DNA from: Sinorhizobium terangae
GTDB lineage: Bacteria > Pseudomonadota > Alphaproteobacteria > Rhizobiales > Rhizobiaceae
Assembly: GCF_029714365.1 (NCBI RefSeq)
Contig: NZ_CP121659.1
Span: forward strand, 2,604,001-2,668,000
DNA length: 64,000 nucleotides
Direction of reading: 5' to 3'
The notes under the pieces are model-generated. The model was given only the letters and a program-made list of their open reading frames with translations, was not told where the DNA came from and ran no database searches. Positions 1 through 64,000 of this stretch are shown piece by piece (within the stretch, counting starts at the first letter, position 1; each line of letters begins with the position of its first letter). Both the position numbers and the translations under genes were made by a program.

Positions 1-28
1 AACGCATACACCTATATCGAGGTCGATC

Positions 29-796
29 ATGACTGATTTCCGAAAGGAGCTCGCCGCGCGAATCTCCGAAATCGAAGCAAACAGCGAGTTCCGCAAGAGT
101 GCCGCCGATTTCCTGCGCCAGTCGATCGGTCCGAAATACTCGTACAACTACTTCTGGATGGACCGGCCAATCATCCAGTATCCGCAGGACATCGTCGCGA
201 TGCAGGAGATCATCTGGGCGACACGTCCCGATCTCATCATTGAAACCGGCATCGCCCACGGCGGCTCGCTCATCATGAGCGCATCGATCCTGGCGCTCCT
301 CGACATGAGCGACGCAATCGAGGCGGGCACGACGTTCGACCCCCGCGCCCCGCGCCGGAAGGTGCTGGGTGTCGACATCGATATCCGCGCCCACAACCGG
401 GAGGCAATCGAGGCCCACCCGATGTCGTCCCGGATCCACATGATCCAGGGGTCGAGCATCGAGCGCAACGTCGTCGAACGGGTCCGTGACTTTGCAAAAC
501 CGTTCGAGCGCGTCCTCGTCTGCCTCGACAGCAACCACACGCATGATCATGTGTTGGCGGAACTGGAGGCCTATGCGCCGCTGACGACGAAGGACAGCTA
601 TTGCGTCGTGTTCGACACGGTCATCGAAGACCTTCCGGAAGAGGCCTATCCCGACCGTCCGTGGGGCAAGGGAAACAACCCCAAGACCGCGGTGTGGAAA
701 TATCTTGAATCGCACCCGGAATTCGAGATCGACCGCTCGATTGACCGGAAACTGATGATCACCGTTGCTCCGGACGGCTTCCTGCGGCGCAAGTGA
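29..796 (+). CDS. CmcI-like (cephalosporin hydroxylase / rhamnosyl O-methyltransferase family) protein
   Basis: 255 residues, which fits the CmcI family (PF04989), a Rossmann-type SAM-dependent methyltransferase fold despite the historical name hydroxylase. The motif ETGIAHGGSL near residues 72-81 matches the glycine-rich SAM loop of this family, and VLGVDIDIR (about 112-120) gives the acidic ribose-binding strand end. No signal peptide or membrane segment is visible, so it is probably cytosolic. It starts 28 bases into the window, with a GAGG Shine-Dalgarno-like stretch before the ATG. Family members act in surface polysaccharide or natural-product decoration, so partners may lie upstream, outside the window. 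The substrate cannot be predicted. Confidence 0.8.
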   Translation: MTDFRKELAARISEIEANSEFRKSAADFLRQSIGPKYSYNYFWMDRPIIQYPQDIVAMQEIIWATRPDLIIETGIAHGGSLIMSASILALLDMSDAIEAGTTFDPRAPRRKVLGVDIDIRAHNREAIEAHPMSSRIHMIQGSSIERNVVERVRDFAKPFERVLVCLDSNHTHDHVLAELEAYAPLTTKDSYCVVFDTVIEDLPEEAYPDRPWGKGNNPKTAVWKYLESHPEFEIDRSIDRKLMITVAPDGFLRRK

Positions 797-909
797 TCAC
801 ACGAAGACGCTTTTCTGCAAAACGCCCCGGGACAGCGTCTCGGAGCGTTTGCATTTCACAAAGAAATTGAGGCCAGGCGACGGGAACAAGGGCTGAGCGC
901 TTCGGGAGG

Positions 910-1659
910 TCAGTCCCGCCGAAAGCCCTTGCTCGCCACCATCAGGTTGCGGGTGTAGTCCTCGCCGATGCGTCCCGCGACGAGATCGGCCGACGACAAC
1001 CGTTCGACGACGCGTCCACCGCGCATGACCGCCAGCCGGTCGCACATATGAGTGACGACCCCGAGATCATGGCTGACCATGATGAAGGTCAGCTTGCGGT
1101 CGCGACGCACCTGTTCAAGGAGGTTGAGCACCTCCGCCTGGACGGATGCATCAAGCGCCGATGTCGGCTCGTCGAGCAGCAGGATCGATGGTTCGAGAAT
1201 GAGCGCCCGCGCGATGGCGATGCGCTGGCGCTGCCCGCCGGACAGCTGGTGCGGGTAGCGGAATCGAAAGCCGGAACCGAGCCCCACCTCGTCCAGCGCC
1301 TTCAGGATGCGGCGTTCGCCGTCGCCGATGCCGTGGATCGCCAGCGGCTCCAGCAATTGCCGGTCAACTGTCTGGCGCGGATGCAGCGAACCGTAAGGAT
1401 CCTGGAACACCATCTGCACCGAGCGATAGAAGGCCTTGTCTCGGCGCGTGCCTTGAAGCTGCCGGTTCTCGACATGGATCGTACCCTCGGTTACCGGCGC
1501 AAGCCCCGCAACGGCCCTGAGCAAGGTGGATTTTCCCGAGCCGGATTCGCCGACAAGGCCGAAGGACTCACCGGCGGCGACATCGACGCCGACAGCGTCC
1601 AGCGCCTTGAAGTCGTCATAGCTGACCGTGAGGTTTTGAACGGAAACGGCAGTCGTCAT
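910..1659 (-). CDS. Peptide-type ABC transporter ATP-binding protein (DppF/NikE-like)
   Basis: 249 residues. Walker A GESGSGKST (about residues 36-44), Q-loop VFQDPYGSLHPRQ, signature LSGGQRQR, Walker B ILLLDEP and the switch H in VSHD are all present, so it should hydrolyse ATP. The start was set at the ATG overlapping the stop of the upstream ATPase (ATGA); the longer open frame has non-ABC sequence ahead of it. Last gene of a five-gene leftward transporter operon. It is shorter than DppF of E. coli and closer in length to nickel/opine-type ATPases, so the substrate is only broadly peptide-like. Confidence 0.9.
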   Translation of the reverse strand: MTTAVSVQNLTVSYDDFKALDAVGVDVAAGESFGLVGESGSGKSTLLRAVAGLAPVTEGTIHVENRQLQGTRRDKAFYRSVQMVFQDPYGSLHPRQTVDRQLLEPLAIHGIGDGERRILKALDEVGLGSGFRFRYPHQLSGGQRQRIAIARALILEPSILLLDEPTSALDASVQAEVLNLLEQVRRDRKLTFIMVSHDLGVVTHMCDRLAVMRGGRVVERLSSADLVAGRIGEDYTRNLMVASKGFRRD

Positions 1660-2489
1660 AGCGCCCACTCCGGCTTCCGGTCGAGGACGGGCAAGGGATG
1701 GCGGTCCGCCCCGATGACCGGCATGCAGTTCAGGAGGCCCTGCGTGTAGGGATGCTTGGCGCTGGCGAGATCCGATGCGGCGATTTCCTCGACGATCCTG
1801 CCTGCATACATCACCAGCACACGGTCGCAGAAGGACGAGACGAGCCTGAGATCGTGCGACACGAAGATCAATCCCATGCCGCGATCCGCGACCAGCTTGT
1901 CGAGGATCGACAACACTTCGAGTTGCACCGTTACGTCGAGGGCAGAGGTCGGTTCGTCGGCAATCAGCAGCTCCGGGCCCGCGACCAGCATCATGGCGAT
2001 CATCGCGCGCTGGCCCATGCCACCCGAGACCTCGTGCGGGTAAAGATCGAAGACGCGAGCCGGGTCGCGGATCTGCACCGCCGCGAGCATATCCAACGCC
2101 CGCTCCCGGGCCTCGGAACGGCTGACATTCTCGTGCCGCCGAAGCGTCTCGACGATCTGCCGGCCGATGCTCATCACCGGATTGAGCGAATATTTGGGAT
2201 CCTGTAGGATCATGGCAATGCGCTTGCCGCGAAGATCGCGGCGGACTTTTGGCGGCGCGGAAATGAGATCGATACCGCCGAAGGAAAGCGTCTTTGCCGT
2301 CACCTCGGCATGCGGCGGCGTCAGCCCCATGATCGCCCTGCCCGTCTGCGATTTGCCGGAACCGCTCTCGCCGACGATGCCGAGACGTTCGCGCCCGAGC
2401 GTAAAGGAGACGCCGCGCACGGCCTCGACCACGCCGGTGCGCGTTGGGAACCGGACCCTCAGGTCGTTGACGGTCAGAAGCGCGCTCAT
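1656..2489 (-). CDS. Peptide-type ABC transporter ATP-binding protein (DppD/NikD-like)
   Basis: 277 residues. Walker A GESGSGKSQ, Q-loop ILQDPKYSLNPVMSIG, signature VSGGMGQR, Walker B ELLIADEP and the switch SHD are seen. The C-terminus carries the HPYTQGLL region typical of oligopeptide ATPases (the HPY element). The Walker A ends in SQ where ST is usual, a common variant in this subfamily. Start at ATG 2489, overlapping the permease stop by four bases (ATGA), so it is translationally coupled. With the neighbouring ATPase it forms the expected heterodimer on the two permeases. Confidence 0.9.
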   Translation of the reverse strand: MSALLTVNDLRVRFPTRTGVVEAVRGVSFTLGRERLGIVGESGSGKSQTGRAIMGLTPPHAEVTAKTLSFGGIDLISAPPKVRRDLRGKRIAMILQDPKYSLNPVMSIGRQIVETLRRHENVSRSEARERALDMLAAVQIRDPARVFDLYPHEVSGGMGQRAMIAMMLVAGPELLIADEPTSALDVTVQLEVLSILDKLVADRGMGLIFVSHDLRLVSSFCDRVLVMYAGRIVEEIAASDLASAKHPYTQGLLNCMPVIGADRHPLPVLDRKPEWAL

Positions 2490-3418
2490 TGGCCGCTCTC
2501 CCGCGGATCGAGCGCATCGCGCAGGCCGTCGCCGAGGAGGTTGAAGCCGAGGCTGACGATCAGGATCGCGACACCGGGCATGGTGGCAACCCACCATTGA
2601 TCGAGAATGAAGCGGCGGCCGGAGGCGATCATCGCACCCCATTCCGGCAACGGCGGCTGCGCGCCAAGGCCAAGGAAACCGAGTCCCGCCGCCGTCAGGA
2701 TGATGCCGGCCATGTCGAGCGTGACGCGCACGATCAGCGACGACAGGCACATCGGCATGACGTGGCGGAAGATGATGCGCGTCGGCGACGCGCCCATCAG
2801 TTGCACGGCGGCGATATAGTCGGAATTGCGCACCGTCAGCGTCTCGGCGCGGGCGATGCGCGCATAGGGCGGCCAGGAGGTGATCGCAATTGCGATGACG
2901 GCGTTTTCAATACCGGGTCCAAGCGCCGCGACGAAGGCAAGCGCCAGGACGAGCTTCGGAAAGGCGAGGAAGATATCGGTGATGCGCATCAGCACGGCGT
3001 CGACCCAACCGCCGGAGTATCCGGCTACAGCGCCGACGATAAGGCCGATGGGCGCGGCGATGATCGCGACGAGCACGACCACCGCAAGCGTCAGTCGCGA
3101 CCCGTGAATAAGTCGCGACAGGATATCACGGCCCTGGTCGTCCGTGCCGAGCAGATAGCCCTCGCTTCCCGGCGGCAATAGCCGTGCGCCGGCAAGGTTG
3201 CCGACCACGGGCGAATGCGGCGCCAGCACATCGGCGAAGGCCGCCACGAAGACCAGCCCGAGCAGGATGATGAGACCGAGAACCGCCAAGCGGTTGGCCG
3301 AGAAGCGCCGCCAGGTCATGTAGGCGCGGCCGAGACGCGCCTGCGTGCGGGATTGTGGCCGGTCGGACAGCAGCCATTCGCGGCGTGTCATCGGTCGTGT
3401 TTCGGTGGCAAGGCTCAT
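2486..3418 (-). CDS. Peptide-type ABC transporter permease (DppC-like)
   Basis: 310 residues. An N-terminal cytoplasmic stretch and first membrane helix (ANRLAVLGLIILLGLVFVAAF) are followed by the periplasmic LLGTDDQGRDILSRLIHGSR segment typical of DppC/OppC, then five more helices. The coupling (EAA) loop reads YARIARAETLTVRNSDYIAAVQLMG, where the ATPase docks. Start ATG 3418 overlaps the stop of the upstream permease by ATGA. Inner-membrane partner of the DppB-like gene. Confidence 0.9.
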   Translation of the reverse strand: MSLATETRPMTRREWLLSDRPQSRTQARLGRAYMTWRRFSANRLAVLGLIILLGLVFVAAFADVLAPHSPVVGNLAGARLLPPGSEGYLLGTDDQGRDILSRLIHGSRLTLAVVVLVAIIAAPIGLIVGAVAGYSGGWVDAVLMRITDIFLAFPKLVLALAFVAALGPGIENAVIAIAITSWPPYARIARAETLTVRNSDYIAAVQLMGASPTRIIFRHVMPMCLSSLIVRVTLDMAGIILTAAGLGFLGLGAQPPLPEWGAMIASGRRFILDQWWVATMPGVAILIVSLGFNLLGDGLRDALDPRESGQ

Positions 3419-4476
3419 CGCGCGCGCGTCCTTGGATCGAGCGTCCGGTAGAGGAGATCGGACAGGAGATTGATGCCGATGAAGACCGATCCGATGACGA
3501 TCGTTCCGCCGAGCACGGCGTTCATATCGGCATTCTGCAGCGAATTGGTGATATAGAGGCCGAGCCCCGGCCAGGCGAAGACGGTTTCGGTAAGCACCGA
3601 CCCTTCGAGCAGGCCCGCATAGGAGAGCGCAATCACCGTAACGAGCGGGACGGCCGCGTTGCGCAGCGCGTGGCCCCAGATGATCCGCGCTTCCGAAAGA
3701 CCTTTGGCGCGCGCGGCGACGATATACTCCTGCTGCAGTTCGTTCAGCATGAAGCTGCGGGTCATGCGGCTGATATAGGCGAGCGAGAAATAGCCGAGCA
3801 GCGACGCCGGCAGCACGATGTGGCGGAAGACGTCGCGGAAGACATCCCATTGCCCCTGCCAAAGAGCGTCGACGAGATAAAACCCCGTGATCGGCGAAAA
3901 CGTATATTCGTAGACGACATCGATGCGGCCGGGATAGGCGACCCATTGCAGCCGGGCGTAGAAGACGAGCAGGGCCAATAGCGCAAGCCAGAAAATCGGA
4001 ACCGAGTAGCCGACGAGGCCGATGACGCGGACGATCTGGTCGGCGATGCTGGCGCGCTTGACCGCTGCGAGCACGCCGAGCGGCACACCGATAAAGGCGC
4101 CAATCAACGTTCCAAGCGTCGCGAGCTCGATCGTCGCCGGGAACACGCGGCGGATATCCGTCATGACAGGGTTTGTCGTCAGCACCGAAGTGCCGAAATC
4201 ACCGGAAAGCGCCTGTCGGACATAGATGAAGAACTGGTGGTAGAGAGGCTGGTTGAGCCCCATCGCCTCACGCGTTCTCTCGACGACATGCGAAGGCGCC
4301 CGGTCGCCGAGAACGGCGAGGACCGGATCGATCGGAATCACGCGCCCAATGAAGAAGGTGACGGCGAGAAGGCCGAGATAGGTGGTCGCCACGACGACGA
4401 GGAATTGCAGTGCCGAGGCCACAACCTTTCGGGAACGGGCGCGTCTGCGCCCGCTCAGTCGTTCTGTTCCGCTCAT
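3415..4476 (-). CDS. Peptide-type ABC transporter permease (DppB-like)
   Basis: 353 residues from the ATG. DppB/OppB fold: N-terminal helix, the DPVLAVLGDRAPSHVVERTREAMGL-type periplasmic region, then helices with an EAA loop YIVAARAKGLSEARIIWGHALRNA. An in-frame TTG two codons upstream (4482) sits 8 bases from an AAAGGA Shine-Dalgarno, better spaced than the ATG (14 bases), so translation may begin there. The basic N-terminus (RRRARSRK) fits a cytoplasmic leader. First permease after the binding-protein gene in the operon. Confidence 0.9.
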   Translation of the reverse strand: MSGTERLSGRRRARSRKVVASALQFLVVVATTYLGLLAVTFFIGRVIPIDPVLAVLGDRAPSHVVERTREAMGLNQPLYHQFFIYVRQALSGDFGTSVLTTNPVMTDIRRVFPATIELATLGTLIGAFIGVPLGVLAAVKRASIADQIVRVIGLVGYSVPIFWLALLALLVFYARLQWVAYPGRIDVVYEYTFSPITGFYLVDALWQGQWDVFRDVFRHIVLPASLLGYFSLAYISRMTRSFMLNELQQEYIVAARAKGLSEARIIWGHALRNAAVPLVTVIALSYAGLLEGSVLTETVFAWPGLGLYITNSLQNADMNAVLGGTIVIGSVFIGINLLSDLLYRTLDPRTRAR

Positions 4477-4500
4477 GCTCAAGGGAACGGTCCTTTCGGG

Positions 4501-6141
4501 TTATTCCTTGGAAACGTTCCAAACGTAGTTGGTGTCGAAGCTCGGACCGAGCTTGAGGCCCTTCAGGTTGCCGCGAAGGCCAGCAACTTCCGTCTGCTGG
4601 AAGATGATGACGAACGGGCTTTCCGCCAGAACGGTCTTCTGGAGCTCCTTGTAGGTCTCCGCGCGCTTGGCGCTATCGCGCTCGAGAAGCGCCTCCTTGG
4701 TCTTCTTCGTCAGCTCCGGAACGTCCCAGGCATTGCGCCAGGCAAGCGTCTTGTTCTTGCCCTCGTCGGAATTATCAGGGTTGCTGGTGAAGGTTTCGGC
4801 GTTCGAGTTCGGGTCGAAATAATCCATGCCCCATTGGCCGATATACATGTCGTGGTTACGGGCACGATACTTCGTCAGCGTCTGCTTGCCGTCGCCGGGA
4901 ATGATCTCGAGCTTCACGCCCGCCTGTCCAAGCGTCTGCTGGAAGGATTCGGCAACGCCGGTGACCGGCTGCGAGTTGCGCACGTCCATGGTGACGGTGA
5001 AGCCGTCGGGATAACCGGCTTTCGCCAGCAGCTCCTTGGCCTTGGCCACATCGAGCTTGTAGGGGTTCTCGTCAAGCGCACCCAGAACGCCCTTCGGCAG
5101 GAAGCTCTGGTGGATTTCGCCGATGCCCTTGATCAGGGTCGAGCCAATCGCGTCGTAATCGACGAGGTATTTGAAGGCTTCGCGCACTTCGGGCTTCGCC
5201 AGCGCCTCGTTCTTCTGGTTGAGGCTGATGTAGTAGACCGTACCCTTCGCTGCGCTGGTCGTCGCCAGGTCGCCGTTCTTTGCCACGGCCTCGTAGTCGC
5301 CCGGCTCCAGGTTGCGCGCGACGTCGACATCACCCGCCTCAAGCGCAAGCCGCTGGCCGGAGCTTTCCTTCATGTGCCGGTAGATGACGCGGGCGAGCTT
5401 CGCCTGTTCGCCGTAATAGTTGTCGTTGCGCTCCAGCACAACGACTTCATTCGCGCGCCATTCACGCAGCTTGAACGGGCCGGAGCCGGCATAACCTGTC
5501 TTCAGCCATTCGTTGCCGAAGTCGTTGTCGTACTTGTATTCCTCAGTCGGCGTCACGGCCTTGACGTGCTCGAGCACCAGCTTCTTGTCGACAACCGAAG
5601 CGACCGTCGCGGTCAGGCAGTTGAGGACAAAGCTCGGTGCATAGGCCTGGTCGACGGTGAAGACGAAGGTGGTTTCGTCAGCCGCCTTCGCCTTTTCGGT
5701 GACGTTGTCGCCGTTGAGGCCGAACTGAGTAAGGATGAAGGCAGGGCTCTTGTCGAGCTTCACGGCACGTTCGAACGAATAGGCGACGTCCTCGGCCGTG
5801 ATAGGATTGCCGGATGCGAACTTCATGCCGGGCTTCAGCTTGAACGTATAGGTCAGGCCATCGTCGGAGACTGTCCAGCTGTCCGCGAGATCGCCGACGA
5901 CCTTGGTCGTGTCGTTAAGATCCAGGCGGACGAGCAGGCTATAGGTGTTACTGGTCATCTCGGCGGTCGAAAGCTCGAAAGCCTCGCCCGGATCCATGGT
6001 GATGATGTCGTCGATCGCGAAGGCTTCGACCAGCGTGTCCTTCGGCGTCTCTGCGAAGGCAGGCTGGGAAGCGCCCATCACCATGGCAAGTGCTGCCGAA
6101 GCGGCAAGCAGTCGAAAACGTCCATTGAGCTTGTGCATCAT
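4501..6141 (-). CDS. ABC transporter substrate-binding protein, family 5 (peptide/opine type)
   Basis: 546 residues, normal for SBP_bac_5 proteins. A Sec signal peptide of about 29 residues ends in SQPAFA. The domain then shows typical family-5 segments: DAGLTYTF-like LTYTFKLKPGMKFASGNPITAEDVAYSFERA and the C-terminal QQTEVAGLRG. It should bind substrate in the periplasm and feed the DppBC-like permeases. A GAGGGAAC Shine-Dalgarno precedes the ATGATG start. The gap to the downstream permease is only about 20 bases. The neighbouring dipeptidase gene supports a dipeptide or D-amino-acid-containing substrate; this is inference. Confidence 0.9.
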   Translation of the reverse strand: MMHKLNGRFRLLAASAALAMVMGASQPAFAETPKDTLVEAFAIDDIITMDPGEAFELSTAEMTSNTYSLLVRLDLNDTTKVVGDLADSWTVSDDGLTYTFKLKPGMKFASGNPITAEDVAYSFERAVKLDKSPAFILTQFGLNGDNVTEKAKAADETTFVFTVDQAYAPSFVLNCLTATVASVVDKKLVLEHVKAVTPTEEYKYDNDFGNEWLKTGYAGSGPFKLREWRANEVVVLERNDNYYGEQAKLARVIYRHMKESSGQRLALEAGDVDVARNLEPGDYEAVAKNGDLATTSAAKGTVYYISLNQKNEALAKPEVREAFKYLVDYDAIGSTLIKGIGEIHQSFLPKGVLGALDENPYKLDVAKAKELLAKAGYPDGFTVTMDVRNSQPVTGVAESFQQTLGQAGVKLEIIPGDGKQTLTKYRARNHDMYIGQWGMDYFDPNSNAETFTSNPDNSDEGKNKTLAWRNAWDVPELTKKTKEALLERDSAKRAETYKELQKTVLAESPFVIIFQQTEVAGLRGNLKGLKLGPSFDTNYVWNVSKE

Positions 6142-6192
6142 TTTTGCAGTTCCCTCGTTTTTAACGCCCTTTCCGGGCCTTTCTTCATGGCA

Positions 6193-7248
6193 TCAGGCAG
6201 GCTCGTGCCATGCCTGTCCCAGAACTCTCAGCCAGTTCTCCCGGCATATCTTTGCCAGTTCGGCCTCACCATATCCGGCGTCTTGTAGTGCTGCAACGAG
6301 CCTCTGGTTACCTGCCGCGTCGGCGATTTCCTCCGGTATGGTCGCGCCGTCGAAATCCGATCCGAGTGCGACGCAATCAATCCCCATGCGCTCGACCATG
6401 TAGTCGACATGGCGCACCATGTCGGACAGAGGCGTTGCCGCATTCTCCTGCCCGTCCGGGCGAAGCATCGTCGTCGCGTAGTTGAGGCCGACGAGCCCAC
6501 GGCTTTCGCGCACGGCGTCGAGCTGCCGGTCGGTGAGATTGCGGGCGACGGGCGTCAGCGCATGGGCATTGGAATGGCTGGCGACAAGCGGCTGGTCGGT
6601 CGTCTTCGCAACGTCCCAGAAACCCTGCTCGGTAATGTGCGCCAGATCGATGAGGATGCCGAGCCGGTTGCAGGCGCGCACCAGTTCGAAGCCGGCCTCG
6701 GTGAGGCCCGCGCCCGTGTCGGGTGACATCGGATAGGCGAACGGCACGCCGTGGCCGAAAACATTGTGGCGGCTCCAGACCGGACCAAGCGACCGAAGCC
6801 CGGCGGCATAAAAGGTTTCGAGCGCTGCCAGATCGGGCCCGATCGCCTCGCAGCCCTCCATATGCAGGACCGAGGCGAAGATGCCGTCCGCGATCGCCGA
6901 CCGGATTTCCGCGGTCGAGCGACAAAGCCTCCAGGCCCCGGCGCGATCGAGCCTCACGGCGATGTCGGCAAGCTCCATCGCGGTAGCAAGCGACGGGAGA
7001 CGGTCAAGCGGCGCGGAGAGAGGGGTGGCGTAGTGACCGTTTTCGTCCGGCGTCTTCAGCACCAGATCGCCGGATGGGATGTAGATTGCCGAAAGACCGC
7101 CGACCAACCCGCCGCTCTTGGCGCGCGGCGCATCGATATGGCCCTTATCGGTCCCCTCGGCGAATTCGGTTACCGGATCGCCTCCGCTGCGCCCGTGCTG
7201 CCAGAGGCGCAGAAGCACGTCGTTGTGGCCGTCGAAAACCGCCTGCAT
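6193..7248 (-). CDS. Membrane dipeptidase (M19 renal dipeptidase family)
   Basis: 351 residues. The N-terminal DGHND supplies the HxD zinc ligands, HMEGCEA the bridging Glu region, ASHSNA and the following residues the next His, and LGSDFDG the late Asp motif, all hallmarks of M19 zinc dipeptidases. No signal peptide is present, so it is probably cytoplasmic. The start at 7248 has AAGGA eight bases upstream; an upstream ATG adds 16 residues that do not fit the family. It leads the peptide transporter operon, suggesting import followed by cleavage of dipeptides (possibly D-residue-containing). Confidence 0.88.
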   Translation of the reverse strand: MQAVFDGHNDVLLRLWQHGRSGGDPVTEFAEGTDKGHIDAPRAKSGGLVGGLSAIYIPSGDLVLKTPDENGHYATPLSAPLDRLPSLATAMELADIAVRLDRAGAWRLCRSTAEIRSAIADGIFASVLHMEGCEAIGPDLAALETFYAAGLRSLGPVWSRHNVFGHGVPFAYPMSPDTGAGLTEAGFELVRACNRLGILIDLAHITEQGFWDVAKTTDQPLVASHSNAHALTPVARNLTDRQLDAVRESRGLVGLNYATTMLRPDGQENAATPLSDMVRHVDYMVERMGIDCVALGSDFDGATIPEEIADAAGNQRLVAALQDAGYGEAELAKICRENWLRVLGQAWHEPA

Positions 7249-7471
7249 TCCCAGATTCCTTCGCATTATCAGGGAGATCGGATGGAATGCTTCCATGCCG
7301 CATCCAAAGAAGGGACGCGGGCGATGCTATTGAAACAGTTCGGCCATTTCAATGAAATTCAGGGGTTTTCCCAGCGTAATCTGTAGTGAAATGTTGCAAG
7401 TACCCCGTGCTGATTGCTGACGCCAGGTAGCACATGGGCCAGAGCACCACTTGGATGACACCGTCGGCCGG

Positions 7472-7813
7472 TCAGTGGAACGTCGACTTGGAAAAGAGAT
7501 TGAGAACCAGCACGCCGGCGATGATGAGCGCCAGCCCGGAAACGGCCGGCAGGTCGAGCTTCTGATCGAAGACGAGATAGCCGGCGACAGAGATCAGCAC
7601 GATGCCGAGACCGCTCCACAGCGCGTAGGCGATGCCAACCGGAATATAGCGCAGCGTGTAGGACAGGAAAAAGAACGCGACGCCATAGCACAGCACCATG
7701 ACCACCGTGGGCGCCAGCCGTGAGAAATGCTGCGCTGCCTGCATCGCGGAGGTGCCGAGCACCTCGAAGATGATGGCGATCACCAGGACCGTGTAGAGCA
7801 TGGCGGGGTTCAT
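7472..7813 (-). CDS. Small multidrug resistance (SMR) family efflux protein
   Basis: 113 residues with four predicted membrane helices, as in EmrE (110). The essential membrane-embedded glutamate is present (E17, in IIFEVLGTSAMQ). The segment AYALWSGLGIVLISVAGYLVF matches the conserved third helix. SMR proteins act as dimers exchanging protons for cationic compounds or guanidinium. The gene lies just downstream of, and in line with, the TetR regulator gene (about 50 bases apart), which probably represses both. The longer open frame upstream of ATG 7813 is shared with the regulator region and was not used. Confidence 0.9.
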   Translation of the reverse strand: MNPAMLYTVLVIAIIFEVLGTSAMQAAQHFSRLAPTVVMVLCYGVAFFFLSYTLRYIPVGIAYALWSGLGIVLISVAGYLVFDQKLDLPAVSGLALIIAGVLVLNLFSKSTFH

Positions 7814-7862
7814 GGGACGTCTCCGGTGGACGAGTTGAGAGCGATCTGCTCCGGTTTCTTGC

Positions 7863-8423
7863 CTATTGCAGTGAAAGCGCCTTGAGGTTTTGGAGCAGAA
7901 GCGCACGGGTTGGCGCATCGATCTCATGGCTCTCAAGCAGGTCCGCCAGCCAGACGCCGTCGGCGGCGAAACGGGCGAGCAGGCAATTCGGCGAGGAATC
8001 GGTCGCTGCGAACTCGTCCGCGCGCCGTGCCACCCAGTCGCGCCAGCGCGCCTTGAGATGCGGCTCGGCGAGCAATGCGATCGTCAGCACCTGCCAACCC
8101 TTTCCATCCGCCTCCGCCTCGAGCGCGAAGCAGACCGTCAGATAGGCGCGGGTAAACCGCCCGCACTCGACATCGTCGGCTTCCATTGCCGCCTCGATCG
8201 CCCGATCGAAACGCGCGACGAGTTCGTCGAAGAGACCGTCGAGGAGCGCGAGCTTGTTCGGGAAATGATGCAGGAGCCCGCCCTTGCTGACGCCTGCCGC
8301 CTGCGACACCGCGTCCAGCGTCACGGCACCGATGCCCTGCTCCAGCGACAGGCGCGCGGCAACCTCCAGCAATTGCTGGCGAACCCGCTCCGGCTGCTTC
8401 TTCCTGTGATACGCGCTTGTCAT
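7863..8423 (-). CDS. TetR/AcrR family transcriptional regulator
   Basis: 186 residues. The N-terminal helix-turn-helix spans about residues 10-56: LLEVAARLSLEQGIGAVTLDAVSQAAGVSKGGLLHHFPNK is the classic TetR_N pattern. The C-terminal ligand domain is that of the TetR_C_33-like group often beside SMR pumps. ATG 8423 was chosen; a TTG two codons upstream is possible. A 6-bp inverted repeat with 2-bp spacer lies 14 bases before the start and is a likely autoregulatory operator. Likely controls the downstream efflux gene and perhaps the divergent haemoglobin gene. Confidence 0.9.
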   Translation of the reverse strand: MTSAYHRKKQPERVRQQLLEVAARLSLEQGIGAVTLDAVSQAAGVSKGGLLHHFPNKLALLDGLFDELVARFDRAIEAAMEADDVECGRFTRAYLTVCFALEAEADGKGWQVLTIALLAEPHLKARWRDWVARRADEFAATDSSPNCLLARFAADGVWLADLLESHEIDAPTRALLLQNLKALSLQ

Positions 8424-8436
8424 GCCCAATAAAGAT

Positions 8437-8450
8437 ACCGTCTGGACGGT
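8437..8450. promoter_or_regulatory. Putative TetR operator
   Basis: ACCGTC-TG-GACGGT, a perfect 6-bp inverted repeat, lies 14 bases upstream of the TetR gene start and about 105 bases upstream of the divergent haemoglobin gene. ACCGTC/GACGGT half sites are common for TetR proteins controlling efflux genes. Assignment to this regulator is inference from position. Confidence 0.6.
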
Positions 8451-8555
8451 TTGTCAAGAGGCTTGGTTTGGCCGACGCGATGAAACGCCGCAAATGGTTG
8501 AAAGAGATTGTCGGAAGGCGGGTCGCGTTATACCAATCCGGCAAAGGACGACTAT

Positions 8556-8948
8556 ATGGCCGAAACCGGAACGACAACCCTTTACGAAGCAATCGGCGGC
8601 GACGCCACGGTTCGCGCGCTTACACGGCGCTTTTACGCGCTCATGGACAGCCTGCCTGAAGCCGCCCGCTGCCGGGCCGTTCATCCGCCGGATCTCTCGG
8701 GCAGCGAGGAGAAACTCTACGAATATTTGACCGGCTGGCTCGGCGGGCCGCCGATCTATGTGGAAAAGCGCGGCCATCCAATGCTGCGCCGCCGGCATTT
8801 CATCGCGGAAATCGGCCCGGCAGAACGCGACGAATGGCTTCTTTGCTTCACCCGCGCGCTCGAAGAGACGGTTGCCCATCCGAAATTGCGGTCAATCATT
8901 CTCGAACCGATCACGCGGCTTGCCCATCACATGCAGAACAAGGAATAG
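8556..8948 (+). CDS. Group II truncated haemoglobin
   Basis: 130 residues. TLYEAIGGDATVRALTRRFYALMDSLPEA opens the 2-on-2 globin fold; the segment YLTGWLGGPPIYVEKRGHPMLRRRHFIAEIG holds the proximal His and the group II hallmark Trp. It should bind haem and O2/NO in the cytosol; related proteins serve in NO or peroxide protection. ATG 8556 gives the family length; upstream in-frame sequence is poorly conserved in character. It is followed six bases later by a DUF423 gene, likely one transcription unit. Confidence 0.87.
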   Translation: MAETGTTTLYEAIGGDATVRALTRRFYALMDSLPEAARCRAVHPPDLSGSEEKLYEYLTGWLGGPPIYVEKRGHPMLRRRHFIAEIGPAERDEWLLCFTRALEETVAHPKLRSIILEPITRLAHHMQNKE

Positions 8949-8954
8949 TCTTCG

Positions 8955-9323
8955 ATGCCGAACAGCGGAGCGCGCTCGACCGTCCTTTTCATCGCCGGTC
9001 TGATGGGGATCACCGGTGTCGCCGCTGCGGCAGCGGCGTCGCATGGCGCCGATCCGCGACTGCTCGGTGGCGCCTCCGCGATGTGCCTCGCCCATGCGCC
9101 GGCACTCGTGGCGCTCCACGCCGCATGGGCCCATTTCCGAACGGCCGCAATCGCCGCTTTGCTATTGGCGGCAGGCACTGCGCTTTTCGCCGGCGATCTC
9201 ACCGCGCGCCATACTCTCGGCCACGGCCTCTTCCCGATGTCGGCGCCGCTCGGCGGATTGACGATGATGGCGGGCTGGCTTGCCGTGGCGCTCGGGGCGT
9301 TTCTGCCGTCGCGCGCAAGCTAA
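8955..9323 (+). CDS. DUF423 family membrane protein
   Basis: 122 residues with four hydrophobic helices. The run HALALVAL-like AHAPALVALHAAWAH, the AAGTALFAGDL segment (family GxxLFSGDL) and MMAGWLAVALGAF at the C-terminus are typical of DUF423 (YgdD/YwdK). Function unknown; the position six bases after the truncated haemoglobin gene points to co-expression. Inner membrane. Confidence 0.8.
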   Translation: MPNSGARSTVLFIAGLMGITGVAAAAAASHGADPRLLGGASAMCLAHAPALVALHAAWAHFRTAAIAALLLAAGTALFAGDLTARHTLGHGLFPMSAPLGGLTMMAGWLAVALGAFLPSRAS

Positions 9324-9333
9324 GAGCCGCTGC

Positions 9334-9648
9334 TCACGCGCCCTCGACGACGGAATAGCCCTCGAATTTCGGCGGGCCAACATACATCGCCTTGTTCTCG
9401 CCCGCGCTCCGATGCGCCGCGCGGAAATTTTCCGACTTCGTCCAGGCGATAAAAGCGTCCTTGCTTTCCCAGGTCGATTTCGAAATGAACGGTGTATAGC
9501 CTTCTTCCGGCGCGCTTTCCCCGCGAAGCAGGTGGAAGGCGATGAAGCCGGGCACTTCGGCAAGGCTCGAGTCCCGGCCTTTCCAGACGGCCTCGAACGC
9601 CTCTTCCTGACCGATTGCAATGCGGAAACGGTTCATCGCGAAGTACAT
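9334..9648 (-). CDS. hmuQ: IsdG/HmuQ-like haem-degrading monooxygenase (ABM fold)
   Basis: 104 residues from the ATG at 9648, preceded by GGGAG seven bases upstream. The Asn-Trp-His catalytic triad of IsdG-type haem oxygenases can be read: N6 in MYFAMNRF, W60 in SKSTWESK and H79 in FRAAHR. The overall string resembles rhizobial HmuQ/HmuD, which open haem to release iron. It sits at the edge of the haem uptake locus, in the same orientation as the two genes upstream of it and downstream of an iron-box motif. The gene symbol is by resemblance and context, not a search. Confidence 0.75.
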   Translation of the reverse strand: MYFAMNRFRIAIGQEEAFEAVWKGRDSSLAEVPGFIAFHLLRGESAPEEGYTPFISKSTWESKDAFIAWTKSENFRAAHRSAGENKAMYVGPPKFEGYSVVEGA

Positions 9649-9715
9649 GTCGTCGCTCCCGATCATTTCACGGTTTCATCGAAACCGAGAAACCCTATAA
9701 CCCTTTGAAATTACA

Positions 9716-9761
9716 CAATTCCGGACGGAAAGCCGTTGCACACTTTTTTCCTGGAATTGCT
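9716..9761. repeat. RIME-like palindromic repeat, copy A1
   Basis: A stretch beginning CAATTCCGGACGGAAA and ending TTTCCTGGAATTGCT, with GGAAT/ATTCC outer arms. It matches the reverse complement of 34143-34186 with about three differences over 42 bases, and shares the core GGAAAA...CGGTTTTCC with the element at 53803-53846. It abuts the stop codon of the 89-residue gene and fills the gap between two leftward genes. Confidence 0.75.
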
Positions 9762-10031
9762 CTATGCTCGATCTTTCTTCAACGGAGCATCGGTCCCGAC
9801 GCTCGGGAACGGCAGGATAGCGCCCTCAAGCGGTGACGCAAGGCCGAGAGGATCCCTGCCCGGCTGCCGCGCCTGCCATGTCGGGAACTCGGCAACGTTC
9901 GGATTTTCTTCCAGCATGCGGGCCCGGCGGGTCAGCAACTCGTAAAGTTCGGGCACCAGTCCATCGCCGAATTGGAAGGCAAGCTTGTGCAGACCGATCA
10001 GCATCATCTGATCGGGGCGTTCGTCATTCAT
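9762..10031 (-). CDS. Hypothetical protein in haem locus
   Basis: 89 residues, not recognised. It begins MNDERPDQMMLIGLHKLAF, with GGAG eight bases before the ATG, and has a helical N-terminal half followed by a proline-rich tail (PTWQARQPGRDPLGLASP). No membrane segment, cysteine pair or signal peptide. It lies about 50 bases after the DUF2325 gene, in the same direction and probably the same iron-regulated transcript. An upstream start at 10079 would add 16 residues without Shine-Dalgarno support. Confidence 0.65.
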   Translation of the reverse strand: MNDERPDQMMLIGLHKLAFQFGDGLVPELYELLTRRARMLEENPNVAEFPTWQARQPGRDPLGLASPLEGAILPFPSVGTDAPLKKDRA

Positions 10032-10084
10032 CGTCAATTCTCCAGTCACGGCGCGCCCTCGCGTGCCGCTGATCTTCAAAAAAC

Positions 10085-10498
10085 TCAGCCGTCGCGGCTG
10101 TTACTCGCGGTCAGGTCCTGCAGCGCCCGCTCCAGGCTCGACTTCGAGCCATTGCGGAGCGGCACGAAGGCCTTGCCCCACTTCTTGCAGCCGGTCTTCA
10201 CGCGAAGACACGCGTCGTGGCTGATGCAGTCGATGGGGCAGAAGACACAGTCGACGGAAGGAAGTACGCGGTCGATACGCGATACGGCTTCGCGCAAGCC
10301 CCCGTCGTGATGGATCAACTCCGCGCCGAAGGAACTGGCGATCTCGCGCAGATGCGCAACCTGGCAGTCCCTGCCGCCGACATAGAGGAAGCTGCGGCCC
10401 TCCAGCGTCGCCTTGCCCGCATCGGGCCTCGGTTCGGGTGCTGCGTTCGCCGCGTTTCCCTTGTGGCCTTTGCCTGCGTTCTGCCGCTTGCCGCGCAT
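10085..10498 (-). CDS. DUF2325 domain-containing protein
   Basis: 137 residues: a basic, flexible N-terminus (about 1-30) then a small alpha/beta domain starting RSFLYVGGRDCQVAHLREIASSFGAELIHHDGG, the DUF2325 pattern (YVGG...H). The domain holds several cysteines (FCPIDCISHDACLRVKTGCKK), which could bind metal. Function unknown in the family; DUF2325 genes recur next to metal or haem genes in rhizobia. First gene of the leftward unit whose upstream region carries a TGA-N9-TCA box. Confidence 0.75.
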   Translation of the reverse strand: MRGKRQNAGKGHKGNAANAAPEPRPDAGKATLEGRSFLYVGGRDCQVAHLREIASSFGAELIHHDGGLREAVSRIDRVLPSVDCVFCPIDCISHDACLRVKTGCKKWGKAFVPLRNGSKSSLERALQDLTASNSRDG

Positions 10499-10635
10499 GC
10501 GTTCCTCTCCATCTTGTTCCGCGTCACCGGCGCTTCGTCGCCGATCACCCTTTGGATTTACGCTTCAGCACACACCGATCGGTTGCGTGATGGCGAGACG
10601 TTATTAAACTTGATAATCAGAGTAAAGTATAAACA

Positions 10636-10650
10636 TGAGTATTAAACTCA
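10636..10650. promoter_or_regulatory. Iron-responsive operator-like motif (TGA-N9-TCA)
   Basis: TGAGTATTAAACTCA fits the RirA iron-responsive operator pattern TGA-N9-TCA described in rhizobia, embedded in an AT-rich stretch (10600-10660) unlike the surrounding GC-rich DNA. It lies 138 bases upstream of the leftward DUF2325 gene and would put that unit, including hmuQ, under iron control. Regulator assignment is inference. Confidence 0.6.
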
Positions 10651-10722
10651 TATATTTGTCGCGCCGCACGCCGTCCCCGGTTGCGGGACGCCGCCGTCCC
10701 TCACACCCGAGCGAGCATCCAT

Positions 10723-11643
10723 TCAACGATTGAAGGCGAGCGGAATAGTGAAAACCCAGCTGTCGCGACCCGCACCGGCGGGAATGGCGGGGAACGGAGC
10801 CGCGCGGCGCACGGCGTCGAGCGCGGCCTCATCGAGGATCGGCGAACCGGCGCTCTTCGCCAGGCTGACACCCGCCACGTGACCGCCGGCGGTTACAGTG
10901 AAGCGAACCTGGGCGACGCCGCGCAGACGTTGACGTTTCGCCTCGGCGGGATAGCGAAAGGCGCGATTGAGCTTGCTGCGCACCTTGCCGGGATAGTTCG
11001 ACACTGCCGCGTTGCCGGATTGCTGGGAGACGCGACCCTTGTCGCCCGTGGCTGCGCTTGCCGCGGCGTCTTCTACGCCGTCGGCCGTGCCTTTGACCTG
11101 CGATTTCGCTTGCTCGCCGCCGTCACCGGTCTTTTTCCGGGTGACTTTCTTCTTCTTCACCGGCTCCTTCTTCGGCTCCGGCTTTTCCACCTTCGGCGTC
11201 TCGACCTTATCCGGCTCCGGCTTTTCTTCCGGAACGACGGTGTCGATCGGCGCCACGCTGGCTGTTACCGCGGGCTCCGGCTGCAGAGGGGTGGGCATCT
11301 CCTCTGCCGGCAGGATGACGTCCGCCTCCGTGGGCGTGACGTCGGATGGTTGCTGCGACACGGCCTCAGCCGCGGTCGGCGGCACTTCCTCGCTGCGTTC
11401 CTCGGTCGGCTGAACCTCGTCGGGCGTCAGCTCTTCCGCCACATCTTCTGACGGCTCAACGATTTCAGAGGGGTCGCCCGCCTGAAGCGTCTCTTCGAAG
11501 GCGTCGCCGAGCAGCGTCACCTCTGTGGCGGCGCCGCCAGCAACCTGGACCTCTTCTTCGCCGGGGCTAAACAGCATCGCGCCGCTCGCATGCGCAAGGA
11601 GCGATAGCGCGATCGCCGCCGTCCATTTCAACGTCTGCTTCAT
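10723..11643 (-). CDS. tonB: TonB-family energy transducer
   Basis: 306 residues. One N-terminal membrane anchor (WTAAIALSLLAHASGAMLF, with the SLLAH pattern of TonB helices) is followed by a long acidic Pro/Glu-rich span (about 40-145), a Lys/Pro-rich span (VEKPEPKKEPVKKKKVTRKK) and a C-terminal TonB domain (YPAEAKRQRLRGVAQVRFTVTAGGHV...AALDAVRRAAPFPAIP). It links inner-membrane proton force to an outer-membrane receptor, presumably a haem receptor such as HmuR; no receptor or exbBD lies in this window. ATG 11643 has AAGG upstream. Divergent from hmuP, sharing the iron-box region through the next upstream gene. Confidence 0.9.
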   Translation of the reverse strand: MKQTLKWTAAIALSLLAHASGAMLFSPGEEEVQVAGGAATEVTLLGDAFEETLQAGDPSEIVEPSEDVAEELTPDEVQPTEERSEEVPPTAAEAVSQQPSDVTPTEADVILPAEEMPTPLQPEPAVTASVAPIDTVVPEEKPEPDKVETPKVEKPEPKKEPVKKKKVTRKKTGDGGEQAKSQVKGTADGVEDAAASAATGDKGRVSQQSGNAAVSNYPGKVRSKLNRAFRYPAEAKRQRLRGVAQVRFTVTAGGHVAGVSLAKSAGSPILDEAALDAVRRAAPFPAIPAGAGRDSWVFTIPLAFNR

Positions 11644-11681
11644 CAATGCCTTACCTTGGTCACCGATTGGCCGGCACCGCC

Positions 11682-12119
11682 TCAGCCCTTGAGGTCGACC
11701 GTCGATTTGGAGCGGGTCTTGAGACCCGACATGCAGGCGTTCTTGTCGACGCCCTCGCCGACACAGGCGGGGGCATCGTTGATCAGCAAACTCTTGACCG
11801 ACTCGCATTTGGTGCCCGGCAGATCGAACTGGCGGACCTTTGTTTTGCCGGCCGGCAGGTCACGGAAGTCGAGCACGGCCATGCGCTCCACCAATCCCTT
11901 GTGATCGAAGAGAACGAACTCGAACGAGACTTTCGAAAGCGACTGCGGCAGCGCGTTGCCGGCGACGAAGGTCAGCTTGCAGCCCTTCTGCGATGGAGCG
12001 ACGTCGTTCAGTTCGATGGCGAGTCCGGAAGCCGCAGTCTCCTGCGCGATCGCCGGCGCTGCTGCGGGAAAAAGCGCGACTGCGGCCGCAAGAGCGAAAC
12101 GGAAAGCATGCGTCATCAT
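11682..12119 (-). CDS. Secreted hypothetical protein upstream of tonB
   Basis: 145 residues with a clear Sec signal peptide (FRFALAAAVALFPAAAPAIAQ). The mature part has three cysteines (GCKLTF, TKCESV, PACVGEG, NACMSG; four in total) and a beta-rich look (SFEFVLFDHKGLVERMAVLDFRDLPAGKTKVRQFDLPG), suggesting a small disulphide-bonded periplasmic domain. Function unknown. It lies 38 bases before tonB in the same direction and so is likely co-transcribed and iron-regulated. GTG 12122 and a second ATG are alternative starts. Confidence 0.8.
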   Translation of the reverse strand: MMTHAFRFALAAAVALFPAAAPAIAQETAASGLAIELNDVAPSQKGCKLTFVAGNALPQSLSKVSFEFVLFDHKGLVERMAVLDFRDLPAGKTKVRQFDLPGTKCESVKSLLINDAPACVGEGVDKNACMSGLKTRSKSTVDLKG

Positions 12120-12221
12120 CACACCACTCGATATCTGCGCGCGTGCCCGGCGATCCTCGAACAGCGCTCGCGCTCATAAAACTTGACTGTAATTATCCGG
12201 TATTGCGTCCTTAGATAAATA

Positions 12222-12236
12222 TGAGTAATGAAGTCA
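12222..12236. promoter_or_regulatory. Iron-responsive operator-like motif (TGA-N9-TCA) in the hmuP/tonB divergent region
   Basis: TGAGTAATGAAGTCA fits the TGA-N9-TCA RirA pattern. It sits between the leftward secreted-protein/tonB unit (start 12119) and rightward hmuP (start 12309), in an AT-rich patch, so one site could serve both directions. A second, similar box is at 10636-10650. Confidence 0.6.
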
Positions 12237-12308
12237 AGATACTAAAAGGGAATATGCGGGAGGAATTCGGAAAAACAGCCGGTTCGTCCCTCGCGAACTG
12301 GCCGAACC

Positions 12309-12488
12309 GTGACACCGAACGATACCGATACCGCGCGCCCCTCGCAGCCGACCCCGATCGGTCAAAACCAGCGAGTCGTGGAGAGCCGCGATCTCTTCCG
12401 CGGCGACAGCGAGATCCTCATTTCCCATGACGGCACGATCTACCGGATGAGGATCACCCGTCAGGGCAAACTGATCCTGAACAAATAG
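12309..12488 (+). CDS. hmuP: Hemin uptake protein HmuP (HemP family)
   Basis: 59 residues, read directly from the sequence. The C-terminal core RVVESRDLFRGDSEILISHD...YRMRITRQGKLILNK is the HemP/HmuP signature. The only in-frame start after the upstream TAA (12243) that gives a family-like length is GTG 12309; no strong Shine-Dalgarno is visible. HmuP proteins in rhizobia are co-activators needed for haem receptor expression. It stops 10 bases before hmuS, placing it first in the hmuPSTUV unit. Confidence 0.85.
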   Translation: MTPNDTDTARPSQPTPIGQNQRVVESRDLFRGDSEILISHDGTIYRMRITRQGKLILNK

Positions 12489-12498
12489 GCAGAAGACC

Positions 12499-13560
12499 AT
12501 GATCGAGAGCATTTGCCCAACTCCTTCCGAAATCCGTGCCTACCGCGCCGCGAACCCGAAGCTGCGCGAGCGCGATATCGCTGCTGAGCTCGGCGTTTCG
12601 GAAGCTGCGCTCGTTGCCGCCGAATGCGGCCTCACGACGGTTCGCATCGATAGCGACGCCAACCGCTTCCTGGAGCGGGTCGCGGAACTGGGTGAAGTGC
12701 TCGCGCTCACTCGCAACGAAAGTGCAGTCCACGAGAAGATCGGCGTCTACGAGAACATCAAGGCGGGAAAGGCGGCGGCCCTGGTGCTAGGGACCGAAAT
12801 CGACCTGCGTATCTTCCCAAGTGCCTGGGCCCACGGCTTTGCCGTCAACAAGACCGACTCCAACGGCGACGTCCGGCGAAGCCTGCAATTCTTCGACAAG
12901 TGGGGCAACGCCGTCCACAAAGTTCACCTGCGCCCCGCCTCCGACGGAGCGGCCTACGACAGGCTCGTCGAGGATTTCCGCCTGGGCGACCAGTCGCAGC
13001 ACTTCGTTGCCGACGCGAGCGCACCGACGAGCGACGACCATTCCGATGTGGCGGTCGATGCCGGGGAACTCCGGGACCGCTGGTCGAAGCTGACCGACAC
13101 CCACCAGTTTCACGGCATGTTGCGCAACCTGAACATCGGCCGGCGCCAGGCTCTGCATGCCGTCGGCGAGGATCTGGCCTGGCGCCTCGATCCGACGGGC
13201 GTCGAGGCGATGATGCGCGGCAGCGCCGAAATCGAACTGCCGATCATGTGCTTCGTCGGCAACCGCGGCGTCATTCAGATCCATTCCGGACCAGTCGCCC
13301 GTATCGGAGTGATGGGTCCGTGGCTCAACGTCATGGATCCGACGTTCCATCTGCATCTGCGCACGGACCATATTGCCGAATTGTGGGCAGTCCGCAAACC
13401 GACGGCCGATGGCCATGTGACCTCGCTCGAGGCACTCGACGCCAAGGGCGAGATGGTCATTCAGTTCTTTGGCAAGCGCAAGGAAGGCTTCGCCGAGCGG
13501 CCGGAGTGGCGCTCCCTTGTAGAACGCCTGCCCCGGCTCAACACAATCGTCGCGGCCTGA
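12499..13560 (+). CDS. hmuS: Hemin-degrading factor / haem chaperone HmuS
   Basis: 353 residues, the normal HemS/ChuS length. It contains the two structural repeats of the family (about 30-180 and 200-345): YENIKAGKAAALVLGTEIDLRIFPSAWAHGFAV in the first and FVGNRGVIQIHSGPVARIGVMGPWLNVMDPTFHLHLR in the second. It takes haem in the cytoplasm after import and passes it on or degrades it. Neighbours: hmuP 10 bases upstream, hmuT nine bases downstream. Confidence 0.95.
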   Translation: MIESICPTPSEIRAYRAANPKLRERDIAAELGVSEAALVAAECGLTTVRIDSDANRFLERVAELGEVLALTRNESAVHEKIGVYENIKAGKAAALVLGTEIDLRIFPSAWAHGFAVNKTDSNGDVRRSLQFFDKWGNAVHKVHLRPASDGAAYDRLVEDFRLGDQSQHFVADASAPTSDDHSDVAVDAGELRDRWSKLTDTHQFHGMLRNLNIGRRQALHAVGEDLAWRLDPTGVEAMMRGSAEIELPIMCFVGNRGVIQIHSGPVARIGVMGPWLNVMDPTFHLHLRTDHIAELWAVRKPTADGHVTSLEALDAKGEMVIQFFGKRKEGFAERPEWRSLVERLPRLNTIVAA

Positions 13561-13569
13561 GGAACGATC

Positions 13570-14520
13570 ATGAACACCGGTCTTGATTTCCGCCGACTTC
13601 GCCGCTGGGAGCTGGCGCTTGCCGCCTTCGCGCTCTCAGCGCCCCTGCTGCTGCCGGTGCTCGCCCCCGGAAATCCCTCGTTCCTGCGCCCGGCAATGGC
13701 CGAGGACATGCAGCAACCGGACGTTTCCCGTGTCGTGTCGGTTGGCGGCGCGATCACCGAGATCATCTACGCGCTCGACGAGGAAAATCGCCTCGTCGGT
13801 CGCGACTCCACCAGCACCTATCCGGAAGCGGCAACGAAGCTGCCGGACGTCGGCTATATGCGGCAACTGGCGCCGGAAGGCATCATCGCCGTCAACCCGA
13901 CGGCGATCGTCGCCGTCGAAGGCAGCGGACCGCCCGAGGCGCTCGCCGTGCTCAAGGAAGCAAAGATTCCCTTCACCAGCGTTCCCGATACTTTCGACAG
14001 GAACGGTATCGTCGCGAAGATCCGTGCGGTGGGCGCCTTTCTTGGCGTGAAGGACAAGGCGGAAGCGCTCGCCCAATCCATGGAGAAGGACCTTGACGCA
14101 GCGGTCGCGGAAGCCGCCAAGCGCCCCGAAAATGAACGCAAGCGTGTCCTCTTCATTCTCAGCACGCAGGGCGGCAAGATCCTGGCATCGGGCACCGGCA
14201 CGGCCGCAGACGGCATCATCACGCTCTCCGGCGCGGTCAATGCCGCAGGAACATTCCCGGGCTACAAGGCGCTGACGGACGAGGCGATCATCGAAGCCAA
14301 GCCAGACGTCGTCCTGATGATGACGCGCGGCGGCGATCACTCAGCCGGCGTCGACGAACTGTTCGCCATGCCGGCCCTGAGCTTGACGCCAGCGGCAAAG
14401 AACAAGGCGCTGGTCCGCATGGACGGCCTGCACCTGCTCGGGTTCGGCCCGCGCACCGCAGGCGCCGTCCGCGAACTGAATGCCGCAATTTACGGAAAGA
14501 AGACCAATGCCCCGCAGTGA
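13570..14520 (+). CDS. hmuT: Haem ABC transporter periplasmic binding protein HmuT
   Basis: 316 residues with an export signal ending near AMAE (about residue 43, somewhat long with an Arg-rich start FRRLRRWELALAAFALSAPLLL). Class III cluster A binding fold: RVVSVGGAITEIIYALDEENRLVGRDSTSTYPEAATKLPDVGYMRQLAPEGI, where the Tyr in DVGYMR corresponds to the conserved haem ligand of HmuT/PhuT. Delivers haem to HmuUV. Overlaps the start of hmuU by 14 bases. Confidence 0.95.
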   Translation: MNTGLDFRRLRRWELALAAFALSAPLLLPVLAPGNPSFLRPAMAEDMQQPDVSRVVSVGGAITEIIYALDEENRLVGRDSTSTYPEAATKLPDVGYMRQLAPEGIIAVNPTAIVAVEGSGPPEALAVLKEAKIPFTSVPDTFDRNGIVAKIRAVGAFLGVKDKAEALAQSMEKDLDAAVAEAAKRPENERKRVLFILSTQGGKILASGTGTAADGIITLSGAVNAAGTFPGYKALTDEAIIEAKPDVVLMMTRGGDHSAGVDELFAMPALSLTPAAKNKALVRMDGLHLLGFGPRTAGAVRELNAAIYGKKTNAPQ

Positions 14521-15631
14521 GGCGATGGAAGGCAGCATGCGCGCGCCTGCCTTCGCCGCCAATATCGTCCATGAATGGCGCGCCGGAAACCGTTCGGGGC
14601 TTGCGCGCCTGCTGATCGTCGTGCTCGCGGTCGTCGCGGCTGCGACATTTGCCACGTCGATCATGACCGGCGCCGCCGACGCCTCTCTCTCCAATGTTGT
14701 TCACTGGCTGGCCGGCACGGAGGGTGCCGACCAGGCGCTGAGTGTCCGCGACCGCATCATCATCCTCGATATCCGCCTGCCGCGGGCCGTGCTCGGCTTG
14801 CTCGTCGGCGCGGCGCTTGCCGTATCCGGCGTGGTGATGCAGGGCCTCTTCCGCAATCCGCTTGCCGATCCTGGCCTCGTCGGCGTCTCGTCCGGCGCGA
14901 GCCTTGGCGCCGTTCTGTTGATCGTCCTCGGTTCGAGCCTCTTCGGCCCGCTCTATGCGCTCATCGGTTTTTACGCGCTTCCAGTCGCCGCTTTCTTCGG
15001 CGGCCTTGCCACCACCCTGCTCCTGTACCGCATCGCGACGCGCGGCGGCCAGACTTCGGTGGCGACCATGCTGCTTGCGGGCATTGCGCTCGGCGCGCTC
15101 ACCGGTGCGGTCACCGGCGTGCTCGTCTTCATCGCCGACGACAAGCAACTGCGGGATCTGACCTTCTGGGGCCTCGGTTCGCTCGCCGGCGCCAACTGGA
15201 CGAAGATCCTCGCCGCCGGCCCGATCATCTTGATGTCGCTTGCCGTGGTCCCGTTCCTGGCGCGTGGCCTGAACGCGATCACGCTCGGCGAAGCGGCGGC
15301 GTTTCACATGGGCGTTCCCGTCCAGCGCCTCAAGAACGTCGCGATCCTCAGCGTAGCGGCCGCGACCGGCGCCTCCGTTGCCGTCAGCGGCGGTATCGGT
15401 TTCGTCGGCATCGTGGTGCCGCACCTTCTTCGCCTCGTCATCGGTCCGGACCACCGCTACCTGCTGCCCGCCTCTGCGCTGCTCGGCGGCACGATGCTGA
15501 TCTTTGCCGATATGCTGGCACGGACGATCGTTTCGCCCGGCGAATTGCCGATCGGCATCATCACCGCCTTTGTCGGTGCGCCGTTCTTTCTCTGGGTCCT
15601 GCTGCGCGGCCGATCGAACATGGGACTTTGA
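14507..15631 (+). CDS. hmuU: Haem ABC transporter permease HmuU (FecCD family)
   Basis: 374 residues with about ten membrane helices. FecCD signatures are present: LDIRLPRAVLGLLVGAALAVSGVVMQGLFRNPLADPGLVGVSSGASLGAV and GGIGFVGIVVPHLLRLVIGPDHR. ATG 14507 has GGAAAGAAG upstream and overlaps the hmuT stop; an upstream in-frame ATG at 14480 lies deep in hmuT and was not used; ATG 14525 is another possibility. Confidence 0.93.
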   Translation: MPRSEAMEGSMRAPAFAANIVHEWRAGNRSGLARLLIVVLAVVAAATFATSIMTGAADASLSNVVHWLAGTEGADQALSVRDRIIILDIRLPRAVLGLLVGAALAVSGVVMQGLFRNPLADPGLVGVSSGASLGAVLLIVLGSSLFGPLYALIGFYALPVAAFFGGLATTLLLYRIATRGGQTSVATMLLAGIALGALTGAVTGVLVFIADDKQLRDLTFWGLGSLAGANWTKILAAGPIILMSLAVVPFLARGLNAITLGEAAAFHMGVPVQRLKNVAILSVAAATGASVAVSGGIGFVGIVVPHLLRLVIGPDHRYLLPASALLGGTMLIFADMLARTIVSPGELPIGIITAFVGAPFFLWVLLRGRSNMGL

Positions 15632-15640
15632 GAGCGGGTC

Positions 15641-16432
15641 ATGATCAACGTTTCCGATATCTCCGTCCGTCTTGCCGGCAGGCAGGTGATCGATGGCGTC
15701 TCGTTCGATGCGGCGCCGGGCACGATGACGGCGATCGTCGGCCCAAACGGATCGGGCAAGACAACCACCCTGAAGGCGGTTTCCGGCGAACTGTCGCCCG
15801 TCACCGGCAAGGTCACCATCAACGGCCATGATCTCGCCGCCCTCAGACCGTGGGAGCTTGCGCTGAAACGCGGCGTCCTGCCGCAATCGACCGTTATTTC
15901 CTTCCCCTTCACGGTGCGGGAAATCGTCCGCCTCGGCCTTTCTGCCGGCGGCACGGGCAGTGACTCCGCCAACGACCGCATGGCCAACGATGCGCTGGAG
16001 GCCGTTGATCTCGCCGGGTTTGCCGGACGCTTTTATCAGGCGCTCTCGGGCGGCGAGCAACAGCGCGTCCAGCTTGCGCGCGTCCTATGCCAGATCTCGG
16101 CGCCGGTAAGCGATGGCGAGCCCCGCTATCTCCTGCTCGACGAGCCCGTATCGAGCCTCGACATCCGCCATCAGCTGGCGATCATGCAGCTTGCGCGCCA
16201 ATTCTGCGAACGCGGCGGCGGCGTCATCACCGTGATGCACGACCTCAACCTGACCGCGATGTTCGCGGACCAAATTGTCATGATGAGGGGCGGCCGCGTC
16301 CGCGCGAGCGGACCGCCAAGGAAGGTCCTGACCGACGAAACCATGGAAGCCGTGTTCGGTTGCCGGATGCAGGTCAATGTCATCCCGACGCGGGACATCC
16401 CCTTCGTACTGCCGCAATCGGTGGCGATCTGA
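15641..16432 (+). CDS. hmuV: Haem ABC transporter ATP-binding protein HmuV
   Basis: 263 residues. Walker A GPNGSGKTT, signature LSGGEQQRVQLARVL, Walker B YLLLDEPVSSLD, switch MHDLN. Begins nine bases after hmuU. Powers haem import through the HmuU dimer. Last gene of the hmu unit; a hairpin follows about 60 bases downstream. Confidence 0.95.
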   Translation: MINVSDISVRLAGRQVIDGVSFDAAPGTMTAIVGPNGSGKTTTLKAVSGELSPVTGKVTINGHDLAALRPWELALKRGVLPQSTVISFPFTVREIVRLGLSAGGTGSDSANDRMANDALEAVDLAGFAGRFYQALSGGEQQRVQLARVLCQISAPVSDGEPRYLLLDEPVSSLDIRHQLAIMQLARQFCERGGGVITVMHDLNLTAMFADQIVMMRGGRVRASGPPRKVLTDETMEAVFGCRMQVNVIPTRDIPFVLPQSVAI

Positions 16433-16490
16433 TCACGACCGGTCGCCCGCGCCTTTTCGCTGTTTCCAAGAGCTGTTTGCGGTAACGGCA

Positions 16491-16510
16491 GGATTTGTCG
16501 AAACAAATCC
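16491..16510 (+). terminator. Hairpin downstream of hmuV
   Basis: Perfect 8-bp stem GGATTTGT / ACAAATCC with a CGAA tetraloop, 59 bases after the hmuV stop. The GNRA-like loop makes it stable, but no U-run follows, so termination is possible rather than certain. Confidence 0.45.
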
Positions 16511-16622
16511 CGCCTTCGCGCGTTGTCCCGCTGGATGTCGAGCGAGGTCCTCCTCGCCCGATGGGGGTAGAACACGCGCCGGCTGTCCTGGCCGGCGTTG
16601 CAGCGAAAGGGAGCTTCACACC

Positions 16623-16985
16623 ATGGCAACGGGCCTCTTCTCGAGTTCGAGCACCAGGAAACGCAACGGCGGGCACAGCGAGACCCCTATCGAGGACCAG
16701 CTCCAGGAAATTCGAGCGGACATTGCGGCGCTCGTCGGACTGCTCAGCGAACGCGGAGCGGCGGTTTCCCAAGACGCGAAAGCCAAGGCAAAAGGCGCGC
16801 GCGATCGGGCCGAAGCCGATCTTGAAAATCTGCTGGCCAGCGGCGAGCAGCTGCTCTCGGATTTACGCGACCGCTATTCCGGGACGGAAAGGGAGCTCCG
16901 CAGGGCGGTGCGCGAGCACCCGATCGCGACGCTCGGTGCAGCAGCGGCGATAGGCCTTGCGGTGGCTGCATTGCTGCGCCGATGA
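16623..16985 (+). CDS. DUF883 (YqjD/ElaB-like) membrane-anchored protein
   Basis: 120 residues. A helical, charged central part (about 22-95: EDQLQEIRADIAALVGLLSER...DRAEADLENLLASGEQLLSDLRDRYSGTERELRRAVREHP) leads to one C-terminal membrane helix with a trailing arginine pair (ATLGAAAAIGLAVAALLRR), the layout of DUF883 proteins such as YqjD, which bind ribosomes at the inner membrane in stationary phase in E. coli. ATG 16623 follows GGGAGCTTCACACC. Likely pairs with the next gene. Confidence 0.82.
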   Translation: MATGLFSSSSTRKRNGGHSETPIEDQLQEIRADIAALVGLLSERGAAVSQDAKAKAKGARDRAEADLENLLASGEQLLSDLRDRYSGTERELRRAVREHPIATLGAAAAIGLAVAALLRR

Positions 16986-17056
16986 CCACGTCCATTTGAT
17001 CAACCACCAACCGCAGGGCTTCCTGCACCGCTTGACGCGCGATCGGAGTAGCTCGC

Positions 17057-17488
17057 ATGGGAACGCTCGGGGCCGCCTTGTCCGCCTTGCTTGCAGTCGA
17101 CGTGGCTGCCGCCACCTCACGCTACAGGCGCAACGCGATGTTATGGGCGATCATCGCGACCTTGCTCGGCACGGCCTATGTGTTCGCGCTCCTAGCAGTC
17201 ACGCTGTTTCTCGCCGAGCGTTATTCACCGGTGGCTGCGGTTGCGACGATGGCAGCCGTCCTGTTCGTGACAGCGCTGATCCTTATGGCGGTGATGGCAG
17301 GGCTTCGCGCCCGCGACCGGCGGCTCGCAGAAGAGCGCCGGCGCCTCGCCGCGATGCAGACGAATCTGGCGCTCGTTGCCGCCGCAGGCGTCTTGCGAAC
17401 GCAGCCGCTGCTCGCCGTGGCGACCGCCGTCGCGGTCGGGGCCCTGCTCGGCCTCGGAAAGGGCCGCCGTCACGACGAAAAGAGCTGA
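17057..17488 (+). CDS. YqjE/holin-superfamily-like small membrane protein
   Basis: 143 residues with two adjacent hydrophobic helices (about 28-50 and 58-82), a basic loop (RARDRRLAEERRRL) and a third weaker helix near the C-terminus (LLAVATAVAVGALLGLGKG). The two-helix pattern beside a DUF883 gene matches the yqjD-yqjE pair; such proteins are placed in the phage holin / Actinobacterial Holin-X superfamily. Function unknown. GGAG precedes the ATG. Confidence 0.7.
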   Translation: MGTLGAALSALLAVDVAAATSRYRRNAMLWAIIATLLGTAYVFALLAVTLFLAERYSPVAAVATMAAVLFVTALILMAVMAGLRARDRRLAEERRRLAAMQTNLALVAAAGVLRTQPLLAVATAVAVGALLGLGKGRRHDEKS

Positions 17489-17553
17489 TTTCCACCGAGG
17501 GTTGGTCGCGGTCGTCGCTGTGAACCGCCCTCATCCCGCTGCCACGACCGCGA

Positions 17554-19056
17554 TTAAAGCGGTAAACGGATGAGCGCGGTCACGCCGGCCGGCAGATATT
17601 CGACCTTGACCGAACTGCCGATGACCTTGTCGAGGCTGCGCTCGATCAGGATCGAACCGAAGCCACGTCGTCTCGGCTCGCGAACTGGCGGGCCGCCCAC
17701 CTCTGTCCAGGTCAGATGCAGCACGGCACCGCCGTCTTCCACGACACCGCGCGCGGTCAGCACGACCTTACCCTTCGGCACCGACAGCGACCCGTATTTC
17801 AGGGCGTTCGTCGCCAGCTCGTGCAGCACCAACCCAAGTCCAACCGCCTGATCGGGGCCCAGCAGGATTTCGTCCTTATGGAGCTCGACCTGTTCGGCAT
17901 AGTCGCTGACATAGGGGCGCAACTGCTTCGATATCAGTTCCGAGAGGTGGATCGTGCCCCATTCGTAATCGGACAGCAGCCCGTGCGCGTCCGAGATGGA
18001 CTGGAGCCGGCCGGCGAACGCAGTCATGAACTCGGCGGGATCGCTCGTCTGTCTAAGCGTCTGACGGGCAAGCGACTGCAGCATCGCCAAGGTATTCTTG
18101 ACCCGGTGGTTCAGTTCCTTGAGCAGAAGCCGCGTCCGCTGCACCGAAGCCTGCTGGTCCGTGACATCGATGGTCATGCCGAGGAAGGTCAGCGGAGCAC
18201 CCTTGCCGTCGCGGTCGTGTACCCTGCCGCGCCCGAGGAGCCAACGCTCGCCGTCGCGAACGCGAAACATACCGTCATATTCCTCGTTCACGGCCATGGC
18301 CTGCCTGAGCTTGGAAAACGTTGCAATGCGGTCATCGGGATGGATGGCGGCGAAGATCGTCCTGGCGCCGACCGACCGTTCGGGCGGCAGCCCGAACATG
18401 CGCATCATCGCGCCGTTACCCGCAACCGTGCCGGCGCGGATATCCCAAAGCCAGCTGCCGACATTCGCTGCGTCGAGCGCCATGGCGAGACGCTGTTCCT
18501 CGCGCGAAAGCGCCGCTTCCTTCAGCGCGCGCCGGCGCGCCTCCTCCTTGAGCTTGAGCAGCGATGCGGCAATGCCGGCAATCCGGCGAAGCTCATCGAT
18601 CAGTTTCGGCGCGATTTCCTTGCGCGGCGCCACGTCGAAGACACAGACAGTGCCGACCGCCTGACCGTCCAAGAGAATGGAAGCACCGGCATAGAAGCGG
18701 AGAAACGGGGCGTCAATGACCCTCGGCCGATGCCGAAATAGTGGATGCTGCGACGCATCGAGCACGACAAAGACGCCGTCGGGATCCGCGACCGTGTGGA
18801 GGCAAAACGATTCGTCGCAGCGCCGCCGCGTTTCCGTCGTTCCGACGGCCGCCTTGAACCATTGCCATTCACTATCAACGAGGCTGACGAGGGCAATCGG
18901 GGCGCTGAACAAGCTTGCCGTGAGCTTCGCGAGACCGTCGAAGTCGGCGTCCGGCACCGCCATATCAGGCACGGCGGCATGCAGGACGCTAAGCCGTTCG
19001 CGGGCATCGAGCACTTGCGCTACCGTTGGAAGCATCGCCTCGGTCTTCTCGCGCAT
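17554..19056 (-). CDS. GAF-PAS HWE-family sensor histidine kinase
   Basis: 500 residues. N-terminal GAF domain (about 30-165; FDGLAKLTASLFSAPIALVSLVD), PAS domain (about 185-300), then an HWE kinase core: phosphoacceptor His about residue 317 in LKELNHRVKNTLAMLQSLARQTLR, N-box HELATNALKYGSLS, and the W-x-E of the G region in LTWTEVGG. No membrane helix, so cytosolic. It lies next to the ECF sigma/NepR/PhyR genes; HWE/HisKA_2 kinases phosphorylate PhyR, so it is a strong candidate input or modulator of the general stress response. ATG 19056 has GGAG nine bases upstream. Confidence 0.9.
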   Translation of the reverse strand: MREKTEAMLPTVAQVLDARERLSVLHAAVPDMAVPDADFDGLAKLTASLFSAPIALVSLVDSEWQWFKAAVGTTETRRRCDESFCLHTVADPDGVFVVLDASQHPLFRHRPRVIDAPFLRFYAGASILLDGQAVGTVCVFDVAPRKEIAPKLIDELRRIAGIAASLLKLKEEARRRALKEAALSREEQRLAMALDAANVGSWLWDIRAGTVAGNGAMMRMFGLPPERSVGARTIFAAIHPDDRIATFSKLRQAMAVNEEYDGMFRVRDGERWLLGRGRVHDRDGKGAPLTFLGMTIDVTDQQASVQRTRLLLKELNHRVKNTLAMLQSLARQTLRQTSDPAEFMTAFAGRLQSISDAHGLLSDYEWGTIHLSELISKQLRPYVSDYAEQVELHKDEILLGPDQAVGLGLVLHELATNALKYGSLSVPKGKVVLTARGVVEDGGAVLHLTWTEVGGPPVREPRRRGFGSILIERSLDKVIGSSVKVEYLPAGVTALIRLPL

Positions 19057-19205
19057 CCGGTCCAACTCCAAACTCGCGCACCCACCAGCAGCAGAACCTC
19101 TCCTAGTTTAGAAGGCTCCCGCCCCACCGCAGTACCTGGTGCTCCGAGCAAAAAAGCAGGACTGCCGTCGACTTGCAACGGTCTGGCCTCGAGGGCGCAC
19201 GACAA

Positions 19206-19760
19206 TCACGAAACGAATGCGCGCGAGGTGATGGGCGCCGAGGTCTCATCGGGGCCGTAGTCGTTCTCGCCTTGCACCTGGAGAATTTCCTGAAGGCGCT
19301 GGCGCGCGCGATTGACGCGGCTCTTGATGGTGCCGAGCGCGCAGCCGCAGATTTTAGCAGCTTCTTCGTAGGAAAAGCCGGAGGCACCGACCAGGATAAT
19401 CGCTTCGCGCTGGTCCGGAGGCAACTGATCAAGGGCACGCCGGAAATCCTGGAGATCGAGTGAACCGTATTGCTCGGGATGGTGGGCAAGCGATTCGGTG
19501 AAATGGCCGTCACTGTCCTGGATCTCCCGACCGCGCTTGCGCATCTGGCTGTAGAGCTCATTGCGCAGGATCGTGAAGAGCCACGCCTTCATGTTCGTGC
19601 CGATCTCGAAATGGTCCTGTTTCGCCCAGGCCTTCATGATCGTGTCCTGCACGAGATCGTCGGCTCGATCGTGGCGGCCGATGAGCGACATGGCAAAGGC
19701 GCGCAGGCTGGGAAGTGCCGCGAGCATCTCGCGCTTGAATTCTTGATTTTCAGACGGCAT
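19206..19760 (-). CDS. rpoE2: ECF sigma factor EcfG/RpoE2 (general stress response)
   Basis: 184 residues. Sigma region 2 (about 10-80: LPSLRAFAMSLIGRHDRADDLVQDTIMKAWAKQDHF...MKAWLFTILRNELYSQMRKR) and region 4 (about 110-165: ALDQLPPDQREAIILVGASGFSYEEAAKICGCALGTIKSRVNRARQRL). The context with nepR immediately upstream (8 bases) and divergent phyR identifies it as the alphaproteobacterial EcfG, called RpoE2 in S. meliloti. It directs RNA polymerase to GGAAC-N16/17-CGTT promoters, three of which lie in this locus, including the one that drives its own operon. Confidence 0.95.
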   Translation of the reverse strand: MPSENQEFKREMLAALPSLRAFAMSLIGRHDRADDLVQDTIMKAWAKQDHFEIGTNMKAWLFTILRNELYSQMRKRGREIQDSDGHFTESLAHHPEQYGSLDLQDFRRALDQLPPDQREAIILVGASGFSYEEAAKICGCALGTIKSRVNRARQRLQEILQVQGENDYGPDETSAPITSRAFVS

Positions 19761-19767
19761 CCGGCGC

Positions 19768-19980
19768 CTACTCCCTCCCTTGCAGAACCGATCGGCCTTG
19801 CGGAGTCGAGTGCTGTTCAGCTGCGTCCAGCTTTTCCAGCAAATCAAGAAAACGTGCGGGAATCGCCTCTTCCTGCACGGACTGATAGAGCGCTTTCAGC
19901 TTCGCCGCGATCTGTGCATTCGGATCACCGGTCGACGAGCTCATGCCGATCGGCCGCCCTGCCCCTGAATTATATCTCAT
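19768..19980 (-). CDS. nepR: Anti-sigma factor NepR
   Basis: 70 residues from ATG 19980 (58 if ATG 19944 is used). The core IAAKLKALYQSVQEEAIPARFLDLLEKLDAAEQ is the NepR pattern: two helices that clamp the ECF sigma factor and are stripped off by phosphorylated PhyR. A GGTGA Shine-Dalgarno lies about nine bases before 19980. Called rsiA in S. meliloti work. First gene of the nepR-rpoE2 operon, behind a GGAAC-N17-CGTT promoter. Confidence 0.9.
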   Translation of the reverse strand: MRYNSGAGRPIGMSSSTGDPNAQIAAKLKALYQSVQEEAIPARFLDLLEKLDAAEQHSTPQGRSVLQGRE

Positions 19981-20015
19981 TTTGCAATCGTCACCTTTGA
20001 GTTCGCCTCCACCAT

Positions 20016-20041
20016 AACGCAGGAAAAAAATGAAATGTTCC
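20016..20041 (-). promoter_or_regulatory. EcfG/RpoE2-type promoter of nepR-rpoE2
   Basis: On the minus strand GGAAC (20041-20037), a 17-base spacer and CGTT (20019-20016), matching the GGAAC-N16/17-CGTT general stress consensus. It lies 36 bases before the nepR start and implies autoregulation. Confidence 0.85.
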
Positions 20042-20046
20042 AACGC

Positions 20047-20071
20047 GGAACCTTTTTTTCAGCCGGGCGTT
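20047..20071 (+). promoter_or_regulatory. EcfG/RpoE2-type promoter of phyR
   Basis: GGAAC (20047-20051), a 16-base spacer with a T7 run, and CGTT (20068-20071), 46 bases before the phyR start. Its -35 element is only five bases from the -35 element of the divergent nepR promoter, so two polymerases could hardly occupy both at once. Confidence 0.85.
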
Positions 20072-20116
20072 TCCGCGTCGAGACAAGAACCGAAGACATG
20101 ACTGAGGGAGTCCTGA

Positions 20117-20911
20117 ATGACACTGTCTAACCGGATCGCGCCGCTCCTGCCCTATCTGCGCCGTTATTCCCGCGCTTTGACCGGCTCACAAACCTCGGGC
20201 GATGCCTATGTGGCGGCCGTTCTTGAGGCTCTTATCGCGGATACCGCGATCTTTCCCGAAGCGAGCAATGACAGGGTCGCTCTATTTCGTCTTTATACCT
20301 CCTTGTTCGGCTCATCCTCGGTCCTGATCCCTGAGCCGGTTTCGCCCTTTGCCTGGGAACAGCGGGCATCGGTCAACCTCGCGGCGGTATCGCCGCTGGC
20401 GCGTCAAGCCTTCCTGCTCGTGTCGGTCGAAGGCTTCAGCACTAACGAGGCTGCAGAAGTGCTTGACGTCGATACAGACAAATTGAGCGCGCTTCTCGAG
20501 CGGGCATCGCAGGAAATCTCGCGTCAGGTTGCGACCGATATCATGATCATCGAGGACGAACCGTTGATCGCGATCGACATCGAGCAGATGGTCAAGAGTC
20601 TCGGCCATCGCGTCACTGGCATCGCACGGACCCGGGACGAGGCAATCGCTCTTTACAAGGACACGAAGCCCAGCATGGTGCTCGCCGACATCCAGTTGGC
20701 GGATGGAAGTTCCGGCATAGATGCCGTGAACGAGATCCTGAAGACCGCCGCCATTCCGGTGATTTTCATCACCGCCTTCCCCGAGAGACTGTTGACCGGC
20801 GAACGGCCCGAGCCGACCTTCCTTGTCACGAAGCCCTTCAACCCGGAAATGGTCAAGGCACTTATCAGCCAGGCGCTATTCTTCAATGAATCGACAAAAG
20901 CGGCCGCCTGA
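20117..20911 (+). CDS. phyR: PhyR anti-anti-sigma response regulator
   Basis: 264 residues. N-terminal sigma-like domain (about 1-135: region 2-like LLPYLRRYSRALTGSQTSGDAYVAAVLEALI, region 4-like VSPLARQAFLLVSVEGFSTNEAAEVLDVDTDKLSALLERA) and C-terminal receiver (about 140-258) with acidic pocket E146-D147-E148, phosphoacceptor D191 in MVLADIQLADGS and Lys in LVTKPF. When phosphorylated it captures NepR and frees the ECF sigma factor. Divergent from nepR-rpoE2 with a shared promoter region. Confidence 0.96.
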   Translation: MTLSNRIAPLLPYLRRYSRALTGSQTSGDAYVAAVLEALIADTAIFPEASNDRVALFRLYTSLFGSSSVLIPEPVSPFAWEQRASVNLAAVSPLARQAFLLVSVEGFSTNEAAEVLDVDTDKLSALLERASQEISRQVATDIMIIEDEPLIAIDIEQMVKSLGHRVTGIARTRDEAIALYKDTKPSMVLADIQLADGSSGIDAVNEILKTAAIPVIFITAFPERLLTGERPEPTFLVTKPFNPEMVKALISQALFFNESTKAAA

Positions 20912-20961
20912 GTCGCATCTGTCGGCGATTGCCGTCGTCGAAAAGATCACAATGGGCTTAA

Positions 20962-21093
20962 CGCAAAACAGCCAGTGCCGAGGGAAGGGCACTGGCTGAG
21001 CTTTATCAACTCACAGAGGGGATGTGAGTTGGGCAACCGGCGGTATGCCTCCGGCGTCACATTGGGGGCGATGTGCGCCACCGTCCGGTTGTC
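20962..21093 (-). ncRNA. Candidate general-stress-regulated small RNA
   Basis: A stand-alone transcript is predicted on the minus strand: a perfect GGAAC-N16-CGTT promoter (21124-21100), about 130 bases without a convincing reading frame, and a strong hairpin with a TTTT run at the end. An internal hairpin AACTCACA-UCCCCUC-UGUGAGUU (21030-21008) shows a C-rich 7-base loop able to pair with Shine-Dalgarno sequences, as in known alphaproteobacterial stress sRNAs such as GsrN of Caulobacter. Ends are estimates (start 6-7 bases after the -10). It may already be listed in transcriptome data of Sinorhizobium; I cannot check. Confidence 0.6.
20969..20998 (-). terminator. Terminator of the candidate sRNA (possibly bidirectional with phyR)
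   Basis: 11-bp stem CAGCCAGTGCC / GGCACTGGCTG with an 8-base loop; on the minus strand it is followed by TTTTGCGTT (20968-20960). In the plus direction there is no T-run, but the stem lies 58 bases after phyR and may also slow that transcript. Confidence 0.7.
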
Positions 21094-21099
21094 TGCCCA

Positions 21100-21124
21100 A
21101 ACGCGCACGTAAGAAAAAAGTTCC
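21100..21124 (-). promoter_or_regulatory. EcfG/RpoE2-type promoter of the candidate sRNA
   Basis: Minus strand GGAAC (21124-21120), 16-base spacer, CGTT (21103-21100). It matches the phyR and nepR promoters exactly in its key bases but has no annotated gene downstream in its direction before the terminator at 20969-20998. It begins about 15 bases downstream of the FGGY kinase stop. Confidence 0.75.
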
Positions 21125-21139
21125 GAAAAAAATTGCCGG

Positions 21140-22723
21140 CTACTCCATCGCTTCCAACTCCGCGCGATGCCGGTAAAGGGTCAGAAACCGCTGATAGTCG
21201 CGATCGTAGAGATTGCGCAAGGCAGCGTTGGGAAGACGTTCCTGACCATTGGACCCCATTGCCGTCCCCGCCGTTGCGAGATCGCAGTAAAGTCCGCCGG
21301 CAACAGCAGCCGCCATCGCTGTGCCGAGCAGCACGGCATCGGGCGTTTCGGGCGCAACCACGCGGCAGCCGGTCGCATCGCAATAGAGCTCCATCAGCAG
21401 CGGATTGCGCACATGACCGCCGGTTACATGCAGCGTATCGAGATTGTATCCCGCCTCTTTCATCATTTCGAGAATGTGCCGGATGCCTAGCGCGATCGCG
21501 ACACAGGCGCGCCAATAGAGACGGCAAAGCGCATCGAACGATGAATCGAGCGCGAGACCGCTGATGACGCCGAGCGCGTGCGGATCGGCGAGCGGCGATC
21601 GGTTGCCGTGAAAATCGGGAAGAACGTGCAACCGATCGGCGAAGGCCGGGCCATGAAGCGCGCGCAGTTCCTGCACGCGCTGGATGATCTTCATGTGCGT
21701 CTCCGCGGTCGGTTCCCGCCCACCGCCATGCACGCGCACGATATGATCGAGGAGCGCGCCCGTCGCCGACTGCCCGCCCTCGACCAACCAGCAGCCCGGA
21801 AACACCGCCTCGAAATAGGGCCCCCACATGCCGAAGCCCGGCTTCATCTCGCGTGAAAAGGCGACAATACAGCTCGAGGTGCCGGCGATGAGGGCGAGTT
21901 GCCGTTCGAGATTTGCGGGCTCGGCGGCAAATCTGCCGAGCACGCCGAGCGCGCCGGCATAGGCATCGATCAGTCCCGGTGCAACCCGGCATTCCGTGTC
22001 GAGGCCTAGCTCCCCGGCCGCCGTTGCGGTCAGGGTCCCGACTGCGCTGCCAATGGGCAGGGTTTCCTCAGGCAGCCCCCCTCGGCCGAGAAGGTCCGCA
22101 AGGCCGATCTCTTCGAGATAGTCGGCCTGCCAGCCTCTCTCCTTATGCGCGAGATAATTCCATTTTGCCGTGAGCGTACAACGCGATCGCGCGGTGCTGC
22201 CGGTCGCGCGCCAGGACATGTAATCCGCAAGATCGAAAAAATAGCCGGCCCTTTCCCATTGCCCGGGAAGGTTTTGCTTCAGCCACATCAACTTCGGCAT
22301 TTCCATCTCCGGCGACATCACGCGGCCGGAATGGTGAAGGACGGGATGCTCTGTCGACGTGCAGAAATCGGCCTCCTTGAGCGCCCGGTGATCGAGCCAA
22401 ACGATCGTGTCCCAACGCGCGTCACCGGCACGATTGACCGAAAGCGGTGCGCCGTCACGATCGCGTACGACCAGCGAGCAGGTCGCGTCGAAACCGATCG
22501 CTGCGACATTATCCGCGGCGACACCGGCCTTGTCGCGTGCCGCCTTGACCGCCCCGCAGACCGCCGCCCAAATATCCTCGGAATCCTGCTCGGCGTGGTT
22601 TTCTTCCGGCCGGTTCATGGCAATCGGCCTGTCGGCCCGCGCGAGAAGCTTGCCTTTCCGGTCAAAAATGCCGGCACGGGCGCTACCGGTGCCGATATCG
22701 ACCGCAACGACATATTCGCGCAT
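21140..22723 (-). CDS. FGGY-family pentulose/polyol kinase (D-ribulokinase-like)
   Basis: 527 residues. FGGY hallmarks: N-terminal phosphate loop YVVAVDIGTGSARAGIFD, the catalytic Asp region GLIDAYAGALGVLG, and the C-terminal HVTGGHVRNPLLMELYCDATG ATP motif. It is of the ribulokinase-like 5-carbon kinase subfamily rather than a clear XylB. Probably phosphorylates a ketose made by the mannitol/sorbitol dehydrogenases downstream of the smo transporter. ATG 22723 chosen; an upstream start adds nine residues. It lies about 90 bases after the HAD gene in the same direction. Confidence 0.85.
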   Translation of the reverse strand: MREYVVAVDIGTGSARAGIFDRKGKLLARADRPIAMNRPEENHAEQDSEDIWAAVCGAVKAARDKAGVAADNVAAIGFDATCSLVVRDRDGAPLSVNRAGDARWDTIVWLDHRALKEADFCTSTEHPVLHHSGRVMSPEMEMPKLMWLKQNLPGQWERAGYFFDLADYMSWRATGSTARSRCTLTAKWNYLAHKERGWQADYLEEIGLADLLGRGGLPEETLPIGSAVGTLTATAAGELGLDTECRVAPGLIDAYAGALGVLGRFAAEPANLERQLALIAGTSSCIVAFSREMKPGFGMWGPYFEAVFPGCWLVEGGQSATGALLDHIVRVHGGGREPTAETHMKIIQRVQELRALHGPAFADRLHVLPDFHGNRSPLADPHALGVISGLALDSSFDALCRLYWRACVAIALGIRHILEMMKEAGYNLDTLHVTGGHVRNPLLMELYCDATGCRVVAPETPDAVLLGTAMAAAVAGGLYCDLATAGTAMGSNGQERLPNAALRNLYDRDYQRFLTLYRHRAELEAME

Positions 22724-22811
22724 CAATGGATGTCTCCGTCCCGAGATCACGATGATTTGAGAGGTCAGAACGGCATGTGGTCACGCTGCATTGCCGCCAT
22801 CCTGCTCTGAC

Positions 22812-23477
22812 TTATTGCCGGACAAACTGTATCAATTCGCCCATATCGTCAAACAGGACATCGGGGTGAAGTTGCGCCAGCGCTTGCCGATGCCGGTCGT
22901 TTCGCGCGTGGCTGGCGCCGGCGAAGGCAAAGACGCGCATGCCGGCCGCTTTCGCAGCCTCGATGCCGGCCGGACTGTCTTCCACGACGACGCAATCGGC
23001 GGACGCGTAGCCCATTTGCTCGCTCGCATAGAGGAAGAGATCGGGCGCCGGCTTGCCGTGCGTCACCATGCTGGCGCTGAATATGTGCGGCTCGAAGAGA
23101 TCGATCAACCCGGTCACCGTCAGGGAAAGACGAATGCGCTCGGGCTGGCTCGACGACGCAACGCAACAGGCCCCGTCGAGCTGTTCGACCGCGCGGCGAA
23201 TGCCTCGAACGGGCTTCAGTTCCTCGCGAAAGCGCGCATATAGGCGCGTGCGCATGCCTTCGAGAAAGGCGTCGTCGGTCGCAAGGCCGTGTTCGTCATG
23301 AAGGATGGCGGACATGCTTTTAAGGCTGCGGCCGAGGAAGCGCGCGCTCGCCTCGGCCGTCGTCATCGATATGCCCGCGGCATCCAGCGCCTCGACAAGG
23401 ACGGCAAGCGAGATCGGTTCGCTGTCGACCAGGACGCCGTCGCAGTCGAAGATCACCAGCCTAGCGCGGTCCGCCAT
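22812..23477 (-). CDS. HAD-superfamily (beta-phosphoglucomutase-like) hydrolase
   Basis: 221 residues. HAD motif I LVIFDCDGVLVDSEP (nucleophile Asp in FDCDG), motif II VASSSQPERI, motif III Lys in THGKPAPD, motif IV VVVEDSPAGIEAAKAAGM. The cap (about 20-85) is the helical type of beta-phosphoglucomutase-like phosphatases. It sits five bases after mtlK in the polyol operon, so it may dephosphorylate a sugar or polyol phosphate. Start at ATG 23477; the longer open frame runs into mtlK. Confidence 0.88.
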   Translation of the reverse strand: MADRARLVIFDCDGVLVDSEPISLAVLVEALDAAGISMTTAEASARFLGRSLKSMSAILHDEHGLATDDAFLEGMRTRLYARFREELKPVRGIRRAVEQLDGACCVASSSQPERIRLSLTVTGLIDLFEPHIFSASMVTHGKPAPDLFLYASEQMGYASADCVVVEDSPAGIEAAKAAGMRVFAFAGASHARNDRHRQALAQLHPDVLFDDMGELIQFVRQ

Positions 23478-23482
23478 CGGCG

Positions 23483-24967
23483 CTATTCCCCGAGGTTGCC
23501 ATCCAGATAAAGCTGCAGCGTTGCGCGCGTGCCCTTTTCCCTGAGCGTTTTCAACGCATGCCCGAAACGCCGCCGGAAGAGATCGGACCGGGCGACGTCG
23601 CCGAAAATATCGGAAAGGGCGAGGAAAGCCATCGGGTCTTCCTTCGCCGCAAGCGCGGCGGCGTGCAGCCGGTCGGCGCTTGCGTCGTTGAAGACGATAT
23701 CCTTGCCGCTGTCCGATTTGCCGGCGAAATAGCGGCACCAGAGAGCAGATACCAGCGACAGCCCGACCACATCTTCACCACGGCGCAGGCGATCGGCGGT
23801 CGACGGCAGGATGAATTTCGGCTGGCGGTTCGAACCATCCTGGGCCAGCCGCGGAATGGTGTCGCCGATCTTCGGATTGGCGAAGCGTGTCTCGATGAGC
23901 CGGTAATAGTCGTTGAGATCCGTGTCCGGCACCGGCGGGATGACCGGGATGATTTCGTCTTGTTCGAGCTTTGCCAGGAAGCCGCGGATCAAGGGCTCCT
24001 CCATCGCCTCATGGACGAAATGGATATCGAGCAATGCCGCCGGATAGGCGATTGCGGCATGGCCGCCGTTGAGGATGCGGATCTTCATGTGCTCATAGGG
24101 AGCGACGTCGGGAACGAACTGGACGCCGACCTTTTCCAGTGCCGGACGGCCTTGCGGGAAATGGTCCTCCAGCACCCATTGCTTGAATTCCTCGCAAAAG
24201 ACCGGCCAGGCGTCGTCGATGCCGTATTCCGAGGCGACGAAACCGATTTCGCGGGCGCCCGTCGCGGGCGTGATGCGGTCGACCATGCCGTTCGGAAAGG
24301 CGACATTGGCATCGATCCAGTCTGCGAAGGCGGGATCCGAGAGGCGTGCCAAGCCGGCAACGGCCGCGTGCGTCACCTCGCCATTGCCAGGGATATTGTC
24401 GCAGGACATGACGGTGAAGGGCGGAATCCCCCTCGCCCTGCGCTCGGCAAGGCCCGCGAGAATGAGGCCGAAGACAGTCTTCGGCGAAGCCAGATTGCGC
24501 GCGTCCTCGACGATTGCCGGATGGGCAGGATTGAAGACGCCGGACGCCGGATCGATGAAATAGCCGCCTTCGGTGATCGTCAACGATACGATGCGAATGG
24601 ACGGGCTTGCGAGCTGCGCCACGATGGCCGGTGTATCACCGGGCTTGAGATAGGCGATCATCGCGCCGGTGACATGTGCGCCCGTGCGATTGTTGTCCTG
24701 CTCGACCACCGTCGTCAGGAAATCCTGCGCTTCGAGCTTGGCCCGCATGACCTCGTCCGACGGCAAGACCCCGGCCCCGATGATCGCCCAATCACGGTCG
24801 ATCCCGAGATTGAAGAGATCATCGAGATAGACGGCCTGGTGAGCGCGGTGAAAATTGCCAACGCCGAAATGGACGATTCCGGCGCGAAGATCGTGCCGAC
24901 CGTATTTCGGAACGCCAGCCTTGGCCTTGACGGTGTCTAGTGTGGCAAGGGAGAGTCTGGTCGTCAT
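23483..24967 (-). CDS. mtlK: Mannitol 2-dehydrogenase
   Basis: 494 residues, the size of long-chain polyol dehydrogenases. NAD-binding IVHFGVGNFHRAHQAVYLDDLF near the N-terminus and the catalytic K-x5-N-x2-H in MKIRILNGGHAAIAYPAALLD are present. Oxidises mannitol (and arabitol) to the ketose with NAD. Located after smoS in the smoEFGK-smoS-mtlK operon known from rhizobia. Cytosolic. Confidence 0.93.
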   Translation of the reverse strand: MTTRLSLATLDTVKAKAGVPKYGRHDLRAGIVHFGVGNFHRAHQAVYLDDLFNLGIDRDWAIIGAGVLPSDEVMRAKLEAQDFLTTVVEQDNNRTGAHVTGAMIAYLKPGDTPAIVAQLASPSIRIVSLTITEGGYFIDPASGVFNPAHPAIVEDARNLASPKTVFGLILAGLAERRARGIPPFTVMSCDNIPGNGEVTHAAVAGLARLSDPAFADWIDANVAFPNGMVDRITPATGAREIGFVASEYGIDDAWPVFCEEFKQWVLEDHFPQGRPALEKVGVQFVPDVAPYEHMKIRILNGGHAAIAYPAALLDIHFVHEAMEEPLIRGFLAKLEQDEIIPVIPPVPDTDLNDYYRLIETRFANPKIGDTIPRLAQDGSNRQPKFILPSTADRLRRGEDVVGLSLVSALWCRYFAGKSDSGKDIVFNDASADRLHAAALAAKEDPMAFLALSDIFGDVARSDLFRRRFGHALKTLREKGTRATLQLYLDGNLGE

Positions 24968-25005
24968 CCTATCGTTCCTTTCGGGGCTCGTCCTGCAACG
25001 AAACC

Positions 25006-25775
25006 TCAGCTCATCCAGTTGCCGCCATCGACGTTGTAGGTCTGGGCGACGACGTAGTCGCTTTCCGAGGAGGCGAGGAAAATCGCCATGCCTGTCAGAT
25101 CTTCGGCGGTGCCCATCCGTCCGTAAGGCACCTCCTCGCCAACCAGGCGCTTCTTTTCGCCGAGCGGACGGTTCTCGTACTTGGCGAAGAGCGCATCGAC
25201 GCCATCCCAGTGTTCGCCATCAACGACGCCCGGAGCGATCGCGTTCACGTTGATGCGATGCTTGATGAGATTGAGCCCGGCCGATTGGGTAACGCTGATA
25301 ACGGCCGCCTTGGTTGCGCAATAGACGGCGACCAGTGCCTCGCCGCGGCGCCCAGCCTGGCTCGCCATGTTGATGATCTTGCCGCCGCGCCCCTGCGCGA
25401 TCATTTGCTTGGCCGCCGCCTGCAGGGTGAAGAGCGTACCGGCGACATTGATCGAAAACAGTTTCTCGTAGCTTTCCCGGGTGATCTCGACGATCGGCGC
25501 CAGATCGAAAAGAGCGGCATTGTTGACGAGGATATCCAGGCCGCCCGCGTGCTCGACAACTGCAGCGATCGCCGCATCGATCGATTCCTGTCGGGTCACG
25601 TCCATTTGCACGGCATAGGCGGCTGGTCCGATTTCCTGAGCCGTCTGCTTCGCCCGCTCGATATTGATGTCGGCGATCGCGACGGTGGCCCCCTCGCGCA
25701 CATAGGCCTCGGCGAAGGCACGGCCGATACCCCGCGCGGATCCGGTGATCAGCGCGCTTTTCCCTTCAAGACGTT

Positions 25776-25779
<4 letters not shown>
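25006..25779 (-). CDS. smoS: Sorbitol dehydrogenase (SDR family)
   Basis: 257 residues. Short-chain dehydrogenase: [28 protein letters not shown] cofactor loop, NNAALF, catalytic Ser in NMASQAG and Y-x3-K in [10 protein letters not shown]. Converts sorbitol to fructose (and related polyols) with NAD. Overlaps the ATPase stop by four bases (ATGA). Confidence 0.93.
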
Positions 25780-26777
<998 letters not shown>

Positions 26778-26787
26778 GGTCGTATCC

Positions 26788-27618
26788 TTATTTGACCGCG
26801 CCGAAGGTCAGGCCGCGTACAAGCTGCTTCTGCGAGAACCAGCCGAGTATGAGGATGGGGGCGATCGCCATCGTCGAGGCGGCCGAGAGCTTCGCGTAGA
26901 ACAGGCCTTCCGGGCTCGAATAGGAGGCTATGAAGGCGGTCAGCGGTGCCGCTTTCGCCGCGCTCAGGTTCAAGGTCCAGAACGCTTCGTTCCAGGCAAG
27001 AATGATATTGAGGAGCAGCGTCGAGGCAATGCCGGGGATCGCCATCGGCGTCAGCACATAGATGATCTCCTTGGAGAGAGAGGCGCCGTCCATACGCGCC
27101 GCTTCAAGGATCTCGCCGGGGATTTCCTTGAAATAGGTGTAGAGCATCCAGATGATGATCGGCAGGTTGATCAGCGTCAGGACCATCACCAGGCCGGTAC
27201 GGGTGTCGAGAAGCCCGGAATTGCGGAACATCAGGTACATCGGCACCAGCACGCCAACGGGCGGCATCATCTTCGTCGACAGCATCCACATCAGCACGTC
27301 CTTGGTGCGTTTCGTCGGCGCGAAAGCCATGGCCCAGGCCGCGGGAATGGCGACGATGAGGCCGAGCAGCGTCGAGCCGAAGGAGACGACCACTGAGTTC
27401 ATGAAGTGCTTGAAGTAGTTCGACCGGCTCTGCACTTCGAAGTAGTTCTCGGTCGTCCAGTCGAAGAACAGGAATGCCGGCGGCGAGGCGATCGCTTGCG
27501 CCTCCGTCTTGAAGCTCGTCAGGAACGTCCAGAGGATCGGGAAGAAGATCAGGATGCCGATCGTCCAGGCGACGACCGTGACAACCAGCTTGCGTCGGGT
27601 CGAGACATTGCGTGCCAT
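26788..27618 (-). CDS. smoG: Polyol ABC transporter permease SmoG
   Basis: 276 residues, six predicted helices, starting with a basic leader ([10 protein letters not shown]). The EAA loop reads [29 protein letters not shown]. MalG-type inner-membrane permease. ATG 27618 lies six bases after the smoF stop; the longer open frame is the shadow of smoF in another frame. Confidence 0.92.
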
Positions 27619-27623
27619 GACTT

Positions 27624-28496
27624 TCAAGCCTCCAGCGTCTTGCCGATCATGCGCATCAGGAAGAATGCGACGATATTGGCGAGGATGACCGCGATGATGC
27701 CGCCGGCGGATGCGCCGCCCACGTCGAACTGCAGGAGAGCCTGCGCATAGACGAGGAAGGTGAGATTCGTGCTCTGCGTGCCCGGACCACCGTTGGTGGT
27801 GACGAGGATTTCGGCGAAGACGGACAGCAAAAAGATCGTCTGGATCAGGATCACCACGGTGATCGCCCGTGAGAGATGCGGCAGCACCAGATAGAAGAAG
27901 CGGCTCCAGGCGCCGGCGCCGTCCATCTGCGCGGCCTCCTTCTGTTCCTCGTCGAGCGACTGCAACGCCGTCAGCAGGATGAGCGTCGCAAAAGGCAGCC
28001 ATTGCCACGCGACAATGAGGATGATCGAGAAGAGCGGCGCATTGGCGAGGAAGTCGAAGGGCTGCAGGCCGACGAGTTTGGCGAGCCAGGCAAAGAGCCC
28101 GTTCACCGGGTTCATGAACATGTTCTTCCAGACGAGCGCCGCGACGGTCGGCATGATCAGGAAGGGCGCAATCACCAGGATGCGCACGATCCCCTGCCCG
28201 AACATCGGCTGGTCGAGAAGAAGTGCGAGGGCGATACCGCCGATCACCGTGATGAACAGCACGCCGAGCACGATCGCGAGCGTGTTGAAGATGGCCTGGA
28301 AGAATGCCGGATCGGTCAGGAAGTAAGTATAGTTCGAGAACCCTGCAAACTCCTCCATTCCGGGCATCAGCAGATTGTAGCGCAGAAGCGAGAAATAGAT
28401 GGTCATGGCCAGCGGAACGATCATCCAGGCCAGAAGCAGAAGCACCGAGGGCGCGATCATCAGCCGCGCGGCGGAGCGGGTGTGCAAGGTCGCCAT
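27624..28496 (-). CDS. smoF: Polyol ABC transporter permease SmoF
   Basis: 290 residues, MalF-type permease with about six helices and the EAA loop EQKEAAQMDGAGAWSRFFYLVLPHLSRAI. Partner of SmoG. Separated from smoE by 188 bases holding a large stem-loop, which probably lowers expression of the membrane parts relative to the binding protein. Confidence 0.92.
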   Translation of the reverse strand: MATLHTRSAARLMIAPSVLLLLAWMIVPLAMTIYFSLLRYNLLMPGMEEFAGFSNYTYFLTDPAFFQAIFNTLAIVLGVLFITVIGGIALALLLDQPMFGQGIVRILVIAPFLIMPTVAALVWKNMFMNPVNGLFAWLAKLVGLQPFDFLANAPLFSIILIVAWQWLPFATLILLTALQSLDEEQKEAAQMDGAGAWSRFFYLVLPHLSRAITVVILIQTIFLLSVFAEILVTTNGGPGTQSTNLTFLVYAQALLQFDVGGASAGGIIAVILANIVAFFLMRMIGKTLEA

Positions 28497-28584
28497 GGCG
28501 TCCTCCCGTAGTTATCAACGCTGTTCCATGAAGGCTGCGCGGTTTACGCGCATGCCGGACGCGCCGTGACCGATCTAAAAAAGT

Positions 28585-28631
28585 CAGAGCGGGAAGCGGA
28601 AAACCCGTTCCGCTTTCCCCATCCCGCTCTG
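28585..28631 (-). repeat. Nested palindromic stem-loop between smoE and smoF
   Basis: Outer arms CAGAGCGGGA / TCCCGCTCTG (10 bp) enclose inner arms AGCGGAA / TTCCGCT. The nested form resembles the RIME-like elements elsewhere in the window (shared GCGGGA and GGAAAA...TTTTCC character). Its place after a binding-protein gene fits an mRNA-stabilising or attenuating role. Confidence 0.75.
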
Positions 28632-28684
28632 AGAGTTGCCGGGACACCAGCCGTTTCCAGCCAGCGCCCCGGCCCTTGGGAGCC

Positions 28685-29995
28685 CTATTTGATGTAACCT
28701 GCCTTGGTCATTTCGCGGGTCGACAGTTGCTGCGCGCTGGCAAGCGCCTGATCGACACTCATCTGACCGGCAAGCGCTGCCGAGAAGACCTGGCCGACCG
28801 CAGTGCCGAGGCCCTGGAATTCCGGGATCGCGACGAACTGCACACCGACATAGGGCACCGGCTTGACCGCCGGGTTCTTCGGGTCGGCCGCGTTGATCGA
28901 GTCGAGCGTCATCTTCGCGAACGGCGCCGCCTTCTGGTATTCCGGGTTCTCATAGAGAGACGTGCGGGTACCGGGGGGAACGTTTGCCCAGCCTTCCTTC
29001 TCGGCGACGAGGTTCAGATAGTCCTTGCCAGTTGCCCAGGCGATGAACTTTTCGGCCGCCTCGGTCTTCTGCGAGCCTGCGGGGATTGCGAGGTTCCACG
29101 CCCAGAGCCAGTTGCCGCGTTTGCCAAGGCCGGTATCGGGGGCAAGCGCGAAACCGACCTTGTCGGCAACCGTCGATTCCTTCGGGTTTGTTACGAAGGA
29201 AGCGGCAACCGTTGCGTCGATCCACATGCCGCATTTGCCGGTCTGGAAGAGTGACAGGTTTTCGTTGAAACCGTTGGAGGAGGCACCGGGCGGGCCTGCC
29301 TCATTCATCAGCTTGACATAGAAGTCGAGCGTATTTTTCCATTCGGGCTGATCGAACTGCGGCTGCCATTTCTCGTCGAACCAGCGTGCGCCGAAAGCGT
29401 TCGCCGTCGCCGTCAGGAAGGCCATGTTCTCGCCCCAGCCGGCCTTACCGCGCAGGCAGATGCCGTAGATTTCACTGTTCTTGTCGGTGATCTTGCGGGC
29501 AGCATCCGCGATGAAGTCCCAGGTCGGGGCATCGGGCATCGTGAGCCCGGCCTTCTCGAACAGGTCCTTGCGATACATCACCATCGAGCTTTCGCCATAG
29601 AATGGCGCGGCATAGAGCTTGCCGTCGATCGTCAGGCCGCTGCGGATCGCCGGCAAGAGGTCATCGACATCGTAATCGGCACCAAGGTTGTCGAGCGGCA
29701 GGAGCCAGCCCTGCTTCGCCCAGATCGGCACTTCGTAAGTGCCGATCGTCATGATGTCGTACTGGCCGCCCTTCGTCGCGATATCCGTCGTCACGCGCTG
29801 GCGCAGCACGTTTTCCTCGAGCGTTACCCACTCGAGCTGAATGTCGGGATTTTTCGAGGTGAAATCATCCGTCAGCTTCTGCATCCGGATCATGTCGCCG
29901 TTGTTCACGGTCGCAATGGTGAGGGTTTCTGCTTGGGCCAGACCCGCCAGAGCGACTGCCGAGCACGTGCCCAGCAGGAAAGTTCTCAAATTCAT
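28685..29995 (-). CDS. smoE: Polyol ABC transporter substrate-binding protein SmoE
   Basis: 436 residues, family 1 binding protein. Sec signal peptide about 22 residues ending GLAQA. Segments LTDDFTSKNPDIQLEWVTLEENVLRQRVTTDI and AWNLAIPAGSQKTEAAEKFIAWATG are typical. Binds sorbitol/mannitol-like polyols in the periplasm. ATG 29995 was chosen since the signal peptide follows at once; an upstream start adds nine residues. First gene of the transporter operon. Confidence 0.93.
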   Translation of the reverse strand: MNLRTFLLGTCSAVALAGLAQAETLTIATVNNGDMIRMQKLTDDFTSKNPDIQLEWVTLEENVLRQRVTTDIATKGGQYDIMTIGTYEVPIWAKQGWLLPLDNLGADYDVDDLLPAIRSGLTIDGKLYAAPFYGESSMVMYRKDLFEKAGLTMPDAPTWDFIADAARKITDKNSEIYGICLRGKAGWGENMAFLTATANAFGARWFDEKWQPQFDQPEWKNTLDFYVKLMNEAGPPGASSNGFNENLSLFQTGKCGMWIDATVAASFVTNPKESTVADKVGFALAPDTGLGKRGNWLWAWNLAIPAGSQKTEAAEKFIAWATGKDYLNLVAEKEGWANVPPGTRTSLYENPEYQKAAPFAKMTLDSINAADPKNPAVKPVPYVGVQFVAIPEFQGLGTAVGQVFSAALAGQMSVDQALASAQQLSTREMTKAGYIK

Positions 29996-30207
29996 CGACT
30001 TCCTCCCAGAAGAATTGAGCATTTGCCTTGCTCATGGGCAATTACTCACCCGTTGACGCAAAATGTCAATCTGCATTCGTTGCTGCGACGCACCCGAAAC
30101 TGTTAATGGCCTGTTTCAGCTATGGATTTTTTTATCGAGCGCGCCGGACCGAATGCGCTCCTGAGCGTCCCGGACGCTCGATATCGCCCGAGTCAATCTC
30201 GCTTGAA

Positions 30208-31161
30208 TCACGCGCCGAGCAGAAAGTCAGCGGTGGTTTCGTCGGTGATGAGGCCGTTGATGATGCGGCCCTTGAGCGCCGCGCGGAGCGCCTCGTATTT
30301 GCGCTTGCCCTTGGCAATGCCGATGACCGATGCCCGGTCGCGTGGGGGAAGCGGAATGGAGGCGACACGTTCGTTGATGCTGCCCGTGAGCAGTTCGCCG
30401 TCGTGATCGAACATCCAGCCGCAAATCTCGCCTGCGGCACCGGCTGCCATCAGTCGCTCCATTTCCTCGCGCGCCAGAAAGCCGTCCTCGCACAGCGGTG
30501 CGTCCGGCCCGAGTTCGCCCACGCCGACGAAGGCGGCATTGGCTTCCGCGCCGAGCTTGAGAGCGAGCTTGACGAGACTCTGGTTGTGAAGGACCTCGCG
30601 CTCCTCGGGCGACGAGACGAGAACCGGCAGGGGCATGGGGAAATGGCGCGCCTTGATCGTGTCCGCCATGCTGAAGATGACATTGTAGTAGGCGGCCGAG
30701 CCATCGAGCCTGATATTGCCGGTGAGCGACACGATCCGATGCTGCGGGCATTCCATCGAGGGCAACTGGTCGATCGTCGCTTTCAGCGTGCGCCCCGTCC
30801 CGATCGCGAGAACCACCGGGTCCGTCGACTTCAGCCAGCGCTCGATCTCGACAGCGCCCGCTTCGGCGATCCCGACAGTTGTCGAACTCGAGCCCGGATC
30901 GCTCGGCACGACATCGACGTGCTTCAGCTCATATTTTTCCCTGAGTCGGGCGGCCGCCTCGAGACAGGCGGCAATCGGATGATCGAGCCGAACCTTGATC
31001 AGTCGCTCGGCCATGGCGAGGGAAACGAGGCGCTGCGCCGATTGCCGCGAGATGCCCATGATCGAAGCGATCTCGTCCTGCGTTCGGCCGGCGACATAGT
31101 ACAGCCAGCCAGCGCGGGCAGCATCGTCCAGCCTGTTGTTGGTCTCCGGCCTGCGCGCCAT
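30208..31161 (-). CDS. smoC: SorC/DeoR-type sugar-binding transcriptional regulator
   Basis: 317 residues. N-terminal helix-turn-helix (about 12-55: RAGWLYYVAGRTQDEIASIMGISRQSAQRLVSLAMAERLIKVRLDHP) and a SorC sugar-binding domain (about 60-315) with IGTGRTLKATIDQLP. Located 46 bases behind the smoE region upstream (212-base gap) and in the same direction, it is the expected regulator of the smo operon; effector probably a polyol or its phosphate. Symbol follows the S. meliloti smo locus by context. Confidence 0.87.
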   Translation of the reverse strand: MARRPETNNRLDDAARAGWLYYVAGRTQDEIASIMGISRQSAQRLVSLAMAERLIKVRLDHPIAACLEAAARLREKYELKHVDVVPSDPGSSSTTVGIAEAGAVEIERWLKSTDPVVLAIGTGRTLKATIDQLPSMECPQHRIVSLTGNIRLDGSAAYYNVIFSMADTIKARHFPMPLPVLVSSPEEREVLHNQSLVKLALKLGAEANAAFVGVGELGPDAPLCEDGFLAREEMERLMAAGAAGEICGWMFDHDGELLTGSINERVASIPLPPRDRASVIGIAKGKRKYEALRAALKGRIINGLITDETTADFLLGA

Positions 31162-31294
31162 ACGATTATCTCCTTCCCCTTTGATTTGCTGCCACTATTT
31201 GCACTGCCCTGTCAAACAAACGTGCGGAGTGAATCGGACGCATGAAGAGAAAGCCCCGGTTCTCAGGGCGTTCGGCAAGTTTCCGAAGTAAACT

Positions 31295-31310
31295 TTTACC
31301 GTTTGATAAA
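31295..31310. promoter_or_regulatory. Weak RutR-like box upstream of preT
   Basis: TTTACCGTTTGATAAA matches 10 of 14 fixed positions of the E. coli RutR consensus TTGACCA-N2-TGGTCAA and lies 54 bases before preT. It resembles the stronger box upstream of the amidohydrolase gene at 38950-38965. Tentative. Confidence 0.35.
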
Positions 31311-31363
31311 AAAATAAAGCGTGTTACCGTTCTCTCATCCTGAGAAAACATTGGGAGCTAAAA

Positions 31364-32725
31364 ATGGGAACGACGCAATCTGGGATCCTTGGCGGCCGGC
31401 TGCCGCTCAAGGAATACGAAGCCAATTTCTCCGACCTTCATCCGCCGCTCGACAAACACGAGGCGCTGGTCGCTTCCGACCGCTGTTACTTCTGTCATGA
31501 TGCGCCGTGCATGACGGCCTGTCCCACCTCGATCGACATCCCGATGTTCATTCGGCAGATTGCCACGGGCAATCCGATCGGCTCGGCAAAGACGATTTTC
31601 GACCAGAACATACTTGGCGGAATGTGCGCCCGCGTCTGTCCCACCGAAACGCTCTGCGAGCAGGCCTGTGTGCGCAACACCGCCGAGGAGCGCCCGGTCG
31701 AGATCGGCAGACTGCAGCGTTACGCGACCGACATCGCGATGAAGGAGAACAAGCAATTCTACGTGCGAGCCGCATCGTCGGGTCGCAGGGTAGCTGTGGT
31801 CGGTGCAGGACCTGCGGGGCTTGCCTGCGCTCATCGGCTCGCGGTCAATGGCCACGACGTGGTGGTCTACGATGCGCGCGAAAAATCCGGCGGACTCAAC
31901 GAATACGGCATCGCCGCCTACAAGTCTGTGGACGATTTCGCCCAGAAGGAGGTCGACTACGTCCTTTCGGTCGGCGGCATCGAGGTGCGCCATGGGCAGG
32001 CGCTTGGCCGCGACTTCTCGCTTGCCGACTTGTCGGAGCAATATGATGCCGTCTTCCTTGGTCTCGGTCTTGCCGGCGTCAATGCGCTCAGGATCGAGGA
32101 CGAGAATGCCGAAGGCGTTGACGACGCCGTGGACTTCATCGCCGCACTCCGGCAGTCGAAGACCAAGGCCGACATCCCGGTCGGCCGGCGGGTCGTGGTG
32201 CTCGGCGGCGGCATGACCGCCATCGACGCGGCCGTCCAGGCGAAGCTGCTCGGAGCCGAGGAGGTGACGATCTGCTACCGCCGCGGCAAGGAACACATGA
32301 ATGCCTCCGAGTTCGAGCAGGATCTCGCAACTTCCAAGGGCGTCACCATCCGCCACTGGCTGCAGCCGAAGCGCATCGCGCTGAAGGATGGCAAGGTCGC
32401 TGGCATCGAACTTGAGTACACCACGCTTGACAACGGCAAGCTGACGACAACAGGGGAAACGGGTATCATCGCAGCCGACCAGATTTTCAAGGCCATCGGC
32501 CAGACCTTCGAAGCCTCTGGCCTCGGCGCGCTTCAGTTGGAGGGCGGACGCATCGTCGTCGATGCGGAAGGCCGCACGTCGCTCGCCAGTGTCTGGGCGG
32601 GCGGCGACTGCGTGCTGGGCGGAGAGGACCTGACCGTTTCCGCCGTCGCCATGGGGCGCGACGCCGCCGAATCGATCAACCGGGCTTTCGCCGCGGCTCA
32701 GCCGCTGGCGAGCGCCGTCGCGTAA
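31364..32725 (+). CDS. preT: NAD-dependent dihydropyrimidine dehydrogenase subunit PreT
   Basis: 453 residues. N-terminal Fe-S region with cysteine clusters CYFCHDAPCMTACPTSID and MCARVCPTETLCEQAC, then two dinucleotide-binding folds: FAD loop VAVVGAGPAGLACAHRLA and NAD loop VVVLGGGMTAIDAAVQAKLLG, and the closing AGGDCVLGGEDLTVSAVAMGRDAA FAD motif. It passes electrons between NAD(P)H and PreA in the first step of reductive uracil/thymine breakdown. 30 bases ahead of preA. Confidence 0.95.
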   Translation: MGTTQSGILGGRLPLKEYEANFSDLHPPLDKHEALVASDRCYFCHDAPCMTACPTSIDIPMFIRQIATGNPIGSAKTIFDQNILGGMCARVCPTETLCEQACVRNTAEERPVEIGRLQRYATDIAMKENKQFYVRAASSGRRVAVVGAGPAGLACAHRLAVNGHDVVVYDAREKSGGLNEYGIAAYKSVDDFAQKEVDYVLSVGGIEVRHGQALGRDFSLADLSEQYDAVFLGLGLAGVNALRIEDENAEGVDDAVDFIAALRQSKTKADIPVGRRVVVLGGGMTAIDAAVQAKLLGAEEVTICYRRGKEHMNASEFEQDLATSKGVTIRHWLQPKRIALKDGKVAGIELEYTTLDNGKLTTTGETGIIAADQIFKAIGQTFEASGLGALQLEGGRIVVDAEGRTSLASVWAGGDCVLGGEDLTVSAVAMGRDAAESINRAFAAAQPLASAVA

Positions 32726-32755
32726 GAAGCGGAACAGGATCGAGAGGACGAAACA

Positions 32756-34069
32756 ATGGCTGATCTTCGCAACAATTTTGTCGGCATCAAATCCCCGAAC
32801 CCGTTCTGGCTCGCTTCGGCGCCGCCGACGGACAAGGCCTATAACGTCGAGCGCGCCTTCAAGGCCGGCTGGGGTGGCGTCGTCTGGAAGACGCTCGGCG
32901 AGGAAGGATCGCCGGTCGTCAACGTCAACGGACCACGCTACGGCGCGATATGGGGCGCCGACCGGCGCCTGCTCGGCTTGAACAATATCGAGCTCATCAC
33001 CGACCGCGACCTTTACGTGAACCTGCGCGAGATGAAGCAGGTCAAGATGAACTGGCCTGATCGCGCTCTGATCGCCTCGATCATGGTGCCTTGCGAGGAG
33101 AACGCCTGGAAGGCGATCCTGCCGCTCGTCGAAGAAACCGGGGCCGACGGCATCGAGCTTAATTTCGGCTGTCCGCATGGCATGTCCGAGCGCGGCATGG
33201 GGTCCGCGGTCGGCCAAGTGCCCGAATATATCGAGATGGTCGTACGCTGGTGCAAACAGTACACGCGCATGCCGGTGATCACCAAGCTGACGCCGAACAT
33301 CACCGACATCCGCAAACCCGCCCGAGCAGCCAAGGCAGGCGGCACCGACGCCGTGTCGCTGATCAACACGATCAACTCGATCACTTCGGTCAATCTCGAC
33401 ACGTTCTCACCGGAGCCCTCGATCGACGGCCGGGGCAGCCACGGCGGCTATTGCGGCCCGGCGGTGAAGCCGATCGCGCTCAACATGGTCGCCGAGATCG
33501 CCCGCGATCCGCAAACCCAGGGACTGCCGATCTCGGGCATCGGCGGCATCACCACATGGCGCGACGCGGCCGAATTCCTGGCTCTCGGTGCCGGCAACGT
33601 CCAGGTCTGCACGGCAGCGATGACCTACGGATTCAAGATCGTCCAGGAAATGATTTCCGGCCTTTCCGACTGGATGGACGCCAAGGGCCATAGGTCGCTC
33701 GACGACATCTGCGGTCGCGCCGTGCCAAACGTCACGGACTGGCAGTACTTGAACCTCAACTATGTCGCCAAGGCGAAGATTGACCAGGACGCCTGCATCA
33801 AGTGCGGTCGCTGTCACATCGCCTGCGAGGACACCTCGCACCAGGCGATCACCCAGTTCGTCAACGGCGTGCGCCATTTCGAGGTGATCGAAGAGGAATG
33901 CGTCGGCTGCAATCTCTGCGTTAACGTCTGCCCCGTCTCGAACTGCATCACGATGGAGCCGCTCGCGGCCGGCACTCTCGACAAACGCACCGGCAAGCCG
34001 GTGGACCCGAACTACGCCAACTGGACGACCCATCCCAACAATCCGATGGCTCGACAGGCCGCTGAGTAA
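32756..34069 (+). CDS. preA: NAD-dependent dihydropyrimidine dehydrogenase subunit PreA
   Basis: 437 residues. FMN-binding dihydroorotate-dehydrogenase-like barrel (about 1-310) with IELNFGCPHGMSERGMGSAVGQ and ISGIGGITTWRDAAEFL, then two [4Fe-4S] motifs at the C-terminus (CIKCGRCHIAC and CVGCNLCVNVCPVSNC). Reduces uracil and thymine to the dihydro forms. A strong terminator follows. Confidence 0.95.
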   Translation: MADLRNNFVGIKSPNPFWLASAPPTDKAYNVERAFKAGWGGVVWKTLGEEGSPVVNVNGPRYGAIWGADRRLLGLNNIELITDRDLYVNLREMKQVKMNWPDRALIASIMVPCEENAWKAILPLVEETGADGIELNFGCPHGMSERGMGSAVGQVPEYIEMVVRWCKQYTRMPVITKLTPNITDIRKPARAAKAGGTDAVSLINTINSITSVNLDTFSPEPSIDGRGSHGGYCGPAVKPIALNMVAEIARDPQTQGLPISGIGGITTWRDAAEFLALGAGNVQVCTAAMTYGFKIVQEMISGLSDWMDAKGHRSLDDICGRAVPNVTDWQYLNLNYVAKAKIDQDACIKCGRCHIACEDTSHQAITQFVNGVRHFEVIEEECVGCNLCVNVCPVSNCITMEPLAAGTLDKRTGKPVDPNYANWTTHPNNPMARQAAE

Positions 34070-34091
34070 GGGAACGTCGATGATACAGGAG

Positions 34092-34121
34092 GGCCGCCGG
34101 GAGGGAGCACCGGCGGCCTTT
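34092..34121 (+). terminator. Rho-independent terminator after preA
   Basis: Nine-bp GC stem GGCCGCCGG / CCGGCGGCC with a nine-base loop and TTTCGTCTTT after it, 22 bases past the preA stop. Confidence 0.85.
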
Positions 34122-34142
34122 CGTCTTTGTGGTGGGCGCAAA

Positions 34143-34234
34143 GCATTCCAGGAAAAAGTGTGCAACGGTTTTCCGTCCGGAATTGCGTCGTTTCAATGCG
34201 TTAGATCGGTTCATCCCTTCAATGAAACGATCTA
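34143..34234. repeat. RIME-like repeat copy A2 plus adjoining palindrome
   Basis: 34143-34186 is the reverse complement of the element at 9716-9761, with only about three differences. Directly next to it 34202-34234 forms a second nested palindrome (TAGATCG / CGATCTA outer, TTCAT / ATGAA inner), whose right arm contains the stop codon of the leftward alcohol dehydrogenase gene. Dispersed, non-coding, at a convergent gene junction. Confidence 0.75.
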
Positions 34235-35254
34235 GAATTCGATCACGACCTTGCCGAAGGGACCGCGATCGAGATGCGCCAGCGCCTCGCGGAAATCGGC
34301 GAACGTGTATCGCTTGTCGATGACCGGCTTCAGGCCGATGCGGTCGACCGCGCCAACGAAATCTTCGAGCGCCCGGCGATGCCCCACGCTGATGCCCTGC
34401 AGCACCGGGGATTTCAAAAGCAGCGGCGCCGCCGGCCCTGAAATCTCGAAGCCTTCCAATACGCCGATCACGGAAATGCGCCCGTCGGCCGCGACCGCTC
34501 TCAGCGACTGGCCAAGGCCGGCGCCGCCAGCGATTTCCAGAATGTGGTCGGCGCCGTGGTCTGCGGTCAGCTCATAAACCCGTTCGACCCAGTCCTCAGA
34601 TTTGCGATTGATGCCGTGGTCAGCGCCAAGTGCCAGCGCCCGGGCGAGCTTTTCCTGGCTTCCCGACGTGACGATCACCTCGGCACCCATCGCCTTGGCG
34701 ATCTGCAGTCCGAAAAGCGCGACGCCACCCGTTCCCTGGACGACGACGCGATCGCCGGGTCTGAGATGCCCCTTCTCCAGCAGCGCGAACCAGGCGGTGA
34801 GGCCGGCGCATGGCAGAGTGCTCGCCTCGGCTGCGTCGAGGCTCTTCGGTGCGGCGACGAACCAGTCTTCAGGGAACGCGACATATTCCGACATGACGCC
34901 CGGATGCACGCCGCCAAGCGTCGCATAGGATGGCTCTCTGCCGCTTCCCGGCCTGAGACCATCGAGCCAGCCGGGGTGGAAGGTCGAGATGACGCGGTCG
35001 CCGGGGCTGAAGCGCGTCACGCCTTTGCCCACGTTTTCGACGACGCCGCTCATGTCCGAAGCCGGTACGAAGGGGAAGTCAAGATCCAGCGCCATGCCGG
35101 TTTCAAGCATCAGCTTGTCACGGTAATTGAGCGACACGGCCGTCGTCCGGACGAGCATATCACGATCACCGATATCCGGCACGGGATGTTCGGTAATCTT
35201 CAGATTTTGCGGGCCGATCGCGTCGATGCTCCATTCCCTCATCCATTTCGTCAT
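34232..35254 (-). CDS. Zinc-independent medium-chain alcohol dehydrogenase / quinone-oxidoreductase-like protein
   Basis: 340 residues. MDR fold: N-terminal GroES-like domain and NAD(P) loop VVVQGTGGVALFGLQIAKAMGAEVIVTSG. The catalytic-zinc Cys/His pair is not seen (SLNYRDKLML instead), and no structural-zinc cysteine cluster is present, so it belongs to the zinc-free quinone oxidoreductase-like branch. ATG 35254 has AAAGGA upstream. Divergent from a LysR gene with a 104-base gap, which is likely its regulator. Substrate unknown. Confidence 0.88.
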   Translation of the reverse strand: MTKWMREWSIDAIGPQNLKITEHPVPDIGDRDMLVRTTAVSLNYRDKLMLETGMALDLDFPFVPASDMSGVVENVGKGVTRFSPGDRVISTFHPGWLDGLRPGSGREPSYATLGGVHPGVMSEYVAFPEDWFVAAPKSLDAAEASTLPCAGLTAWFALLEKGHLRPGDRVVVQGTGGVALFGLQIAKAMGAEVIVTSGSQEKLARALALGADHGINRKSEDWVERVYELTADHGADHILEIAGGAGLGQSLRAVAADGRISVIGVLEGFEISGPAAPLLLKSPVLQGISVGHRRALEDFVGAVDRIGLKPVIDKRYTFADFREALAHLDRGPFGKVVIEF

Positions 35255-35358
35255 GATCATTCCTTTCACGTGGATGGTGATGGAACGAGCATAGTGTTGA
35301 ACTCACATCGCCAGTTGCGATAAGATTTCCCATCATTGGTTCTCAGGTGGATACAATA

Positions 35359-36258
35359 ATGGAAAGGCTGAACGGTATTTCCGTATTCGTGGAGGTCGCC
35401 GATGCCGGCGGTTTCTCGGCCGCCGCTGAGCGGCTGAATCTTACCCGCTCGGCCGTCGGCAAGACGGTCGCACGGCTCGAGCAGCGGCTCGGCGTGCGCC
35501 TCTTTCATCGCACCACCCGGACGCAAAGCCTGACGGACGAGGGCCAGCTCTTCTACCGGAGCTGCCTGAAGGCGCTTGACGAAGTCCAGAACGCCGAGGC
35601 TTTGCTTGAATCCGGCAAGCAGGAAATTCGCGGCCGGCTGCGCATTTCGATGCCTGTCCTCTTCGGCCGCCTATGCGTGGCGCCGCTGCTGCACGATCTG
35701 CTTCGCGCGCATCCGCGTCTGGAGTTCGATCTTTCCTTCAACGACCGCGTTGTCGATCTCCTCGACGAGGGTTTCGATCTCGCCATCCGCAACGGTTCCG
35801 CGGGCACCGACCCGGGCCTGATGGCACGTGCGATCGCCGATCAGCGCATGACAGTCTGCGCGGCGCCCGCCTATCTCGAAGCCCACGGTATACCGACTAG
35901 CCTTGATGACCTCACCATGCACGATGCCGTCGTCTACGCGCGGAGCGGACACCAGCGCCCGTGGTCCTTTCCGGTCAAGGGGAATGCGACCGAAGACGTG
36001 ACGCCGAAGACCCGTTTGCGGCTGGATGATCTTGCCGCCATCGCCGATGCCGCGGCCGATGGCCTCGGCCTTGCCTGGCTGCCGTGCTGGTTGGTGCGCG
36101 AACGCGTGCAGCGCGGCGAACTGGTGCGCGTGCTTACGGACCGGCCCGGCCAAACCTTCAAGGCTTACGCGGTCTGGCCGCAAACACAGCTTATGCTGCC
36201 AAAGCTCCGGGTGGTGATCGACAAACTCGCCGAGCGGCTACCCCGCATCATGGAGTAG
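35359..36258 (+). CDS. LysR-family transcriptional regulator
   Basis: 299 residues. N-terminal winged helix (about 3-62: LNGISVFVEVADAGGFSAAAERLNLTRSAVGKTVARLEQRLGVRLFHRTTRTQSLTDEG) and LysR substrate domain of the PBP2 type (about 90-290). ATG 35359 chosen over GTG 35347. Divergent from the MDR dehydrogenase gene; this arrangement usually means the LysR protein controls the neighbour. Confidence 0.92.
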   Translation: MERLNGISVFVEVADAGGFSAAAERLNLTRSAVGKTVARLEQRLGVRLFHRTTRTQSLTDEGQLFYRSCLKALDEVQNAEALLESGKQEIRGRLRISMPVLFGRLCVAPLLHDLLRAHPRLEFDLSFNDRVVDLLDEGFDLAIRNGSAGTDPGLMARAIADQRMTVCAAPAYLEAHGIPTSLDDLTMHDAVVYARSGHQRPWSFPVKGNATEDVTPKTRLRLDDLAAIADAAADGLGLAWLPCWLVRERVQRGELVRVLTDRPGQTFKAYAVWPQTQLMLPKLRVVIDKLAERLPRIME

Positions 36259-36416
36259 CATTGGGAACGGTCGAGCAAGGCCGCCACCCTCTGAATTGAA
36301 GTCACGAAAACGAAACAGTTTGTGTCGAAAACGTAAGTTGTCGGTATCCGCGATCTAGTTAATAAGAGCGGCATCAGCAATGGCCGGCCAGAGCCGGCAA
36401 ATACCGGGCAGAGTGC

Positions 36417-38090
36417 TTGACGACCTTTTCCACCAGCGCACGCAAGAAGACACATCTGGTCTCGGGGACAGTGCTCGGCACATTCATCCTCTGCCATTTC
36501 TTCAATCATTCGCTCGGCTTGATCTCCATCGACGCCATGGAAGCCGGCAGGCGGACGTTCAATCTCCTTTGGCACAGCGTACCCGGGACAATCCTGCTCT
36601 ACGGCGCATTGCTCCTGCATTTCATGATGGCCCTCGACAGCCTCTATCGGCGGCAGACGCTCAGAATGCCCGCACGCGAGGCGCTCAAGATCGTCTTCGG
36701 CCTCAGCTTGCCTTTCGTGTTGATGGCGCATGTGGTCGCCGCCCGGGTTGAACCGATCTTCTCCGGGATCGAAGCCACCTATCCCGAAATCCTTCGAACG
36801 CTTTGGTCGAGTTCCATCAACACCACCCGGCAAACGGCGGCGCTTCTCCTCGCCTGGAGCCACGGATGTCTCGGCGCCTGGTTCTGGATGCGCGGCCGCC
36901 CCTGGTTCCCGCGTTATGAGATCCTGCTCTATACGATTGCGCTGCTCGTCCCGATCTTCGCGTTGCTCGGCTTCGTCAACGGGGCGCGATCGCTTGAGCG
37001 CGTCTATGCAGAACATGGTGGCTATGGCGACACCGCTTACGTCGGGCACAACCCGCGGGTCGATATGGCTCTTATGGAAGACATCCGCCTGGCGCTCTAC
37101 GCCGGTTTCGGTGGCCTGATCGCAGGCACCTTCGCCCTTCGCGCGCTGCCGAAGCGCGGCCGAATTCGCGTCCGCTATCCCGACGGCCGTGTCGCGGCGG
37201 TCAGCCTTGGTTTCAGCGTGCTGGAGGCAAGCCGCGCCGCTGGTATTCCCCACGTTTCCGTCTGCGGCGGACGTGGCCGCTGCTCGACGTGCCGGGTCCG
37301 CGTCATTCAGGGCCTGGACGGCCAACCGGAACCGGAAGCCGCGGAACGGGCGACACTGACCCGGATCGGCGCGCCGGACAATGTGCGGCTCGCTTGCCAG
37401 TTCCGGCCGGTTCACAGCGTGACCGTCGTCCCCATTCTCGATACCGACAGCCTGGGGATAAAGAAGCAACTCGCCCAGCAGAACGGCGAGGGCCGCGAGC
37501 GCCGGATCGCCGTGCTCTTCTGCGATCTGCGTGACTTCACCCGCATCGCCGAGCACAAGCTGCCTTTCGATACGGTGTTCCTGCTCAACCGCTACTTCGA
37601 AATGGTCGGCGAAGCCGTGGAAAGCTCGGGCGGCGTGATCGACAAGTTCATCGGCGACGGTGCGCTTGCGATCTTCGGGCTGAAGACCCCGTTCCACGAA
37701 GCATGCCTTCAGTCACTCGCTGCCGCAGTCCGTTTGTCCAACGGAATTCAGGCTCTTAATCAGACATTCGACGGTGAACTTGAACAACCGCTGCGATTGG
37801 CGATCGGCCTGCACGCAGGCCCGGCAATCATCGGCGAGATGGGCTATGGACGGGCGACCTCGCTGACGGCGGTCGGCGATACGATCAACACCGCCAGCCG
37901 GCTCGAAGGGCTCGCGAAGGAGCATGATGCCGAACTTGCGGTTTCGGTCGAACTCGTCCGTCGCGCCGGCCTCGACCTCGAAGGCAACATGCGCCTCGAT
38001 ATCGGCCTGCGCGGCAGGCAGGCGACGCTCGAGACCTGGATCCTCGGCAGCGCCACGCAGCTTTCCGATGTGCTGCCGGCGGCGAGTTAA
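36417..38090 (+). CDS. cyaC: CyaC-type adenylate cyclase with haem-b membrane anchor and [2Fe-2S] domain
   Basis: 557 residues from TTG 36417; the next Met would cut the first helix. Six membrane helices (about 15-240) carry histidines H27, H31, H68, H105 and H149, in line with the SdhC-like di-haem anchor reported for S. meliloti CyaC. A ferredoxin domain follows with C283-x5-C289-x2-C292 and C327, then a class III cyclase domain with metal Asp residues D370 (LFCDLRDFT) and D414 (FIGDGALAIFG). CyaC from S. meliloti was described as a quinone/redox-responsive cAMP producer. Here the gene lies between a LysR gene and a RutR-like gene in a pyrimidine-degradation cluster. Confidence 0.92.
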   Translation: MTTFSTSARKKTHLVSGTVLGTFILCHFFNHSLGLISIDAMEAGRRTFNLLWHSVPGTILLYGALLLHFMMALDSLYRRQTLRMPAREALKIVFGLSLPFVLMAHVVAARVEPIFSGIEATYPEILRTLWSSSINTTRQTAALLLAWSHGCLGAWFWMRGRPWFPRYEILLYTIALLVPIFALLGFVNGARSLERVYAEHGGYGDTAYVGHNPRVDMALMEDIRLALYAGFGGLIAGTFALRALPKRGRIRVRYPDGRVAAVSLGFSVLEASRAAGIPHVSVCGGRGRCSTCRVRVIQGLDGQPEPEAAERATLTRIGAPDNVRLACQFRPVHSVTVVPILDTDSLGIKKQLAQQNGEGRERRIAVLFCDLRDFTRIAEHKLPFDTVFLLNRYFEMVGEAVESSGGVIDKFIGDGALAIFGLKTPFHEACLQSLAAAVRLSNGIQALNQTFDGELEQPLRLAIGLHAGPAIIGEMGYGRATSLTAVGDTINTASRLEGLAKEHDAELAVSVELVRRAGLDLEGNMRLDIGLRGRQATLETWILGSATQLSDVLPAAS

Positions 38091-38115
38091 GCGCCCTCAG
38101 GGCGATCGAGCGGAC

Positions 38116-38790
38116 CTATATCTCCTCAGCGTAATCCGACGACGGTTGCTCGCGGACCTGCAGGCCGTCGACGAACAGGCGCTCGAGGAAGCGTGCGGCA
38201 TCCTCGAAACGCCCGTCCCCGGCGTTGTCCTGGCCGAGCACGGCACGGACCTGCACGTCGAAGTCGGCGTAGTGCTGAGTCGTCGACCAGATCGCGAAGA
38301 TAAGGTGATAGGGATCGCACTTGGCGATCTTGCCGGCCTTTGCCCATGCGCGGATCACTTCGGCCTTCTCGTCGACGAGTTCTTTCAGCGGGCCTTTCAG
38401 TTCGTCCTCGATGTGCGGGGCGCCCTGCAGAACCTCATTCGCGAAGAGCCGGCTTTCGCGCGGGAAATCGCGCGCCATTTCCAGTTTCCGCCGGATGTAG
38501 CTGCGGATCTCGGCGACCGGGTTGCCCTCGGCATTGAACTCGCGGAGCGGATCGAGCCAGGTGTCGAGCACGCGGTCGATCAGCGCTCGATGCATCGCCT
38601 CCTTGGTGCGGAAATAATAGAGCAGATTCGGCTTCGACATGCCCGCCACTTCGGCGATCTGATCGATGGTTGAGCCGCGAAAGCCATTAGCCGAAAAGAC
38701 CTCCAGCGCCGCCTCGAGGATCTGCTCCTCCTTCTCCTCCTGGATGCGTGTACGCCTCTGGGTCTTGGCCGCTCTTGGAAGTACCATCAT
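38116..38790 (-). CDS. RutR-like TetR-family regulator of pyrimidine catabolism
   Basis: 224 residues. N-terminal TetR helix-turn-helix (ILEAALEVFSANGFRGSTIDQIAEVAGMSKPNLLYYFRTKEAMHRAL), followed by a C-domain close in pattern to E. coli RutR: RLFANEVLQGAPHIEDELKGPLKELVDEKAEVIRAWAKAGKIAKCDPYHLIFAIWSTTQHYADF. RutR senses uracil/thymine. Divergent from the amidohydrolase gene, with a near-consensus RutR box in between. Start may be either of two adjacent ATGs (38790 or 38787). Confidence 0.88.
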   Translation of the reverse strand: MMVLPRAAKTQRRTRIQEEKEEQILEAALEVFSANGFRGSTIDQIAEVAGMSKPNLLYYFRTKEAMHRALIDRVLDTWLDPLREFNAEGNPVAEIRSYIRRKLEMARDFPRESRLFANEVLQGAPHIEDELKGPLKELVDEKAEVIRAWAKAGKIAKCDPYHLIFAIWSTTQHYADFDVQVRAVLGQDNAGDGRFEDAARFLERLFVDGLQVREQPSSDYAEEI

Positions 38791-39092
38791 GCCCCCTGCC
38801 CGTTGCTTGCGCACAACGACACTCGCGCGCAGACGCACAAAATCGTTGCAGCACCTCGAATTGCCCAAAATTCGGACGCGCCATTTTTTTGGGCAACAAC
38901 TCCGATTTTTTGTTTTTCCGGCTTGAGTGCCGCCACGGAAGTTGTAATGTTTACCAACCGGTCAAATTATCAGCCAGTTTGCCGACAAAGGCAACGGCTG
39001 ATCGAAAGGCACCAAAAACAAAGCTTGGATTTGATCGTCGGGAACATGAGGGCTGCGCCGCAAGGGGCAAACCGAAAAATGAGGAGAACGCC
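38791..39092. other. Intergenic region between rutR-like gene and amidohydrolase gene
   Basis: 302 bases with no gene I can support. It is AT-rich around 38880-38970 (runs TTTTTTT and TTTTTTGTTTTT), fitting divergent promoters, and contains the RutR-like box at 38950-38965. Confidence 0.6.
38950..38965. promoter_or_regulatory. RutR box upstream of the pyrimidine-degradation amidohydrolase gene
   Basis: TTTACCAACCGGTCAA matches 12 of the 14 fixed positions of the E. coli RutR consensus TTGACCA-N2-TGGTCAA. It lies 128 bases upstream of the amidohydrolase gene and 160 bases from the divergent RutR-like gene. Confidence 0.65.
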
Positions 39093-40343
39093 ATGGCAGC
39101 ACCTGGCGAGAACATGCGCGTCAACGCTGACCGCCTGTGGGATTCGTTGATGGATATGGCAAAGATCGGCCCCGGCGTCGCCGGCGGCAACAATCGCCAG
39201 ACATTGACGGACGAAGACGGCGAGGCTCGTCGGCTTTTCCAATCCTGGTGCGAGGCGGCCGGGCTTACCATGGGTGTCGACAAGATGGGCACCATGTTCA
39301 TGACGCGCCCCGGCACCGATCCGGACGCCCTGCCCGTGCACATTGGCTCTCATCTCGACACTCAACCGACCGGCGGCAAGTTCGACGGCGTACTCGGTGT
39401 CCTGAGCGGCCTTGAGGTCGTGCGCACGATGAACGATCTCGGCATCCGCACCAAGCATCCGGTCGTGGTGACGAACTGGACCAATGAAGAGGGCGCGCGT
39501 TTTGCCCCTGCGATGATCGCTTCCGGCGTCTTTGCCGGTGCCCTGACGCTCGATTACGCCTATGCACGCAAGGATCCCGAGGGAAAAAGCTTCGGCGACG
39601 AACTGAAACGCATCGGCTGGCTCGGCGACGAGGAAGTGGGCGCGCGCAAGATGCACGCCTATTTCGAATACCACATCGAACAGGGACCGATCCTGGAAGC
39701 CGAGAGTAAGCAGATCGGCGTCGTCACCCACTGTCAGGGCCTGTGGTGGCTGGAAGTTACGCTTACGGGCCGGGAGGCCCACACCGGCTCGACGCCGATG
39801 AACATGCGGCTCAATGCCGGCCTTGCCATGGCGCGGATCTTCGAAATGGTCCAGAACGTTGCCATGGAAAACCAGCCGGGCGCAGTCGGCGGCGTCGGCC
39901 AGGTGTTCTTCTCTCCCAATTCGCGCAATGTGCTCCCGGGCAAGGTCGTCTTCACCATCGACATTCGCTCGCCCGACCAGGCCAAGCTCGACGGCATGCG
40001 CGCGCGCATCGAGGCCGAAGCGCCGAAGATCGCCGAGGCATTGGGTGTCGGCTGCTCGATCGAGGCGGTCGGCCATTTCGATCCCGTGACCTTCGATCCC
40101 AAACTGGTCGCAACCGTGCGTGGCGCCGCGGAGAAGCTCGGCTACAGCCACATGAATCTCATCTCGGGGGCCGGCCACGATGCCTGCTGGGCCGCCAAGG
40201 TCGCCCCGACCACGATGATCATGTGCCCCTGCGTCGGCGGCCTCAGCCACAACGAGGCGGAAGACATCTCCAAGGAGTGGGCCGCCGCGGGGGCCGATGT
40301 CCTCTTCCACGCCGTGGTCGAAACGGCTGAAATCGTGAAGTGA
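39093..40343 (+). CDS. hyuC: Zn-dependent amidohydrolase (beta-ureidopropionase / HyuC-PydC type)
   Basis: 416 residues, M20-family. Metal-site motifs GSHLDTQPTGGKFDGVLGVLSGLE and NEEGARFAPAMIASGVFAG, central dimerisation insert, then GAGHDACWAAKV and the late LSHNEAED. Cleaves N-carbamoyl-beta-alanine (or N-carbamoyl amino acids) in the third step of reductive pyrimidine degradation. GAGGAG precedes ATG 39093. Followed by the dihydropyrimidinase gene. Named hyuC in many genomes; the pathway context favours the beta-ureidopropionase role. Confidence 0.92.
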   Translation: MAAPGENMRVNADRLWDSLMDMAKIGPGVAGGNNRQTLTDEDGEARRLFQSWCEAAGLTMGVDKMGTMFMTRPGTDPDALPVHIGSHLDTQPTGGKFDGVLGVLSGLEVVRTMNDLGIRTKHPVVVTNWTNEEGARFAPAMIASGVFAGALTLDYAYARKDPEGKSFGDELKRIGWLGDEEVGARKMHAYFEYHIEQGPILEAESKQIGVVTHCQGLWWLEVTLTGREAHTGSTPMNMRLNAGLAMARIFEMVQNVAMENQPGAVGGVGQVFFSPNSRNVLPGKVVFTIDIRSPDQAKLDGMRARIEAEAPKIAEALGVGCSIEAVGHFDPVTFDPKLVATVRGAAEKLGYSHMNLISGAGHDACWAAKVAPTTMIMCPCVGGLSHNEAEDISKEWAAAGADVLFHAVVETAEIVK

Positions 40344-40349
40344 CATTGT

Positions 40350-40377
40350 GGGCGGGACGACGGTTCCGCCCTTTTTC
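40350..40377 (+). terminator. Terminator-like hairpin between amidohydrolase and dihydropyrimidinase genes
   Basis: Stem GGGCGG / CCGCCC followed by TTTTT, six bases after the amidohydrolase stop. With only 82 bases between the genes it could be a partial, intra-operon terminator that lowers downstream expression. Confidence 0.7.
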
Positions 40378-40424
40378 TTGGCCCTTCCGGCGGCCGAAAA
40401 CACAATCGCAAGGGAACACGAGCA

Positions 40425-41879
40425 ATGAGCACTGTGATCAAGGGTGGAACCATCGTCACGGCCGACCTCACCTACAAGGCCGACGTCAAGGTCGAGGGCG
40501 GCAAGATCGTCGAGATCGGACCGAACCTCTCCGGCAGCGAGACGCTGGATGCGACCGGCTGCTATGTCATGCCCGGCGGCATCGACCCGCACACCCATCT
40601 CGAAATGCCCTTCATGGGCACCTATTCCTCGGATGATTTCGAAAGCGGCACCCGCGCGGCACTCGCCGGCGGCACGACCATGGTCGTCGATTTCGCGCTC
40701 CCCTCACCCGGCCAGTCGCTGCTTGAAGCGCTCACCATGTGGGACAACAAGTCGACACGCGCCAATTGCGACTATTCCTTCCACATGGCGATCACCTGGT
40801 GGGGCGAGCAGGTCTTCAACGAGATGGAGACCATCGTCAAGGACAAGGGCATCAATACCTTCAAGCACTTCATGGCCTATAAGGGCGCGCTGATGGTAGA
40901 TGACGACGAGATGTTTTCCTCGTTCCAGCGCTGCGCCGGGCTTGGCGCCCTGCCGCTCGTCCACGCCGAAAACGGCGACGTCGTCGCTCAGTTGCAGGCG
41001 AAGTTGCTCGCTGAAGGCAACAATGGCCCCGAGGCTCATGCCTATTCACGGCCGGCCGAGGTCGAAGGCGAGGCAACCAACCGCGCGATCATGATCGCCG
41101 ACATGGCCGGCTGTCCGGTCTATATCGTCCACACCTCCTGCGAGCAGGCCCACGAGGCGATCCGGCGCGCTCGCGCGAAGGGCATGCGCGTGTTTGGAGA
41201 GCCTTTGATCCAGCACCTGACGCTCGACGAAAGCGAATATTTCAACAAGGACTGGGACCACGCCGCTCGCCGCGTGATGTCACCGCCCTTCCGCAACAAG
41301 CAGCATCAGGACAGCCTCTGGGCCGGGCTTGCCTCAGGCTCGCTGCAGGTGGTCGCGACCGACCACTGCGCCTTCACCACCGACCAGAAGCGCTTCGGCG
41401 TCGGCGATTTCACCAAGATCCCGAACGGCACCGGGGGTCTCGAGGACCGGATGCCGATGCTGTGGACCCACGGCGTCGCGACTGGCCGCATCACCATGAA
41501 CGAATTCGTGGCGGTGACCTCGACCAATATCGCCAAGATCCTGAACATCTATCCGAAGAAGGGCGCGATCCTGGTCGGCGCTGATGCCGACCTCGTCGTC
41601 TGGGATCCGAAGCGCACGAAGACGATCTCGGCCAAGACCCAGCAATCGTCGATCGACTACAACGTCTTCGAGGGCAAGACCGTAACGGGGCTGCCGCGCT
41701 TCACGCTCACCCGCGGCGTCGTTTCGATCGAGGAAGGCACGGTGAAGACGCAGGAAGGTCACGGGGAATTCGTCAAGCGCGATCCCTTCCCCGCCGTCAG
41801 CACGGCCCTTACCACATGGAAGGAAGTGACGGCGCCGCGGGCAGTGCAACGCACCGGCATTCCGGCAAGCGGGGTGTGA
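40425..41879 (+). CDS. hydA: Dihydropyrimidinase (D-hydantoinase)
   Basis: 484 residues. Metal ligands in GGIDPHTHLEMPFMGT (HxH), the carbamylated Lys region NTFKHFMAYKGALMVDDDEM, and later YIVHTSCEQAH and VATDHCAFTTDQKR. Opens dihydrouracil/dihydrothymine to N-carbamoyl-beta-amino acids, between PreTA and the amidohydrolase. Homotetrameric cytosolic enzymes of this type also open hydantoins. Confidence 0.95.
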   Translation: MSTVIKGGTIVTADLTYKADVKVEGGKIVEIGPNLSGSETLDATGCYVMPGGIDPHTHLEMPFMGTYSSDDFESGTRAALAGGTTMVVDFALPSPGQSLLEALTMWDNKSTRANCDYSFHMAITWWGEQVFNEMETIVKDKGINTFKHFMAYKGALMVDDDEMFSSFQRCAGLGALPLVHAENGDVVAQLQAKLLAEGNNGPEAHAYSRPAEVEGEATNRAIMIADMAGCPVYIVHTSCEQAHEAIRRARAKGMRVFGEPLIQHLTLDESEYFNKDWDHAARRVMSPPFRNKQHQDSLWAGLASGSLQVVATDHCAFTTDQKRFGVGDFTKIPNGTGGLEDRMPMLWTHGVATGRITMNEFVAVTSTNIAKILNIYPKKGAILVGADADLVVWDPKRTKTISAKTQQSSIDYNVFEGKTVTGLPRFTLTRGVVSIEEGTVKTQEGHGEFVKRDPFPAVSTALTTWKEVTAPRAVQRTGIPASGV

Positions 41880-41897
41880 TCGGGGAATCGGGGCAGA

Positions 41898-42422
41898 GTG
41901 CTGGCAATGTATGCTCATGACCGGGAGAACTGGTTTCCGCGGCTACACGCGGCGGCTACCCTCGCCGGCACCTACACGGCTTTCGCCATGTTGGTGTTCG
42001 TCGACCCTAAGTCAATTTCCGGTGTCCCTTTCCCTGTTCTCATTCCGGTCGGTATTCTGTTGCCATTCTTTGTATCTCTGGTCGCATTCCCTGTCTTCGC
42101 TCCGGCAAGTTTCGGTCTTTACCGGCTCATGCAGCGGTTTGGCCGACGGAACCTGGGCTACCATTGCCTTGCTGGCGTCGTGTGTGTCGCGCTGACATTC
42201 GCGTTTATTCTCCTGGCGGGATTCATTACATCCTCGTTCGAAAACGCCCCTGAACCAATGGAGGATGTAGGACTCTACGGTCAGCGAATGGGACGGGAGG
42301 ATCAACTGTTCTTCGCAGCCTGCGCAATCAGCGGCGCGGCAGGGGGAGCAGCCTTTTATTTCGCGCGGCGGATCGGAAATTCAGGAACCCCAGCCGAGAA
42401 AGCGGATGGAGGGCGAGCATAG
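41898..42422 (+). CDS. Hypothetical membrane protein
   Basis: 174 residues with four hydrophobic segments (about 17-35, 48-70, 85-110, 138-156). Not recognised. Starts either at GTG 41898 (GGGG four bases upstream) or ATG 41907. Lower GC than its neighbours (around 42000-42300), with codon use such as ttt, att and tct that suggests a more recent arrival. No conserved residues that reveal a function. Confidence 0.6.
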   Translation: MLAMYAHDRENWFPRLHAAATLAGTYTAFAMLVFVDPKSISGVPFPVLIPVGILLPFFVSLVAFPVFAPASFGLYRLMQRFGRRNLGYHCLAGVVCVALTFAFILLAGFITSSFENAPEPMEDVGLYGQRMGREDQLFFAACAISGAAGGAAFYFARRIGNSGTPAEKADGGRA

Positions 42423-42539
42423 ATGGTTCAAGTGCAGTCGGCTTGGTCATTGCCTTCGCCCGCCCCCATCAACCTCACTGGCCTTATCCCTTCGCGTGGC
42501 GAGATTGAGGATTTGCGGCAAGTTGCGGCAATCTCCGCC

Positions 42540-42950
42540 TCACGGCACCAGGGCATCGAGTTCGGGCAGCAGGACGACGCTTTCCTGCTCCTTCGGATCC
42601 GTCCGGGCGATCACCGCCGAGCACGGCTTATCGGAGAGATTGGCGGGCAGGTGCGGCACACCGGCGGGGATGTAGAACATCTCGCCCGCCTTGACGATCA
42701 CATGCTCTTCGAGCCGGTCGCCGAACCACGTGTGCGCCTCGCCGGCAAGTACATAGATCGCGGTCTCGTGGCTTTCATGCAGATGCGCCTTGGCACGCGC
42801 GCCGGCCGGGATCGTCAGCAGATGCATGCAAATGCCCTTCGAGCCGACCGTTTCCGCGGCGATCCCCTCGAAATAGCTGAGCCCTTGCTTGCCGGCATAT
42901 GTGTCACCCGGCCGAACCACGCGACAGCCAGAATTGGATGATCGAGACAT
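42540..42950 (-). CDS. Cupin-domain protein
   Basis: 136 residues, one cupin barrel. Motif 1 AHLHESHETAIYVLAGEAHTWFG supplies the two His and Glu metal ligands; motif 2 GEMFYIPAGVPHLPAN supplies the last His. Small metal-binding cupins of this kind are often enzymes or sensors for small molecules; the substrate is unknown. Divergent from the ABC ATPase gene; the two starts are about 113 bases apart. Confidence 0.85.
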   Translation of the reverse strand: MSRSSNSGCRVVRPGDTYAGKQGLSYFEGIAAETVGSKGICMHLLTIPAGARAKAHLHESHETAIYVLAGEAHTWFGDRLEEHVIVKAGEMFYIPAGVPHLPANLSDKPCSAVIARTDPKEQESVVLLPELDALVP

Positions 42951-43062
42951 GAACGCTCTCCAGAATTCGCTGAAAAAACCGCAACAGAGGACATCGGCGG
43001 CATTGCATGTTGCAGGTTCGGATAGCAGTCTGCCACAGACAAGCCACAATGAGAATCCGCCC

Positions 43063-43854
43063 ATGACATCCAATTCTGCCTCCGTGGTCTCTGCTCGGGA
43101 TCTCGGCCTCACGTTCCAGACCAGCGACGGGCCGGTCAATGCACTGACGGGCGTGAACCTCGATGTGGCCAAGGGCGATTTCGTCTCCTTCATCGGCCCG
43201 TCCGGATGCGGCAAGACGACATTCCTGCGAGTCATCGCCGACCTCGAAAAACCGACCTCAGGCGCCATTGCGGTCAACGGCATGACGCCGGAAGAGGCCC
43301 GCCGGCACCGCGCCTACGGCTATGTTTTCCAGGCGGCAGCACTTTACCCCTGGCGCACCATCGAGAAGAACATCGCCCTGCCGCTCGAAATCATGGGCTA
43401 TTCGAAAGACGAGCGGAAGGCCCGGATCGAGCGCACGCTCGAACTCGTCAACCTCTCGGGCTTCGGCAAGAAATATCCCTGGCAGCTTTCCGGCGGCATG
43501 CAGCAGCGCGCCTCGATCGCCCGCGCGCTCGCCTTCGACGCCGATCTGCTCTTGATGGACGAACCGTTCGGCGCCCTCGACGAGATCGTTCGCGACCACC
43601 TGAACGAGCAGCTTCTGAAACTCTGGGCGCGCACCAACAAGACGATCTGTTTCGTCACCCACTCAATTCCGGAAGCCGTGTACCTCTCGACCAGGATCGT
43701 CGTCATGAGTCCGCGCCCGGGCCGCGTGACCGACATCATCGAATCCACTCTTCCGCGGGAGCGGCCACTCGGTATTCGCGAGACGCCCGAGTTTTTGGAA
43801 ATCGCCCACCGCGTCCGTGAGGGTTTGAGAGCGGGGCACAGCTATGATGAGTAG
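43063..43854 (+). CDS. ABC transporter ATP-binding protein (nitrate/taurine/pyrimidine-type)
   Basis: 263 residues from ATG 43063. Walker A GPSGCGKTT, VFQAAALYPWRT, signature LSGGMQQR, Walker B LLLMDEPFGALDEI, switch VTHS (Ser where Asp is usual, typical of SsuB/TauB/ThiZ). An in-frame ATG at 42949 would add 38 unusual residues and overlap the cupin start, so it was rejected. With the following permeases and binding protein it forms one transporter. Confidence 0.9.
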   Translation: MTSNSASVVSARDLGLTFQTSDGPVNALTGVNLDVAKGDFVSFIGPSGCGKTTFLRVIADLEKPTSGAIAVNGMTPEEARRHRAYGYVFQAAALYPWRTIEKNIALPLEIMGYSKDERKARIERTLELVNLSGFGKKYPWQLSGGMQQRASIARALAFDADLLLMDEPFGALDEIVRDHLNEQLLKLWARTNKTICFVTHSIPEAVYLSTRIVVMSPRPGRVTDIIESTLPRERPLGIRETPEFLEIAHRVREGLRAGHSYDE

Positions 43855-44332
43855 TGCTTGCGCCGCCCAGGCTCGCTGTCGCGATGCGGATTTGGCGGAC
43901 ATGGAAGCGTGCGCCGACATCTTCAATCGCTGGGTGGACGCTACGGCGTGGATGCCAAGAGTCCATCCGGTAGGCGATGTGGTGCGGCATTATCGAGAAA
44001 GCGTCTTCGCAAACGGGCCTGTCATAGTCGCCGACTGTGGGGGCGAAATCGCGGGCTTTCTTGCCCTGTCCGCAGACGGCTTTGTGACCGCGCTCTATCT
44101 GGACGAAAGCCACCGAGGCGTCGGAATCGGAACGGCGCTGCTTCGCGAAGCGAAGAAGCGGGCAAAAAGCGAGCTGAGGCTTTGGACGTTTGAACACGAT
44201 ACGAGTGCCCAACGCTTCTATGAACGGGAGGGTTTCGTACCGGTGCGCAGAACGGGTGGCGAAAACGAAGAGAGGCTGCCAGGCATTCTCTATCACTGGC
44301 GCGCCGAACCGTTGAGCGGAAGGGAGGCGTGA
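43844..44332 (+). CDS. GNAT-family N-acetyltransferase
   Basis: 162 residues. Acetyl-CoA loop SHRGVGIGTALLREAKKRAKSELRLWTFEHDTSAQRFYEREGFVPVRRTGG, the standard GNAT core. Its start lies 11 bases inside the end of the ATPase gene in another frame and it ends three bases before the first permease, so it is a true member of the transporter operon. Target unknown; may modify the imported compound or a toxic product. Confidence 0.88.
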   Translation: MMSSACAAQARCRDADLADMEACADIFNRWVDATAWMPRVHPVGDVVRHYRESVFANGPVIVADCGGEIAGFLALSADGFVTALYLDESHRGVGIGTALLREAKKRAKSELRLWTFEHDTSAQRFYEREGFVPVRRTGGENEERLPGILYHWRAEPLSGREA

Positions 44333-44335
44333 CCA

Positions 44336-45220
44336 ATGCGCGAAGAGAGCTTCTTCAGAGACAAGCTGCTTCCCATCTCTACCGTGGTCGTCATCCTGAT
44401 CGCCGTTTGGTACCTCGCCACCATCTTCCTCAATGCGCCCTTCGAGCGCGACGTGGCGGCCCGCGCCGGCACCGAGATCGGGTTCTCCGATATCGTCCGG
44501 AACACAATGGCGCAGGAGCGGCCCGTCCTGCCTGCCCCTCACCAGGTCGTCGCCGAAATCTGGGATACGACCGCCAACAAGGCGATCACGTCGAAGCGGA
44601 GTCTCATCTATCACGCCTGGATCACACTTTCCGCGACGCTGCTCGGCTTTGGCATCGGCGCCGCGCTTGGCGTGCTGCTCGCCGTCGGCATCGTTCACAA
44701 CCGCGCGATGGACAGGTCCTTGATGCCCTGGGTGATCGCCAGCCAGACCATCCCGATCCTTGCGATCGCCCCGATGATCATCGTCGTCTTGAACGCGATC
44801 GGCATCGCCGGGTTGCTGCCGAAGGCGCTGATCTCGACGTACCTCTCGTTCTTCCCGGTCGTCGTCGGCATGGTGAAGGGACTGCGCAGCCAGGAAACGA
44901 TCCAGCTCGACCTGATGCACACCTATAATGCCTCGTCGGCGCAGACCTTCTGGAAACTGCGCTGGCCATCCTCCATGCCCTACCTCTTCACCTCGCTGAA
45001 AGTCGCCGTCGCCATCTCGCTTGTCGGCGCGATCGTCGGCGAGCTGCCCACGGGGGCCGTGGCCGGGCTTGGCGCCCGCCTGCTCGCTGGGTCGTATTAT
45101 GGCCAGACGGTACAGATCTGGGCGGCTCTGTTCATGGCCGCAGCGCTCGCCGCCGTCCTCGTCATGATCGTTGGCCTCGCGCACACCGCCGTTCTCAAGC
45201 GCATGGGAGCCAAGGCATGA
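44336..45220 (+). CDS. ABC transporter permease 1
   Basis: 294 residues, about six membrane helices, of the SsuC/TauC-type permease family. An extended periplasmic loop (about 35-85) follows the first helix. The ATPase-docking loop reads RSQETIQLDLMHTYNASSAQTFWKLRWPSSMPYLFTSLKVA. Its stop overlaps the start of permease 2 by four bases (ATGA). Confidence 0.9.
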   Translation: MREESFFRDKLLPISTVVVILIAVWYLATIFLNAPFERDVAARAGTEIGFSDIVRNTMAQERPVLPAPHQVVAEIWDTTANKAITSKRSLIYHAWITLSATLLGFGIGAALGVLLAVGIVHNRAMDRSLMPWVIASQTIPILAIAPMIIVVLNAIGIAGLLPKALISTYLSFFPVVVGMVKGLRSQETIQLDLMHTYNASSAQTFWKLRWPSSMPYLFTSLKVAVAISLVGAIVGELPTGAVAGLGARLLAGSYYGQTVQIWAALFMAAALAAVLVMIVGLAHTAVLKRMGAKA

Positions 45221-46086
45221 GTCTTCCCGTTCTCGCCGGAGCCGTGCTCTTCTGGCTCGCTGCCTGGGCCTTCAACGAGTGGCTCGTGCGCCAGCACTTT
45301 GCGCACGCAACGGCCGCGAACGCCGCGCGTTTCGCCGTTCCCCTCCTCTTCGGCATCACCATTCTCGTGCTTTGGGAAGGTGTCGTCCGCGGCTTCGGCA
45401 TTCCGTCGGTGCTGCTGCCGGCGCCGTCGATGATCTGGCAGCGCCTCGTCAACTCCCTGCCGACGCTGGCAGCGGACTTCCGGCAGACCTTCCTGAAAGC
45501 CGTGCTGACCGGCTATGCGCTCGGCTGCGGCCTCGGCTTCGTCGTGGCGATCCTGATCGACCGCTCTCCCTTCCTGCAGAAAGGCCTGCTGCCCCTCGGC
45601 AACTTCGTCTCTGCGCTCCCCGTCATCGGCGTCGCGCCGATCATGGTCATGTGGTTCGGCTTCGACTGGCAGTCAAAAGTCGCCGTCGTCGTCATCATGA
45701 CCTTCTTTCCGATGCTGGTGAACACGGTTTCCGGCTTGGCGGCGGCGAGCCACATGGAGCGGGACCTGATGCGCACCTACGCGGCGACATGGTGGCAGAC
45801 GCTCGTCAAGCTGCGCCTTCCCGCCGCCTGGCCTTTCATTTTCAACGCGCTCAAGATTAACTCCACGCTGGCGCTGATCGGCGCCATCGTCGCCGAATTC
45901 TTCGGAACGCCCATTGTCGGCATGGGCTTCCGGATCTCCACGGAAGTGGGCCGCATGAACGTCGACATGGTTTGGGCCGAGATCGCCGTCGCGGCGGTGG
46001 CTGGCTCCGCCTTCTACGGGGTGGTCGCGCTCGCCGAGCGCGCCGTCACCTTCTGGCATCCGTCCATCCGCAGTGGGCGGGCCTAA
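45217..46086 (+). CDS. ABC transporter permease 2
   Basis: 289 residues, six helices after an N-terminal helix pair. Docking loop ERDLMRTYAATWWQTLVKLRLPAAWPFIFNALKINSTLALIGAIVAEFF is the conserved region of the family. Two different permease genes in tandem point to a heterodimeric channel, as in ThiX or ureidopropionate-type systems. Confidence 0.9.
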   Translation: MSLPVLAGAVLFWLAAWAFNEWLVRQHFAHATAANAARFAVPLLFGITILVLWEGVVRGFGIPSVLLPAPSMIWQRLVNSLPTLAADFRQTFLKAVLTGYALGCGLGFVVAILIDRSPFLQKGLLPLGNFVSALPVIGVAPIMVMWFGFDWQSKVAVVVIMTFFPMLVNTVSGLAAASHMERDLMRTYAATWWQTLVKLRLPAAWPFIFNALKINSTLALIGAIVAEFFGTPIVGMGFRISTEVGRMNVDMVWAEIAVAAVAGSAFYGVVALAERAVTFWHPSIRSGRA

Positions 46087-46087
46087 C

Positions 46088-46132
46088 GCATGTCGCCCGA
46101 AAGTATGCAGCGGTTTCGGGACAACGACATGC
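46088..46132. repeat. RIME-like nested palindrome between permease and binding-protein genes
   Basis: Outer arms GCATGTCG / CGACATGC, inner arms CCCGAAA / TTTCGGG, with an 11-base centre. It begins two bases after the permease stop. A nested palindrome of this shape at a gene boundary is typical of rhizobial intergenic mosaic elements. Confidence 0.8.
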
Positions 46133-46232
46133 AGGCAAACAAAGACCGAAAGCGCGTCGCCGGGCTCCTATCGAATGCGATGCGCTTCAAAATGAAGCAA
46201 TGAGAATGAACCAACAATAAGAGGGAACAGAC

Positions 46233-47225
46233 ATGAATAAGAAACTTGCGTCTCTGCTTGCTGCAGGCGTCTTTTCGCTTGCCGCCTTCCATGCCAATGC
46301 CGCCGACAAGGTCACGCTGCAATTGAAGTGGGTCACCCAGGCCCAGTTTGCCGGCTACTACGTCGCCAAGGACAAGGGCTTCTACGAGGAAGAGGGCCTT
46401 GACGTCGATATCAAGCCCGGCGGCCCGGATATCGCGCCGGCCCAGGTGATTGCCGGCGGGGGAGCCGACGTCATCGTCGACTGGATGCCTTCCGCCCTTG
46501 CCACGCGCGAAAAGGGCGTGCCGCTCGTCAACATCGCCCAGCCGTTCAAGAGCTCCGGCATGATGCTGACCTGTCTCAAGGAATCCGGCGTGACGAGCCC
46601 GGACGACTTCAAGGGCAAGACGCTCGGCGTCTGGTTCTTCGGCAACGAATATCCCTTCCTCTCCTGGATGGCACATCTGAAGATCCCGACCGAGGGCGGT
46701 GCAGACGGTGTGACCGTGTTGAAGCAGGGCTTCAACGTCGATCCCCTGATTCAGAAGCAGGCCGCCTGCATCTCCACGATGACCTACAACGAGTATTGGC
46801 AGGTGATCGACGCCGGCATCAAGCCGGAGGACCTCGTAACCTTCAAATATGAAGACCAAGGCGTCGCCACCCTCGAAGATGGCCTTTATGTGCTCGAAGA
46901 CAAGCTCAAGGATCCGGCATTCAAGGAAAAGATGGTGAAGTTCGTCCGCGCCTCGATGAAGGGCTGGAAATATGCCGAGGAGAACCCGGACGAGGCTGCC
47001 GATATCGTCCTTGAGAACGATTCCACGGGCGCCCAGACGGAAAAGCACCAGAAGCGCATGATGGGCGAAATCGCCAAGCTGACGGCAGGCTCCAACGGCG
47101 CGCTCGACGAGGCCGACTACAAGCGCACTGTCCAGTCGCTGCTCGCCGGCGGCTCCGACCCAGTCATCTCTAAGGAGCCGGTAGGCGCCTGGACGCACGA
47201 AGTAACCGACGAAGCGCTCAAGTAA
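46233..47225 (+). CDS. NMT1/THI5-type ABC transporter substrate-binding protein
   Basis: 330 residues with a Sec signal peptide (about 23 residues, ending FHANA). LKWVTQAQFAGYYVAKDKGFYEEEGLDVDIKPGG and ADVIVDWMPSALATREKG are the NMT1/THI5-like (ThiY, RibY) signature region. Such proteins bind pyrimidine or flavin-type molecules. Being beside the pyrimidine-degradation genes, uptake of a pyrimidine or its degradation intermediate is a reasonable guess, but hydroxymethylpyrimidine cannot be excluded. No THI-box riboswitch was seen upstream. Confidence 0.88.
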   Translation: MNKKLASLLAAGVFSLAAFHANAADKVTLQLKWVTQAQFAGYYVAKDKGFYEEEGLDVDIKPGGPDIAPAQVIAGGGADVIVDWMPSALATREKGVPLVNIAQPFKSSGMMLTCLKESGVTSPDDFKGKTLGVWFFGNEYPFLSWMAHLKIPTEGGADGVTVLKQGFNVDPLIQKQAACISTMTYNEYWQVIDAGIKPEDLVTFKYEDQGVATLEDGLYVLEDKLKDPAFKEKMVKFVRASMKGWKYAEENPDEAADIVLENDSTGAQTEKHQKRMMGEIAKLTAGSNGALDEADYKRTVQSLLAGGSDPVISKEPVGAWTHEVTDEALK

Positions 47226-47250
47226 CAGACGCAAAAAGCCAATGGAAACC

Positions 47251-47283
47251 GGAGCGTGCGGCCCCCGCCGCGCGCTCCTTTTT
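47251..47283 (+). terminator. Rho-independent terminator after the binding-protein gene
   Basis: Stem GGAGCGTGCGGC / GCCGCGCGCTCC (12 bp with one G-U pair), four-base loop, then TTTTT, 26 bases after the stop codon. Confidence 0.9.
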
Positions 47284-47286
47284 CTT

Positions 47287-47367
47287 ACAGCGCCGCGCGT
47301 CCAATCGGACGCGCCAAGGTCGCTGTAGCGCTTTGAATCGATTTCGATTTAAGCAATCATGCAGTAG
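47287..47367. repeat. Two rhizobial palindromic repeats in tandem
   Basis: 47287-47326 has outer arms ACAGCG / CGCTGT and an inner stem GCGCGTCC / GGACGCGC with an AATC loop. 47331-47367 holds AATCGATTTCGATT followed by AAGCAATCATGCAGTAG, which resembles the elements at 53088-53130 and 62691-62735 (shared ATGCAGTAG end and the AAATCG/CGATTT stem). Confidence 0.65.
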
Positions 47368-47371
47368 AGCC

Positions 47372-47768
47372 GACGCCAACCCAATTCAGGAGGTCAAATA
47401 GTCGCGCCGAAGTTGCATCCTCGCATATTGCCTTGCGAGATATACGAGAATAGAAATGGTGAGGCACCATCGCTTCAGTGACCTTGTAAGCATTTAGCGC
47501 GACGATTACATAGGCCAAAGCGTTTGGTTAGGGCGGCTGAGGGAGGAAATCGTTTTCTTAAGCTTTGCCCTTTAGGGAACTTTTTCCTGGACTCGATGCA
47601 ATCGGTTTGAAACCGCCTGCATTGGGAAAAATTTAAGCTTGTGACCATGTCCGTGAACGTGGCGATCCGCCGGCGGTGCAGGGGACACAAGAGAATAGCG
47701 TGATTTAAACCAGACCTTTGCCGCTTAAGGCGCGATGTCCGGTATTTCATTTTTGGGAAAACAGGCCG
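47372..47768. other. Long intergenic region upstream of the RND efflux genes
   Basis: About 400 bases without a gene, tRNA or repeat that I can support. It is poorer in GC than its surroundings and has stretches such as AGGGAACTTTTTCCTGG (an imperfect palindrome near 47574-47590) that could be a regulatory site for the efflux operon. No GGAAC-N16/17-CGTT spacing was found. Confidence 0.5.
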
Positions 47769-48956
47769 ATGGCTCAGAAACTTGTTCCTCTTTTCGGCGC
47801 CTGCGCGGCAATGATCTTGTGCGCATTTTCCGGCACCTTTGCCGAAGAGGCTGCCAAGCCGCAACAATCGCAGACGCTCCCCTCGATCGTCGTTACCGAA
47901 GCCGTACAGCAATCGATCAGCGACCGCGTCATCGCCACCGGCTCCATCGAGGCGGTCGAGGAGACCTATGTTTCGCCGCTTGTCGACGGTCTTTCTGTGC
48001 GATCGCTGAACGTCGATGTCGGCGACAAGGTCGAAGAAGGCAGTACGCTGGTCGTCCTCAACGACGACGCACTGCTTTTGCAGAAGAGCCAGCTCGAAGC
48101 CAATCTCGCCAAGGCGGAGGCGTCGCTCGCCCAACTGCGCGCGCAGCTCGCCGAAATGACGGCCAATTCGGAAGAGGCGACACGCGTTGCCGATCGTGCC
48201 GTGCGGCTGTCCGAGAACGGCACGGTGTCGACGGCCGAGGCTGACCGCTTGAAGGCGCTCGCCGCCGCCGCCCGCGCCCGCGTCCACTCGGCCGAGCAAT
48301 CGGTGAGCGTCGCGACGGCAGACATCAAGGTGGTGCAGGCACAGATCGATGACATAGACCTGCGTCTTGCGCGTACTGCCGTGAAGGCTCCGGTCAGCGG
48401 CGTGATCTCAGCGAAGAACGCCAAAATCGGCGCCATTGCCAGCGGCAGCGGAGAGCCGCTCTTCGCCATCATTCGCGACGGTGCGATCGAGATGAAGGCG
48501 GATGTCGCCGAGGCCGACCTCATCAAGCTTGCCGTCGGGCAGCCGGCGTCGGTCAGGCTCGCCGGAAGCAGCACCACGATCGAGGGCAAAATCCGGCTGA
48601 TCGCGCCGACCGTGGACCCGCAGACGCGGCTTGGTTCGGTCGACATTACCCTGAGCGATACGTCGAAGGCCCGCGCCGGCATGTATGCGAGCGCGGTCAT
48701 CACTGTCGAACAAAAGCAAACGGTTGTTTTGCCGCAAACCGCTGTTACAGCCGACGACGGCAAGGCAATCGTCCGCAAGGTCGAAGACGGCGTGGTCCGG
48801 CTGGTGCCGGTGGTTACCGGCATCCAGGACGGGCAGTTCGTCGAAATCCTTTCCGGCCTCAAGGCAGGTGAACAGGCAGTTGCAAAGGCCGGCGCCTATG
48901 TCCGCGACGGTGACCGCATCAACCCGGTCAAGTCTGCGCAGCCGGCCACCAACTGA
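47769..48956 (+). CDS. RND efflux periplasmic adaptor (membrane fusion protein)
   Basis: 395 residues. Signal peptide of about 25 residues; biotinyl-lipoyl half-motifs flank a long coiled-coil hairpin (about 95-190: LLLQKSQLEANLAKAEASLAQLRAQLAEMTANSEEATRVADRAVRLSENGTVSTAEADRLKALAAAARARVHSAEQS), then a beta-barrel domain. Joins the RND pump to an outer-membrane channel, not present in this window. 15 bases before the pump gene. Confidence 0.92.
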   Translation: MAQKLVPLFGACAAMILCAFSGTFAEEAAKPQQSQTLPSIVVTEAVQQSISDRVIATGSIEAVEETYVSPLVDGLSVRSLNVDVGDKVEEGSTLVVLNDDALLLQKSQLEANLAKAEASLAQLRAQLAEMTANSEEATRVADRAVRLSENGTVSTAEADRLKALAAAARARVHSAEQSVSVATADIKVVQAQIDDIDLRLARTAVKAPVSGVISAKNAKIGAIASGSGEPLFAIIRDGAIEMKADVAEADLIKLAVGQPASVRLAGSSTTIEGKIRLIAPTVDPQTRLGSVDITLSDTSKARAGMYASAVITVEQKQTVVLPQTAVTADDGKAIVRKVEDGVVRLVPVVTGIQDGQFVEILSGLKAGEQAVAKAGAYVRDGDRINPVKSAQPATN

Positions 48957-48970
48957 CGGGAACAGAGACC

Positions 48971-51900
48971 ATGAACTTCTCAGCCTGGTCCATCCGCAAT
49001 CCGGTCGCCCCGATCCTGGCCTTCTTCGTGCTGGTCGTGCTCGGCTGGCAGTCGTTCAATTCGCTGCCGATCACCCGCTTCCCGAACATCGACGTCCCGA
49101 TCGTTCAGATCAGCGTCACGCAGAGCGGCGCCGCCCCCGCCGAACTCGAAACCCAGGTTACCAAGGAGATCGAGGACGCGGTCGCAGGCGTGTCTGGCGT
49201 CGACCACATCCAATCGACGATTACCGACGGCAGTTCGACCACAGCCGTCATCTTCCGCATGGAAGTGCCGACGACTCAGGCCGTGCAGGACGTCAAGGAC
49301 GCGATCGACCGCATCCGCAGCGACCTGCCGACCTCGATAGAGGAGCCGATCGTCTCCAAGGTCGACGTCGAAGGCCAGGCGATCCAGACGTTCTCCGTCT
49401 CCTCACCCGGTATGACGCTGGAGGAGCTGTCCTGGTTCGTCGACGACACGATCAAGCGCGCCATCCAGGGCCAGAGCGGCATCGGCCGCGTCGACCGTTA
49501 CGGCGGCTCCGATCGGGAGGTCCGCATCGAGCTTAACGAAGACCGCCTGAACTCATACGGCATTACCGCCGCCGACGTGAACGGGCAACTTCGCCGCATG
49601 AACATGGATCTCGGCTCCGGTCGCGGCCAGGTCGGCGGCAGCGAGCAGGCAATCCGCACGCTCGGCGACACGCGTGACGTGGCTGAGCTTGCCAACACCA
49701 TGATCTCGCTGCCGAATGGACGCTTCGTCCGCCTGTCGAAACTCGGCAGCATCATCGATACCTACGAGGAGCCGAAGTCGTTCTCGCGGTTCAACGGCCA
49801 TCCGGGCGTCACCTTCGCCGTCTTCCGCGCCAAGGGCGCCAGCGAAGTCACCGTTGCCGAAACGGTCGCCAAGACGCTCGACGAGATCCGCGCCAAGCAT
49901 CCGGACGTCACCATCGAGAAGGTCGACGACTCGGTCTACTTTACCTACGGCAACTACGAGGCGGCGATCCATACGTTGATCGAGGGAGCACTGCTCGCCG
50001 TCGTCGTCGTGCTATTGTTCCTGCGCAACTGGCGTGCAACGCTGATTTCCGCGATCGCGCTGCCGCTCTCGGCCATCCCGACGTTCTGGGTGATGGAGCT
50101 CCTGGGCTTCTCGCTGAACCTCGTCAGCTTCCTCGCGATGACGCTCGCGACCGGTATCCTCGTCGACGACGCGATCGTGGAGATCGAGAATATCGAGCGG
50201 CATATTCGCATGGGCAAGTCGCCCTACCGCGCCGCGATCGAGGCGGCAGACGAGATCGGCCTGGCGGTGATCGCCACCACCTTCACCATCATCGCCGTCT
50301 TTGTCCCGGTCTCGTTCATGCCGGGCATTCCGGGGCAATACTTCATTCAGTTCGGCCTGACGGTCGCGGTCTCCGTCTTCTTCTCGCTGCTCGTCGCCCG
50401 CCTGATCACCCCCGTTATGGCGGCCTATCTGATGAAGCCTAGCGATGTCGGTGGTGGCCACCACGGAGGCGACGACAGTGCCATCATGAAGCTCTACACG
50501 GGCATCATCAGGGTGACGACCCGCTGGCGCTATTCGACGCTGTTGGCCGCCATCGGTTGCCTTGCCATCTCCCTCTACTTCCTGTTTCAGGTTCCCGGCA
50601 GCTTTCTGCCGCCGGAAGATGCATCGCGCGTCAGCCTGTCGATCGAATTGCCGCCGGACGCGATGCTCGAGGACACGGACCGGACGACATCCGAGATCTA
50701 TGACCGCATCAAGGACATAGACGGCGTCGAGAACGTCTTCGTGCTCGGCGGCGCCTCGCCGAAGGGCGATCTCGAACTGCGGCGCGCCGCAGTCACCGTG
50801 CTTCTCAAGAAGCTCGACCACTCGCTCGTCAACAAGGTCGTTAACGACGTCATCGGCCGCATGCCGCTCATCGGTGAGTACCTACCGAAGCTGCCGCCGG
50901 CGGGCCGCATCAAGCCGCAATCTGAGATCGAACGGGAGATCTTCGCAAAGCTGCGCTCGATTCCTGACGTACGTGTCACCAAGCTCAACGACCGTGGCGA
51001 GCGCGATCTGTCGTTCAACCTGCTCTCCAACAACGACGAAGACCTGGACAGCGCCGTCGCTGCACTTGAAGTCAAGCTGCGCAGTGACCCGCTGCTCGCC
51101 AACGTCAGCCCCGATGGCGCGCTGCCGCGGCCGGAGCTGCAGATTCGTCCGCGCGCCGATCAGATGTCCCGCCTCGGCATCACGACGCAGCAGATCTCCG
51201 AGGTCATCCGCGTCGCCACCATCGGCGACATCGACGCGCAACTCACCAAAATCGCGCTCGACGGCCGGCTGATCCCGATACGTGTCCAGCTCAACCGGGA
51301 TTTCCGCACGGATCTCGCGGCGATCCGCAACCTCAAGGTCCAGACTGCGTCTGGCGCGACCGTTCCGCTTTCGAGCGTTGCGGACATCAACTATTCGGAA
51401 GGCCCGAGCTCGATCAAGCGCTACGACCGGTACCGCGTCGTGACCTTGGGTGCCGACCTTCCGGTTGGCGTCGCGCTCGACACGGCGTCCAATCGCTTCA
51501 AGCAGATCGCGGGCGAGGTCAAGCTCCCGGCGACCGTCGAGTTCCGTGAAAGCGGCGATGCCGAGGTGCAGGCGGAAATGCAGCAGAGCTTCGGCAACGC
51601 CATGTTGCTCGGCCTGATGATGGTATTGGTCGTGCTCATCTTGCTGTTCAAGGATGTGATCCAGCCCTTCACCATCCTGTTCTCGCTGCCGCTCGCGATC
51701 GGCGGCGTGGCTGGAGCCCTGATCCTGACCCAGAACGCGCTCTCGATGCCGGTGCTGATCGGTATCCTTATGCTGATGGGTATCGTCACCAAGAACGCGA
51801 TCCTGCTCGTGGATTTCGGTATCGAAATGATGCATCACGGCATGGACCGCACGCTGTCGATGATCGAAGCTGGCCGCAAGCGCGCCCGCCCGATTGTGAT

Positions 51901-52276
51901 GACCTCGATCGCCATGTCCGCCGGCATGCTGCCGTCGGCGCTCGGCGTCGGCGAAGGCGGCTCCTTCCGTGCGCCGATGGCGATCGCGGTGATCGGAGGC
52001 ATCATCGTCTCCACGGTGCTCAGCCTCGTCGTGGTTCCCTCCTTCTTCCTGATCATGGACGACCTGTCGCGGCTGCTCGCCTGGATCTTCGGTCGCTTCG
52101 TCGGCAAGAAGGACGAGGAGGACCTGCCGCTCGACCGCGAGGCGCTGACGCGGCTCGCCGCCGAGCAGGGCAGCACGATCGAGGAAATGCAGGAGCGCAT
52201 CAAGGCGCTGGAAGAGCAGCGTGACGAAAAGTCCGGCCGCAAGGTCATCAACCATCCCGCGCTTGCCGCCGAGTAA
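48971..52276 (+). CDS. RND efflux transporter permease (AcrB/HAE1-like)
   Basis: 1101 residues. RND layout: helix 1 (APILAFFVLVVLGWQSF), periplasmic porter loop, helices 2-6, second porter loop, helices 7-12. The proton relay Asp pair lies in TLATGILVDDAIVEIENIERH. The C-terminal 55 residues beyond helix 12 form a charged helix with coiled-coil look (LTRLAAEQGSTIEEMQERIKALEEQRDEKSG), longer than in AcrB. Exports drugs, lipids or signals; substrate unknown. Confidence 0.95.
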   Translation: MNFSAWSIRNPVAPILAFFVLVVLGWQSFNSLPITRFPNIDVPIVQISVTQSGAAPAELETQVTKEIEDAVAGVSGVDHIQSTITDGSSTTAVIFRMEVPTTQAVQDVKDAIDRIRSDLPTSIEEPIVSKVDVEGQAIQTFSVSSPGMTLEELSWFVDDTIKRAIQGQSGIGRVDRYGGSDREVRIELNEDRLNSYGITAADVNGQLRRMNMDLGSGRGQVGGSEQAIRTLGDTRDVAELANTMISLPNGRFVRLSKLGSIIDTYEEPKSFSRFNGHPGVTFAVFRAKGASEVTVAETVAKTLDEIRAKHPDVTIEKVDDSVYFTYGNYEAAIHTLIEGALLAVVVVLLFLRNWRATLISAIALPLSAIPTFWVMELLGFSLNLVSFLAMTLATGILVDDAIVEIENIERHIRMGKSPYRAAIEAADEIGLAVIATTFTIIAVFVPVSFMPGIPGQYFIQFGLTVAVSVFFSLLVARLITPVMAAYLMKPSDVGGGHHGGDDSAIMKLYTGIIRVTTRWRYSTLLAAIGCLAISLYFLFQVPGSFLPPEDASRVSLSIELPPDAMLEDTDRTTSEIYDRIKDIDGVENVFVLGGASPKGDLELRRAAVTVLLKKLDHSLVNKVVNDVIGRMPLIGEYLPKLPPAGRIKPQSEIEREIFAKLRSIPDVRVTKLNDRGERDLSFNLLSNNDEDLDSAVAALEVKLRSDPLLANVSPDGALPRPELQIRPRADQMSRLGITTQQISEVIRVATIGDIDAQLTKIALDGRLIPIRVQLNRDFRTDLAAIRNLKVQTASGATVPLSSVADINYSEGPSSIKRYDRYRVVTLGADLPVGVALDTASNRFKQIAGEVKLPATVEFRESGDAEVQAEMQQSFGNAMLLGLMMVLVVLILLFKDVIQPFTILFSLPLAIGGVAGALILTQNALSMPVLIGILMLMGIVTKNAILLVDFGIEMMHHGMDRTLSMIEAGRKRARPIVMTSIAMSAGMLPSALGVGEGGSFRAPMAIAVIGGIIVSTVLSLVVVPSFFLIMDDLSRLLAWIFGRFVGKKDEEDLPLDREALTRLAAEQGSTIEEMQERIKALEEQRDEKSGRKVINHPALAAE

Positions 52277-52304
52277 AACCGCTCCCGCGCTGCAAACTAT
52301 CTAG

Positions 52305-52326
52305 GCCCGCGCCGTCATGCGCGGGC
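52305..52326 (+). terminator. Hairpin after the RND gene
   Basis: Perfect 8-bp stem GCCCGCGC / GCGCGGGC with a CGTCAT loop, 28 bases after the stop. No U-run follows, so termination is likely but not sure. Confidence 0.55.
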
Positions 52327-52335
52327 GAAAGTTAT

Positions 52336-52349
52336 TTGATCGGGGTCAA
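52336..52349. promoter_or_regulatory. FNR/FixK-like box upstream of Crp-family gene
   Basis: TTGATCGGGGTCAA matches the anaerobox TTGAT-N4-ATCAA at nine of ten fixed positions, 49 bases before the ATG of a Crp/Fnr-family gene. It could be autoregulatory or a FixK target. Confidence 0.6.
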
Positions 52350-52397
52350 TTCGCATCTTTCGATGACCGATTAGGATCGGTTCGATCCAATTCGGGA

Positions 52398-53087
52398 ATG
52401 GCACGGATGAAGACCTTGCGACTGACCTCGACCGATAGAACCGTTCTTCTCGATTCGCATTTTTTCGCGAGACTGCCGCGGCCGACGGCAGAGGCGATCC
52501 TCGAGGGCGCAATCGTTTCCACGCACGAGGAACACGATATCCTGTTTCGTCAGGACGAGCCGATCGACCACTTCTTCTTCGTGCTCTCAGGTCTCGTCCG
52601 TCTCTACCGCTTGGGCAAGGACGGTCGCGAAGCCGACATTGCCGTATTGCCAAAGGGCGAGATCTTCGGCGCAAACGCCATGTTTCTGGAACACCGCGCG
52701 ACTGCCAATGCGCAGGCAGTGGAGCCTTCGATCGTCGCGCGGTTCGAAAGCCACAAGCTTCGCCAACTCGCCGCGGAAAACACCGATGTCGCCCAGGCGC
52801 TGATCGAACTCCTCTGCCGTCATGGCAAGATGACGGAAGACTGCCTTGCCGAGGACCGACTGCTCACCGCGCCTCAGCGGGTCGCGAGCTATATCCTCAG
52901 CCATTGTCCGGACGGCCTGAGCAGCTTCTCCTTCCGCCTGCCGTTCCAGAAGAACGTGCTTGCGGGCAAGCTCGGCCTCGCGCCGGAGGCTCTGTCGCGC
53001 GCCTTCTCGACGCTTCGCCACTCAGGCGTCATCGTCAAAGGCCGCGTGATCGAAATCCGCGACCGGCAGGCGCTGGAGCGTTTCTGA
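52398..53087 (+). CDS. Crp/Fnr-family transcriptional regulator
   Basis: 229 residues. Cyclic-nucleotide-like beta-roll (about 20-130: EGAIVSTHEEHDILFRQDEPIDHFFFVLSGLVRLYRLGKDGREADIAVLPKGEIFGANAMF), dimer helix, then a winged helix (about 165-225: FQKNVLAGKLGLAPEALSRAFSTLRHSGVI). No N-terminal Cys cluster for an FNR-type iron-sulphur centre, so not an O2 sensor of the FNR kind; closer to FixK/Nnr branches. Start ATG 52398; ATG 52407 has better Shine-Dalgarno spacing. Confidence 0.88.
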   Translation: MARMKTLRLTSTDRTVLLDSHFFARLPRPTAEAILEGAIVSTHEEHDILFRQDEPIDHFFFVLSGLVRLYRLGKDGREADIAVLPKGEIFGANAMFLEHRATANAQAVEPSIVARFESHKLRQLAAENTDVAQALIELLCRHGKMTEDCLAEDRLLTAPQRVASYILSHCPDGLSSFSFRLPFQKNVLAGKLGLAPEALSRAFSTLRHSGVIVKGRVIEIRDRQALERF

Positions 53088-53130
53088 GTTTCATCGTCAA
53101 ATCGGCTACGATTTGAAGAAACATGCAGTA
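53088..53130. repeat. Palindromic repeat after crp-family gene
   Basis: Starts directly after the stop codon. Outer arms GTTTC / GAAAC, inner arms TCAAATCG / CGATTTGA with a GCTA loop, then ATGCAGTAG. Related to 62691-62735 and the right half of 47287-47367. May act as terminator for the crp-family gene. Confidence 0.7.
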
Positions 53131-53155
53131 GCCGAAATCCGCATCGAGCCCGGCG

Positions 53156-53767
53156 TTAGAGCCCGCCTTCCACCGTCAAGAATTCCACGATCCGGTCAAT
53201 GCCGTCGCCGCGCTTCATGTCCGAAAACACGAACGGCTTTGCCATGCGCATCCGCTCCGCATCCCGTTCCATCACGTCGAGATTGGCCCCCACATAGGGT
53301 GCGAGGTCCTTCTTGTTGATCACGAGGAGATCGGACTTGGTGATCCCCGGCCCGCCCTTGCGCGGAATCTCCTCGCCCTGGCAGACGGAGATCACGTAGA
53401 TTGTCAGGTCGGCGAGATCGGGAGAAAAGGTCGCCGCCAGATTGTCGCCGCCCGATTCGATGAAGACGACGTCGAGATCTGGAATCCGGCGATTGAGATC
53501 GGCGATCGCCTGCAGATTGATCGACGCATCCTCACGTATCGCCGTATGCGGGCAACCGCCGGTCTCGACGCCGATGATCCGTTCCGACGGCAGCGCCTGC
53601 ATCCGCACCAGCGCTTCGGCGTCTTCCTTGGTGTAGATGTCATTGGTGACGACCGCGACGGAATATTTCTCCCGCATCGCCTTGCACAGCTTGTCGGTCA
53701 GCGCCGTCTTGCCGGAACCAACCGGGCCGCCGATGCCAACGCGAAGGGGACCGTTTTTCGATGACAT
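53156..53767 (-). CDS. ureG: Urease accessory GTPase UreG
   Basis: 203 residues. P-loop [18 protein letters not shown], then [15 protein letters not shown], the metal-binding CPH in [17 protein letters not shown], and [18 protein letters not shown] hydrolysis by UreG drives nickel insertion into urease. Last gene of the urease cluster; a nested palindrome separates it from ureF. Confidence 0.97.
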
Positions 53768-53802
53768 CTGCTTGTCCTTTCAGAATTCGGCCGCCCGTTA
53801 GA

Positions 53803-53846
53803 GCGGGATAAGGAAAAGTGTCCGCGGTTTTCCGCCCGCATCCCGC
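53803..53846. repeat. RIME-like palindrome between ureF and ureG, copy A3
   Basis: Outer arms GCGGGAT / ATCCCGC, inner arms GGAAAA / TTTTCC. Its core GGAAAAGTGT..GCGGTTTTCC is shared with the elements at 9716-9761 and 34143-34186, so the three belong to one family. Confidence 0.8.
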
Positions 53847-53862
53847 CCAAAATCATCGTGAT

Positions 53863-54534
53863 CTAGGAGCGGAACAGCCGCGTATAGAGCGTCTCGTGTC
53901 TCAGCGACGAAATATCGGCCATGATCGTCGCCGAGCCAAGCTCGTCCAGCGATGCTTGCGCGGCGCGATCGGCGATAGCGGCAATCGTGTTTTCGAGACG
54001 GGCCAGCACACCGACGCCATCGCGCTGACCGATGACACCGCAGCGAATGGCAGCCGAAACAGCGTTCGAGGCCACAGCGCCGAGATAGGCAGCAAGGACG
54101 GGCCGCAATCCCGTGCGATGCGCACCCGCCACGGCGCCGACCGCCACCGGATATGCCACCACTTGTCCGAGCAGTTCGAATACGTCGCTTGGCCAGTTGC
54201 GCGCGGCGGCCAGAAACGCCTCGCCCTGCCGCACGGTTTCCATGTGCCTCTCCGACGAAGCCGCCATCGCTTCGGCCAGTTCGCTCGCCGCCTTCAATCG
54301 CCGCAGATCGTCATACCCCTCATAACTTTCGGCCAGGAGAAGGGCGTCGTTCCAGATGGCACCGCGCGTCAGCAGCGTTTCCAGCCAAAGCCACAGCTCT
54401 TCGGCATTGGTCACGAGGCCATCGGCAACAGCCTGCTCCAGCCCCCCGGAATAGGCGAAGGAACCGACCGGAAAGGCGGGTGACAGCCAGGTGACAAGGC
54501 GCAGGAGTGCCTGCATGTCGGCCTGGTCAGCCAT
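53863..54534 (-). CDS. ureF: Urease accessory protein UreF
   Basis: 223 residues, all-helical family. [27 protein letters not shown] near the N-terminus and [19 protein letters not shown] near the end are typical. ATG 54534 overlaps the end of ureE by eight bases. UreF bridges UreG and the UreD/apo-urease complex. Confidence 0.95.
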
Positions 54535-55015
54535 GCTCGTGGTGGTGGTGACCGCCATGACCGTGGTTGCCGTGGCCGTGCCCGCCACCATAAGCGCCGC
54601 GTAACGGTTGGAAGGGCTCGGTCACTTCGTTGACGGTGGCGCCCAAGCCTTCGAGCATTACGCGGATGACGGGATCGCGGGCGATCAGGATCCGCGCCTC
54701 CGCGACCGCCACCGGAAGATGTCGGTTGCCGAGATGCCAGGCAAGCTCGATGAGATGCAGGCGGTCCCGCGCGCGAACCTCGTAAAGCGCCTCGTCGGCG
54801 GCCTTGATCCGAATGTACTCGCCTCCTTCCAGCACCAGGAGATCGCCATCGGCGAGCATCACCGGCTGCTTGAGGTCGAGCATAACCACATCGTCGTTTT
54901 CGAGATGGAGCAGCTTGCGCCGCAGATGGCGCTCGTCATGGGCGAGCGTCACACTGTGAAGCGGCACCTTGTCCGCGGGGCCTGGCGACAGAACTTCGGT
55001 CGAGCGATAAGGCAC
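54527..55015 (-). CDS. ureE: Urease nickel chaperone UreE
   Basis: 162 residues. N-terminal peptide-binding domain (about 1-70), metal-binding domain with [16 protein letters not shown], and a C-terminal tail with nine His in the last 20 residues, which should bind several nickel ions. Starts one base after the ABM gene stop, so it is coupled with it. Confidence 0.96.
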
Positions 55016-55016
55016 G

Positions 55017-55313
55017 TCAGATCACCTCTATCCTTTCCGGGTGTACGACCTCGATGCGAACGTCCGCCAGGAGATCCGCCATTGCCGCCTCAAAGGCCTT
55101 CAGGTGCGGCTCGGCGAAATGCGCATCCACGGCCGCCCGGTCTTTCCAGTTCTCGACGAAAACCAGCGTGTCCGGCTCCGCGGGCTTGCGGTAGAGATCG
55201 TAGCTGATGCAGCCCGTTTCCTCGCGGGTGGCCTCGATCAGCGGTGCCGCCAGGGCGACGACGTCATCGCCCCTACCCGCATGTGCCTTCAGATATGCGA
55301 TAACGTAGACCAT
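55017..55313 (-). CDS. Antibiotic biosynthesis monooxygenase (ABM/YgiN-like) domain protein
   Basis: 98 residues, a single dimeric alpha/beta barrel domain. [48 protein letters not shown] is the common ABM/YgiN-LsrG signature, with the late His in AEPHLKAF. Likely a cofactor-free oxygenase for a quinol or small molecule. It lies between the peroxiredoxin gene and ureE, in the same direction, ending two bases before ureE begins. Unlike hmuQ (9334-9648) it lacks the IsdG Asn at the expected place. Confidence 0.8.
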
Positions 55314-55348
55314 CGATCCTCGCCCTCTCCGGCACCAATGTAACAAGA

Positions 55349-55417
55349 AAAGGCCCCAGCGCCAGCAGGAATGCGGAAAGCAACTACTTGCACGCAGCCT
55401 GCCTGAGCCGGGGCCTT
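55349..55417 (-). terminator. Terminator-like long hairpin after the peroxiredoxin gene
   Basis: On the minus strand AAGGCCCC (from 55417) pairs with GGGGCCTT (to about 55350) around a long inner region with a CCTGC/GCAGG stem, followed by TTCTTG. It would separate the peroxiredoxin transcript from the ABM-ureEFG genes. Confidence 0.5.
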
Positions 55418-55469
55418 CAGTCGTCTTCAGCCCTTCACCTCTTGAGAGGGACAGGCCTTCGCAACCGGA

Positions 55470-56009
55470 TCAGGCGGCGATCTTCTGCGACTTCAGCGCG
55501 GCGAGAATGTTCTGCGGCGCAGAAACGCCGTAGGGGTCGCTGTCGCAATTGTCGGAGTAGCCTTCCTCTTCGAACCACTGCTCGACGATGCCGTTGTTGA
55601 TGACCGCGGCATAGCGCCAGGAGCGCATGCCGAAGCCGAGATTGTCCTTGGCAACCAGCATGCCCATCTTGCGGGTGAACTCGCCCGAACCATCCGGGAT
55701 CAGCTTGACGTTTTCGAGGTTCTGCGACTTGCCCCAGGCGTTCATCACGAAGGCATCGTTGACCGAGACACAGTAGATCTCGTCGATGCCTTCGGCGCGG
55801 AACTCAGCGGCGAGCTTTTCGAAATCTGGAAGCTGATAGGTCGAGCAGGTCGGGGTGAAGGCACCCGGGAGCGAAAACAGCACGACGCGCTTGCCGGCGA
55901 AATAGTCGTCCGACGAAACATCCTGCCAGCGGAACGGATTGGAGCCGCCGACGGCTTCGTCGCGGACGCGAGTGCGGAAGGTTACAGCGGGAACTTTTCT
56001 GCCGAGCAT
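55470..56009 (-). CDS. Peroxiredoxin (Prx5/AhpC-TSA-like, redoxin family)
   Basis: 179 residues. Peroxidatic Cys in LFSLPGAFTPTCSTYQLP (PxxxTxxC), Arg in GMRSWRYA and a second Cys in YSDNCDSDPYG that might resolve. Reduces hydroperoxides with thioredoxin or glutaredoxin. ATG 56009 is spaced seven bases from AGGAG; ATG 56015 overlaps that element. Inserted between ureC and the ureE-ABM block. Confidence 0.92.
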   Translation of the reverse strand: MLGRKVPAVTFRTRVRDEAVGGSNPFRWQDVSSDDYFAGKRVVLFSLPGAFTPTCSTYQLPDFEKLAAEFRAEGIDEIYCVSVNDAFVMNAWGKSQNLENVKLIPDGSGEFTRKMGMLVAKDNLGFGMRSWRYAAVINNGIVEQWFEEEGYSDNCDSDPYGVSAPQNILAALKSQKIAA

Positions 56010-56206
56010 AATCATCTCCTTCAGGGCAAGCTGCCGGCCGCGATCAGTCTTGGGAGGAAAGCGCGAGCCGGCCGGAAAGTGAGAACACTTTCCTATCGGA
56101 GATTGCGCTGCGGTGCAGCATCAAAGCGGCGATTTCGGGGGCTCCGCATGGCTGCCATGCGCTGACCGCATGGCTTTCTGTTTCGCTCTCTCCGAAGGCG
56201 GCCCGC

Positions 56207-57919
56207 CTAGAACAGGAAATACCGCTGCGCCATCGGCAGAACCGTCGCCGGCTCGCAGGTCAAGAGCTCGCCATCGGCGCGGACCTCGTAGGTCTCCGGG
56301 TCGACTTCGATATGCGGCGTGAGGCTGTTGTGGATCATCGACGCCTTGCCGATGCCGCCGCGGGTGTTCTGGACGGCGACGAGTTCCTTGGCGACACCAA
56401 GCCTGCCTGCAAGCCCCGCATCGAGCGACGCCTGTGAGACGAAGGTGACCGAGGAGTTGGTCCGGTTTCGGCCATAGGCTCCGAACATCGGCCGGTAGTG
56501 GACCGGCTGCGGCGTCGGGATCGAGGCATTGGGGTCGCCCATAGGCGCCGCGGCGATCGAGCCACCGAGCAGCACCATGTCGGGCTTCACGCCGAAGAAC
56601 GCCGGGTTCCAGATGACAAGGTCGGCGCGCTTGCCGACTTCGAGCGAACCGATCTCATGACTGAGGCCATGGGCGATCGCCGGGTTGATCGTGTATTTGG
56701 CGACGTAGCGCTTGACCCGGAAGTTGTCGTTGTCGCCGGTCTCTTCCTTCATCCGTCCGCGCTGGCGCTTCATCTTGTCGGCCGTCTGCCAGGTGCGGAT
56801 GGCCACTTCGCCGACGCGGCCCATGGCCTGGCTGTCGGACGAGATGATCGAAAAGGCGCCGATGTCGTGCAGGATGTCCTCAGCCGCGATCGTCTCCTTG
56901 CGGATACGGCTTTCGGCAAAGGCGATGTCCTCCGGGATGGACGGCGACAGGTGGTGACAGACCATCAGCATGTCGAGATGCTCTGCCAACGTGTTGAGCG
57001 TGTAGGGCCGCGTCGGATTGGTCGAGGACGGGATCACGTTCGGCTGACCGCAGATCTTGATGATATCCGGTGCATGGCCGCCGCCTGCCCCTTCCGTATG
57101 GAAGGCATGGATCGTCCGGCCCTTGATCGCGGCGATCGTATCCTCGACGAAGCCGCTCTCGTTCAGCGTGTCGGTGTGGATCATCACCTGCACGTCATAT
57201 TCGTCGGCAACCGAGAGGCAGCAGTCGATCGCCGCCGGCGTCGTGCCCCAATCCTCGTGCAGCTTCAGCGAGGTGGCGCCGCCGAGCACCATTTCCACAA
57301 GCGCGCCGGGGAGCGACGCATTGCCCTTGCCGGCGAAGGCGAGGTTCATGGGGAATGCATCAGCCGCCTCGATCATCCGGGCGATGTGCCAGGGGCCCGG
57401 CGTGCAGGTCGTTGCGAGCGTGCCGTGCGCCGGGCCGGTGCCGCCGCCGAGCATGCAGGTGAGGCCACTCATCAGCGCTTCCTCGATCTGCTGCGGGCAG
57501 ATGAAGTGAATATGGCTGTCCATGCCGCCGGCCGTGACGATCTTGCCTTCGCCGGCGATAACTTCCGTACCCGGGCCGACGATGATGGTGACACCCGGCT
57601 GCGTGTCCGGATTGCCGGCCTTGCCGATCGCCGCGATCCGCCCGTCCTTGAGGCCGATGTCCGCCTTTACGATTCCCCAATGGTCGACGATCAGCGCGTT
57701 GGTGATCACGGTGTCGACCGCGCCGCCCTCGCGCGTGACCTGGCTTTGCCCCATGCCGTCGCGGATAACCTTGCCGCCGCCGAACTTCACCTCTTCGCCA
57801 TAGGCGGTGAAATCCTTCTCGACTTCGATGAAGAGTTCGGTATCCGCAAGGCGCACCTTGTCACCCACCGTCGGACCGAACATGTTGGCGTAGGCCGCGC
57901 GCGACATCTTGTAGGGCAT
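56207..57919 (-). CDS. ureC: Urease alpha (catalytic) subunit UreC
   Basis: 570 residues, the normal length. HIHFICPQ gives two nickel-binding His, the Lys in [19 protein letters not shown] is the carbamylated bridge, [38 protein letters not shown] holds further ligands and [13 protein letters not shown] is the flap Cys/His. Hydrolyses urea to ammonia and carbamate. Three bases after the GT29-like gene. Confidence 0.98.
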
Positions 57920-57922
57920 GGA

Positions 57923-58570
57923 TCAGGCTCCTTGGGAAAAGTCTGAAGGTTGGGGTTGACCAAGGCGGCGCAGGCGGCCTTCGGCGACGAGTGCGTCAAC
58001 GTAGCGGCGCTCCGCCGCAAAGGGATGCCATTCCCAGCCGCTGTGGCCGAAGCCGGCAAGCACCACGTCGTCTCCGGGCTGGACGAATTCGGAGAGGACG
58101 TCGGCGATCACCACCAGGCCGCTCGACGGCACGACATAGGGCGCCGACGCAAACCGGGCGAGATCGCGATCGAGCCGCTCGTGCGTTTCCACCGGAATCA
58201 TCCGATGGCGTCGGCCTGTCGCATGTGCGAAAGCTTCGAAGCCCGCCGTGTAATCGTCGCAGAAATCGTCGAGATCCGGGTGCGTCTTCGCGAGCTCCGC
58301 CCGCAATGCGGCAAACTTTGCGCCAGAACGGACGCTCCATATCTCGCGCGCCTGCCGCACGGCGTCGCTGGTCTTCCACCGGCCGCCGCCGAGCATCGAA
58401 AGCGCAGGGCGACCGGTGTTGCAGACCGCGACGATATCGGTCCTTGTGCCGCCCTTGCCGACGGAGCGGCAATCGTTGAAGCGGATGACGAGATCGGCAG
58501 CGTCAATAGCGGCCGCCGCGCCTTGCGGCACGTCGCCATTGCCAACGATCATAATGATACGGCCGCTCAA
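57923..58570 (-). CDS. Urease-operon accessory protein, GT29-like fold
   Basis: 215 residues. IIMIVGNGDVPQGAAAAIDAADLVIRFNDCRSVGKGGTRTDIVAVCNTG resembles the glycosyltransferase family 29 (sialyltransferase) start with GNG, D-V-I-R-F-N and G-T-R-T-D; SSGLVVIADVL also recalls the family's SSG motif. Homologues are found inside urease operons of rhizobia and Brucella and are labelled urease operon accessory protein. No membrane anchor. A role in urease assembly has not been shown to my knowledge. Confidence 0.75.
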   Translation of the reverse strand: MSGRIIMIVGNGDVPQGAAAAIDAADLVIRFNDCRSVGKGGTRTDIVAVCNTGRPALSMLGGGRWKTSDAVRQAREIWSVRSGAKFAALRAELAKTHPDLDDFCDDYTAGFEAFAHATGRRHRMIPVETHERLDRDLARFASAPYVVPSSGLVVIADVLSEFVQPGDDVVLAGFGHSGWEWHPFAAERRYVDALVAEGRLRRLGQPQPSDFSQGA

Positions 58571-58573
58571 CGG

Positions 58574-58996
58574 TCAGTTTCCGCTCGGTTCGAGGAGTTG
58601 CTTCAATTCGCCGGTTCGCTTGCGGGTCAGTTCGGCAAGACAGCCGGAAACCAGCATCGGCTCCATCGACCCGCCGCGCGCCTCGAAACCGGCCAGTTCG
58701 CACTGCCCGTCGCGGTATCCGATCCAGGCCCGCTGCGCCTTCTTCAATGCCTCTTCGGCCCCGACATAGGCGGCATCGATTTCGCCGAGTTCCTTATCCA
58801 TCGCCTTCATGGCAGCGATCGCTTGCTTGTAGATTTTGTTCAGGTCCGCGTCGGCTCTGTCATAGTCCTGGCCGGCGCAGATATTCATGTCCATCTGCGT
58901 TACGGCATTCTGGCAATCGACCGTTGGCTGCTCCTGCGCTGCTGCCGAAACCGTTGACAGCAGAAGCAAGCCGGAAAGTGGCGCGAAGATCCTCAT
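58574..58996 (-). CDS. LprI/DUF1311-family periplasmic protein
   Basis: 140 residues with a Sec signal peptide ([19 protein letters not shown]). The mature domain has four Cys (VDCQNA, MNICAG, GQCELAG, SGCLAEL) and the helix run [55 protein letters not shown], typical of DUF1311 lysozyme-inhibitor-like proteins. Embedded between ureB and the GT29-like gene, overlapping ureB by four bases. Confidence 0.85.
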
Positions 58997-59298
58997 AGCT
59001 TTCCCATGATCGCCTGGCGGAAGCCGAACACCTCGCGCTTGCCCGAAAGCGGGATCAGCGTCACCTGCCTCGTCTGGCCTGGCTCGAAGCGCACGGCCGT
59101 GCCCGCCGGAATGTCGAGCCGCTTGCCGCGGGCCGCGTCACGATCGAAGATCAGGCCCGGATTCGTCTCGGCGAAGTGATAGTGGCTCCCCACCTGCACA
59201 GGACGGTCGCCGGAATTGGAAACCTCGATGGTGACCGTTTCGAAACCAACGTTCAGTTCGATCTCGCCTTCGGCTGCGATGATTTCGCCAGGAATCAT
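58993..59298 (-). CDS. ureB: Urease beta subunit UreB
   Basis: 101 residues. [16 protein letters not shown] start and [38 protein letters not shown] are the standard beta-subunit string. A longer open frame upstream was rejected; ATG 59298 has GGAGAGGG upstream. Confidence 0.97.
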
Positions 59299-59312
59299 GT
59301 CCCTCTCCTCAT

Positions 59313-59567
59313 TCAGGCCGCCTGGCCGCGCGCGCAGCCTTGCGGCTTCAACACGCGCTCCGTCGACGCCGGATATTTCGCAAGCATGGCAGCCGGGCGG
59401 ATCGGCCGTCGGACCAGCTCGCCGCTGCAATTCGGGCAGATGCCACCGAGCCTCTCCTCGGCACAGTTGGCACAGAAGGTGCATTCGAACGTGCAGATCA
59501 TGGCCTCCCGGCTCTCGGGCGGCAGGTCGCGATCACAACATTCGCAGTTCGGGCGTAGACTCAGCAT
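59313..59567 (-). CDS. DUF1272-family cysteine-rich protein
   Basis: 84 residues. Zinc-ribbon-like cysteine pairs ([30 protein letters not shown]) give at least nine Cys in the first 48 residues, the DUF1272 pattern. Probably binds one or two zinc ions. Sits between ureA and ureB (14 bases before ureB), unusual for urease operons outside rhizobia. Function unknown. Confidence 0.88.
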
Positions 59568-59607
59568 GATTGTCCCTCAACGTTGACGGCGGGTCCCGTA
59601 TCCCGCT

Positions 59608-59910
59608 CTAGCGGATCGGTTCGTGGACCGTCACAAGCTTCGTGCCATCCGGAAAGGTCGCCTCGATCTGGATGTCATGGATCATTTCGGGGATCCCATC
59701 CATGACCTGGTCGCGGGTCAGCACATGCGCGCCGGCTTCCATCAGTTCGGCCACGGAGCGCCCGTCGCGCGCACCTTCGACGACGAAATCGGTAATGAGG
59801 GCGATCGCCTCCGGATGATTGAGCTTCACGCCCCGCTCCAGCCTCCGGCGAGCGACCATCGCCGCCATGGAAATCAACAGCTTGTCTTTTTCGCGCGGAG
59901 TAAGATTCAT
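59608..59910 (-). CDS. ureA: Urease gamma subunit UreA
   Basis: 100 residues. [39 protein letters not shown] opens the subunit and [26 protein letters not shown] closes it. ATG 59910 is the usual start; the extended frame lacks family character. 25 bases after ureD. Confidence 0.97.
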
Positions 59911-59935
59911 GCGTCGCCGTCCAGTGGATTGTGGA

Positions 59936-60769
59936 TCAAAGAGTCCAGACTTTCGGCACAGACGCATCGTTACGCAAGTGCGAAATAAGCGGGACGAGAA
60001 TTTTTCTGAGCGCGAAGCCGTCGGTCGCCGCTACGCGGGCAACCAGCTTGTCGCGACCGGCAACATGAACATGGCTGACACCGGCGGCCGCATAGCTGCC
60101 GAGCGCGCCTCGCAGCCGCGAAAGCATCACTTCGCAATCCCACCCGACATAGAGCAATGTCGCAAAAGCTGCCGCGCCGCCGAGCACCGCGGAACGCCCC
60201 GCAAGTGCGGCAATATCCTCGGCAAGCGCCAGGTTCTCCGCATGCAGCAGCCGGCCGTCACTTCTCACCCGCCAGCGGTCGCGAAAGAGACCAGCCTGCA
60301 CCACCTCACCCATCGCCTTGCGGCCGAGAAGAACCGCCTCGACCGCCAGAAAGGTTGCGTCTCCGGCAAGCTCGACGTCCAGTGACCGCGCCAGGGATGC
60401 GCGATCGAAGAGGATGGTTTCCTGCGGAAGCCAATCGACCCGGCTTCCGCCAGCAACAAGGATCCGCGCCGAGATATCGGCCGTTCCCGCACTCGCCTTG
60501 TAGATCTTCTCGCAGGCCTGCGTCGTCAACGTAAGCGAGGTGCCCTCGCCCGCCTCGAACGCCCAAGCCATCCGGTCGCCGCCGGTGATTCCTCCCGACG
60601 AATTAATCAGCACCGCTTCGATCGACGCATCAAAGGTCTTTGGAAAACGGATCTTGGCGCAGCCTTCCTGATAGAGCTCGGCAATAGCCGTACGGCCGTT
60701 CCGGCATTTGGCAACGAGCCGCCCTTTTCCCCACGCCCGCTGCGGAGCGATGATTGCTGCATCATTCAT
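59936..60769 (-). CDS. ureD: Urease accessory protein UreD (UreH)
   Basis: 277 residues. The run [51 protein letters not shown] is the UreD core. Scaffold on which UreF and UreG dock to load nickel. ATG 60769 lacks a clear Shine-Dalgarno; ATG 60802 would add 11 residues. First gene of the urease cluster; its promoter must lie in 60770-60950. Confidence 0.94.
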
Positions 60770-60952
60770 GAAAGGCCGTTGGAAATTTTTGCAAGACGGC
60801 ATGCACCGATGGTGGCATCGTCCGCGAGCCGAGCTCCAAAGTCAAGACATTGTTTCGCAAGGAGAATCCGCGCTTGACCACGCAAGGCGCTTACTCCCTG
60901 AGCCCCCTGTCGGCGGTTTGCAAGCGACGAAGAAGGTTGTCGACGAGAAAAA

Positions 60953-60971
60953 GGGCGCCACTCGGGCGCCC
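60953..60971 (-). terminator. Terminator after the alpha/beta hydrolase gene
   Basis: Seven-bp stem GGGCGCC / GGCGCCC with a short loop; on the minus strand it is followed by TTTTTCTC (60952-60945). It closes the leftward hydrolase transcript before the ureD promoter region. Confidence 0.85.
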
Positions 60972-60991
60972 CCTTCTCTTTCGTTCAGGAA

Positions 60992-61987
60992 TTACGACCT
61001 CGCGAACTCAAGCAGGTCCTGGTTGAGCTGGTCCTTGTGGGTTTCGGTGATGCCGTGCGGGGCGCCGGGATAGGCCTTCAGCACCGCATGCGGAATGAGT
61101 TTCTTCGAGGCCCGCCCCGCGGCATCGATCGGCACGATCTGGTCGTCGTCGCCATGGATGATCAGGGTCGGCACATCGAACTTCTTCAGGTCCTCGGTGA
61201 AATCGGTCTGCGAGAAGGCGACGATCGAGTCGTGAGTGTTCTTGTGGCCGCCCATCATGCCCTGCAGCCAAAAGCTGTCGATCATGCCTTGCGAAACCTT
61301 GGCGCCCGGCCGGTTGAAGCCGAAGAACGGCCCGGAGGCGATGTCCTTGTAGAGCTGCGAGCGGTCGGCGACGCTTGCCGCCTGGAGATTGTCGAACACC
61401 TCCTTCGGCAGTCCGCCGGGGTTCTTGTCGGTCTTGACCATCAACGGCGGCACCGCCGAGATCAGCCCGGCCTTGGCGACGCGCTTGGTGCCGTGGCGGC
61501 CGATATAGCGGGAGATCTCGCCGCCGCCGGTCGAGAAGCCGGCGAGGAAGATGCCGGAAAGATCCAGTTTTTCGATCAGTTCGGCGAGATCGTCGGCATA
61601 GTGGTCCATGTCGTTGCCGTCCCAGGGCTGACTGGAGCGGCCATGACCGCGGCGGTCATGGGTGATGACGCGGAAGCCGTTGTTGGCGAGATGGAAGGCT
61701 TGGGCCTCCCAGCTGTCGGACGACAGCGGCCAGCCGTGGCTGAGCACGACGACCGGACCGTCCTTCGGACCCCAGTCCTTGTAATAGATTTCGACGCCGT
61801 CGCGGGTGACGATCCTGCTGCCCATGGTCCTTGCTCCTTCGCTGGTTGTGGTGGTGGTTGCATTCGCGGCGCCTCCCGCCGAAGCCGGGCGGACAGCAGA
61901 TACTGCCGCAGCGGCACCCAGAGTGCCAGCCAGCACGCCTCTCCGAGAGAGGCCGTTCGTGGTTACGCTTGCCGGTGTGCTTGTCAT
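60992..61987 (-). CDS. Tat-exported alpha/beta hydrolase (chloroperoxidase-like)
   Basis: 331 residues. A twin-arginine signal ([24 protein letters not shown]) leads to an alpha/beta hydrolase of the non-haem chloroperoxidase type: [13 protein letters not shown] oxyanion region, nucleophile elbow GFSTGGGE, acid Asp in HGDDDQIVP, His in GAPHGITE. Peroxide-linked perhydrolase or esterase activity is expected in the periplasm. AGGAG precedes ATG. Divergent from an OhrR-like regulator with shared palindromes. Confidence 0.9.
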
Positions 61988-62034
61988 GGAATTACTCCTT
62001 GTTCCATCGTGCAGCCTGCTTTAGATCTCACGAC

Positions 62035-62052
62035 TAAATCGTGCACGATTTA
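62035..62052. promoter_or_regulatory. Regulatory palindrome 1 (hydrolase side)
   Basis: TAAATCGTGCACGATTTA, a perfect 18-bp palindrome, centred about 56 bases before the hydrolase start. Likely operator of the divergent MarR-type regulator. Confidence 0.75.
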
Positions 62053-62100
62053 AATCTTCACAAACGTTTCGCCACGATTCGGCGTTACATTGTCATCAAT

Positions 62101-62120
62101 TAAATCGTGCACGATGTTTA
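62101..62120. promoter_or_regulatory. Regulatory palindrome 2 (middle)
   Basis: The same ATCGTGCACGAT core (62104-62115) with TAAA / GTTTA flanks, 66 bases from palindrome 1 centre to centre. Confidence 0.75.
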
Positions 62121-62157
62121 GCGGGATGAATTCAACGTGTCAGTACCTTGCGATTAG

Positions 62158-62169
62158 ATCGCGAACGAT
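62158..62169. promoter_or_regulatory. Regulatory palindrome 3 (regulator side, degenerate)
   Basis: ATCGCGAACGAT, two changes from the core of the other two, 54 bases from palindrome 2 and 37 bases before the MarR-type gene. A weaker site suited to autoregulation. Confidence 0.6.
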
Positions 62170-62205
62170 ATATTTTATCCTATTGATCAAATCTGAGTTG
62201 GAACA

Positions 62206-62658
62206 ATGACCAAGGCAGACAGCCCCTCTCACGAAGACCTGATGAAACTCGACAATTTTCTGTGCTTCGCGATCTATTCGACAAACCACGCCTTCACGCG
62301 CGTCTACAAGCCGCTGCTCGATGAGTTAGACCTCACCTATCCGCAATATCTCGTGATGATCGTCCTGTGGGAAAAGGACGATCAGACCGTCGGCAGTTTG
62401 GGCGAAAGGCTTTTTCTGGAATCGAGCACGCTCACACCCATGCTGAAGCGGCTCGAAGGCATGGGCTACATATCGCGGGTACGAGACCAGGCCGACGAAC
62501 GACAAGTGCGCGTGAAATTGACCGACAGCGGCCGCGCCTTGCGGGAAAAGGCCGAGAAGGTACCGCATGGCATTGTCAGCGCGACGGGGATGAAACCGGG
62601 GGAACTTGCCCGGCTCAAGCAGGAGATCACGACGCTGCGTACGTCGCTGCTGAGATAA
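62206..62658 (+). CDS. OhrR-like MarR-family regulator
   Basis: 150 residues. DLMKLDNFLCFAIYSTNHAFTRVYKPLLDELDLTYPQYLVMIVLWE places the peroxide-sensing Cys (NFLCFAIYS) where OhrR proteins have it; the winged helix is VGSLGERLFLESSTLTPMLKRLEGMGYISRVRDQADERQVRVKLTDSG. It should release DNA when the Cys is oxidised by organic peroxide. No ohr gene is adjacent; instead the Tat-exported hydrolase is divergent. Confidence 0.9.
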   Translation: MTKADSPSHEDLMKLDNFLCFAIYSTNHAFTRVYKPLLDELDLTYPQYLVMIVLWEKDDQTVGSLGERLFLESSTLTPMLKRLEGMGYISRVRDQADERQVRVKLTDSGRALREKAEKVPHGIVSATGMKPGELARLKQEITTLRTSLLR

Positions 62659-62690
62659 GCGCCGCCAGGGGCGAAAGCATGCGCATCGCT

Positions 62691-62735
62691 GCTGCATGTG
62701 TCCTTGATCGTAGCCGATTTGAGGATACATGCGGC
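62691..62735. repeat. Palindromic repeat after the MarR-type gene
   Basis: GCATGT.TCCT / AGGA.ACATGC nested arms around ATCGTAGCCGATTTG; the central CGTAGCCGATTTGA string is shared with the reverse complement of 53088-53130. Confidence 0.7.
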
Positions 62736-62816
62736 AATTCAGTGCCACAGCGTCCTTGCACGCCTGATCAGACGGGCTGCGCGGTCGGTACACGTGGACT
62801 GCTATCACAGAACAAA

Positions 62817-62842
62817 AGACCCGGCGCCTTCACGCCGGGTCT
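62817..62842 (-). terminator. Bidirectional terminator before the branched-chain binding-protein gene end
   Basis: Ten-bp stem AGACCCGGCG / CGCCGGGTCT with a six-base loop; minus strand continues TTTTGTTC, plus strand TTCC. It closes the leftward binding-protein gene and probably also stops rightward reading from the MarR-type gene. Confidence 0.9.
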
Positions 62843-62867
62843 TTCCAAAAGCGGAATGAAATGACGA

Positions 62868-63986
62868 CTATTCGTTCTGGAAGTAGCTGTACTTGCCGTC
62901 GTCACCCTTCTTCCAGGTGTACATGACGTAGTCCGGGCGGGTGATGTCACCCTTTTCGTCGTAGCCGAGTTCGCCGATTGCGGTCTTGAACGGACCCTTG
63001 GCCTTGATGGCTTCCGCAACGGCCTGCGGATCGTTGCCGCCGGCAGCCTTCGCGCCTTCAGCGATGACCTGAAGAGCCGCATAGGCATAGAGCGTGTAGG
63101 CTTCCGGTTCGAAGCCGGCGTTACGGAACTTCTCGACGAGCTCCTTGGCATTCGGATTCTTGCGCGGATCCGGCGAGAAGGTCATCAGCGTGCCGTCAAC
63201 GGCGTCACCAGCGATCGAGGCCAGTTCGTTCGAGACGATGCCGACACCCGACATCATCGTTGCCTTCAGGCCCTGGTCCTTCATCTGGCGCATGATCAGG
63301 CCAGCTTCCGTGTGCAGACCGCCGTAATAGACGATGGAAACACCGGCTTGCTTCATCTTCGCGATCAGAGCGGAGAAGTCCTTGTCGCCCGTGTTGATAC
63401 CTTCGTAGAGCGCTTCGGTGAGGCCGGCCTCGTTCATTGCCTTCTTGGTTTCATCGGCAAGGCCCTGACCATAGGGGGTCTTGTCGTGAACAACGGCGAT
63501 CTTCGCGTCCTTGAAGTTGGCGGCGAGGTAGGCACCGGCAACCGCACCCTGCTGGTCGTCGCGACCGCAAGTGCGGAACGTGTTCCACAGGCCGCGCTCA
63601 GTGAACTGCGGGTTGGTGGAGGCCGGCGTGACCTGCAGGATGCCGTTTTCGGCGTAGATTTCCGAAGCCGGGATGGACACGCCAGAGTTGAAGTGGCCGA
63701 CGACGAACTTCACGCCGTCTGCAACGAACTTGTTGGCGACCGAAACGCCCTGCTTGGCATCCGACACGTCGTCGCCGAGCACGACCTTGATCTGTTCACC
63801 ATTGATGCCGCCTGCAGCGTTGAGATCGGCAGCCGCCTGTTCCGCACCTTTCTGGAGCTGCGCACCGAACGCAGCATTCGGGCCGGTCAACGGGCCGGCA
63901 ATGCCGACCACAACATCAGCCCACGCAGAGCCGCTAAAGGCGACCATTGCCGTCAGCGCAACGGCCGACAGAAGAGACTTTTTCAT
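62868..63986 (-). CDS. livK: Branched-chain amino-acid ABC transporter substrate-binding protein (LivK/BraC)
   Basis: 372 residues. Sec signal peptide of about 23 residues (ending SGSAWA). [49 protein letters not shown] and [38 protein letters not shown] are the LivK signature regions. Two Cys can form the usual disulphide only in part (TCGRDD is seen). The permease/ATPase genes are not in this window, as is common for livK in rhizobia. Confidence 0.94.
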
Positions 63987-64000
63987 CTTGTTACTCCCAA

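Follow-up and report, generated by a model that had tools for sequence, protein, structure and literature searches.

A small RNA gene conserved beside phyR in Sinorhizobium terangae, with an EcfG-type promoter: a probable counterpart of ReC64

In the analysed stretch of Sinorhizobium terangae DNA (64,000 nucleotides, referred to as the window), comparison of sequences across relatives shows that the gap beside phyR contains a genuine small RNA gene, which is strongly conserved and has a general-stress promoter. The best explanation, which we hold with a probability of about 0.87, is that the RNA is the orthologue of ReC64 of Rhizobium etli, very probably also that of SmelC601 of S. meliloti, and that it is most likely an antisense regulator. 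Homology, promoter, hairpins, C-rich loops and the linkage to phyR come from sequence comparison. We infer transcription in this organism; in R. etli, EcfG dependence, the start site and the transcript were shown by others. An earlier sequence-only reading of the window had proposed a small RNA gene under the control of the general-stress sigma factor beside phyR. This proposal is supported by the comparative evidence, and the R. etli counterpart is EcfG1-dependent. The kind of RNA is already known and is in print under other names; the gain lies in unified names and a defined family.

The locus, the promoter and the fold

The small RNA gene has a predicted length of 129 nt and lies on the minus strand at 20965-21093 (fold z -7.3; homologues found by blastn and covariance models). 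Its ends are predictions: the start was placed at a distance of 7 nt from the last -10 base, and the last U was taken as the end. The phyR side of the gap carries the genes for PhyR, EcfG and an HWE kinase, and the other side those for an FGGY kinase, an HAD hydrolase and a mannitol dehydrogenase (Pfam). The phyR gene (rsiB1; 20117-20911, plus strand; Pfam PhyR_sigma2, PhyR_sigma-like and Response_reg) is convergent with the RNA gene, and its nearest named relatives were from Ensifer/Sinorhizobium. The general-stress sigma factor gene ecfG (rpoE2; Pfam Sigma70_r2 and r4_2) is found at 19206-19760 on the minus strand, and nepR is presumed at the locus from the gene order in S. meliloti Ak57. 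The FGGY carbohydrate kinase gene (21140-22750, minus strand; Pfam FGGY_N and FGGY_C) lies on the same strand as the RNA promoter and upstream of it.

The EcfG/RpoE2-type promoter GGAAC-N16-CGTT (21100-21124, minus strand) was an exact motif match, present just as the sequence-only reading had described it: GGAAC at 21124-21120, a spacer of 16 nt and CGTT at 21103-21100. Allowing spacers of 16 or 17, the motif occurred three times in the 64-kb window, compared with 1.05 expected per 64 kb under a first-order random model. The remaining two occurrences are divergent and lie between phyR and the presumed nepR-ecfG pair. An EcfG-type motif is also located ahead of phyR, at 20047 on the plus strand. 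As about one motif per 64 kb is expected by chance, the motif alone is not significant.

The predicted RNA folds into three hairpins with an energy of -62.8 kcal/mol, compared with -37.9 for shuffled sequences (z -7.3; none of 200 shuffles was as good). All three are on the minus strand. SL1, the 5' hairpin (21034-21091), consists of an outer helix and an inner hairpin with the loop CGCCCCCA (21070-21063), and it is additional to the hairpins listed earlier. SL2 (21007-21031) has a 9-bp stem and the loop UCCCCUC (21022-21016); it is the perfect internal hairpin that had been described, and its nine pairs were recovered at 21031-21007. SL3 (20965-20998) is the predicted intrinsic terminator, with an 11-bp stem (20998-20969), the loop CUUCCCUC (20987-20980) and a U tract (TTTT in DNA; 20968-20965). 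The 11-bp hairpin with a TTTT run, which had been placed about 130 bases after the promoter, was thus found at 20998-20965. A terminator scan of the region from 18 to 25 kb gave 7 sites, compared with 6.9 expected. The terminator by itself proves nothing, because terminator-like sites occur at background level.

Conservation and distribution

A blastn search with the window stretch gave a match in 92 of 113 sequences; the 92 include the window and its copy, and some genomes are present under two names. The 21 misses were 13 phyR loci and 8 unrelated loci. A homologue was found beside phyR in all 80 phyR loci (67 by blastn and the other 13 by the covariance model R2), these loci being the best-matching phyR relatives and not a random sample. 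In 80 of 80, the RNA lay downstream of phyR on the opposite strand and had an EcfG-type promoter. In a genus survey, the RNA was present in 32 of 33 genomes and in 31 of the 31 good ones, with one match in the genome of the window. An earlier count had matched the gap in 22 of 23 same-genus genomes, and the miss was a genome that is 70% complete.

With a permissive pattern (spacer of 15-18 bases, any first -10 base), the promoter was found in 89 of 89 cleanly extracted homologues. The spacer was 16 in 87 of them and 17 in two; the -10 element was CGTT in 52, CATT in 29 and another sequence in 8. In the 15 loci searched with model R2, the promoter always stood 6-7 nt before the model start. Because blastn matched mainly the 3' part of distant homologues, the promoter is independent evidence there. 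The 29 CATT elements were mostly from Sinorhizobium/Ensifer, including the S. meliloti Ak57 homologue (promoter at L104:3971-3995), and CGTT was found in the window and in most Rhizobium-type relatives.

The hairpins were conserved as well. The outer helix of SL1, scored as present with at least five pairs in the minimum-energy fold, was found in 84 of 87 distinct homologues and comprised 69 distinct arm pairs. Its inner stem had two pairs with 4 and 16 two-sided changes (45 sequences). The stem of SL3 was nearly invariant across the 45 aligned homologues, with one pair changed from C-G to G-C in 11 of them. RNAalifold gave 22 pairs in the 45 sequences, 5 of which had two-sided changes. Exactly three hairpins were formed in 69 of 75 distinct homologues. 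CCCTC was found in 74 of the 75, also with an unpaired copy in 74, counted over the whole RNA and not in SL2 alone. Comparing promoter, loop and terminator in relatives had been proposed as a check; the promoter was kept in 89 of 89 homologues, and CCC stood in three hairpin loops in 64 of 75 distinct homologues. The conservation of promoter, spacing and hairpins exceeds chance and therefore settles the reality of the gene.

Two observations concern variation within the family. The motif GCCCCCAA (alignment columns 25-50) occurs in the apical loop of SL1 in Sinorhizobium, and in many Rhizobium-type RNAs it lies on the 3' side of SL1 instead. Two RNAs (L068 and L062) carry it at both places, as if the site had moved within the hairpin. 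The distance between phyR and the RNA was 2,167 bases in S. medicae USDA1037 (L041:3793-6087), with RNA and promoter intact, and 39 to 293 bases in 25 other Sinorhizobium/Ensifer-type loci.

The same region could be read as the 3' untranslated end of the kinase mRNA with its terminator, preceded by a promoter-like motif that arose by chance. The kinase frame, which has the same orientation, stops 15 bases before the motif, a motif of this kind is expected about once per 64 kb, and the hairpin could also terminate kinase transcripts. However, no homologue of the kinase was found in the flank of ~1.6 kb upstream of the RNA in any of 30 Rhizobium-type loci (L073-L103 without L085), and all 30 kept the RNA (19 by blastn, 11 by R2) and its promoter. 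These loci have a histidine kinase match between phyR and the RNA. Moreover, the spacing of 16 in 87 of 89 homologues speaks against a chance motif, and the R. etli promoter at this place works as a promoter (PMC3892343). As RNA and promoter persist without the kinase in 30 of 30 loci, the RNA is not merely the kinase 3' end, and we consider that reading very unlikely.

The sequence-only reading had also seen no credible gene in the gap. An open reading frame of 53 aa with a GTG start (21108-20947) does span the RNA, but the frame is not conserved. A small stress-induced protein encoded by the stretch would fit this frame and the presence of some open reading frame of at least 50 codons within the stretch in 21 of 89 homologues. 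However, of 91 homologues, counting the window, only 8 have a start codon at the corresponding distance, the RNA lengths were spread over all three values modulo 3 (36, 23 and 32 for 0, 1 and 2), and the substitutions among homologues preserve the hairpins. On these grounds the protein was rejected as extremely improbable.

Beyond the genus, the small RNA family was followed with two covariance models. Model R1 gave matches in 27 of the 151 genomes of a family sample. An EcfG-type promoter was in place in 18 of the 27 (L113-L130), several of which had contributed sequences to R1. Of these 18, 16 show phyR in the flank, and the other two were assigned to contigs with a linked phyR, namely those of L068 and L070. 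The remaining nine matches were weak and had neither promoter nor phyR. Model R2, which was built with ten of the new family loci, matched 19 of the 151 genomes, namely the same 18 and one weak one; strict filters may lose more. R2 retained only 16 base pairs, probably because MAFFT misaligned distant stems.

Five members of the family sample (L126-L130) have a PhyR that is only 57-58% identical. Model R1, built without them, matched their RNAs with E-values of 3.6e-10 to 8.5e-6, a range that some matches lacking promoter and phyR approach (1.7e-6, 1.9e-6). All five RNAs lie downstream of phyR, have the EcfG-type promoter in place (with a weaker -10 element in L129) and contain the loop core CCCCUCC. 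In the order sample, R1 matched 6 of 199 genomes and R2 4 of 249; outside the family, these were weak matches, none with phyR or a promoter in place. In the class sample, R2 matched 1 of 190 genomes, the window's own, and none of the 189 others. On the evidence of these alignments and models, one sequence family newly joins the ReC64-type and Sinorhizobium RNAs and extends to relatives with a PhyR identity of 57-58%.

Known counterparts and similar RNAs

ReC64 of R. etli lies downstream of phyR-tcrY and has an EcfG1 promoter with which the 5' RACE start agrees; a gusA fusion to this promoter was silent in the ecfG1 mutant (PMC3892343). Like the window RNA, ReC64 is intergenic at the phyR locus and has an EcfG promoter. 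A homologue of the window RNA occupies the place of ReC64 in R. etli-group genomes (L087, L091, L092 and L095), after the kinase gene that follows phyR. ReC64 was thus equated by place and promoter, and its sequence homology is that of R. etli-group relatives rather than of the CFN42 letters. There are also differences. The reported length of ReC64 is 88 nt, with a second, larger band; this compares with 129 nt predicted here and a model match of 123 nt in the four R. etli-group genomes. A histidine kinase gene separates phyR and the RNA in Rhizobium-type loci, and there is none in the window. In a study of R. etli CE3, ReC64 was up under salt shock, and the promoters assigned to it were of the SigA and RpoH types and not of the EcfG type.

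The sequence-only reading had left it undecided whether the transcript is already in Sinorhizobium transcriptome lists. It very probably is, as SmelC601 (SMc06778) of S. meliloti 1021, an RNA of 127 nt on the minus strand that has a predicted RpoE2 promoter and is expressed in nodule zones (PMC7143759). Both RNAs are on the minus strand, single copy and preceded by a predicted RpoE2 promoter; the species differs. The Ak57 homologue (L104:4004-4130) has the 127 nt of SmelC601 when its start is placed 9 bases after the last -10 base, a distance chosen to fit and within the 5-12 nt used between promoter and start in PMC3616915. The identification of SmelC601 uses its strand, length, promoter and approximate position, and not the 1021 sequence. 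SmelC601 is ~49.5 kb away from trpL in 1021; for the homologues, this distance is 47.8 kb in Ak57 and 45.6 kb in both G608 and G006. As the trpL distance varies, the place of SmelC601 agrees within strain differences and not exactly. The nearness of its coordinate to that in the window genome (~2,625,000) was dismissed as chance: trpL is near 2,502,058 here and at 2,575,832 in 1021.

Other reports add to this picture. PMC3616915 names eight sRNA regions with array support for rpoE2 dependence, and these names do not include SmelC601. Its terminator stem is called atypical in PMC3927594, whereas that of the window RNA is regular. The locus is unnamed in the examined sections of PMC2573895. The R. 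etli-group and Ak57 relatives showed what characterises the phyR-linked family: homology, three hairpins, a promoter at fixed distance and a position downstream of phyR on the opposite strand. We recognised no functional study of this rhizobial RNA in the open-licence literature. As a side observation, CP090106.1 of S. meliloti Ak57 (L104, L105) is labelled 'plasmid pSymB', but its size of 3.7 Mb and the presence of rsiB1, anthranilate synthase and leuA suggest a mislabelled chromosome.

The analogy of this locus to GsrN of Caulobacter crescentus is already in print: the authors of the GsrN study used proximity, promoter and published expression to predict GsrN-like RNAs at the stress locus of R. 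etli and of S. meliloti (PMC5869019). GsrN and the window RNA share EcfG-type control (sigma-T in Caulobacter) and an exposed C-rich 5' loop; the window RNA has an EcfG-type promoter and the C-rich loop CGCCCCCA near its 5' end, as that paper requires of a GsrN-like RNA. GsrN is reported to have BLASTn matches only in Caulobacteraceae (PMC5869019). No similarity between the two RNAs was seen, as judged by R2 in the class sample and the published BLASTn and not by direct alignment.

Three hairpins are also described for NfeR1/alpha-r14 and AbcR RNAs, with unpaired C/U-rich motifs that are thought to bind ribosome-binding sites (PMC7143759). The window RNA resembles the NfeR1/alpha-r14 RNAs in its three hairpins with C/U-rich loops. 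Unlike NfeR1/alpha-r14 and AbcR, it is single copy, has an EcfG promoter and is linked to phyR. Matches to suhB (AbcR-like) in this genome lie elsewhere.

Rfam gave no family in this gap at the gathering score. Membership of an Rfam family was set aside at this threshold; there were four sub-threshold matches, the best being RsaE/RoxS at 20966-21036 on the minus strand (23.6 bits, gathering 79, E 0.055). RsaE/RoxS is another RNA with C-rich loops, and the match is therefore probably a likeness of the loops only. Elsewhere in the window, at 57478-57766 on the plus strand, 5_ureB_sRNA (RF02514) matched with 113.9 bits (gathering 40). We take this family to be the antisense RNA of Helicobacter ureB, and the match may merely reflect conserved urease coding sequence.

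Possible targets and meaning

UCCCCUC, which the sequence-only reading had singled out, is one of three C-rich loops. The three stable hairpins would hold up CGCCCCCA, UCCCCUC and CUUCCCUC, and these loops would base-pair with G-rich segments of stress-regulated mRNAs, chiefly with their ribosome-binding sites. The RNA most likely acts as an antisense regulator; its pairing mode and every target are predictions.

One possibility is that the RNA works like GsrN, whose C-rich loop pairs with the katG leader and activates katG. The GsrN study (PMC5869019) takes as its criteria EcfG control, proximity to the stress locus and a C-rich 5' loop that is exposed, and the katG leader of this genome holds CAGAGGGG, which is complementary to the SL2 loop. 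The gene katG was found in 32 of 33 genomes. We submitted 21 katG leaders, one per genome with known RNA sequence, and 17 were scored. CAGAGGGG was found in only one of these 17; the most negative z was -0.94 (this genome), and 12 of the 17 leaders were above zero. As the complementarity was not kept, conserved katG pairing was rejected. The pairing with katG is a feature of GsrN that is not conserved for the window RNA, and a GsrN-like mode of action is unlikely.

Alternatively, the RNA could target the phyR ribosome-binding site GAGGGAG (20104-20110, plus strand), which is complementary to the CCCUC loops, and so close a feedback loop on the stress response. GAGGGAG was present in 48 of 80 phyR leaders. 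For pairing, phyR ranked 2nd of 55 gene starts in the window and 4th of 57 when the starts with the best Shine-Dalgarno sequence (SD) were used. Sinorhizobium phyR leaders had a mean z of -1.55 relative to shuffled leaders, with 0 of 27 above zero, and 24 of the 27 had their best pairing site at the SD (-22 to -3). However, the other groups were weak (mean z -0.54 in 23 loci, -0.18 in 29 Rhizobium-type loci and -0.5 in 5 distant ones), and C-rich loops match many SDs. On phyR leaders, RNAs from the same group paired better than swapped RNAs in three of four groups, in one of them narrowly, and worse in one; from the RNA side, own-group phyR leaders were best in two of the four. A similar match of ecfG (3rd of 57, best-SD starts) was not kept, and ecfG was rejected as a conserved target with GAGGGAG in only 2 of 86 leaders. 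Given related sequences and a post hoc choice, the phyR target is a lead only: we consider it rather unlikely, and it is only in Sinorhizobium that the phyR ribosome-binding site is a modest candidate. We also regard as rather improbable the fuller scheme of a feedback arm, in which RNA made under EcfG would use its CCCUC loops to pair with the ribosome-binding site of phyR, whose product activates EcfG, and would limit the response, with leader and loops co-evolving at least in Sinorhizobium.

To our knowledge, the alphaproteobacterial stress switch is known mostly through its proteins. An RNA that is tied to phyR and has a fixed promoter and three C-rich loops, conserved from Sinorhizobium to relatives with a PhyR identity of 57-58%, is an argument for post-transcriptional control as a regular component of this switch in much of the Rhizobiaceae. 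With ReC64 and the Sinorhizobium RNA in one family, it becomes possible to combine the results obtained in R. etli and in S. meliloti and to search for targets by conservation.
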